A DNA stretch of 40,840 bases from Deltaproteobacteria bacterium RIFCSPHIGHO2_02_FULL_43_33 (GTDB lineage: Bacteria; Desulfobacterota; GWC2-55-46; UBA9637): positions 1-40,840 of the forward strand of contig MGRL01000057.1 of the NCBI GenBank assembly GCA_001798165.1, given 5' to 3'. Both the position numbers and the translations under genes were made by a program. This document shows, one piece after another, positions 1 through 40,840 of this stretch; the first letter of the stretch is position 1; every line of letters begins with the position of its first letter. The notes under the pieces are model-generated. The model worked only from the letters and a program-made list of their open reading frames with translations, had not been told where the DNA came from and did not search any database.

Positions 1-122
1 AACGCTCCAAGCGGTTGCTTTTGTCATGCGTCCGAGCCACAAAGCTGCCATGGGAATAATATGATTCCTATTACTTTTGCAAAGTTCAATAATTACTGGT
101 TAAGTCTAGAAGGAATACCGAA

Positions 123-427
123 ATGGACGAAATGGAACGAGAAAAACTCAGAAAGCGCCTATCGGAGTATCCAGGCAATACAGCGGAAATTGTTGAACAA
201 CAACTTCATGCCTATGCGCATAGAGAAGAGGAAAAGCAAAACTTAATAAGGCGGGGGTTGAGGAACGGAACGCTCTGGCTGAATACTACCTTGACCGCAG
301 AGGTTACCCTAGGCCACATGGGTGGCATTCTGTCTTCTTCTACCCGGGCAGCAAACTCCTGCGAAATAAATTTATATTTTGGTTTGTTGTAATTGCCGGT
401 GTAATTTGGTTCGTTGCAAAAAAATAG
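123..427 (+). pseudogene. Frameshifted small membrane-anchored protein gene (N part frame 123.., C part frame 239..427)
   Basis: ORF from 123 reads MDEMEREKLRKRLSEYPGNTAEIVEQQLHAYAHREEEKQ; after an A-run at 238-241 the -1 frame continues as KLNKAGVEERNALAEYYLDRRGYPRPHGWHSVFFYPGSKLLRNKFIFWFVVIAGVIWFVAKK* with a C-terminal hydrophobic segment. One extra A would join the two parts. Confidence 0.5.
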
Positions 428-445
428 CTCGACCTAACATTTATG

Positions 446-2142
446 CAGACTGTGTGAAAACTATCTTTATATTTTAATCCTCAAGGGCTGAGATGTCAAA
501 TTTTCCAGCATTATTCTTAATTACCCCGCTGATTCGAAATAAACGATTAGCTATGATGGGGGTAAAACCGATACCAATCGATCTCTCCCTGTCAAACAGA
601 CTGCAATCAAGGATAAATAGCCCTCACACAAGGGCCTCTATCATCTTTTCTACACCGACAATATTAATCACCCGTTTCATATTATAGGCAAGGGTGGAGA
701 GGCTGAATTCGGCTCTTACTTTCTCAAGCCCTTTCATCAAAAATGCATTTTGATGGTTCCAAAATTTGATCGTTCCGAAGGGGTGTTCGACGATCTGTTT
801 TCGCTTCTTTATTATTTCCGGATGCTGCTTCATGCGGGCCTGCATCCGATCTATTGCATCCTCTTCCGGACAACGGGTAATCCGTCTTGGGTCTTTGCTT
901 TCCGTGCAGAGAGGTTTTTGCTCACAGCGCTGACACGATTCTCCTACGTAATAGAGAACGCTTCTTTGCTTATCCCTCCTCTTTTCGTACCCTTCAAACC
1001 GATAGGACAGCTTCTTGCCAGCAGGGCAATGGTAGCAGTTATTCGTTGCGTCATACGTAAATTGCTCTTTCCCATAGAGCCCTTTCTTTGTGCTGTTGGA
1101 TGTATTGATCTTTGGGGTATAGGTTTCAATCCCTGCTTCTTCACATGCCTTAATCTCTTTCGCATTGCAGTATCCTGCATCGGCAACAACCTTGAGCCTC
1201 TCTACGCCTAAGGCTTCTTTCGATTTGATCGCCATTGCGCTGAGCTGATCTATATCGGTCACGGCGTTGGTGACTTCTTGCTCAACGATAAGGTGGTGCT
1301 TCTCATCTACTGCGGCCTGGGCATTGTATCCAACCGGTACTCCAAATTTCTTTGGAAAGGACCGACTGTCAGAGTCGGTCAGCGATATCTGAGTCTCTCC
1401 GGATTGCTCCATGGCTTCCAGCATGTTTTTGTATTCACCTTTTTTCGCTTCTAAGCCGTTGATCTTCTCTTTTAATGCCACGGCTGTCAGCCTCGGTCGG
1501 TCTGGTTCTCTCTCATCTGTCTCTTCGATATCTTTTAAATACGCATCGATTCGCCGGTTTATTTCCTTAAGCTTCTCCTGTAAGAGAGGCTTAGAATAGT
1601 TCCGAGAGATGTTATTGACGCCCTTGATCTTCGTCCCATCAATCGCAACGAGTTCTCCTGAAAAAAGATCGAGGACATTGCATAAAAGGGTAAATTGACG
1701 AAAGACCGACTTAAAGGCTTTCACATTATCTTTACGAAAATCCGAGAGGGTCTTAAAGTCCGGTCTTAATCTCCTTAATAGCCAGACCACCTCCATGTTG
1801 CGATGAGTTTCTTGCTCCAGTCGACGGCTTGATGTGATCCGGTTCTTATATCCATATATATACAGCTTCAGTAAGTCTTTTGGTTCATAGCCAGGACGGC
1901 CGGTTTTGGCAGGTTCTGCTCTTATGAATCCCAATTTGTGAAGGTCCATATGTTCCACAAAGGCGTCTATAAACCGGAGAGGATTATCTTCGCTTATATA
2001 GTCATCAATGGATTCGGGAAATAATACAACTTGACCTCTGCTGACTCCTGTTATGTATGACACAATCACTCCTTTAAATGTTTTTTTATGGAGTCATTAT
2101 ATCAAATATGGTATGTATTGAAAGGAGTTTTCACACAGTCTG
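446..2142 (-). mobile_element. IS1182-like insertion sequence with perfect 17-bp terminal inverted repeats and a candidate 4-bp TATG target duplication
   Basis: CAGACTGTGTGAAAACT at 446-462 and its reverse complement AGTTTTCACACAGTCTG at 2126-2142; TATG at 442-445 and 2143-2146; encloses one transposase ORF. Confidence 0.92.
624..2069 (-). CDS. IS1182 family (IS4/IS5-like DDE) transposase
   Basis: 481 aa; N-terminal GRPGYEPKDLLKLYIYGYKNRITSSRRLE and C-terminal CPAGKKLSYR...C..CEQKPLCT....R regions typical of IS1182-type transposases. Confidence 0.93.
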   Translation of the reverse strand: MIVSYITGVSRGQVVLFPESIDDYISEDNPLRFIDAFVEHMDLHKLGFIRAEPAKTGRPGYEPKDLLKLYIYGYKNRITSSRRLEQETHRNMEVVWLLRRLRPDFKTLSDFRKDNVKAFKSVFRQFTLLCNVLDLFSGELVAIDGTKIKGVNNISRNYSKPLLQEKLKEINRRIDAYLKDIEETDEREPDRPRLTAVALKEKINGLEAKKGEYKNMLEAMEQSGETQISLTDSDSRSFPKKFGVPVGYNAQAAVDEKHHLIVEQEVTNAVTDIDQLSAMAIKSKEALGVERLKVVADAGYCNAKEIKACEEAGIETYTPKINTSNSTKKGLYGKEQFTYDATNNCYHCPAGKKLSYRFEGYEKRRDKQRSVLYYVGESCQRCEQKPLCTESKDPRRITRCPEEDAIDRMQARMKQHPEIIKKRKQIVEHPFGTIKFWNHQNAFLMKGLEKVRAEFSLSTLAYNMKRVINIVGVEKMIEALV

Positions 2143-2224
2143 TATGTGGAGCGGACGCGGTGAGACTGCGGCGTGTTTCCTGTTACCTTAATGGCCCGCG
2201 CCGCTCACCAAAACATTAAGGAAA

Positions 2225-2398
2225 ATGTTTATGTGTGAAACAGATTTTGAGTCCGAATATAAAGAGAAAATCCTTGATTACGAGCTATGGATCGCCAAAG
2301 CGGAACAATTGCTTGAAGTTGCAGGCTTTCTAGAACCTGAGATTGAGAAAATGTGGGCAGAAATGAGGGAAGGAGACCATGACCGACATACTCGATAA
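2225..2398 (+). CDS. Small hypothetical protein (57 aa)
   Basis: MFMCETDFESEYKEKILDYELWIAKAEQLLEVAGFLEPEIEKMWAEMREGDHDRHTR*; begins 3 nt after the attC-like palindrome and overlaps the next ORF. Confidence 0.45.
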   Translation: MFMCETDFESEYKEKILDYELWIAKAEQLLEVAGFLEPEIEKMWAEMREGDHDRHTR

Positions 2399-2498
2399 AG
2401 CCATTTTAATTGGATTGGGCTTGGAGAAAAGAATAAAGGATGCCTTAAATGAACTGGCGAATCCAGCTACGGGTCATGCATTATCAAAAATTGCCTAA
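2379..2498 (+). pseudogene. Truncated 5' copy of the phasin-like gene at 3091
   Basis: Translates as MTDILDKAILIGLGLEKRIKDALNELANPATGHALSKIA*, closely matching MTDILDKAILIGLGLEKRVKDALNKLA at 3091. Confidence 0.75.
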
Positions 2499-2549
2499 AA
2501 TCGTGCAAAGTGATATATTCAAACTGGATGCAAATGCAGGAGGCATGTT

Positions 2550-2744
2550 ATGAGTAAAAAAGAATTACTAATACATGAGATTGAGCAGGTGCCAGACTTT
2601 CTCCTTGACGAAGTACTGGACTTTGTTCATTTTTTAAAGACAAAGGCAATTACAGAAAAGCTGGATACTGCCATTGCCAGCGAATCTTCTTTAAAGAAAG
2701 ATTGGCTTAAGCCAGAGGAAGACAAGGCATGGCAAAATTTATAA
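2550..2744 (+). CDS. DUF2281-like antitoxin
   Basis: MSKKELLIHEIEQVPDFLLDEVLDFVHFLK...; small ORF overlapping a downstream MazF/PemK-like toxin. Confidence 0.75.
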   Translation: MSKKELLIHEIEQVPDFLLDEVLDFVHFLKTKAITEKLDTAIASESSLKKDWLKPEEDKAWQNL

Positions 2745-3055
2745 AAGGCGATGTTGTTGTCGTTCCTTTCCCATTCTCTGATTTAACTCAAGCCAAAAGG
2801 CGCCCTGCCTTAGTCATCACAGCATTGGATGGTGATGACTTAATCCTTTGTCAGATAACCAGCCAATCTATTAAAGATAATTATGCAATCCCCATAGATG
2901 ATAGAGACTTTGCTAACGGAACCTTAAAACAGCCAAGTAATGCACGGCCCAACCGTTTATTTACAGCTGACAGTCATATTGTCTTGTATAAAGTAGGCAA
3001 TCCAGACAAACTAAACCAGATTATTGATAGAATAGTTGAAATTATTCGTAAATAA
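2729..3055 (+). CDS. MazF/PemK-family toxin
   Basis: KGDVVVVPFPFSDLTQAKRRPALVI motif; 16-nt overlap with the antitoxin ORF. Confidence 0.88.
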   Translation: MAKFIKGDVVVVPFPFSDLTQAKRRPALVITALDGDDLILCQITSQSIKDNYAIPIDDRDFANGTLKQPSNARPNRLFTADSHIVLYKVGNPDKLNQIIDRIVEIIRK

Positions 3056-3090
3056 AAATTCTCAGAATTTGAGAGAGCAGGGGGGACACC

Positions 3091-3468
3091 ATGACTGACA
3101 TACTTGATAAGGCAATATTAATCGGTTTGGGTTTGGAGAAAAGGGTGAAGGATGCTTTAAACAAGTTGGCAAGTGAGGGAAAAGAGGCAAAGACAGGAGA
3201 AGGTGGAGAACTTCCACCAAAACAGGAATTGGAAAACAAATTAGTAGATGAAGGGGTGAAAGTTGTGAGGGAGCTTATTGGTACGGTAAAGGCGGGCAAG
3301 GAAAAGGTTGATAAAGAGATACAAGAGGTGGTAGAAAGACTTCTGGAGAAATGCAGGGTTGCTACAAAGGATGATATTGAAATAATTGAAAAGATGGCGC
3401 AAGTTGCTCGGGAGAAGGTGGATGCGCTGGAGAAAAGAATGGAGGAGTTGGAGAGGAGAAGCCGTTAA
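3091..3468 (+). CDS. Phasin-like coiled-coil protein
   Basis: MTDILDKAILIGLGLEKRVKDALNKLASEGK... with long amphipathic helices; resembles phasin-superfamily proteins. Confidence 0.6.
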   Translation: MTDILDKAILIGLGLEKRVKDALNKLASEGKEAKTGEGGELPPKQELENKLVDEGVKVVRELIGTVKAGKEKVDKEIQEVVERLLEKCRVATKDDIEIIEKMAQVAREKVDALEKRMEELERRSR

Positions 3469-3539
3469 CCGTGACCGTTGTCCGTGACCGTGTGAAAAAA
3501 CTTCTTTCACGGCCACGGTTCACGGTCACGAATCACGGC
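3469..3539. repeat. Inverted degenerate repeat of CCGTGACCGT-type units
   Basis: CCGTGACCGTTGTCCGTGACCGTG...CACGGCCACGGTTCACGGTCACGAATCACGG; two arms of opposite orientation. Confidence 0.85.
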
Positions 3540-3548
3540 ATTATTTTT

Positions 3549-4442
3549 ATGAACGAGAAAAAACATGTCCCCGAAGGCTTTAATCGGGGAACTGAAGTCT
3601 CCATAGGTCTGATACAGACAGCGGTTACGAAAGATATTCAGGAGAATATTCAAAAGACCGTCTCGTTTGTAAGAAAGGCTGCGGCGCAAGGCGCTCAGAT
3701 TATCTGCCTTCAGGAGCTTTTCAGCACCGTCTATTTCCCCCAGCATGAAAGGCTTGATGCATCAGGGTTTGCAGAGCCCATACCCGGGGATATGGTAAGC
3801 CTCTTTGCAAGATTGGCAAAGGAGTTAGGCATTGTTATCATCGTCCCTCTGTTTGAAAAGGCACAGAACGGCAACTATTACAATTCCGCCGCCACCATAG
3901 ACGCGGACGGAAACATCCTGGGCGTATATCGCAAGATACATATCCCCTTTGATAAGCTCTTCTATGAGAAGAATTATTTTAAAGACGGCGATTTGGGATA
4001 TCATGTCTATAAAACCAGGTTCGCTTCCATAGGGGTACTCATCTGCTATGACCAGTGGATCCCGGAAGCAGCAAGGATAAATACGCTCATGGGCGCGGAT
4101 ATCCTGTTTTATCCGACTGCCATAGGCTGGATAAAGGGGCACACCTCAAAAGACGGCGACTGGCACAATGCGTGGGAGACCGTGCAGCGCGGACATGCCA
4201 TAGCAAACGGAGTTCATGTTGCCGCAATAAACAGGGTGGGAGAGGAAGACCAGCTTCAATTCTGGGGCGGATCGTTTGTTGCTGATGCCTTCGGCAAGGT
4301 GCTGAAAAAGGCGAGCCATACAGAGGAAGAGGCTCTGGTTGTCCAAGTGGATTTGGGAATGAATAAGATGATCCGGGATGGATGGGGCTTTCTGAATAAT
4401 AGGAGGCCGGATACTTATCAGCGGATTTGCAAACCATCATGA
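3549..4442 (+). CDS. aguB: N-carbamoylputrescine amidase
   Basis: Nitrilase-fold motifs (CLQELF, YRKIHIP, ICYDQWIPEAAR); adjacent to agmatine deiminase. Confidence 0.92.
   Translation: MNEKKHVPEGFNRGTEVSIGLIQTAVTKDIQENIQKTVSFVRKAAAQGAQIICLQELFSTVYFPQHERLDASGFAEPIPGDMVSLFARLAKELGIVIIVPLFEKAQNGNYYNSAATIDADGNILGVYRKIHIPFDKLFYEKNYFKDGDLGYHVYKTRFASIGVLICYDQWIPEAARINTLMGADILFYPTAIGWIKGHTSKDGDWHNAWETVQRGHAIANGVHVAAINRVGEEDQLQFWGGSFVADAFGKVLKKASHTEEEALVVQVDLGMNKMIRDGWGFLNNRRPDTYQRICKPS
3568..3590. repeat. Palindrome within the aguB 5' coding region
   Basis: TCCCCGAaggctttaaTCGGGGA, translated as VPEGFNRGT. Confidence 0.6.
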
Positions 4443-5530
4443 CTAAACAATCCTTGAACCCCCCCAAAAAACTCGGCTACTCCATGCCTGCGGAATGGGA
4501 AAGACATGATGCGATCTGGCTCTCATGGCCGCACGACCCCATAACTTTTCCCGACAGGGTGGAAAAGGTGGAAAAGATTTACAGCGAAATAATCAAAACT
4601 ATCATGGTCAGCGAAAAGGTAAACCTCTTTGTCCAAGACAGCGCAATGAAAAAGAGGGCGCAAGGGATTTTAAAACAGTGCGGCGTAAACCCTGATGACA
4701 TTGTATTTCACATATACGACTATGCGGATGTGTGGTTCAGGGATTACGGCCCGATCTTTCTCGTGAACAAAAAGAGCGGCAGCCTTGCCATGAGTCACTG
4801 GATATTCAATGCATGGGGGGAGAAATATGAAACCCTGATGAAGGACACCCGCATCCCTGAATTTATCAACCGAAGCATGAATATCCCCTGCTTCGCGCCC
4901 GGCATCGTGCTTGAAGGCGGCTCCATAGATGTAAACGGAAAAGGGACGCTCCTCACCACCGAGCAGTGCCTTCTCAATAAAAACAGAAATCCCCAGTTGA
5001 GCAAATCCGAGATAGAGGAATATCTCATGGAATATCTCGGCGTGAGTCATATCATCTGGCTGAAAAACGGCATTGAAGGAGACGACACGGACGGACATAT
5101 AGACGACATCGCGAGATTCGTCAATCCCGCAACCGTGCTTTGCGCATATGAAGAAAACAGGAACGACATAAATTATCCCATGCTCCACGAAAATTACGAA
5201 ATACTCCGCAGCGCAAAAGACCAAAGCGGCAATAAGCTGAATGTGATAAAACTGCCCATGCCCGGAGCCGTAGGTGATGAGGAAGGGATGCTCCCTGCAA
5301 GCTACGCGAATTTTTATATCGGCAATACCGTCGTGTTGGTTCCGGTCTTCGGACATGAAAACGACGCCAAGGCGCTGGATATTATTCAACTCCAATTCCC
5401 TGATCGCAAGGTTGCAGGGATAAACTGCTCCGATTTGGTTTACGGCCTCGGCACGCTCCACTGCATAAGCCAGCAGCAGCCTGCTGTAGGTATAAGGTAT
5501 GAACAGGAAGATATGAAATTGCAAAAATAA
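4439..5530 (+). CDS. aguA: Agmatine deiminase
   Basis: MPAEWERHDAIWLSWPHD, DVWFRDYGPIF, LEGGSIDVNG, IEGDDTDGHIDDIARF. Confidence 0.95.
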   Translation: MTKQSLNPPKKLGYSMPAEWERHDAIWLSWPHDPITFPDRVEKVEKIYSEIIKTIMVSEKVNLFVQDSAMKKRAQGILKQCGVNPDDIVFHIYDYADVWFRDYGPIFLVNKKSGSLAMSHWIFNAWGEKYETLMKDTRIPEFINRSMNIPCFAPGIVLEGGSIDVNGKGTLLTTEQCLLNKNRNPQLSKSEIEEYLMEYLGVSHIIWLKNGIEGDDTDGHIDDIARFVNPATVLCAYEENRNDINYPMLHENYEILRSAKDQSGNKLNVIKLPMPGAVGDEEGMLPASYANFYIGNTVVLVPVFGHENDAKALDIIQLQFPDRKVAGINCSDLVYGLGTLHCISQQQPAVGIRYEQEDMKLQK

Positions 5531-5553
5531 ATATTTTAATATATCCTAGTGGC

Positions 5554-6105
5554 ATGAAAGAAATTAAAACAAACATTCTTTTGGGCGATTGTAAAGAAGT
5601 TCTCAAGACAATTGATGACAATTCCATTGATTTGATATTTACTTCACCACCGTATGCGGACCGGAGAGTGAAAACCTACGGCGGCATTAAGCCGGAAGAT
5701 TATGTTGACTGGTTTCTGCCTATCGGTAAGCAACTTTTGAGAGTTCTTAAACCCGACGGGACTTTTATTTTAAACATAAAAGAGAAGGCGGAAAATGGAG
5801 AAAGGCATATCTATGTTCTTGAATTGATATTGGCTTTGCGAAAGCAGGGCTGGCTCTGGACAGAGGAATTTATCTGGCACAAAAAGAATTGCTATCCCGG
5901 CAAGTGGCCAAATCGTTTTCGTGATTCATGGGAAAGGCTTTTACAATTCAATAAAAACAGATTTTTCAAAATGTATCAGGAAGAGGTTATGGTGCCTGTT
6001 GGCGACTGGGCATCAGACAGATTAAAAAGATTGAGCGAGACGGATAAAACAAGGGATAATTCCAAAAGCGGAAGCGGCTTTGGAAAAAAATTGCAAACTG
6101 GATAG
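5554..6105 (+). pseudogene. Truncated and frameshifted DNA methyltransferase (beta-class, TSPPY)
   Basis: LLGDCKEVLKTIDDNSIDLIFTSPPYADRR...; stop at 6103-6105 after an A7 run; one extra A gives ...GKKIANWIDRKKAYPTNVLRKK*, still lacking the usual C-terminal region. Confidence 0.75.
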
Positions 6106-6169
6106 ATAGAAAAAAGGCTTATCCAACGAATGTTTTGCGTAAAAAGTAAAATTTGAATTGAGGGTAACA

Positions 6170-7099
6170 ATGAGTTATGAAAGCAAAATGTTCGAACAGT
6201 TTGCTATGCCAACACGGAAACAAGTTGAGCAAGCTTTGCTTCGGGCATTACTGAAACATGGTGGCATCATCAAAGAGTTTGGTGCTGGAGAAGAAATCGT
6301 TGATGAAATAGCAAGTGATTTTGGCTTAACTGAGCATCAACGCTCTGCCTTCTTGCGGACAGTATATCGCAAAGAGAATCGTGTTAAGAAAGCTCTCCTC
6401 TGGCATAGATTGCTTTTTCGAGCCGCCGATTCTTTGGCAAAGGAGAAATTGGTTTCACGTCCAACACAGACGTTTCAACTCACGAATAAAAAAGAATGGA
6501 TGCTAACTGAAAAAGGCTTCGATGAAGCGCTAAAACTTTTAAACATACCTACAGCAAAAAAGATCTTTTTACCAATTAAGTCTTACGAAGTCCAGAAGAT
6601 TGTAAAACAACTCAGCGAATCTCCAAGACCTGAAAACTACAGTCCATTTGATAAGGGAAAGAAAGTTCGCAAAGCAATGGTTGAATCCGCCATACGCACA
6701 AGAGGATTCCGCCAAGCAGTTATTGAAGCATATAGTTGCAAGTGTGCTATTTGCGGAATGAAAATCAATTCACCTGATTCTTTATCGTGGGAGGTTGAAG
6801 CCGCCCATATTGTTCCTCATAGCTCTTTGGGACGCGATGATATATGGAATGGTATAGCTTTGTGCCACTTACATCATTGGGCTTTTGATATTGGTTGGTT
6901 GACGTTGCTGGATAATTACACGATTCAGGTTTCATCACAAGTGCATTCTTTGCCAGCAGATTATGGAAGAATAGGGGACTATGAATTCCTTCGAGTATGC
7001 TCAATCAAAAATACAAGGATACTATTACCAAGCAAAAGTGAAATCCATCCACATCACAATGCAATTAGATGGCATCGTCAGAATATTTTCCATCAATAA
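6170..7099 (+). CDS. Mrr_N-like winged-helix plus HNH endonuclease
   Basis: C-terminal CAICGMKI...WEVEAAHIVPHSSLGRDDIWNGIALCHLHHWAFD (HNH_2-like); N-terminal helix-rich region similar to Mrr N-terminal domains. Confidence 0.75.
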   Translation: MSYESKMFEQFAMPTRKQVEQALLRALLKHGGIIKEFGAGEEIVDEIASDFGLTEHQRSAFLRTVYRKENRVKKALLWHRLLFRAADSLAKEKLVSRPTQTFQLTNKKEWMLTEKGFDEALKLLNIPTAKKIFLPIKSYEVQKIVKQLSESPRPENYSPFDKGKKVRKAMVESAIRTRGFRQAVIEAYSCKCAICGMKINSPDSLSWEVEAAHIVPHSSLGRDDIWNGIALCHLHHWAFDIGWLTLLDNYTIQVSSQVHSLPADYGRIGDYEFLRVCSIKNTRILLPSKSEIHPHHNAIRWHRQNIFHQ

Positions 7100-7124
7100 G
7101 GAAGTTTTTTTAGGAGGATAAACA

Positions 7125-7307
7125 ATGATAAATAACAGTGACGACAGAATTGTCTACTCGATAAATGTTGCTGATATTCAAGAGGTCGCTAATGAAGTTC
7201 TCGAACGCGCCCTTACCAAGGAAGAGGTTATTTTAGTTGAAGATTCAATAGGCGATCACATAGACTGGTTTCAAGCAATTGAGGATTCAATTCATAGATT
7301 ATCTTAA
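7125..7307 (+). CDS. Small hypothetical protein
   Basis: 60 aa, GGAGG-like RBS upstream (aggaggataaacaATG). Confidence 0.6.
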   Translation: MINNSDDRIVYSINVADIQEVANEVLERALTKEEVILVEDSIGDHIDWFQAIEDSIHRLS

Positions 7308-7548
7308 ATATTGCGGTCAGCGATTTTGGGAGTTTGTTTCGGGCGATACGGATTTATATGTTCAAATCATAGAGCCGCTTGGACACAAGGCAAAAGAAAA
7401 GAATGAGGAATTTCTGGAAGCCTACGCAAAACTGATTAACAAGTTCACCTTTGAGTTTGGGAAAGAATTTTGCATAGACGGGCAAATAAGGTGGGATGCT
7501 TTGGTAAAATTCAATTCATCAATAAGCTTGCCGGAAAAACAATCTTAA
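7307..7548 (+). pseudogene. C-terminal remnant of a type II restriction endonuclease-like gene
   Basis: YCGQRFWEFVSGDTDLYVQIIEPLGHKAKEKNEEFLEAYAKLINKFTFEFGKEFC... resembles C-terminal segments of some type II REases; no plausible N-terminal part. Confidence 0.45.
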
Positions 7549-7554
7549 TATTGT

Positions 7555-9213
7555 ATGCAACCACGAACTTACACAAACATCCGCCGTCTCCATAAGATAG
7601 TCGTCATCTTCATCAAATACGGATTCGGCGGGCTGGTCAAGGAGTTAAAGCTCTTTCCGTTCCTCTCGGCATTTGAAAGGGTTTTGTTTTTCAGGAAGGC
7701 AAAGAAGGAATTAAGCATACCGGAAAGGATACGGATGGTCTTGGAGGAGCTCGGCCCTACCTTTATAAAACTGGGACAGGTGGCATCCACGCGTGCAGAT
7801 CTTTTGCCTCCGGACTGGCTTGAAGAGCTTAAAAAGCTCCAGGATGCTGTGCCGCCGTTTCCCTTTGAAAAGGTGAGGGAGGTAGTGGAGCATGGCCTCA
7901 AGGCGCCACTCCATGAAAAATTTAAGACCTTTGATGAAGCGCCTTGCGCATCTGCATCTATTGCACAGGTGCATTATGCAATCCTGCCTTCTGGCCAGGA
8001 GGTAGCGGTAAAGGTAAAACGGCCTGGCATAGATAAAATTATAGAATCAGATATTTCTGTAATGCACACAATTGCATATCTTCTGGACAGGTATGTGCCG
8101 CAGGCAAAGAGATACAGGCCTATGGAAGTTGTTGATGAATTTGCAAGGGTCATACATAAAGAACAGGATTTCACCGTGGAGGGTTCACATGCCGGCAGGT
8201 TTGCAAAGATGTTTGAGGACGACCTGACGGTCAAGATACCAAAGGTCTTCTGGGACTATACAACCAACGAGGTGCTTACCCTGGAGCGGATTTACGGCAC
8301 GCCGCTTGATGAGACTGAAAAGATAAAGGCCCAGGGTCTTGATGTCCAAAAGATTGCGGAAAACGGCATAAGGGCATTTTTCAGGCAGGTTTTTGAATTT
8401 GGATTTTTCCATGCAGATTTGCATCCTGGTAATATCTTTGCAGGGCATGACGGCACTATCATCTATCTTGACTTCGGCATTATGGGGCGGATTGATGAAA
8501 ACCTGAGAAAATATCTTGCCAGCCTTTTGTTTCATCTCGTAAAGCAGGACTATTACAGCATGGTAATGGTGCATCGGGACATGGGGCTTATCTCAAAGGA
8601 TGTAGATATCCACGAATTTGAAGAAGCCTTAAGGGATATTTGCGAGCCGGTATTCGGACGCACACTGGAACAGATAAACATGTCTGAGCTTATAATGAAA
8701 CTCATCCGCACAGCAAGGCGCTTTCAGATGAGGCTTCAGCCAAATCTCCTGCTCCTGCAAAAATCTATGGTAATCATCGAAGGTGTTGGCAGACAGATTT
8801 ATCCTGATGTGAATATGTGGGAGGTTGCAAAGCCATTAATCTACCAATGGATGATAAAGGAAAAGGCTTCGCCAAAGCGGATTTATGAGAGAGGAAAAGA
8901 CAGGATTGGTGGTTTTGTAGAAATGGCAACAGATGTGCCGTATCAGGTGCATTCTGTATTGAGTAAAACGCTTAGTGAAGAACTGAAGATAGGATTCGTG
9001 CATCATAAGCTTGAGGTGCTGTCTGACGAGATAGCAGGCCTTGGCCGCCGTATTGCAGCAGGAATGATAATTGCGGCATTGATAATAGGTTCATCGTTTA
9101 TTGCTATGGTAAATCAAGGCGGGGCTGTATTGTGGGGCATACCAGCATTGAGCTGGATAGGATTTATAATCGCTGCTGTTCTGGGGTTTAGGCTCGTAAG
9201 CAGTAAGAAGTAG
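7555..9213 (+). CDS. ubiB: ABC1/UbiB-family atypical kinase
   Basis: GPTFIKLGQVASTRADLLP, ASIAQVHYA, FFHADLHPGNIF, two C-terminal transmembrane segments. Confidence 0.92.
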   Translation: MQPRTYTNIRRLHKIVVIFIKYGFGGLVKELKLFPFLSAFERVLFFRKAKKELSIPERIRMVLEELGPTFIKLGQVASTRADLLPPDWLEELKKLQDAVPPFPFEKVREVVEHGLKAPLHEKFKTFDEAPCASASIAQVHYAILPSGQEVAVKVKRPGIDKIIESDISVMHTIAYLLDRYVPQAKRYRPMEVVDEFARVIHKEQDFTVEGSHAGRFAKMFEDDLTVKIPKVFWDYTTNEVLTLERIYGTPLDETEKIKAQGLDVQKIAENGIRAFFRQVFEFGFFHADLHPGNIFAGHDGTIIYLDFGIMGRIDENLRKYLASLLFHLVKQDYYSMVMVHRDMGLISKDVDIHEFEEALRDICEPVFGRTLEQINMSELIMKLIRTARRFQMRLQPNLLLLQKSMVIIEGVGRQIYPDVNMWEVAKPLIYQWMIKEKASPKRIYERGKDRIGGFVEMATDVPYQVHSVLSKTLSEELKIGFVHHKLEVLSDEIAGLGRRIAAGMIIAALIIGSSFIAMVNQGGAVLWGIPALSWIGFIIAAVLGFRLVSSKK

Positions 9214-9262
9214 TTTGCCCATTTATGGGCGCTTTAAAACGCCGATGAATCGGCAGGCTACA
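9210..9262. repeat. MITE-like dispersed repeat, copy 1
   Basis: GTAGTTTGCCCATTTATGGGCG.TTTAAAA..GCCGAT.AATCGGCAG.CTACAA; two internal hairpins and GTAG..TGCC terminal inverted repeats; second copy at 26742. Confidence 0.85.
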
Positions 9263-9276
9263 AAATCGTTATACAA

Positions 9277-10026
9277 ATGGATAAAAAATCCACCACACAC
9301 TTCGGCAATCAGATAATACCTGCTGAGGAAAAAAAACAGAGGGTGCAGGAGATATTTTCTTCTGTTGCGGACAAATACGACCTGATGAATGACCTCATGA
9401 GCCTTGGCACGCACAGGCTCTGGAAGAGGTTTGTGGCGGAAAAGACCAATCTCAGAGAGGGCGATTCTGCAATAGATGTGTGCGGCGGGACTGCTGATAT
9501 AGCAATGCTTATGGTAAAGAGGGTTGGTGAAAAAGGAAAGATTGTCGTTTATGACATCAACAAGGAAATGCTGGAATTTGGCAGAGAGAAATGCATTGAC
9601 AAAGGCTTTCTAAAAAACATTCAGTATGTGCAGGGAGATGCAGAGGAGATAGCCTTTGCTAACAATACCTTCCACTGCGCAACGGTCGGCTTTGGCATAA
9701 GGAATGTTACCTATCTGGAAAAGGCGTTTAAGGAGATGATGCGCGTGGTAAAGCCGGGCGGCCGGGTTATCTGCCTTGAATTTTCTCATCCCACATCAAA
9801 TGTGTTCAGTAAGCTCTACGACCTTTACTCTTTTAAGGTTATGCCTGAAATTGGCGAAGTAGTTACCGGCAACCGTGAGGCCTATACTTACCTGCCGGAA
9901 TCCATCAGAAAATTTCCGACCCAGGAAGAATTGAAAAAGCTCATGGAAGGGGTCGGCCTTTTTAAGGTCAAATACTATAATTTCTTTAACGGCATTGCTG
10001 CGGTGCATATAGGAACAAAAGTATGA
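9277..10026 (+). CDS. ubiE: Demethylmenaquinone/ubiquinone methyltransferase
   Basis: FSSVADKYDLMNDLMSLGTHRLWKR, VCGGTADIA, GFGIRNV. Confidence 0.95.
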   Translation: MDKKSTTHFGNQIIPAEEKKQRVQEIFSSVADKYDLMNDLMSLGTHRLWKRFVAEKTNLREGDSAIDVCGGTADIAMLMVKRVGEKGKIVVYDINKEMLEFGREKCIDKGFLKNIQYVQGDAEEIAFANNTFHCATVGFGIRNVTYLEKAFKEMMRVVKPGGRVICLEFSHPTSNVFSKLYDLYSFKVMPEIGEVVTGNREAYTYLPESIRKFPTQEELKKLMEGVGLFKVKYYNFFNGIAAVHIGTKV

Positions 10027-10460
10027 AGTCAGGGGTCAGGAGTCAGAAGTCAGAATTTAAACAAAGGTTAAAGGAAAAAGCTCTGCAATATCTACAGTTT
10101 CCGTTGAGGCTAACCCCGCTTTGGATTGAGGCGATTGGCATGGGCGCTGTAATGGGTGCAATTGTTGACAGCAACAAAAAGTTTAAAGAACGTCTGAAGG
10201 AGATTGACGACAAGATATTTTCATTTGAGGCATCAGACCTAAACAAAAAATTTTATCTTCATATTAAGAATGGAGATATAAAGATAATTCCGCATCTTGC
10301 AAAAACGCCTGATGTTGTTATGAAAGGTGAGGCTAAAATATTCTTTGGGCTTCTTTTAGGCAAAGAAGACCCGGATACCGTGTTTTTCTCAAGAAAACTG
10401 GAGATAAGCGGAGATACATCTGCGGCAATACATTTTAAGAATATATTGAACAGCCTATAA
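10023..10460 (+). CDS. SCP-2 sterol-transfer-like protein (UbiJ/UbiT-like?)
   Basis: FYLHIKNGDIKIIPHLAKTPDVVMKGEAKIFFGLLLGKEDP; 4-nt overlap with ubiE. N-terminus contains a GTCAGGAGTCAG repeat. Confidence 0.7.
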   Translation: MKSGVRSQKSEFKQRLKEKALQYLQFPLRLTPLWIEAIGMGAVMGAIVDSNKKFKERLKEIDDKIFSFEASDLNKKFYLHIKNGDIKIIPHLAKTPDVVMKGEAKIFFGLLLGKEDPDTVFFSRKLEISGDTSAAIHFKNILNSL

Positions 10461-10463
10461 AAA

Positions 10464-10592
10464 TGATTTCACAGATTATAGAGACAGATTACACAGATAA
10501 TTCCCCCTCACCTTTCTCCTCTCCCCCAGCAGGGGGAGAAGGTAGGGTGAGGGGGTAAGAGTTTTAATCTGTGTAATCGTTCTTGGAAATCT
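10464..10592. repeat. Nested repeat: GATTACACAGAT/ATCTGTGTAATC outer arms around a C-rich/G-rich palindrome
   Basis: Outer arms at ~10486 and ~10566; inner CCCCCTCACCTTTCTCCTCTCCCCCAGCAGGGGGAGAAGGTAGGGTGAGGGGG at 10503-10556. Confidence 0.85.
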
Positions 10593-10612
10593 ACTTAATC
10601 ATTTATAAGCAT

Positions 10613-11791
10613 ATGAACTCAAAAATAGCATACTTTGATTGTTGTTCCGGCATAAGCGGTGATATGGTCCTCGGTGCGTTGATTGACTGCGGCCTTGATA
10701 TTAAGGTGCTTCGCAAAGAATTGGCGAAGCTGCCTGTCAAGGGCTACTCCATATCTGCTTCAAAGGATGAGCGCCACCATATAACTGGCATAAACTTCTG
10801 TGTTAGATTTAAGGATTCCCACCACCACAGGACTTTTAAAGAAATAAAAACCCTTATCTCAAGAAGCAGTCTCTCGCAAAGAACTAAGGGGTTAAGCATC
10901 TCTATATTTGAGACTCTTGCAAATGCAGAGGCAAAGGTTCATGGCTGTAAAGCAGATGATGTCCATTTTCATGAGGTCGGCGCAGTTGATTCAATCATAG
11001 ATATAGTTGGAACGGCTATTGCTGTGGAATATTCGGGTATAGAAAAAGTTTACGCATCATCCTTGCCTCTTGGTTCTGGCTGGGTTAATATGTCGCACGG
11101 AAAAATGCCTGTGCCTGCGCCGGCTACTTTGGAAATTTTACAAGGTGTGCCGATTGCCAAATCCATTGTCGCATCAGAACTTACAACGCCAACAGGAGCT
11201 GCCATAATAAAAACCCTTGCAGAAGATTTTGGCAGTATGCCGCATATGAGAATAGAGAAAACCGGCTATGGTATAGGAGATAAGAATTTTAAAGAAATTC
11301 CAAATATCTTGAGAGTGGTAATTGGCAAGGGGGAGGCTTGCCCTGAAAGACTCCTTGTCCTTGAGACAAATATAGACGACATGAACCCGCAGATATATGA
11401 TTACCTTATGTCCAGGCTTTTCAAAAAAGGCGCGCTTGATGTATTTCTTATACCGATTCAGATGAAAAAGGGACGGCCTGCAATTCTTTTAAAGGCGCTA
11501 TGCAATGAAAATAAAAAGGATATGCTGATGAATATAATCTTTAAAGAGACGACAACCATCGGCATCCGCTCATATGAAGTAGATAGACGCTGCCTTGAGC
11601 GCAACATAAAAGAGGTCTCAACGCCTTACGGAAAGGTGAAAGTTAAAGTTTCCGAAAAGGATGGTAAGTTGATAAACATCCAACCTGAATATGAAGACTG
11701 TAAAAAGTTAGCTGAAAAGAAAAATATACCTTTAAAAGAAGTAATAGATATGGTAAAAAGATATTCATCTCAAGCCGTAAATAAAAAATAA
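10613..11791 (+). CDS. larC: Nickel pincer cofactor biosynthesis protein LarC
   Basis: AYFDCCSGISGDMVLGALID, VHFHEVGAVDSIIDIVGTA, LETNIDDMNPQIYDYL. Confidence 0.95.
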   Translation: MNSKIAYFDCCSGISGDMVLGALIDCGLDIKVLRKELAKLPVKGYSISASKDERHHITGINFCVRFKDSHHHRTFKEIKTLISRSSLSQRTKGLSISIFETLANAEAKVHGCKADDVHFHEVGAVDSIIDIVGTAIAVEYSGIEKVYASSLPLGSGWVNMSHGKMPVPAPATLEILQGVPIAKSIVASELTTPTGAAIIKTLAEDFGSMPHMRIEKTGYGIGDKNFKEIPNILRVVIGKGEACPERLLVLETNIDDMNPQIYDYLMSRLFKKGALDVFLIPIQMKKGRPAILLKALCNENKKDMLMNIIFKETTTIGIRSYEVDRRCLERNIKEVSTPYGKVKVKVSEKDGKLINIQPEYEDCKKLAEKKNIPLKEVIDMVKRYSSQAVNKK

Positions 11792-11810
11792 TCGGAGGGA
11801 GGTGAAAACC

Positions 11811-11900
11811 GTGGCAGCAAAAAAGAAGGCAGCAAAGAAGAAAACAAATAGTAAGAAAAAGGCAAAGAAGGGCAGCAGATCTTCCTGTAAATCTTGTTAA
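11811..11900 (+). CDS. 29-aa lysine-rich peptide (GTG start)
   Basis: V/MAAKKKAAKKKTNSKKKAKKGSRSSCKSC*; GGAGGGAGGTG Shine-Dalgarno upstream, terminator downstream. Confidence 0.5.
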   Translation: MAAKKKAAKKKTNSKKKAKKGSRSSCKSC

Positions 11901-11922
11901 TTAAAAATATTTTGGACTGAAC

Positions 11923-11960
11923 AAAAAGGGGCGGATTTCATTTGCCCCTTTTATTATTTT
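11923..11960. terminator. Bidirectional rho-independent terminator
   Basis: AAAAGGGGCggatttcatttGCCCCTTTTATTATTTT between convergent genes. Confidence 0.8.
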
Positions 11961-11973
11961 GAAGGTTTATCTT

Positions 11974-12309
11974 TTAGCCTAATATGCCGGAAAGCGGCCT
12001 CCCTGCAAGCAAATGCATATGCAGATGAAGCACTGTCTGGCCACCTTCATGATTTGTATTTATAGCAACCCTGAAACCTTTCTCATGAACACCAGTTTTT
12101 TTTGCTATCTCATTTGCTGCTGAGAGCATATCGCCAAACAAGGCTTTATCCTTGCAGTCTAAAAGGGTTGTATAATGCTTTTTAGGAATTATCAATACAT
12201 GCACCGGCGCCTGCGGGTTTATATCTTTAATTGCGATGAGGCTATCGTTTTCCAAAACAGCGCTTGATGGTATTTCCTTTTTTGCAATCTTACAAAATAT
12301 ACAGTCCAT
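11974..12309 (-). CDS. HIT family protein
   Basis: MDCIFCKIAKKEIPS..., HLHMHLLAGR histidine triad. Confidence 0.95.
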   Translation of the reverse strand: MDCIFCKIAKKEIPSSAVLENDSLIAIKDINPQAPVHVLIIPKKHYTTLLDCKDKALFGDMLSAANEIAKKTGVHEKGFRVAINTNHEGGQTVLHLHMHLLAGRPLSGILG

Positions 12310-12448
12310 AATGTCCTCCCATTTAGGAATGTTTCGTTCTGGGATTTTATTGCCTATAGCTTTTCATCCGCCACCCAAATCCCATCATCTGTCAAATTAT
12401 CTTAATTTTACCGCTATTATACGTTCAAAGCCAAACAAAACCGTGATA

Positions 12449-12964
12449 TCAATCTTCTTCAACTTCTGAGACGGTGACTCCACGGATAAAATGTTCAAAA
12501 GAAACTGAGTCGAGCCTCTTCGTCAAAAAAGCAGGTAAATCCATTGTCGGGCAATGCAAAACATCCGATTTGTGGTTGAATTTGTCTGAAAGCCATTTAG
12601 CAAGCTCTATAGGCCAATAGCTCATACTCATCTGAATCACTTTTGCATTGGCACGTTTGGCATGAGCTTCCAATCCCGAACCTTCCCCCACCCAGTCAAC
12701 AATGATGCAAGTCGCGGAGTGGAATTGCCGCTTGTTGATTTCCATGTCGCGTTCAAAACGTGAAACCTTATCTTTGGTGATTTCCGGATTCCCTCGGCCG
12801 ATAAATCCTAAATCAAAACGAATGGCCTGCCCCGGAGCAACCAAAAGAGTGGCATCGGCTTCCCGCTCGCCGATTTTGCTTGAGAGCCAAAAAACTTTTG
12901 AAGTTTTTTTCGGCGGATAGCCGGTCTGCTCAAATCCCAAAGCTACCAAGACACTACCAAGCAC
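12449..12964 (-). pseudogene. Truncated restriction endonuclease, CfrBI-family-like
   Basis: FDLGFIGRGNPEITKDKVSRFERDME...; in-frame stop upstream with no strong start codon, suggesting loss of the N-terminal part. Confidence 0.45.
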
Positions 12965-13005
12965 CAGTCTTTCAAAAACACCTCCAAGATTTAGTTTTTA
13001 TATCA

Positions 13006-13449
13006 CTAACCTTTCGGTGTGTCCACTATTTCGAGGGAAGGGCAATTTGTATCTACATATAAATCGTCGTAGTTAAGACCACCGGCAGTGCCTATTATAC
13101 GTACACCACCATTTGAATCATCAGAAGGTTGTTGGATGGTTAACTTTGCCCCCGGGCTCGTCGTCCCGATACCGACGTTGCCGGAAACATCAACAGTCAG
13201 TCTGTCCGCCGCTCCGGTGACATCCCTGAGCCTAAATGTAGATGTTGTTACACCGAGAGCAAAAGTACGAGAGGTATTGTCATCCACTGTCAACTGTGGA
13301 TATGTGGCATTAGAGACGTGCAGTTTGGTCGAAGGAGTCGTTGTTCCAATCCCGGCATTGCCGTTTACTATAAGGTCTCCGTCCCCTGCAAGCGCATTAA
13401 CTCCGACAAGCAGAAGTCCTGCCATTAAACCAAAAATTAGTTTTTTCAT
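13006..13449 (-). CDS. Secreted protein with tail-fibre-like GNVGIGTTSPGAKL repeats
   Basis: Signal peptide MKKLIFGLMAGLLLVGVNALAG; two GN(A/V)GIGTT(T/S)P motifs. Confidence 0.7.
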   Translation of the reverse strand: MKKLIFGLMAGLLLVGVNALAGDGDLIVNGNAGIGTTTPSTKLHVSNATYPQLTVDDNTSRTFALGVTTSTFRLRDVTGAADRLTVDVSGNVGIGTTSPGAKLTIQQPSDDSNGGVRIIGTAGGLNYDDLYVDTNCPSLEIVDTPKG

Positions 13450-13473
13450 TTTCTTCCCTCCATATTTTTCTTC

Positions 13474-14511
13474 CTATTTTTCCAAAACAAAATTTCTGAT
13501 TGCCATTACCCCGCCGCCGGGCAATGTTTGTATCATCCCTTTAAGAATTGTGCTGCCGGTGCTGGTTGTAAAATTGCTGCTATATCCGCCTTGCAAGGAG
13601 AGCGAGATATTTCTGTTTGCGCTGAAATTTCCGGTGAGATTTACGGCCTGAACCTGAATGTTGTCTCCATCAATAGCCGCATTATATGCATCCTGTATTG
13701 AGGAATAATATACGCCGGGAGAGCGTAAAATCCTTATTACATTGAGTAGATAGGTTTGGCTCTTCGCCGCCTCGCTGTTGCCGGCAATATCCGTCGCAAA
13801 ATATTTTAATGTCGTTGTAGCAGATATGATTATCGGCGACACATAGACGCTTGATGAGGTAGTGGGTGTTGAGCCGTCGGTCGTATAATAAATTTTATTG
13901 CAGCCGGTTCCAATGTCGCTGCAAGTTAGGGTTACGCTCTGGGTGGATATATATGTTCCACCGCTTGGCGAGACTGTTGTTACCGGCGACGTTGTATCAA
14001 TAATATATGTCTGGCTCTTTACCGCCTCGCTGTTGTCGGCGAGGTCTGTTGCAAAGTATTGTAAGGTAGTTGTCGCAGATATGATTATCGGCGTTGAATA
14101 GACGCTTGATGAAGTGGTGGGTGTTGAACCGTCGGTCGTATAATAAATATTGTTGCAGCCTGAGCCTGCGTCGCTGCATGTGAGGGTTACGCTCTGGGCA
14201 GCATTGTATGTGCCGCCTGCAGGCGAGGCTGTTGTTAGTGGAGGAACAGTATCTATGGATATGACTTTCTGCATCCTGTTGCCTGCCTCATCATACTGGT
14301 ATTCTATTATCAAACCGTTCCCATACGCAGCTCGTATTAAACGGTTCAGGTCATCGTAGGTATAGTTGACGGTTTCGGCAAAAGAGGCATTTGCAAGAAT
14401 GCAAGCAAACGCGCTCATTATTATTGTGCAAAATATTACACCGGCGAGTTTTTGCTTCATTTTCCTTATACCAGATGCCATGTGGTTTTGTTTGATGGTC
14501 TTCCGATTCAT
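13474..14511 (-). CDS. Secreted RHS-repeat plus chitobiase C-terminal-like repeat protein
   Basis: YTYDDLNRLIRAAYGNGLIIEYQYDEAGNRMQ (RHS); two ~78-aa TxSPxGGTY...YYTTDGSTPTTSSSVY repeats; signal peptide at ~14460. Start uncertain. Confidence 0.75.
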   Translation of the reverse strand: MNRKTIKQNHMASGIRKMKQKLAGVIFCTIIMSAFACILANASFAETVNYTYDDLNRLIRAAYGNGLIIEYQYDEAGNRMQKVISIDTVPPLTTASPAGGTYNAAQSVTLTCSDAGSGCNNIYYTTDGSTPTTSSSVYSTPIIISATTTLQYFATDLADNSEAVKSQTYIIDTTSPVTTVSPSGGTYISTQSVTLTCSDIGTGCNKIYYTTDGSTPTTSSSVYVSPIIISATTTLKYFATDIAGNSEAAKSQTYLLNVIRILRSPGVYYSSIQDAYNAAIDGDNIQVQAVNLTGNFSANRNISLSLQGGYSSNFTTSTGSTILKGMIQTLPGGGVMAIRNFVLEK

Positions 14512-14610
14512 CCGCTTCCCTGTGCAGTTGCCTTTACCCCGCGCCAAAGTTTTTGATATGGGGGATAATCGGCCAGTTGCGAAAGATCCATCACTTTTTG
14601 CAGCGTAACA

Positions 14611-14750
14611 GTTTGTTGAAAAACTCAACAAACTCCGATTACACGGATAAAAGATTAGATTTCACAGATTAAAACCCATTGAAATATCTGTGTAATCGTT
14701 TTTCCTAATCTGTGTAATCAAGGCTGTTGATGCCTTTTTCAACAGCCTGG
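14611..14750. repeat. Nested repeat with GATTACACGGAT/ATCTGTGTAATC arms and outer TTGTTGAAAAA/TTTTTCAACA arms
   Basis: Same arm family as 10464-10592; several direct and inverted copies. Confidence 0.8.
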
Positions 14751-14785
14751 TAATGCCATTATCACAGGAAATTTGCATTGTCAAG

Positions 14786-14843
14786 CAGTTTACCGCCAGT
14801 TGTTTACCACCAGTTGTACCACCACCAGTTTACCACCCAGTGG
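14786..14843. repeat. Degenerate tandem repeat CAGTTTACC(A/G)CC
   Basis: cagtttaccgccagttgtttaccaccagttgtaccaccaccagtttaccacccagtgg. Confidence 0.8.
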
Positions 14844-14940
14844 ACTTTTTCATTGATTAAGGGGTATCCTTACAATATAATGACGACCGTTGTTTGTGAA
14901 AGATAGAAAGTGCCAGGCAACGTTCTTGCGGATGGTGAAT

Positions 14941-15015
14941 TAAATATCGCAAATGGAAGACTGGAAATTTTAAAATGAATTTACAATTTGCATTTTGCAA
15001 TCTACATTTTACAAT
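14941..15015. repeat. Degenerate A/T-rich repeat preceding the secretion ATPase
   Basis: aatttacaatttgcattttgcaatctacattttacaat. Confidence 0.6.
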
Positions 15016-15030
15016 GGAGCGAAGCGGCTT

Positions 15031-16752
15031 ATGTCTATAATGGATCAAAAAATTTGCGATATTCTTTTTAATAAAGGTCTTATTACCGAAGGTCAGATAG
15101 ACACTGTCCTTAGCAGGGCGCGGGGGCAGAACTCTCTGGAGAAGCTCCTTTTGGAGGAGCAGATTGTAGGTGAGGAAGAGTTAACAAAGGCAGTTGCCGA
15201 AGGTTTTGGCCTTGGATACATTGACCCGTCCTCCCTTCCTCAAAAACCTCTGATAAGCGAAATTTCACCGGAGCTTATGCACAAGTATGCCTTCATTCCT
15301 ATAAAGAAGGAAAATGGGAAGCTGCTGATTGCTGTCCATAATCCGTCAGATATAGTAAAGATAGATGAACTGGAGTCGCTTTTAAATTCCAAGATAGACC
15401 TCATGGTTGCCAGCAGGTCTGCTATTGAAAATATACTCAAGAGGCTGCGTGAAGGAGAGGAGCTTCTTCATGAGATATCAGAGGAGTTCAGGTTTCAGCT
15501 GGTCAGGGAAACCGAGGCCGGCGATGAGGTCATATCGCTGGAGAAGCTGCGCGGGGATGAAAGTCCGATAGTAAGGCTGGTAGATTCAGCCATCTATAAT
15601 GCAGTAGAGAAACGGGCCTCGGACATACATATTGAGACAACAACAAACGAGGTGATAGTAAAATACAGGATTGACGGCGTCCTGTATCCTGCGATGGAGC
15701 CGATTCAGAAGAAATATCATTCCTCCATCATATCCAGGATAAAGATTATGTCAGAGCTTGATATTGCAGAGAAACGTGTGCCGCAGGATGGAAGATTTAA
15801 ACTTAAGATAAACGGCAAGACAATAGACTTTCGCGTCTCCATCATGCCCAGCATATTCGGCGAGGATGCAGTTATCAGAATACTTGACAAGGAGCATCTC
15901 TCTAAGGAATTTGCCAAGCTCAGCCTTGATGGATTAGGCTTTGAAGGGGATTTGCTTGCCAAAATAAGGCGAAATACAAAAAAGCCGTACGGCATGCTGC
16001 TGGTGACAGGGCCAACAGGTTCAGGCAAGACAACTACCCTCTACGCTGCGATTACCGAGATAAACAATGAAGAGGACAAGATTATTACTATTGAAGACCC
16101 TGTAGAGTATCAGCTCCAGGGGGTGGTGCAGGTGCCGGTGAATGAAAAAAAAGGCCTCACCTTTGCGCGCGGGCTGCGCTCTATCCTTCGGCACGACCCT
16201 GACAAGATAATGGTAGGGGAAATGAGGGATTCTGAGACAGCACAGATAGCTGTCCAGTCTGCGCTTACCGGACATCTGGTATTTACCACTGTCCATGCAA
16301 ACAATGTGATAGATGTTATCGGCAGGCTATTGAACATGGGGGTTGAGCCGTACAACTTTGTTTCAGCATTGAACTGCATCCTTGCGCAAAGGCTCGTAAG
16401 AAATATATGCCATGCCTGCAAAGAGTCTGTGAAGCTGCCAAGGCAGCTTTTAGAAGAGTCGGGCCTTGATGCAGAAAAATATGAGAATCACATATTTTTT
16501 GAGGGCCGAGGCTGTTCAGAGTGCAACAATACCGGTTATCACGGCAGGACAACAATAGCCGAATTTCTGGAGCTTTCAGATGCTATTCGGGAGATGATAC
16601 TTGAAAAGCGCCCCTTTGCTGACATAAAAAAGAGGGCAAAGGAAGAAGGCATGGTGTTCTTGAGAGAATCGGCTATTGAAAAGGTTTTGAAGGGCATAAC
16701 TACACTCAAGGAAATAAACAGGGTTACATTTGTGGAGGCCAAATGGACTTGA
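15031..16752 (+). CDS. GspE/PilB family secretion ATPase
   Basis: VTGPTGSGKTTTLYA Walker A, GEMRDSETAQIAVQSALTGHLVFTTVHAN, CxxC zinc pairs. Confidence 0.95.
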   Translation: MSIMDQKICDILFNKGLITEGQIDTVLSRARGQNSLEKLLLEEQIVGEEELTKAVAEGFGLGYIDPSSLPQKPLISEISPELMHKYAFIPIKKENGKLLIAVHNPSDIVKIDELESLLNSKIDLMVASRSAIENILKRLREGEELLHEISEEFRFQLVRETEAGDEVISLEKLRGDESPIVRLVDSAIYNAVEKRASDIHIETTTNEVIVKYRIDGVLYPAMEPIQKKYHSSIISRIKIMSELDIAEKRVPQDGRFKLKINGKTIDFRVSIMPSIFGEDAVIRILDKEHLSKEFAKLSLDGLGFEGDLLAKIRRNTKKPYGMLLVTGPTGSGKTTTLYAAITEINNEEDKIITIEDPVEYQLQGVVQVPVNEKKGLTFARGLRSILRHDPDKIMVGEMRDSETAQIAVQSALTGHLVFTTVHANNVIDVIGRLLNMGVEPYNFVSALNCILAQRLVRNICHACKESVKLPRQLLEESGLDAEKYENHIFFEGRGCSECNNTGYHGRTTIAEFLELSDAIREMILEKRPFADIKKRAKEEGMVFLRESAIEKVLKGITTLKEINRVTFVEAKWT

Positions 16753-17657
16753 AAAAGGGCGTTTCTGCTGGTATAGAGATTAGCCGGGAATATATAAGTG
16801 TAGTCGAACTTGAGTCTGGAGACAGAGAGGTTACACTGAAAAGATGCGGGAGTGTAGAGAATACCTCTTTGCTTGTAAACCCGTCACTTAGCGCAGGGAA
16901 TATCGCAGATGAAGAAAAATTTAAGGCGCTAATAAAGAATCTTCTGGATAGCAGCTCTATAAACAGCAAATATATAGCAGTAGCCCTGCCTGATAATAGC
17001 GTAAGGATTACATTCCTTGAATTTGAGGATATCCCGGCAGAAAGGGAAAGGGTTATTGCGATGATAAAATGGAATCTTAAAAAGACCATCCCGTTCTCAG
17101 TAGATGAGACAGTAGTAGACTTTCAGTTGATAGATACCCCTGCTGTTGAAAATCGTTTATATCGGCTGGTTGTTGTTCTTGCAAGAAAGACTGTTTTAGA
17201 CCAATATGAGAGGCTCTTGAAAGAATGTCACCTTTATCCCAATAGCATAACCCCATCCTCCCTTGCTGTGTACAACCTCTACCACGACACTATTGTCAAG
17301 CCTGATTTATGCGCCCTCCTATCAGTATCCACAGACAGGATAGCTGTTCTAATTGTCAAAAATGGCAAGCCGTGTTTTTATAGGAGCAAGGAAGTAGATG
17401 ATGAAAATGAAGGGTTAAGGGAGATATTGGCCTCTTTAAACTATTATCAGGATGTTTATAGGGCTATGCCGGCAGAGATATATCTTGTGAACCTCAGACT
17501 GGGGCTTGCTGATTTAAAGGCTGACTTGGAGAGGCAGTTGGGTAATATAGATTTAAAACTTCTCAACATGGCGGATATGGTAAAAGGCGTTAATGCGTCC
17601 ATGAATATCTTCTCAGGCGCGGCAGGCGCTGCGTTAAAGGCAGAAAATGAGAAGTGA
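16743..17657 (+). CDS. pilM: PilM/GspL-like protein
   Basis: GIEISREYISVVELESGD actin-like start; located between secretion ATPase and PilN-like genes. Confidence 0.8.
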   Translation: MDLKKGVSAGIEISREYISVVELESGDREVTLKRCGSVENTSLLVNPSLSAGNIADEEKFKALIKNLLDSSSINSKYIAVALPDNSVRITFLEFEDIPAERERVIAMIKWNLKKTIPFSVDETVVDFQLIDTPAVENRLYRLVVVLARKTVLDQYERLLKECHLYPNSITPSSLAVYNLYHDTIVKPDLCALLSVSTDRIAVLIVKNGKPCFYRSKEVDDENEGLREILASLNYYQDVYRAMPAEIYLVNLRLGLADLKADLERQLGNIDLKLLNMADMVKGVNASMNIFSGAAGAALKAENEK

Positions 17658-17673
17658 GAAATGAGAAAAGTAA

Positions 17674-18228
17674 ATGCGTCTTAAAATAAATCTTGCACAG
17701 ACAGATTACAAAAAACAGCCAATCTTGTATTGGACATACCTTCCTTTACTGCTGCTCCTCATTGTTACCTTGACAGGCAATCTCTACTGGTATCATGCTG
17801 TAACTGCCGATGTTGCAAGATATAGCGAATTGCTGGGCAAGACAGAGGAAAGGCCTTTCAAGACACAGGCGCTGCCCGAAGAATCTGTTTCCCAAAGAGA
17901 TAAAGAGTCTTTGATAAAAGAGGCAACTCTTGTAAACAATATCATTAAAGGCAGGTCTCTATCGTGGTCAGGTCTTCTTGCGCAGCTTGAGAAAGAGATT
18001 ATACCTGATGTAAGCCTTGTGAGTCTTACTCCAAAGATTATTGAAGACAGGATAAGGATTGATATAAAAGGTGTTGGAAAAGATCTGGAAACCATCACCC
18101 ATTTTATGGATAAACTTGAAAGGTCGCCGTCGTTTCAGGGCGTATTTCTCTCGCATTCTACTGATGCTGAAGTAAATGGAGAGCGGATGGTTAACTTTAC
18201 TATGGAACTGGAGTATATTGGGAAATGA
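17674..18228 (+). CDS. pilN: PilN-like protein
   Basis: RLKINLAQTDYKK + single TM + coiled region; operon position. Confidence 0.75.
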   Translation: MRLKINLAQTDYKKQPILYWTYLPLLLLLIVTLTGNLYWYHAVTADVARYSELLGKTEERPFKTQALPEESVSQRDKESLIKEATLVNNIIKGRSLSWSGLLAQLEKEIIPDVSLVSLTPKIIEDRIRIDIKGVGKDLETITHFMDKLERSPSFQGVFLSHSTDAEVNGERMVNFTMELEYIGK

Positions 18229-18725
18229 AAAAAAATTACCTCTACGGCTTGATTGCAATCATTGCGGTTACTAACATCGGGTTCTATTATGGCCTGATAC
18301 TTCCTCAGAAGATAAAGGCAGACAATATCTTTAAGGAGATTGAGGCGAAGAGAAGCGAAAGACTATCTGTCAAGTCTCCTGCTACCTTTGCAGAGGCAAG
18401 GGCTGATATAGCAAAGTTCAGAGAGATGCTTTCCAACAAGGCTGATATGACAAAGATTATACGAGAACTGAACAGCCTTGCCAGAGGCGCATCCCTTGCC
18501 ATCCATGATATATCATACCAATCTAAGAAGGCCGGAGAAGAGGGCATCTCCCCCGTTTCTTTTTCCTTCCCCGTAGAGGGGAGATACAGCAATATTAAAA
18601 ATTTTATTTATAAGTTGGAGAGCTCCAAGAGGTTAATTACTATAGATGATATGAGCCTGGAAAAGGCATCGGGTAAGGAAGATATACGTTTGAAGATAAA
18701 GGTGTCGGTTTACCTTAAAAGCTGA
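18225..18725 (+). CDS. pilO: PilO-like protein
   Basis: Single TM and PilO-like ferredoxin-fold segment; overlaps the PilN stop. Confidence 0.75.
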   Translation: MKKNYLYGLIAIIAVTNIGFYYGLILPQKIKADNIFKEIEAKRSERLSVKSPATFAEARADIAKFREMLSNKADMTKIIRELNSLARGASLAIHDISYQSKKAGEEGISPVSFSFPVEGRYSNIKNFIYKLESSKRLITIDDMSLEKASGKEDIRLKIKVSVYLKS

Positions 18726-18742
18726 AATGAGAGTGTAAAAAA

Positions 18743-19306
18743 ATGGATAAAAAAAAGCTACTATATATACTGTTGGCGGCGCTCGGCATAGCTGTCTTAT
18801 ACAGGCTAACAACTGTTCCTGAAGAGAAGAGGGTGCCTCTGAAGTATAAGACAGGGGCAAAGACAGGTTCGAAGTCAGGCCTGCCCCCGAGTGTTTCTAT
18901 CGGGGGGCAGGAGTTTAAAACAGGCAAAGAGAATATACCAAAGGTAGAATTATCAAAGCTTTTATCCATAAAAAGGCGGCCTCCAACAGACGGCATTAAT
19001 CTTTTCTCTCCCTTTTTTATAAAAGAACCGCCCAAACTGCCTGAGCCGCCAAAGCAGCCTTTGCCTCCGCCTGTTGACCCTCTGGAAGAGGAATTAAAAC
19101 TGTTTCGCTTTATGGGTTTTCTGGAAAAGAAAGAGCCTTTTGGCCGCGATAAAAAAATCTTCTTGGCTAAAGGCCAAAATATATATATAGTAAAGAGCGG
19201 GGAAATTATTGAAGGCAGATTCAAGGTGAATGTGATGCAGGGCATGATAGAGATATCTATAATTGATTCTGAGAAGAGGGTTACAATTCCGGCAGAGGAG
19301 AAATAG
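18743..19306 (+). CDS. PilP-like assembly protein
   Basis: Single TM, proline-rich linker, C-terminal beta domain; between PilO and the secretin. Confidence 0.65.
   Translation: MDKKKLLYILLAALGIAVLYRLTTVPEEKRVPLKYKTGAKTGSKSGLPPSVSIGGQEFKTGKENIPKVELSKLLSIKRRPPTDGINLFSPFFIKEPPKLPEPPKQPLPPPVDPLEEELKLFRFMGFLEKKEPFGRDKKIFLAKGQNIYIVKSGEIIEGRFKVNVMQGMIEISIIDSEKRVTIPAEEK
18881..18910. repeat. Palindrome inside the pilP-like gene
   Basis: CTGCCCCCGagtgtttctatCGGGGGGCAG, translated LPPSVSIGGQ. Confidence 0.75.
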
Positions 19307-21259
19307 ATGATAAAAAAGGCAATTACGAATTACGATTTACGATTTACGAATTTAAAATCTAAAATCGTAAATCTTAAACCTCAAATCCTTGTACTGTTCA
19401 CTGTATTTGTATTTACCGGTTGCGCGGGCAAATGGGCGTACCAGAGAGGAGATGATTTTGCCAACGCGGGGAAATGGGATGAGGCTGTAATTGCCTTTAC
19501 AGAGGCGTCGCAGAAAGAGCCTGATAACGTGGAATACAATATCCGCCTGATTATGGCTAAGGAAAGGGCGTCGGAGTATCATTATCAAAAAGGATCAGAG
19601 GCAGTGCAGCAGGATAAACTTGAGGAAGCTGTCCGAGAGCTCCAGATGGCGGTAGCCTTGAATCCGGCAAATAGTTCCGCGGATTCAGAACTGCAAAAGG
19701 CGGCAAAGACAAAAGAGTCCCGCATGCATTATGAATTGGGATTGGAGCTTGAGAAACAGGGGAAATATGCCGAGGCAATAACTGAATTTCAGGAAGCTGT
19801 CAGAATAGACCCGAGAAATGCTAAAGCCAAGACTGCAAAAGAGACTGCTGGAGAGCGGCAGAAGAAGGCATTGGAAGAGCAGATAGCCAAGGAAAGGTCA
19901 GAGAAGCCTTTATATTCTGCAAAACCGATTACCCTGCAACTGAAAGATGTTCAGCTTAAGCAGGCGTTTGAAATACTGGCCAAGACAGTTGGCCTTAGCG
20001 TATTGTTTGACGATGGGGTAAAGGATGTAAGGACAACATTTTTCATAAAAGACAGTCCTTTCAGCCGTGCCCTTGAACTTATGCTCAGGACAAACAACTT
20101 ATTTAAAAAGCAGATAGATGATAATACTATCCTTGTTATCCCTGACACCCCTGCCAAGAGAAAGCAGTATGAAGAACTGGTGATACAGTCCTTTTATCTC
20201 TCTAATTCAGACGCAAAGAAGGCAGTGAATATGCTGAGGACCCTTCTGAATATCCGTCAGGTGCATGTGAATGAAGATCTGAATTCCATCATTGTAAGGG
20301 AGACTTCTGAGAAAATGGAGCTGGTGAAAAAACTCCTTGATGCCAATGACAAGGCAGATGCAGAGGTATACCTTGATTTGGAGCTTCTTGAGGTAAACCG
20401 CACCAAGATTAGAGAGATGGGCCTTAAATTAAGTCAATATTCAGTAACCGCCGGCATTGCGCCGGCGGCCGGCAAACTTGGCGATGTTCTTACCTTGGGT
20501 CTTTTAAAAGACCTGTCAGACGGCAACTATCTCTTTTCCATACCTACAGCAGCCCTTAATTTTGCAAAATCCGAGGGGTTGGTGAAGACGTTGGCAAACC
20601 CAAGGATAAGGGTCTTAAACAGGAAGAAGGCGCGCTTTGCCATTGCTGACAGGGTGCCTGTAGCCATATCTACAACGACTGTTGCGCAGACCTCAACAAC
20701 CGGCGCCACCCCTGAATATAAAGAAGTCGGCGTTAAAATGGATTTTATTCCTACGGTGCATACAGAATCTAATGAGGTTACCCTTGAGGTGAAGCTTGAA
20801 GTGTCATCGCTTGGGGAAAAGGTTACGCTTCAGGCAGAGGGTAAGACAACAGAGGCATTTGCTACAAGGAGCAGGAATGCAGAGACCTTTTTAAGATTAA
20901 AGGACGGCGACAAAGCGGTCCTGGCCGGCCTTATCTCTGACACCGAAAGGACATCCACATCGAAGATTCCGTTTTTGTCGGATATGCCGGTCTTAGGCGC
21001 ACTTTTCACGGCAAAGGATGATAGAACAGAGGAAACAGATATACTCATGTCCATAACTCCGAGAATTGTAAGGGTGATAGAGATTCTCCCTGATGAGGAC
21101 AAACCCATGCCATCCGGCAAAGAGGAGACTTATACAGGAGGGTCATTGCCGCCCCTTGCGCCTCCGTCAATGCCTATGCCGGCGCCATTCCAACCACCGT
21201 CAGGGCTTCCTGAAGAGCCGGCAGGATTCATACCGCCTCCCCCGCCAATGCCGCAGTAG
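19307..21259 (+). CDS. TPR-containing lipoprotein secretin (PilQ/GspD-like)
   Basis: Lipobox VFTGC; TPR repeats; secretin domain VPVAISTTTVAQTS...YKEVGVKMDFIPTV...LKDGDKAVLAGLI. Confidence 0.92.
   Translation: MIKKAITNYDLRFTNLKSKIVNLKPQILVLFTVFVFTGCAGKWAYQRGDDFANAGKWDEAVIAFTEASQKEPDNVEYNIRLIMAKERASEYHYQKGSEAVQQDKLEEAVRELQMAVALNPANSSADSELQKAAKTKESRMHYELGLELEKQGKYAEAITEFQEAVRIDPRNAKAKTAKETAGERQKKALEEQIAKERSEKPLYSAKPITLQLKDVQLKQAFEILAKTVGLSVLFDDGVKDVRTTFFIKDSPFSRALELMLRTNNLFKKQIDDNTILVIPDTPAKRKQYEELVIQSFYLSNSDAKKAVNMLRTLLNIRQVHVNEDLNSIIVRETSEKMELVKKLLDANDKADAEVYLDLELLEVNRTKIREMGLKLSQYSVTAGIAPAAGKLGDVLTLGLLKDLSDGNYLFSIPTAALNFAKSEGLVKTLANPRIRVLNRKKARFAIADRVPVAISTTTVAQTSTTGATPEYKEVGVKMDFIPTVHTESNEVTLEVKLEVSSLGEKVTLQAEGKTTEAFATRSRNAETFLRLKDGDKAVLAGLISDTERTSTSKIPFLSDMPVLGALFTAKDDRTEETDILMSITPRIVRVIEILPDEDKPMPSGKEETYTGGSLPPLAPPSMPMPAPFQPPSGLPEEPAGFIPPPPPMPQ
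19319..19390. repeat. Degenerate GATTTACGAATT repeat forming the secretin signal peptide
   Basis: aattacgaattacgatttacgatttacgaatttaaaatctaaaatcgtaaatcttaaacctcaaatcc, translated ITNYDLRFTNLKSKIVNLKPQI. Confidence 0.85.
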
Positions 21260-21311
21260 TATATGTTAAAAGCAGAGGTGTCTCCCCTGAAGTCTTTAAG
21301 CTGGCAAATTT

Positions 21312-21743
21312 GTGCATGATATGAAAAATGGTTTCACACTTATAGAGCTGGTAATTGTTATGGTTGTGCTGGCAATACTGGCGTCTGTGGCTATGCCGCT
21401 TGCCAGGGTATCTGTGAAAAAGGGTAAGGAGCTTGAACTAAGGCAGGGTTTGAGAATCATGAGGCAGGCCATTGACAAATACAAAGAGAATTACGATAAA
21501 CACCTTTATAAAAAAGAGGAAGAGATTGACCGGTCCGGCTATCCAAAAACCCTTGATGAGCTTGTGGAAAAAAAGGTCTTAAGGCGCATACCAATAGACC
21601 CTTTTACAGGCAAGGCTGACTGGATTACAAGGTCATATACTGATGACCCGGAAAGCAGTATGAGCGATGGAAAGGATGTTTTTGATATAATATCTGCGTC
21701 AGAAGGGGTTGCCCTGGATGGGACAAAGTATAGTGAGTGGTGA
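21312..21743 (+). CDS. Type II secretion/type IV pseudopilin (GspG-like)
   Basis: MHDMKNG/FTLIELVIVMVVLAILASVA prepilin signal. Confidence 0.92.
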   Translation: MHDMKNGFTLIELVIVMVVLAILASVAMPLARVSVKKGKELELRQGLRIMRQAIDKYKENYDKHLYKKEEEIDRSGYPKTLDELVEKKVLRRIPIDPFTGKADWITRSYTDDPESSMSDGKDVFDIISASEGVALDGTKYSEW

Positions 21744-21830
21744 TGATAAAATGATTTACGATTTACGATTTACGATTTACGATTTTAAACCGAAAACCGA
21801 AAATCGAAATTCGAAAATACAGGAGCGGGG
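21738..21830 (+). repeat. 93-bp perfect direct repeat, copy 1 (pilin leader)
   Basis: TGGTGATGATAAAATGATTTACGATTTACG...GAAAATACAGGAGCGGGG identical to 22186-22278. Confidence 0.97.
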
Positions 21831-22191
21831 TTTTACCCTCATAGAGCTCCTTATCGTCATGAGCATAATAGCTATCCTTGCGACTATTGCCCAGCCTTCT
21901 TTTAAGCAGGCTGCTATTAAGGCAAGGGAGGCTGTTTTAAAAGAAGACCTTTTTGTGTTCAGGGATACAATTGATAAATACTACAGCGACCACGGTAAAT
22001 ATCCGCCTGCCCTTGATGAGCTTGCAAAAGAAGGCTACATAAGGGGAGTTCCAAAGGATCCATTTACAAATTCTACGGAAACATGGCAGCTTATATACAG
22101 TGAAGCCGAAGGCGAGGAGCAGGGTATATACGATGTGCATAGCGGGAGCGATTTGATTGCAGCGGATGGGACGCCGTATAACGAATGGTGA
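21751..22191 (+). CDS. Pseudopilin with repeat-derived leader
   Basis: MIYDLRFTIYDFKPKTENRNSKIQERG/FTLIELLIVMSIIAILATIA; GspG-like C-terminal region. Confidence 0.9.
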   Translation: MIYDLRFTIYDFKPKTENRNSKIQERGFTLIELLIVMSIIAILATIAQPSFKQAAIKAREAVLKEDLFVFRDTIDKYYSDHGKYPPALDELAKEGYIRGVPKDPFTNSTETWQLIYSEAEGEEQGIYDVHSGSDLIAADGTPYNEW

Positions 22192-22278
22192 TGATAAAAT
22201 GATTTACGATTTACGATTTACGATTTACGATTTTAAACCGAAAACCGAAAATCGAAATTCGAAAATACAGGAGCGGGG
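22186..22278 (+). repeat. 93-bp perfect direct repeat, copy 2 (pilin leader)
   Basis: Identical to 21738-21830. Confidence 0.97.
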
Positions 22279-22714
22279 CTTCACCCTTATCGGTCTTGCG
22301 ATTATTATAGTAATAATAGGAATTGTGTTGATGGCGGTGAGCAGGGTTCACAGCACCATTGCCAAGATTGATAAGGAAGAGGAGCTTTTGTTTAGAGGGG
22401 ATGAAATCAAGGATGCTATTGACTCTTACTTTAAAAACGGCAATACCTATCCGAGAAACTTTGATGAGCTTCTGAAAGATCAGAGAGGTATAAACCCAAG
22501 GAGGCATCTCAGGAAATTATACAAAGACCCTATAACCAATGGGGAGTGGGATGTAATCAAAGATAAGGCTGAAAGGATTACAGGGGTAAGAAGCAAGAGC
22601 GATAAAGAACCTCTGAAAAAAGCCAACTTCCATGAGGAGTACAAGTTGTTTGAGGGAAAGACAAAATACAGCGAGTGGGAATTTGTCAGTCAGCCGAAGA
22701 TTGGGGGGAAGTAA
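22199..22714 (+). CDS. Pseudopilin-like protein with repeat-derived leader lacking Glu5
   Basis: MIYDLRFTIYDFKPKTENRNSKIQERG/FTLIGLAIIIVIIGIVLMAVS. Confidence 0.85.
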   Translation: MIYDLRFTIYDFKPKTENRNSKIQERGFTLIGLAIIIVIIGIVLMAVSRVHSTIAKIDKEEELLFRGDEIKDAIDSYFKNGNTYPRNFDELLKDQRGINPRRHLRKLYKDPITNGEWDVIKDKAERITGVRSKSDKEPLKKANFHEEYKLFEGKTKYSEWEFVSQPKIGGK

Positions 22715-22725
22715 AACTGCTTATT

Positions 22726-24513
22726 TTATGCCCTTTTTTTGGAAAGATAAGACTCAGATAACGTCTTAAAACTATTTATATCGCCTCTCTTTTCAGCCTC
22801 GGCTAATTTTTTCAGCAGAAGAGAAGTTTCCTTTTTAAACCTGGTCTCCGTAAGCACCTTTCTACAGCAATCTTCCAGTATCTTTTTGGGCTCTTCTTTT
22901 ATTGCGCCGTCATCTTCGACGGAATGTTTGAGCAGCCATGTCTTCACCTTATCATCATGGGCTGCGTCCACAAGAGAGGCTATCTCTATCTTGCTGCTCT
23001 TTTGTTGCAAGACACCTATGACCAGCCTGCCGGCCTCTTTTAGAAAATCTGTGTTAAACATATCTACTGCGCTGTTGACAGAGTCGTTGTATAAATAAGG
23101 ATACGCAAGCAAAATTTTGAGTATGGTTTCCTCAGTTTTGGCAGAGTCTTTTTTTGCTATTATCTCATTTGCAGTAGGTGTATTACGCTGCCGATCTTTC
23201 AATTCCTCCCCCATACTTTTACCGAATGAAGTGTTTTTAGCAGCCTTTATTGTTGATAAAACCACATCTGGTCCGATATGCAGAACATTGGATATCTTTT
23301 CAATATAGATATTTCTTTCCGCCGGGTTCTTGATATTTGCAATATAAGGCGCGCTTTCTTCCAAGAAAGAGACCTTGCCGTTTGAGGTTTCTGTATTCAA
23401 TTTAGATTTAAGAGAATTCAGAAAAAAATCCATAATCGGCTTGGCCTTTTGGATATACTGGGTCATCTGAACAGCCCCTTCTTTTTGGAGAAGGTCGTCA
23501 GGGTCCAAACCTGGAGGTATGAGCACGACCCTGGCGTGCACATCCTCTTCAAGAAACATGAGAAGGCTCTTTATGACAGCTGCCTTGCCTGCTGCATCTG
23601 AATCAAAGAGGGTATATATTTCTTTTGTATATCCTTTGAGCTTCCTTAGATGGTCTACTGTAAGCGCCGTTCCAAGGGTAGCTACAGTATTGGAGAATCC
23701 GTATTGATGCAGCATAATGAGGTCAAAATATCCTTCCACTATCAGCACGAAGCCTTCTTTTGATGCAGCATTTTTAGCCTGATACATCCCATAAACTACT
23801 TCGCCCTTTTTAAATAAAGGCGAGGTAGGGGAATTAAGATATTTGGGTTCTTCGTTTCCGAGAGCCCTTCCGCCAAAACCAACAACCCTATTCCTGACAT
23901 CCATTATAGGGAACATGACTCTGTTTCTGAATCTGTCATAGAAATCCTTGTCTCTCTTGCTCAGAAGCCCGGCCTTTTCAGATAGCTCCAGTGATATGCC
24001 TTTATTGAGCAGAAATTTTACAAGGTTATCCCGCCCTGCAGGTGCGTAGCCTATCTTAAAATTTTTTATAATCTCAGGTTTTAAGCCTCTTTTTTTAAGA
24101 TACGTCCGCGCATTTTCTGCAGCAGGCGATGTGAGCAGATTTTGATGATAAAAATCCATAGCCACATGGTTGGCCAAAAACATAAGCTCCCGCTGGTTGG
24201 ATTCGCTCGAAGGTTTGTTATCCGGCGGTATGTCTATGCCGAGTCTTTTTGCAATGGTTCTTACAGCCTCAGGGAATGAGAGGTTTTCCTGCTTCATCAG
24301 AAAGGTAAAGACGTTTCCGCCTGCGCCGCAGCCAAAGCAGTAGAATATCTGTTTTTCGTCGGTAACGGTAAAGGACGGCGTCTTTTCTGCATGAAATGGG
24401 CAGATCCCGATGTGGTTTCTTCCGCTCTTTTTAAGCGGGACATACTCTGAGACTATCTGAACAATGTCAGCCCGTTCTCTTATGTCATCTATTTTATCCT
24501 GAGGAATAATCAT
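22726..24513 (-). CDS. dnaG: DNA primase
   Basis: GICPFHAEKTPSFTVTDEKQIFYCFGCGAGGNVFTFLM zinc finger; VEGYFDLIMLHQYG Toprim; ALGNEEPKYLNSP. Confidence 0.97.
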   Translation of the reverse strand: MIIPQDKIDDIRERADIVQIVSEYVPLKKSGRNHIGICPFHAEKTPSFTVTDEKQIFYCFGCGAGGNVFTFLMKQENLSFPEAVRTIAKRLGIDIPPDNKPSSESNQRELMFLANHVAMDFYHQNLLTSPAAENARTYLKKRGLKPEIIKNFKIGYAPAGRDNLVKFLLNKGISLELSEKAGLLSKRDKDFYDRFRNRVMFPIMDVRNRVVGFGGRALGNEEPKYLNSPTSPLFKKGEVVYGMYQAKNAASKEGFVLIVEGYFDLIMLHQYGFSNTVATLGTALTVDHLRKLKGYTKEIYTLFDSDAAGKAAVIKSLLMFLEEDVHARVVLIPPGLDPDDLLQKEGAVQMTQYIQKAKPIMDFFLNSLKSKLNTETSNGKVSFLEESAPYIANIKNPAERNIYIEKISNVLHIGPDVVLSTIKAAKNTSFGKSMGEELKDRQRNTPTANEIIAKKDSAKTEETILKILLAYPYLYNDSVNSAVDMFNTDFLKEAGRLVIGVLQQKSSKIEIASLVDAAHDDKVKTWLLKHSVEDDGAIKEEPKKILEDCCRKVLTETRFKKETSLLLKKLAEAEKRGDINSFKTLSESYLSKKRA

Positions 24514-24516
24514 AGC

Positions 24517-26724
24517 TTAAGCCGTCAATTTTGACATATCCGCAATCTGATAATAAAGATTGCGCACCATGTTCAACAAAATCAAGCGATTATTTTTCAT
24601 TTTTTCATCTTCCACCATAACCATGACCTTGTCAAAGAATGTGTCTATCGTGCCTTTTAAAGATGATAGGGTTTCAAAGACCTTTTCATAGTTGCCGTTT
24701 TTCCAATACCTGTTTATCTCAGGCGCTATCTTTTCTGCAATCTCAAAAAGCTCTTTTTCTTTTGCCTCCTCAAAAAGCGAGGCATCCGGTTTTTCACCCA
24801 GCCCCCAGCCCCCGGTCTCCAGCCCCCGTAGTATATTGGATACCCTTTTAAATGCAATGACCAGTGCGGCACAGGCAGGGCCTTTCTTGAATTCTTCAAT
24901 GGCCTTTACCCTTTTTACAGCATCATTTATATCATACCATGGCGCTGAGAGCACCGCGTCTATGGTGTCAAAGGAATAACCCTGCGATAAAAGCTGATTT
25001 CTCAATCGTTCTTTAAAAAATTCCACCACATCTTTCTTAACATCAGCAGGCGTCCTTGTAAGTTTATCATTCAGGAGGCTAATTGACTTATCAATTATCT
25101 TGTCTATAGCTATGGGAAAGCCCTTTTCAATAATTATGGCAATGATGCCGAGGGCCTGCCTTCTCAGCGCATAGGGGTCTGCAGCGCCTGTTGGGATAAG
25201 GCCTACAGCAAAGCATCCGCAGATAGTATCCATCTTGTCTGCCATGCTTATAATTGCGCCGGGAATGCCTGACGGCGCCTTTCCGCCTGCCTGTGTCGGC
25301 ATGTAATGCTCATATATTGCCCTGGCAACATCTATGCATTCGCCTGAAATCAAGGCATATTCCATACCCATGATACCCTGAAGCTTTGGAAATTCTCCAA
25401 CCATGCCTGATACTAAATCAGCCTTGCAGAGCATTGCAGCCCGGCCTATTACCATTTTCTGAAAAAGCTTCGGGCCTATTTTAAAAGAATCAAATGCCTT
25501 GGGATTATAATCTTCCCCTAAGAATTCCTCTGCCTTTTCTTCTGTCTTAAATGATTCACACTGACCTAAAATCGCACCAATAAAGACAGCTGATTCTGTA
25601 AATCTTTTCACCTTTTCATACGATGTGCCAAGCCTTGCCTGAAATACAACCCCCCTTAATTGGTCTACCCTTTCAGTAAGCGGGATTTTTATATCCTTGT
25701 CAAAATAAAATTTTGCATCATTGAGCCTTGCCCTCAGGACCCTTTCATTGCCTTTTATAACAACCTTTGAATCTTTTGCCTTTGTGTTTGCGATGCTTAT
25801 AAAGTATGGGAGGAGGCTGCTGTCTTTATCCTTGTCCCCGCATGCATCAAGCGAGGAAACAACAGAAAAATACCTCTGATGCTCTCTCATGGCGTTTACA
25901 ACAACATCCTTGGGAAGGCTCAAAAACTCTTTGTCAAAACTGCCGCAAAGGACAGCAGGATATTCCACAAGATTTGTAACCTCAGCAAGCAGGTCTTCAT
26001 CTTTCAGGATAAATCCTTTGACAGTCTTTGCCGCTTTTTCAATCTCTTTTTTTATCAATTCTTTTCGCTCTTTTGGATCAGCAATCACATAGGCAGCCTT
26101 CATTTTTTTTAGATAATCTTTAAGCCCTGTTATATTGAAAGTCCCCGGCTTCATAAACCTGTGGCCGTATGAGGCTGCCCCTGATTTTATATTGCCGACC
26201 TTGAACGGAATTACCTCTTTGCCCAAAAGCGCAACAATCCAGTGGATCGGTCTCGCAAAGCTGATAGCGCTGTCACCCCAGCGCATGGTCTTTGCAAACT
26301 GGGTCCCTGCTATTATTTTTGGCAATACCTCCTGCATGATATCCTTTGTCTTTTTTCCTTTAACCTCTCTTTTTGCGCAGATGTATTCGCCTTTTTCAGT
26401 TTTAACAATCTCTAAATCTTTCACCTTGATGCCCTGGCCCTTTGCAAAACCTTCAGCTGCCCTTGTAGGTATGCCTTGCTCATCAAAGGCTGCGCGTTTT
26501 GCAGGCCCCATTGCTTCAACAACGGTATCTGCCTGCTTCTCATCCATGCCCTCTACCGAGACGACAAGCCTTCTCGGTGTTCCAAAGGTGCGGATATTTT
26601 TAAAAGCGAGGCGATTTTCCTCTAAAGTTTTTTTCAAAAACCCTTCCATGGATTCAAGGGCATTTGATATAAATCCGGCAGGTATTTCTTCAGTCCCTAT
26701 TTCTAAAAAAAGGTCTTTAGGCAT
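24517..26724 (-). CDS. glyS: Glycyl-tRNA synthetase beta subunit
   Basis: FLEIGTEEIPAGFI; C-terminal TFFDKVMVMVEDEKMKNNRLILLNMV. Confidence 0.97.
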   Translation of the reverse strand: MPKDLFLEIGTEEIPAGFISNALESMEGFLKKTLEENRLAFKNIRTFGTPRRLVVSVEGMDEKQADTVVEAMGPAKRAAFDEQGIPTRAAEGFAKGQGIKVKDLEIVKTEKGEYICAKREVKGKKTKDIMQEVLPKIIAGTQFAKTMRWGDSAISFARPIHWIVALLGKEVIPFKVGNIKSGAASYGHRFMKPGTFNITGLKDYLKKMKAAYVIADPKERKELIKKEIEKAAKTVKGFILKDEDLLAEVTNLVEYPAVLCGSFDKEFLSLPKDVVVNAMREHQRYFSVVSSLDACGDKDKDSSLLPYFISIANTKAKDSKVVIKGNERVLRARLNDAKFYFDKDIKIPLTERVDQLRGVVFQARLGTSYEKVKRFTESAVFIGAILGQCESFKTEEKAEEFLGEDYNPKAFDSFKIGPKLFQKMVIGRAAMLCKADLVSGMVGEFPKLQGIMGMEYALISGECIDVARAIYEHYMPTQAGGKAPSGIPGAIISMADKMDTICGCFAVGLIPTGAADPYALRRQALGIIAIIIEKGFPIAIDKIIDKSISLLNDKLTRTPADVKKDVVEFFKERLRNQLLSQGYSFDTIDAVLSAPWYDINDAVKRVKAIEEFKKGPACAALVIAFKRVSNILRGLETGGWGLGEKPDASLFEEAKEKELFEIAEKIAPEINRYWKNGNYEKVFETLSSLKGTIDTFFDKVMVMVEDEKMKNNRLILLNMVRNLYYQIADMSKLTA
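24797..24828. repeat. CAGCCCCC repeat inside glyS
   Basis: cccagcccccagcccccggtctccagcccccg; translated on minus strand as GLETGGWGLG. Confidence 0.75.
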
Positions 26725-26741
26725 ATTCTCCTCTTTAAAAT

Positions 26742-26795
26742 GTAGTTTGCCCATTTATGGGCGTTTTAAAAAAGCCGATAAATCGGCAGACTACA
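26742..26795. repeat. MITE-like dispersed repeat, copy 2
   Basis: gtagtttgcccatttatgggcgttttaaaaaagccgataaatcggcagactaca; near-identical to 9210-9262. Confidence 0.85.
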
Positions 26796-26815
26796 ATTAT
26801 TATAAAAATTATATA

Positions 26816-28105
26816 TCAAGCAACATCCGGCATCTTCAATGCCTTCTTCCTGTAGCTTAGATTTGCCGCTATTCTGTATGCGATTCCCTTCGGGCTTCTC
26901 AGACTTCGCTTTAGTATGTTTTTTATAGTATAAGTATTTCTAAAAATCCAGTAATAACCATTTTGGAGTTCATTAATTGTCATACCTTTGGGCTGGAATA
27001 CTACCTCGCCTGTATGATACTTTGCCCAATCTCTGTCAATGATTCTTCCTTCCTTTTCAAGGACGCTGTAGGTTACTGTGCCGGGCAAAGGCGTAAGGAT
27101 ATGAAACTGCGCTACATCCATATTGGTATCCATTATAAATTCAAATGTGTTTTTAAAAACAGTCTTATCGTCCTCATCAAGCCCGAATACAAAACTGCCG
27201 ATGATATTTATTCCTGCGTCGTGTATCTTTTTTATTGCCTCTTTATAATTTTCTGCAGAGTTCCATCCCTTGCGCAGCTTTTCAAGGTTTTTTTGCGAGA
27301 GACTTTCAAAGCCGATAAATGCGTATTTACCGCCGCTTTCTGCGTAGAGCCTTAAAAGCTCCGGGTCTTTTGCCATAGTGATAGATGCCTGACTTCCCCA
27401 TATAACCTTGAGCGGTATCAGTCTTTGGAATAATTCTTTCGCATATTTCGGCCTTCCCACGATATTATCATCCATAAAGAAAAACTCTTTTGTATCAAAA
27501 CCTTTTATTTCTGCAATCACCTCGTCAATCGGCCTCACCCTGAACTCATGGCCAAAAAATGCAGTAACCGCGCAGTAGTCGCAGTTAAAGGGGCAGCCGC
27601 GGGTTGCCTGAAGTGTGTTAAAGCCAGAATACATTTTTCTATTAAGGATATCTCTGCGGGGGGTAACCATATTTTCCATGTCGCATAAGTTATCTGCCTT
27701 GTATTTTTGTTTTAATCCGCTCCTCTTAAAATCTTCAAGGAGTTTATGCCAGACAAGCTCTGCCTCGCCGATTACAACAGCATCTGCATGTTGCAGCGCC
27801 TCATCCGGCAAAGCAGAGACATGAACGCCGCCCAATACAACCTTTACCCCTTTTTTTCTGAAATTATCCGCTATATGGTATGCGCTCGGTATTTCTGCAG
27901 TGAATCCTGTTATACCTACGAGGTCTACTCTTGCATTGTAATCAACAGACGTTACTCGCGCATCCAGTATTTCCACCTCCCATTCTTTTGGCGTAAGCGC
28001 TGCAAGGGTTGGCAGATTTAAACGTGCAAAACCTGCCTTGCCGCTTTTGGAAACCTGCCCCCAGTAGCTTCGCTCATTTTTTGGGAGGATTAAGAGGAGT
28101 TTCAT
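26816..28105 (-). CDS. B12-binding radical SAM protein
   Basis: N-terminal cobalamin-binding-like domain; ATRGCPFNCDYC cluster motif. Confidence 0.9.
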   Translation of the reverse strand: MKLLLILPKNERSYWGQVSKSGKAGFARLNLPTLAALTPKEWEVEILDARVTSVDYNARVDLVGITGFTAEIPSAYHIADNFRKKGVKVVLGGVHVSALPDEALQHADAVVIGEAELVWHKLLEDFKRSGLKQKYKADNLCDMENMVTPRRDILNRKMYSGFNTLQATRGCPFNCDYCAVTAFFGHEFRVRPIDEVIAEIKGFDTKEFFFMDDNIVGRPKYAKELFQRLIPLKVIWGSQASITMAKDPELLRLYAESGGKYAFIGFESLSQKNLEKLRKGWNSAENYKEAIKKIHDAGINIIGSFVFGLDEDDKTVFKNTFEFIMDTNMDVAQFHILTPLPGTVTYSVLEKEGRIIDRDWAKYHTGEVVFQPKGMTINELQNGYYWIFRNTYTIKNILKRSLRSPKGIAYRIAANLSYRKKALKMPDVA

Positions 28106-28556
28106 GATAAATACAGTCTACAAGATTTTAGTTCGCAAGTCATCAACCCTTTTTCCCTCAAATGCCTTATCCAGAATGCCAGATATTATAGAATAGAGCT
28201 TTATTAAATAAGGCTTGTTGATGTTGGCGTAGAAGAAGACGATGAGGGGATTGTTCTGAAAAAAGGCGGCCTGTATTTTTAGACCTATTTATGTCATGTT
28301 ACCATCATTTTCCATTCGGCCTTTTAATTAAGTCCAATGTCCGTTAAGTAATATCTATTTTTCTTTGTGTAACCAGTCCCAACTCAATAGCGAACTTAAG
28401 GTGATGAGTCACACTTAACAGATAATTGGCTGAATTCAAGAATCTCTTTTAATATCGTCAACCCATTTTTAAGTCTTTTCATTACACGATTTATCAATCC
28501 AATATTAAAAACCCCTAAATCTATAGGCTTGATTTTCAAGAAATTGGCAATGCTTG

Positions 28557-28775
28557 CTACCTTCTCGTAATATTTTGTAAGAATGTCAATATGCGAGTAT
28601 TGATAAATTCTAATTCCACTTTCTTCGCAAATCCTAAAATCTTGTTCTTTAAAACTTCCCTTCTCTCTACCTCTTTTTGGGGTATCTTATAGTTTGCTTT
28701 TTTGTTTGTTGTTGGCCAAGCATCCATCTTTTTATAGATTTGGTTAAGCTCTTTTTCTACTTCTCTATTTGTCAT
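28557..28775 (-). CDS. Hypothetical protein
   Basis: 72-aa ORF in an otherwise AT-rich gap. Confidence 0.3.
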   Translation of the reverse strand: MTNREVEKELNQIYKKMDAWPTTNKKANYKIPQKEVERREVLKNKILGFAKKVELEFINTRILTFLQNITRR

Positions 28776-28831
28776 AAAATTTCCCCTTCAATTAGTCAGG
28801 ACATTATAACACCAATCAACTTTTGTCAATA

Positions 28832-28859
28832 TTTTTAGCCAGTTGTTTTTAGCCAGTTG
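28832..28859. repeat. 14-bp perfect tandem repeat TTTTTAGCCAGTTG x2
   Basis: 28832-28845 and 28846-28859. Confidence 0.9.
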
Positions 28860-28883
28860 ACACAGCTATCCTTTCCGTATAAT
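28857..28883 (+). promoter_or_regulatory. Predicted sigma70-type promoter for the P-type ATPase
   Basis: TTGACA (28857-28862) - 15 nt - TATAAT (28878-28883), ~70 nt upstream of the start codon. Confidence 0.55.
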
Positions 28884-28950
28884 GTTAAGGTAAATAAACA
28901 GCACCTGTCTGCCTTCGCGCAGGTAGGTCTGTTATATTTGAGGGCTAAAA

Positions 28951-31900
28951 ATGAATCTATCCTCTCTCCTCTCCAAAGACCATATCCTCCTTGACTTCCG
29001 GGCAAAAGACCATACTGAGGCGTTAAGAAATATGGTTTGCCTTCTCGGCAAGGCATGTGAGGATGAAGCATCTATCAAGGCACTTAAAGATCATGAAAGC
29101 ATAGATGGTGTTTTGCTTGGCACCGGTTCTGCCGTATTCCACACCTTTTCAGATACAGTAGAGGATATAAAGGTTATCCTCTCTCTTTCTCAGCGCGGCA
29201 TACCTCATCCGACAAAAAGAAGAGAAAAAATACACATACTGTTTCTTCTTGTTTCTCCTATCACGGAGAGTGGCACGCACTTCCAGTTGCTCTCAAGGCT
29301 TGAGGGTTTTCTTTTAAACAAGGTCTTCCGCAACGCAATCCTTTCGGCAAAGACAAAAGAGGCTGTTACATCTGTAATGAAAAGAGAAGAAGGGTTGGGC
29401 ATAGATGCATATATCCCTTTGGCAAAAGAAGATATATTTGCAGAGCTTAATACCAGAGAGACGGGGCTTACAGAAGAAGATGTTGCGCATAGGTTTAAAA
29501 CCGTCGGCCCCAATATCCTTCAAAGGGTTAAAAAGAAATATCTCCTCTATGATTTTCTGCAAAATTTAACAAATCTTTTTGCAATACTCCTCTGGCTGGG
29601 CGGCATATTGGCATTTATTGCAGATATGCCTGAGCTTGGTTGGGCAATATTCCTCGTTATCATTATCAATGCGTTTTTTAGTTTCTGGCAGGAGTATAAG
29701 GCAGAGCGGGCTGTGGAGGCGCTACAGAAGCTCCTTCCGCAAAAGGTAAAGGTTATAAGAGGAGGCACTGAAAAAGATATACCAGGCAGCGAGCTTGTGC
29801 CGGGAGATATTATTCTTTTGAGCGAAGGCGATAATATCCCTGCTGACGGGAGGCTGATTGAGGCCGATGATATGCGTGTTGACAACAGCCCCCTAACAGG
29901 CGAGTCAAAGCCTGTATATAAAATGGCAGAGTCTTTGGAAAATGGCAAAAACTTTATCTGGACAGAGATGCCGAATCTTATATTTGCCGGCACAGGCGTG
30001 CTCTCTGGCATTGGCAGGGCAGTTGTCACAGCAACAGGCATGGATACTGAGATCGGCAAGGTTGCCTATCTTACTCAGGCTATTAAGGCAGAGATGAGCC
30101 CCTTGCAGAAGGAGATGGTAAGGGTAACAAAGGTAGTCACATGGATAGCAATAAGCTTGGGGCTTATGTTCTTTCTTCTCGGTTTTAAAATAGCAGGGCT
30201 TACCTTAACAGAGAGTTTTATATTTGCCATAGGCATCATTGTTGCGAATGTGCCTGAGGGCCTGCTTCCGACAGTCAGCCTTTCTCTTGCAATGGGCGTT
30301 CAGAGGATGGCAGGAAAAAATGCCATTGTAAAAAAGCTCTCGGCAGTAGAAACCCTCGGCTCTGTCAATGTTATATGCACGGATAAAACAGGAACGCTTA
30401 CCACAAACCAGATGTGTGTAACCCAGCTATGGGTTAATGGAAAGATAATAGGGATTACAGGAGAAGGGTATGAGCCAAAAGGGGATTTTATATGGAATAA
30501 CAAAATACTTTCTTCAGATGATTTAAAAAGGGAAGAGATTGATGAGCTTCTGAAAGCAGCGAGCCTTTGCAATAATGCGCATCTTATTGTCCCTTTGCAA
30601 AAGGGCGCAGGCGGAGGATGGTCAATTTCAGGCGACCCGACAGAGGGCGCGTTGGTTGTTGCCGCTGAAAAGGCCGGGCTGCGTTTGGAGGAGCTAAAAA
30701 AGCAAAACCCAAGGGTCGCCCATCTTGCATTTGAAAGAATAAGAAAGAGGATGACGACAATACATGAAATACAGGGGCAAGGGGCATCCGCCTCAGGCGG
30801 AGGCAAGGGGCAAGAAGTAGGGTGGGCTATGCCCACCAATCAGGAGTCAGGAGTCAGGAGTGTTATTGCTTATGTTAAGGGGGCGCCGAGAGAGACTTTA
30901 ACTCTCTGCACAAAGATAAAAAAAGCTGGAAAGATTGTTGAACTCACAGAACAGGAGAGAGATGAAATTTTAAAACAGAACGATTTGATGGCGACAAAGG
31001 GTCTACGGGTGCTGGCGGTGGCATACAGAGATATTTCGGATTTCGGATTTCGGATTTCGGATTTAAAATCTCAAACCTCAAATCCCAAATCTCAAATCTA
31101 TACAACGGAAGAGGTGGAGAAGGATTTAACATTCATCGGCCTTGCTGCAATGTTTGACCCGCCGAGACCGGAGGTTAAAAAGGCGATTGATGAGTGCCAC
31201 ACTGCCGGTATCAGGGTAATTGTGATGACAGGCGACTATGGCTTGACTGCCCAGTCAATTGCCAGAGAGGTAGGCATAGGCGGCGATAGCCCGAAGATTG
31301 TGACAGGCATTGAGCTTTCAAAACTTTCCCACAGAGAATTAAAGGAGCTCCTTAAAAAAGGCGAGACAATATTTGCAAGGGTTGCGCCAAAAGACAAGCT
31401 CAGGGTTGTTTCAACATTGCAGGAGATTGGTGAGATTGCGGCTGTTACTGGCGACGGCGTAAATGATGCGCCGGCTTTGAAAAAGGCTGACATAGGCATT
31501 GCAATGGGCATGCGCGGAAGCGATGTGGCAAAGGAGTCAGCGGAGATAGTTCTGGCAGACGACAATTTTGCAACCATTGTGGAGGCGATACGGGAAGGGA
31601 GGGCAGTCTATGCAAATATAAGAAAGTTTGTGACATACATCTTTGCAAGCAATATCCCTGAGATTGTTCCGTTTATTGCATTTGTCTTATTCAAGATACC
31701 TTTGCCCCTGACCGTGATGCAGATACTGGCTGTTGATTTGGGTACAGATGTTGTTCCTGCCCTCGGTCTTGGCGTGGAGCCGCCTGAAAAGGGGATTATG
31801 AGCCAGCCACCAAGGCCAAAGACAAAAAGGCTTCTGGATTTTTCCCTTCTTGCAAGGGCATATCTCTTTCTTGGGCCTATAGAGGCAATCTTGTGCATGG

Positions 31901-32280
31901 CCGGGTTTTTCTTTGTTTACTGGTCAAGCGGCTGGCGTCCCGGCATGGAGATGGCTTCAGGCGGTATTGTCTACACAACAGCAACAACCATGACCCTTGC
32001 AGGCATTGTCGCATCACAGATAGGGAATGTGTTTGCATGCAGGGCAGAAAAGGAATCTGTCTTCAGCGCGGGGTTTTTTAAAAACAGGCTTGTGTTGTTC
32101 GGCATTTTGGTTGAGGTGGTGCTTATATTGCTGCTTACATATATTCCTTTCATGCAGGGCGTTTTTGGCCTTGCGCCGCTGGGATTGAGAGAGTGGGCAT
32201 TTTTACTATCCTTTCCAGTAATTGTGTTAATAATGGAGGAGGGGAGGAAAAGGGTGATAAGGGGAAGAATACAAGATTAA
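28951..32280 (+). CDS. P-type (P2-like) cation ATPase with N-terminal PTS EIIA-like domain
   Basis: DNSPLTGESKPVYK, ICTDKTGTLTTNQ, TGDGVNDAPALKKADIGIAMG, ANVPEGLLPTVSLS; residues 1-~150 resemble PTS_EIIA_2. Confidence 0.92.
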   Translation: MNLSSLLSKDHILLDFRAKDHTEALRNMVCLLGKACEDEASIKALKDHESIDGVLLGTGSAVFHTFSDTVEDIKVILSLSQRGIPHPTKRREKIHILFLLVSPITESGTHFQLLSRLEGFLLNKVFRNAILSAKTKEAVTSVMKREEGLGIDAYIPLAKEDIFAELNTRETGLTEEDVAHRFKTVGPNILQRVKKKYLLYDFLQNLTNLFAILLWLGGILAFIADMPELGWAIFLVIIINAFFSFWQEYKAERAVEALQKLLPQKVKVIRGGTEKDIPGSELVPGDIILLSEGDNIPADGRLIEADDMRVDNSPLTGESKPVYKMAESLENGKNFIWTEMPNLIFAGTGVLSGIGRAVVTATGMDTEIGKVAYLTQAIKAEMSPLQKEMVRVTKVVTWIAISLGLMFFLLGFKIAGLTLTESFIFAIGIIVANVPEGLLPTVSLSLAMGVQRMAGKNAIVKKLSAVETLGSVNVICTDKTGTLTTNQMCVTQLWVNGKIIGITGEGYEPKGDFIWNNKILSSDDLKREEIDELLKAASLCNNAHLIVPLQKGAGGGWSISGDPTEGALVVAAEKAGLRLEELKKQNPRVAHLAFERIRKRMTTIHEIQGQGASASGGGKGQEVGWAMPTNQESGVRSVIAYVKGAPRETLTLCTKIKKAGKIVELTEQERDEILKQNDLMATKGLRVLAVAYRDISDFGFRISDLKSQTSNPKSQIYTTEEVEKDLTFIGLAAMFDPPRPEVKKAIDECHTAGIRVIVMTGDYGLTAQSIAREVGIGGDSPKIVTGIELSKLSHRELKELLKKGETIFARVAPKDKLRVVSTLQEIGEIAAVTGDGVNDAPALKKADIGIAMGMRGSDVAKESAEIVLADDNFATIVEAIREGRAVYANIRKFVTYIFASNIPEIVPFIAFVLFKIPLPLTVMQILAVDLGTDVVPALGLGVEPPEKGIMSQPPRPKTKRLLDFSLLARAYLFLGPIEAILCMAGFFFVYWSSGWRPGMEMASGGIVYTTATTMTLAGIVASQIGNVFACRAEKESVFSAGFFKNRLVLFGILVEVVLILLLTYIPFMQGVFGLAPLGLREWAFLLSFPVIVLIMEEGRKRVIRGRIQD
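30772..30861. repeat. Composite repeat cluster inside the ATPase gene
   Basis: aggggcaaggggcatCCGCCTCAGGCGGaggcaaggggcaag + GGTGGGCtatGCCCACC + caggagtcaggagtcaggag. Confidence 0.85.
31033..31100. repeat. GGATTTC tandem repeat plus opposite-orientation AAATCTCA repeat inside the ATPase gene
   Basis: atttcggatttcggatttcggatttcggatttaaaatctcaaacctcaaatcccaaatctcaaatc; in-frame SDFGFRISDLKSQTSNPKSQ. Confidence 0.9.
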
Positions 32281-32356
32281 GGTTAAAAATAAGGTCAAGA
32301 CCAGGATTTGAATTTTTCTGCCTCAACCTTAACCTCAACCTCAAACTCAACCTGAT
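32275..32356. repeat. Degenerate CAACCTTAACCT repeat between convergent genes
   Basis: aaggttaaaaataaggtc...cctcaaccttaacctcaacctcaaactcaacct. Confidence 0.75.
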
Positions 32357-32357
32357 T

Positions 32358-33683
32358 TCAGTATTGCTCCCTCACCTCTTCTTTCACCCTCTCTGCCTTC
32401 ACCTTTACAATCCTTCTCCCTTCAACATCCACGACTGTAAATCTATATCCCTTGTAAAAAACGAACTCACCGCCGCGAGGTATCTTCTGGAGTTTGGAAT
32501 ACATAAAGCCAGCCAAGCTGTTGAATTGCTCTGTTTCTTCAAAGGGAAGTCCAACATCTATCATATCCCTGAGCTGCGCTGAGGCGTCTATGACCATTGT
32601 GCCGTTTTTCAGCCTTTCTACAAGCCCGCCCTTTTCTATATCATATTCATCCTCTATCTCGCCGACGATTTCTTCCAGGACGTCTTCTATGGTCACAAGG
32701 CCGTCAACCTCGCCGTGTTCATTTACTACAATAGCCATATGAATTCTTCTTCTCTGCAATTCTCTTAAGAGGCGGCTTATCATGACAGTGTCAGGCACAA
32801 AATACGGCGGACGGATAAGCTCGCTTAGCACAAGAGGCTTTTTTTCCTCCATGATCTTGAAAACATCTTTGTTGTAAAGTATGCCAATGATGTTTTCTTT
32901 GGCATCGCGGTAGACCGGGTATCTTGAAAAACCGCTTTCCACTATAAATTTAAGAACCTGCTCTGGCGATGTATCTATGTCTATTGCATTAAACTTATGC
33001 TTGGGGACCATGATGTCCCTGACCGTTGTATCGGCAAACTCAAATACGCCGTGGATGAGGGCCTCCTCTGTTTCCTCAAATATGCCTTTTTGCCTTCCTT
33101 CTTTGATAAAATATTTAATCTCTTCTTCTGATATAAAAGCCCTCTCTTCAAGGCCTTTAGCGCCAAAGATTTTCAACACAAAATTGCTGGATATCGTAAG
33201 AAGCTTTACAAATACAGAGGCTGCCCTGGATAGGAAATCTAACGGCCTTGCAGATATGCAGGCGAGTTCTTCTGAATATCTAAGCGCGAGTGATTTTGGT
33301 ATAAGCTCTCCGAATACGAGTGTTAAATAGGATATGGCTGCCACCACAATTACAACAGAGATGGGTTCTGCGAACTCACTGATAATTCCTACATGGGCAG
33401 ACATTAAAAGTGGTTTCAACACCTCTATGGCTGCCACACCGCCGATGACCGATGCAAGGCTGCCTATTATTGTGATACCTATCTGAACAGTAGCAAGGAA
33501 TCTGTCCGGGTCGCCCTTCAGTTGATTGACAATATCTGCGGAATGCATCCCCTTTTTGGATAATTCTTCTATCTTGCTCCTTCTTGCAGATATGATGGCT
33601 ATCTCAGAACCTGAGAAGAATCCATTTGCAAGGATTAAAATTAATATTACTATGGCCTCAAGCCAAAGGCTTTCTAAAGACAT
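32358..33683 (-). CDS. CNNM/HlyC-CorC family transporter with CBS domains
   Basis: NGFFSGSEIAIISARRSKIEEL, VRDIMVPKHKF, HGEVDGLVTIEDVLEEIVGEIEDEYD. Confidence 0.95.
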   Translation of the reverse strand: MSLESLWLEAIVILILILANGFFSGSEIAIISARRSKIEELSKKGMHSADIVNQLKGDPDRFLATVQIGITIIGSLASVIGGVAAIEVLKPLLMSAHVGIISEFAEPISVVIVVAAISYLTLVFGELIPKSLALRYSEELACISARPLDFLSRAASVFVKLLTISSNFVLKIFGAKGLEERAFISEEEIKYFIKEGRQKGIFEETEEALIHGVFEFADTTVRDIMVPKHKFNAIDIDTSPEQVLKFIVESGFSRYPVYRDAKENIIGILYNKDVFKIMEEKKPLVLSELIRPPYFVPDTVMISRLLRELQRRRIHMAIVVNEHGEVDGLVTIEDVLEEIVGEIEDEYDIEKGGLVERLKNGTMVIDASAQLRDMIDVGLPFEETEQFNSLAGFMYSKLQKIPRGGEFVFYKGYRFTVVDVEGRRIVKVKAERVKEEVREQY

Positions 33684-33691
33684 AATACCCC

Positions 33692-33825
33692 CATAAAAAA
33701 ATCAAAACTCAAAATGCAAAAGTCAAAACTGAAAGACTTTTTACTTTTCAGGTTTTACGCTGGAAATTTTGAGTTTTGGTGCGTAAGCTCACTCTTTATC
33801 AACTTTGAGCTTTGAGTTATGCAAG
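33692..33825. repeat. Degenerate CAAAACTCAAAATG / TTTTGAGTTTTG inverted repeat
   Basis: aaaactcaaaatgcaaaagtcaaaactg...ggaaattttgagttttgg...actttgagctttgagtt. Confidence 0.75.
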
Positions 33826-33839
33826 AATTGACCTGCATC

Positions 33840-34454
33840 TCAGTTGCTTGCTGTTCTTTTCTTTTTCAAAAGGTATAACAGGGTTAATATTGCAATTGTT
33901 ATTATGGCGACGGCTAAAATGATGTGGCTGCTTTTGTTGACGGAAGACACTGCCTTATCTACATGTTCGCCAAAATAATAGCCTATATATACAACGATAG
34001 GGACATTTACAAGTGCGGCAAGAAAATCCATCATAAAAAAGTCAACTGCATTCATCTTAAGGGTGCCGGCTGTTATATGTATCCCCGCCCTTATCCCTGA
34101 AAGAAATCTTGCAAAAAATATTGTTCTTTTGCCATATTTTCTCAAATATCTCTGAGCCCGTGCCATCCTTTTTGTTGTGAATATCCAGCTGAAGCGGTGG
34201 TGGTTTATAATGCCGGCGCCCCAGTATCTTCCAATGGAATATAGCGTTAAATCCCCCACCAGAACCCCCACAATTCCTATAAAGACCGTCTGCGGGTAGT
34301 GAGTTAATTCCTGATATGCAAGATAACCCCCTATGGCAAGCGCTATCTCTTCAGGTAAAGGAACACCGAGGCCGCATAGAAAAAGAACTACAAAGAGGCC
34401 GATATAGGTAAAACTTTCAAGATACTGTGTTAGGATGGATACACTGCCAACCAC
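33840..34454 (-). CDS. DedA family membrane protein
   Basis: FLCGLGVPLPEEIALAIGGYLA, RFLSGIRAGIHITAGTLKM. Confidence 0.92.
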   Translation of the reverse strand: MVGSVSILTQYLESFTYIGLFVVLFLCGLGVPLPEEIALAIGGYLAYQELTHYPQTVFIGIVGVLVGDLTLYSIGRYWGAGIINHHRFSWIFTTKRMARAQRYLRKYGKRTIFFARFLSGIRAGIHITAGTLKMNAVDFFMMDFLAALVNVPIVVYIGYYFGEHVDKAVSSVNKSSHIILAVAIITIAILTLLYLLKKKRTASN

Positions 34455-34481
34455 ACATTTCCTCGCCCATGTTTATCTTTT

Positions 34482-36049
<1,568 letters not shown>

Positions 36050-36057
<8 letters not shown>

Positions 36058-38734
36058 GTTTCATCGCCGAGACAGCCTCTTTCAGTTTAGACACTATCCA
36101 TTCATATTCATCCATATCTTGCTGTCTTGCTTTGAAATTAATTGTTTCAGGATATATCGGTTTTCCAAAGGTTATGGTTATTTTATGCGGTTTAATCAAT
36201 ATGCCTCCTATAGGCATGGCTTCATATGTCCCCTTGATATAGGTTGGCACTAAGGGGGCATTAATCTCTTTGGCTAATATCCCAACCCCCTTTTTAAAAG
36301 GAAGGAGATTGCCGTCATGGGTTCTGCCGCCCTCTGGAAATATGCAGATGGATTTACCCTTTTTCAATATATGACCCGCCATCTGTAATGCCCGTTTTAG
36401 GTAGCTTTCCGGGTCTATTGGTATTGTGTGCAGGACGTGAGTAAGCGGAGAGGTAAGCCAGTGGGTAAAATATTGCTGCAATCCAAGAAAATATAAATCC
36501 ATAAACGATTTGACCGGAATACCTGCCGCTATCGCAAGGCCGTCTAAGTAGCTGGCATGGTTTGGTGTGATTATATAAGGAGGCTTAGGTATATTTTCTA
36601 TGCCTTTAACCTCCAGCCTGAAAAAGATTTTTCCCGCAAGCATTAAAAGACCAAGGCCGAAATATATAAACACCCGCGTCAAGAATCGGTTATGCAGGCC
36701 TGCGGACTTTAAATCTTCTGCTGATGGTTCAGCTTTTAAAATATCCTGCCACCCTTTGGATATCGTTGTTGCAAGGCCTTTTCCAATATCTTTTTGGAAT
36801 GCCTCTATTTTTACAAGCAGATCTCGCACCGTGTAGGCGTCAACTCCAAATGTGTCAGGCAGTTCCATCGAAAAGGCGCTGCTTAATGCAACTAATAACT
36901 CTACCCGTTTCAGGGAATCTATGCCGAGGTCAAGCTCAAGATTGTGGTCTAATCGTATCGGCCTTTTATCCGTGAGCTTCTTTATCTGCGCCGCAATCTT
37001 TTGCCCTGTGTGACTTTCAATTACCTCTTCTTCAATTACCCCTTCTCCGGGGGTCTCAGGCTGCTTTTCTTCAGGCTTGAGCCTCTCTTTTACAGCATAT
37101 CTTTTAAGTTTTCCCAGTGTAGTCCTCGGGAGAGGAGCGGGAGATACTTCATATCCCATAATGCGCTTATAAGCCGGAAGCTGCATTGACAATTTATTCA
37201 ATTCCCATTTCACTGCCTCATTAAAATTCGCAATATTATGCTCCTTCATATAATCCGTATTTGGCACAATTACAGCCTTTAGCTCATCCGCAACGTCAGT
37301 GTGTTTTTCAATGCCCAGGACGCAGACTTCTTTGATAAGCGGGCTTTGAAGGTAATGTTTTTCTATCTCTTCAGGATAGATGTTTTTGCCTGATGAAAGC
37401 ACGACAACCTCTTTTGCCCTGCCGGTAATGTATATGTAGCCGTTTTTATCCATATATCCCAGGTCTCCTGTATAAAGCCACCCGTCCTTCAGAATCTTTT
37501 CAGTCTCTTCAGGATTTTTATAATATCCCTTCATAACATTTGGTCCACGCACTATTATTTCGCCTGTTCCATCCTTATCAGGATTATTGATTTTTACTTC
37601 TATCTCAGGTAATGGCACTCCAACAGAGCCGATTTTTGTCTTATTTAAGGGGTTAAAGCTTATCACAGGCGATGTCTCTGTAAGGCCATAGCCCTCAACA
37701 ACAGTAAATCCGAGGCTGTTTAAATCCTTAAATATCTCAGGATCAAGCTTTGCGCCGCCGCTTGCAAAAAATCTGAGCCTTTTGCCGAATCTCTCATGCA
37801 CGGATGAAAAGATGAACTGGCCGAGGTTTATGCCCGTTTTGTCTCTTATAAACCCTGAGAGCCGCATGAGAAGAAAAAATATTCGGCTTATAAGTGAAGG
37901 CAGCCCGCTTATTTTATCTATTATCCCGCGTCTCAGCATGGCAAAGAGTTGTGGAACCCCAATGAGAATAGTCACACCCTTTTCCGTTATTGTCTTCAAG
38001 ATATCAGGGCCTTTGAGGCTTTCAAGATACACAACCCTTCCGCCGATGCACAGAGGAGCGAGGAAATTGGTCATGAAGGGATATGAATGGTGAAGCGGAA
38101 GGATTGATAAAATGCAGTCATCTTTCTCAATAATATTTGCCTCTATGATGCTCTTTGCATTGGAGAGGAGGTTTCTGTGAGTTAACATCACGCCTTTTGG
38201 TGTTCCGGTTGTGCCTGATGTATAAATGAGCGATGCTATGTCATCAGGATTTAATGAAGGGAATGAATTCATGCAGGGATGCCGTATAATCTTTAAGAAT
38301 TCCTCGCTATCAAGGTTTATGACCTCAATTGCCCCGGCCATCTCGTCCCCTTCTCGCAAGGGGGGGCTGAGGGGGGGCAGGTTTTTTAAACTCTTTTCTG
38401 ATGTAAATATGGCCTTGCTTTCAGAGTGCTGCAAGAGATTTTTTATCTCATCTTTGCTAAGCTGAATGTCTACCGGCACGGCCTCTGCGCCTGCGAAAGA
38501 TATGCCAAGGTAGGCAATCCCCCACTCAGGCCTGCCTTCTGAAAATATAACTACCCTATCCCCCTTTTTAATATTTTTGGAAGAAAGAAATGAGGCGATG
38601 GATTTTGCCGAGGAGATAATATCCTTATAGGTATACCCCCTGCCTTCAATTTCAAGGGCAATGCTGTCCATGTTTTTCTTTGATGCCTCTTCAACTGTCT
38701 TCGGTATGTTAATCCAGCTTGATATTCGGTCCAC
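36050..38734 (-). CDS. Fatty acyl-CoA/ACP ligase - ACP - 1-acylglycerol-3-phosphate acyltransferase fusion (Aas-like)
   Basis: AMP-binding YTSGTTGTPKGVMLTHRN; carrier LELDLGIDSLKRVELL; PlsC-type NHASYLD and FPEGGRT. Confidence 0.92.
38346..38381. repeat. G/C-rich repeat inside the acyl ligase gene
   Basis: gtccccttctcgcaagggggggctgagggggggcagg, minus-strand LPPLSPPLREGDE. Confidence 0.75.
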
Positions 38735-39950
38735 CTCCCTTCACCGTTCTCAGAATTATCAGGCCTGCAAAAAAGAATGCAGCTACAGAAAGGATTGCAG
38801 GCCGCTGACTTCCAAAGGTGGTGGATACATAGCCGAATACAAGCGGGCCTATGATTGCGGATGATTTACCCGCCAATGAATAAGCGCCGAAGTATTCTGC
38901 CTCTCTCCCTTCAGGCACAAACTGCGTATAAAATGCCCTTGAACCTGCCTGAACAGTGCCAAGTCCAAGCCCTGCAAACGAAGCCAGCACCCAGAACTGA
39001 GCCTTTGTCTGGATAAAAAAGGCTAAAGTTGCAACTAATGTCCACATGAAAAGGGCAAGCGTAACCACATTCTTCGGCCCCCATGTATCTGTTGGCCGCG
39101 CCATAACAAATGCGCCGATGAGCGCTGAGACCTGGACTATTAAGTAAAGAAATATCAGCTCCTGAGCCTTGAATCCGAGGGTGGTTGCGGCAAATATGCC
39201 GGAAAATACTATTACGGTATTTACTCCATCCTCGTATATGAGATAAGAAATCAAAAACCTTCTTGGCTCTTTTCTCTGCCAAATTTCTTTCAGAGTCCCG
39301 ATAGTATACCTGAATCCATCAATCCCTGCCTGAATTGCAGAAGAATTCCCTCGCACATCTGATGGCAGAAAGATAAATGCCGGCATTGAAAAGAATGCAA
39401 AAAACATAGCTACCATAAGCCATGTGGCCTCAAATTGTCCTGCCTTTACCAGAGGCATGGCAATGAGGAGAGACAGAATAGAGCCGGCATAGCCGACTCC
39501 AAACCCCCATGAAGATACCCGTCCCTGATACTCTTGAGGCGCTATTCTTGGAAGAAAGGAGTTGTAAAAAACAAGCCCGCCTTCCATACCGATATTGGCT
39601 AAGGCTATAATCAAAAACCCTTCAAAGAATTTTCCTTTTTCAAGGGTAGAGAGGCTTGCAATGGCTGATACGCTCAGCAAGGTGTAGATAAAGAAAAGCC
39701 TCTTTCTTAAGCCGCTGTAATCTGCAATGCCTCCCAAAAAAGGGGAGGACAGCGCAACTATTGCCATGCTTGCCGATATAGCCCTTCCCCACCATAGATC
39801 ACCCAAGCCATTGTTATTTCCAACGATGACATTTACATAATAGACAGGAAAGACAACTGATGCTATGACAGCAGAGTAGCTGGAGTTGGCAAAGTCAAAA
39901 AGTGTCCAGCTGATGATATGTCTTTTATTTAACTCCATAGAGGTTTTCAT
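38709..39950 (-). CDS. MFS transporter (UMF1/Atg22-like)
   Basis: ISWTLFDFANSSYSAVIASVVFPVYY; 12-TM hydrophobicity; overlaps the next gene by 26 nt. Confidence 0.85.
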   Translation of the reverse strand: MKTSMELNKRHIISWTLFDFANSSYSAVIASVVFPVYYVNVIVGNNNGLGDLWWGRAISASMAIVALSSPFLGGIADYSGLRKRLFFIYTLLSVSAIASLSTLEKGKFFEGFLIIALANIGMEGGLVFYNSFLPRIAPQEYQGRVSSWGFGVGYAGSILSLLIAMPLVKAGQFEATWLMVAMFFAFFSMPAFIFLPSDVRGNSSAIQAGIDGFRYTIGTLKEIWQRKEPRRFLISYLIYEDGVNTVIVFSGIFAATTLGFKAQELIFLYLIVQVSALIGAFVMARPTDTWGPKNVVTLALFMWTLVATLAFFIQTKAQFWVLASFAGLGLGTVQAGSRAFYTQFVPEGREAEYFGAYSLAGKSSAIIGPLVFGYVSTTFGSQRPAILSVAAFFFAGLIILRTVKGGGPNIKLD

Positions 39951-39984
39951 AGAAGTAATAGCAGCAGAATGACGTTGCCTTGAG

Positions 39985-40434
39985 CTATCTTCTGCGGCTG
40001 TTTCTTTTTCTCAGCCCCTTAAAAAAGTCCTTCAAAATCTTCCCGCATTCCTCAGCCATAACGTCTGTTGACAGCTTAATGCGATGGTTTAAACGCTTGT
40101 CATTGGATATGTCGTATAAAGAGCCTGCTGCGCCTGCTTTTGGGTCAAAACAGCCGAATACGAGCCTTTCTACTCTTGCCTGAATCAATGCGCCCATGCA
40201 CATAGTGCATGGCTCTAAGGTAACATAGATAGTGGAATTCGAAAGGCGCCATCTTTCGAGTTTTTTAGCGGCTTTTTTGATGGCAATGATTTCTGCGTGG
40301 GCAGTGGGGTCAGCAGAGGTTTCTTTAAGATTGTGGCCTCTTGCTATGATTTTATTGTCAGATACTATGACAGCGCCGATAGGGACTTCTTTTTTTTTAT
40401 AAGCCTTCTCCGCCTCTTTCAGAGCCTCTTGCAT
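39985..40434 (-). CDS. tadA: tRNA(adenosine(34)) deaminase
   Basis: HAEIIAIKKA and PCTMCMGALIQARVERLVFG deaminase motifs; start MQEALKEAEKA. Confidence 0.95.
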   Translation of the reverse strand: MQEALKEAEKAYKKKEVPIGAVIVSDNKIIARGHNLKETSADPTAHAEIIAIKKAAKKLERWRLSNSTIYVTLEPCTMCMGALIQARVERLVFGCFDPKAGAAGSLYDISNDKRLNHRIKLSTDVMAEECGKILKDFFKGLRKRNSRRR

Positions 40435-40440
40435 AAAAAA

Positions 40441-40534
40441 GGTTTCAAGTTGCAAGTTGCGAGCTGCAAGTCTTGACTTGAATCTTGAATCTTGCATCTT
40501 GCAGCTTTCTTTGCATCTTGAATCTTGCATCTTG
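40441..40534. repeat. Degenerate CTTGAATCTTGCAT repeats between tRNA-Arg and tadA
   Basis: caagttgcaagttgcgagctgcaagtcttgacttgaatcttgaatcttgcatcttgcagctttctttgcatcttgaatcttgcatcttg. Confidence 0.85.
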
Positions 40535-40542
40535 TTTTTTTC

Positions 40543-40619
40543 TGGTGCGCCCAGAGGGATTCGAACCCCCGACCCCTTGGTTCGTAGCCAAGTACTCTGT
40601 CCAACTGAGCTATGGGCGC
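40543..40619 (-). tRNA. tRNA-Arg(ACG), CCA encoded
   Basis: GCGCCCATAGCTCAGTTGGACAGAGTACTTGGCTACGAACCAAGGGGTCGGGGGTTCGAATCCCTCTGGGCGCACCA; anticodon loop CTACGAA. Confidence 0.97.
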
Positions 40620-40769
40620 AAGGCCGTGATTTGTTAGCACATATTTTTAACATCTTTACGATATGAGAGTCAATCCCAAAACTTAAGCCTGCATAATAAA
40701 GAAAATTGATCCCAAAAATAGGCCTTAATTTTTGGGTTGATAATATATATATGTTGTCAACAAATAGAT

Positions 40770-40808
40770 TTGTCCGCTTTTAGAGCAAATGAATTGTCCA
40801 CTTTTAGA
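40770..40808. repeat. Two 15-bp near-identical direct repeats TTGTCC(G/A)CTTTTAGA, possible IS end
   Basis: 40770-40784 and 40794-40808, 24-bp period, at window edge. Confidence 0.5.
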
Positions 40809-40840
40809 TTGGCAGGAAAGGCACGTAGGGCGTAGCCCGA

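Follow-up and report, generated by a model that had tools for sequence, protein, structure and literature searches.

Heptanucleotide repeat arrays as predicted prepilin and export leaders in an uncultured bacterial family

The pilin operon and its 93-bp repeat

The window, by which we mean the whole 40,840-nt stretch of DNA analysed, comes from a groundwater bacterium of an uncultured family and contains a type IV filament operon, in which a PilB/GspE-type ATPase, PilM, PilN, PilO and a TPR-secretin are accompanied by three GspG-like pilins.

14995-16752, + strand: PilB/GspE-type assembly ATPase of the pilin operon (PF00437, PF05157)
16743-19306, + strand: PilM, PilN, PilO and a gene in the PilP position, pilin operon (PF11104, PF05137, PF04350)
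19307-21259, + strand: TPR-secretin lipoprotein (Secretin, PF00263), with an N-terminus (19320-19387) that is a copy of the element family described below (alignment)
21312-21743, + strand: pilin 1, GspG-like, short leader VHDMKNG or MKNG (PF07963; TIGR01710/TIGR02532)
21751-22191, + strand: pilin 2, GspG-like, 27-residue element-encoded leader at 21751-21831 (PF07963, E=3.5e-9)
22199-22714, + strand: pilin 3, 27-residue element-encoded leader at 22199-22279, mature protein beginning FTLIGL (translation, profile searches)

Pilin 1 bears the short conventional leader that a sequence-only reading of this DNA had ascribed to it, of seven residues from GTG or four from ATG. Pilin 2 also matches TIGR02532 (E=3.7e-9), and its predicted cleavage site lies after ERG, i.e. 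RG^FTLIE, the -1 Gly being counted in the 27-residue leaders of both pilin 2 and pilin 3; a prepilin peptidase (PF01478, E=2.5e-23) is encoded in the genome at G000:C7:11341-11661. Pilin 3 matched no Pfam family by protein scan, and its N_methyl stretch scored above the cut-off in the genome search. The residue at mature position +5 is Glu in pilins 1 and 2, and Gly in pilin 3 and its orthologues in two related genomes (G001 and G002), which we take to liken pilin 3 to initiator-type minor pseudopilins.

The junctions between pilins 1 and 2, and between pilins 2 and 3, share a 93-bp segment that runs from the last Trp codon of the upstream pilin, through its stop codon and the ATG of the next gene, and ends just inside the -1 Gly codon.

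21738-21830, + strand: 93-bp repeat, copy 1, with the stop of pilin 1 and the ATG and leader of pilin 2; maximal exact match
21753-21785, + strand: (GATTTAC)4.7 array of copy 1, first arm of the dyad (TRF, 100% match)
21787-21817, + strand: (AAACCGA)4.4 array of copy 1, second arm, imperfectly complementary (TRF, 87% match)
22186-22278, + strand: 93-bp repeat, copy 2, with the stop of pilin 2 and the ATG and leader of pilin 3; maximal exact match
22201-22233, + strand: (GATTTAC)4.7 array of copy 2 (TRF, 100% match)
22235-22265, + strand: (AAACCGA)4.4 array of copy 2 (TRF, 87% match)

The match is exact and cannot be extended at either end, which bears out the earlier claim of an identity covering stop, start and leader up to the predicted cleavage site. 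In both copies TRF resolves the core as a 7-bp-periodic imperfect dyad, (GATTTAC)n followed by (AAACCGA)n, and the non-repeat part of the identity comprises 15 nt upstream and 13-16 nt downstream; including these flanks outside the heptamer repeat, the identity is far beyond chance. From their respective copies, pilins 2 and 3 both read MIYDLRFTIYDFKPKTENRNSKIQERG^FTLI. The sequence-only reading had described the leader as composed of tandem units, which holds for the tandem structure and fails for the unit itself, as TRF gives a unit of 7 bp and the supposed unit GATTTACGATTTACG therefore counts as two. On the sense strand the pilin element folds no better than shuffled sequences (z=0.1; antisense, z=-3.8), and a sense-strand hairpin as regulator was rejected for this reason. 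At the dyads at 21741-21835, 31025-31105 and 19307-19400 the antisense strand was more stable than the coding strand, the pilin dyad most so.

Downstream of 21751, no further ATG, GTG or TTG precedes the Gly codon, so that a true start downstream for pilins 2 and 3, a possibility raised in the earlier reading, fails for these three codons; if ordinary start codons are used, then the element is translated. The ATG at 21751 lacks an evident Shine-Dalgarno sequence, so translation would have to be coupled to the immediately preceding stop codon. We infer from the sequence that the leaders are productively translated and cleaved. A 27-residue leader is expected to remain functional, since prepilin export and cleavage depend mainly on a leader that is hydrophilic, carries a net positive charge and has Gly at -1, and its length is made plausible by documented prepilin leaders of 6-26 residues, or about 15-30 in type IVb (PMC4471445). 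In form the predicted leaders resemble type IV prepilin (class III) signal peptides, in which a hydrophilic leader ending in Gly is followed by FTLIE and a hydrophobic helix (PMC4471445); unlike usual class III leaders, they are repeat-derived and extend to 27 residues on GspG-like pilins, where pilin 3 orthologues have five.

Ancestry of the leaders and identity of the two copies

As the sequence-only reading had proposed, the locus was compared between this genome (G000) and its relatives, G001 from the same genus and G002 from the same family. Pilin gene order is identical in G000, G001 and G002, and ordinary leaders occupy both junctions in the two relatives: pilin 2 of G001 reads ...MGNKG^FTLIEL and pilin 3 MNSKG^FTLIGL, while in G002 pilin 3 is again MNSKG^FTLIGL and pilin 2 is MKRIGKKTAMEWFKHNKG^FTLIEL, with a different, degenerate heptamer array between pilins 1 and 2, upstream of the pilin 2 leader. 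By this comparison the three pilin genes are old, the ordinary leaders ancestral and the element leaders an innovation of the lineage leading to this species; since both relatives have the ordinary type at each junction, the element leaders are derived, and younger than the gene duplication. Mature pilin 2 is, judged against G001, under strong purifying selection (dN 0.066, dS 0.93), and divergence between the two 93-bp copies (<3.2%, the 95% bound for 0 differences in 93 sites) lies far under that synonymous divergence.

Adjacent paralogous pilins with an identical 5' segment in both are what a recent tandem duplication of one pilin gene might leave if the leader were yet to diverge. We rejected this explanation, which is scarcely conceivable given that both pilins have separate orthologues in G001 and G002, in the same order and with other leaders, provided that the synteny of those genomes is correctly assembled, and that the mature regions, which the sequence-only reading had said diverge sharply, are only 51% identical in DNA. 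An assembly artefact, whereby a short-read assembler set one repeat at both junctions, is very improbable. The draft is in 126 contigs and repeats are prone to such errors; against this, the junction flanks are unique, each copy matches the reading frame of its pilin, 93 bp is shorter than common read lengths, and a similar arrangement exists in a pair that is not identical. The latter consists of consecutive minor-pilin-type (pilV/pilW-like) genes (L034, 17172 and 17891), with a 55-bp leader segment of GTCTACC-type heptamers that is 93% identical. Within the surrounding minor-pilin cluster (L034:16900-19200, G000 contig C7), pilV/pilW-like genes have heptamer leaders of 50-68 residues with GTCTACC units, and a PilX-like gene has a 33-residue GTCAGAA-type leader.

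Two independent, transposition-like insertions of a mobile element, one per junction, would accord with the dispersal of the element family, as BLAST gives 35 matches to the GATTTAC-type core in G000 and many in other genomes of the family, and with the presence of Y1-type transposases in the genome. We nonetheless consider them unlikely. In the sample of about 541 kb of the 2.19-Mb G000 genome, with one mismatch allowed, neither the 15-nt 5' flank nor the 3' flank AAATACAGGAGCGGGG occurs at a third site, and most other copies align over the repeat core alone (query positions ~16-82). Further, Y1 transposases (PF01797) are also present in G003 and G011, both of which have no element match, leaving a RAYT (Y1) transposase unsupported as the mover. 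No common boundary or duplication was obvious by eye in the aligned cassettes.

Confinement of the flanks to the two pilin junctions, within the G000 sample, favours conversion over two independent insertions. The identity ends where the paralogues share codons (EW-stop, GFTLI), and each pilin gene has its own spelling of GFTLI, the same as that of its orthologue. Together these features point to one junction having recently been converted by the other, and the specificity of the flanks and the ordinary sister leaders support the earlier proposal that conversion or recent homogenisation kept the copies identical. More weakly, we infer pilin 2 as the donor and pilin 3 as the recipient, since the overwritten junction would be the MNSKG one, which is conserved in both relatives. 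The further suggestion that a dispersed repeat had become a secretion leader gains support from the 35 genomic matches and, again, from the sister leaders.

The explanation that we favour, and hold to be probable as a whole, builds on what is established at the level of sequence: the identity of the element, the derived state of its leaders and the enrichment of arrays in export leaders described below. On this view the 93-bp repeat belongs to a class of dispersed arrays with 7-bp periodicity and, often, dyad symmetry. Once this species had separated from its congener, one such array would have come over the start of pilin 2, to give a 27-residue hydrophilic prepilin leader. A segment comprising the stop codon, ATG, element and ERG would then have been copied by gene conversion to the next junction, displacing MNSKG from pilin 3, with crossover points in the codons common to the paralogues on both sides (EW-stop and GFTLI). 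Family-wide, arrays may be tolerated or recruited at loosely constrained sites, including signal peptides, pilin leaders and enzyme loops, and T-rich units of the CTGTTTA type would encode the hydrophobic core itself.

Heptamer arrays in the genome and at export signals

Autocorrelation over the 541-kb sample of G000, to which the array counts refer, revealed 61 lag-7 arrays, compared with 0-8 at the other lags from 4 to 13, and no lag-7 array was found in 320 kb of the class-level control G018. The window itself has seven, its other lags being nearly empty save for the lag-14 harmonic; an Rfam search over the window returned one tRNA only. The units are diverse (42 rotation/strand classes in 64 arrays), and intergenic arrays are above expectation. 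Beyond what the sequence-only reading had noted, the 93-bp element is by its periodicity part of a genome-wide class with many unit sequences, and putative recruitment as an export signal recurs in many unrelated genes.

The leader peptide, sought in 395 genomes of the phylum, was found in G000 and G004 only. A search of 385 genomes for the CTGTTTA-coded core returned scattered matches, mostly in short frames, and outside the family the evidence for leader recruitment comes from two genes in G010, a member of a sister family. An unrelated 'Nitrospirae' prepilin (L099) seemed to have a heptamer leader as well, and was discounted because an ATG beyond the array yields a normal leader of 9 residues. 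Contigs L200-L219 of G003, from the same family, hold many heptamer arrays, yet have no match to the GATTTAC element.

Recruitment was surveyed in G000, G001, G002 and G004 using simple gene calling and a rule based on hydrophobicity, with genes lacking an N-terminal hydrophobic segment as the comparison set. An array lay in the leader of 31 of 261 signal-peptide-type genes and 11 of 731 others (OR 8.8, p=6e-11), counts that start from a simple ORF caller and may include some 5' arrays in untranslated DNA. The hydrophobic core overlaps the array in 14 surveyed genes, such that the array would be the signal there; when these are left out the enrichment persists (OR 4.8, p=6e-5). It is absent from sampled contigs of G003, in the same family (1/51 vs 3/157). 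Hosts confirmed by Pfam include LptE, LptA, LolA, SurA, an outer-membrane efflux protein, an M23 peptidase (EnvC-like), PilQ, a solute-binding protein and SpoIID. The secretin of the G000 pilin operon begins with the same element family as the pilin leaders, and its orthologue in G002 has other heptamer arrays, of which a CTGTTTA-type one codes for the hydrophobic core LLLLTVYCILFF. In alignment, a near-identical cassette, ATGAAAAAG.CAATTACG(AATTACG)nAATTTAAAATCTAAAATCGTAAATC...CTTTTACTGCTTACTG, opens eight unrelated exported proteins distributed over G000, G004 and G010 (three genomes, two families), and the same cassette occurs in EnvC-like proteins of two genera. Consecutive genes with a common heptamer signal-peptide cassette, like the pilin pair, were also observed at L024:2030/2554 and L026:371/1504 (G010 and G004).

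In-frame arrays were likewise found inside BioA, RuvA, LeuRS, a HisH-like glutamine amidotransferase and the P-type ATPase of the window; that in BioA falls at a seven-residue gap of the best PDB homologue, a position also occupied by an array in G004. Tolerance at loosely constrained sites can therefore explain much of the pattern. With the excess of arrays between genes, these in-frame arrays argue for arrays as neutral, tolerated inserts with no special leader role, the enrichment reflecting loose constraint, a view to which we give close to an even chance. It accounts less readily for the 14 genes in which the hydrophobic core itself overlaps the array, and for the retention of one cassette in EnvC-like proteins of two genera. 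Neutral insertion concerns the persistence of arrays, and is compatible with an origin of the two pilin copies by conversion.

The coding properties of the units admit another view. GATTTAC reads DLRFTIY and CTGTTTA reads LFTVYCL on strands free of stops, while the opposite strands have stops. We tentatively entertain the possibility that arrays are portable export-signal cassettes, copied onto and between gene starts, especially those of neighbours, and kept since CTGTTTA-type arrays provide a stop-free hydrophobic heptapeptide (LFTVYCL), and GATTTAC- or AATTACG-type arrays a stop-free polar one; this may constitute a route to new signal peptides of classes I, II and III.

Signal peptides evolve fast under little sequence constraint, and the origin of new ones is rarely visible. 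Here the source appears readable in the DNA, as a 7-bp simple repeat that replaced ancestral leaders, with the states before and after represented in sister genomes. Signal-peptide birth by repeat capture becomes testable in this setting, and simple repeat DNA may be considered as raw material for protein-export signals in this bacterial family. The same arrays carry a warning for annotation, as in genomes of this kind gene starts and peptide stretches like 'VRSQESG' or 'YDLRFTI' may be translated repeats.

Relation to described repeats, and other arrays in the window

An earlier survey found heptanucleotides to be the most frequent class of long simple repeats in the majority of its genomes, and a slippage mechanism with a 7-nt footprint was put forward (as reported in PMC4679880; see also PMC4692102). 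Heptanucleotide LSSRs or STRRs are described from Calothrix, Nostoc, Xanthomonas and Beggiatoaceae (PMC4679880, PMC4692102). The present arrays resemble these bacterial repeats in that 7-bp tandem units, usually in few copies, are dispersed, sometimes inverted, and often near start codons; unlike those, which are mainly intergenic and of one or few units, they involve dozens of unit types, many dyads and coding export leaders. In Geobacter metallireducens, heptanucleotide elements of four units are present in 49 copies of one GC-rich unit, for which a regulatory role was proposed (PMC2700814). As far as the consulted portion of that account extends, these are likewise deltaproteobacterial heptamer tandems within and between genes, and differ in that a leader function is described here and not there.

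Rickettsia palindromic elements, as summarised in PMC10969869, offer a parallel as palindromic, dispersed DNA in frame within unrelated genes. They are, however, ~150 bp long and are reported from metabolic genes, as opposed to the arrays of about 30-100 bp enriched here in signal peptides and pilin leaders, which moreover lack a clear element boundary. Enterobacterial RU insertions, in which single repeat-derived signal peptides were predicted, e.g. in YPO1552, also show a dispersed repeat making up part of a signal peptide (PMC2759123); unlike those isolated predictions, arrays here affect ~12% of sampled signal-peptide-type genes in four genomes, as well as prepilins. Relative to the open-access literature, what appears to be new is the pairing of two features: within a single family, arrays serve as export leaders for numerous core envelope proteins, and sister genomes show the ancestral pilin leaders.

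Four further arrays of the window lie outside the pilin operon.

10027-10057, + strand: GTCAGGA-type heptamer array, beginning of the UbiT ORF (repeat scan, profile search)
30834-30861, + strand: heptamer array (TCAGGAG), in frame in the P-type ATPase (repeat scan)
31030-31099, + strand: heptamer dyad (ATTTCGG/AAATCTC), in frame in the same P-type ATPase (TRF)
40440-40534, - strand: heptamer dyad separating tRNA-Arg from tadA and included in the tadA ORF (TRF)

The UbiT (SCP2 domain) ORF at 10023-10460 begins with its GTCAGGA array, and the conserved domain starts from residue 29. The P-type cation ATPase (28951-32280) carries a fused N-terminal PTS IIA-like domain (~residues 1-146), a fusion that looks unusual. 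At 40440-40653, the tadA ORF as called takes in the tRNA-Arg and the heptamer dyad that immediately precede tadA; the gene probably begins further downstream than the called start, around the MQEALKEAEKA stretch. Finally, a nitrilase-family-like ORF overlaps an agmatine-deiminase-like ORF at 3471-5530, a pair that we take to resemble N-carbamoylputrescine amidase and agmatine deiminase.
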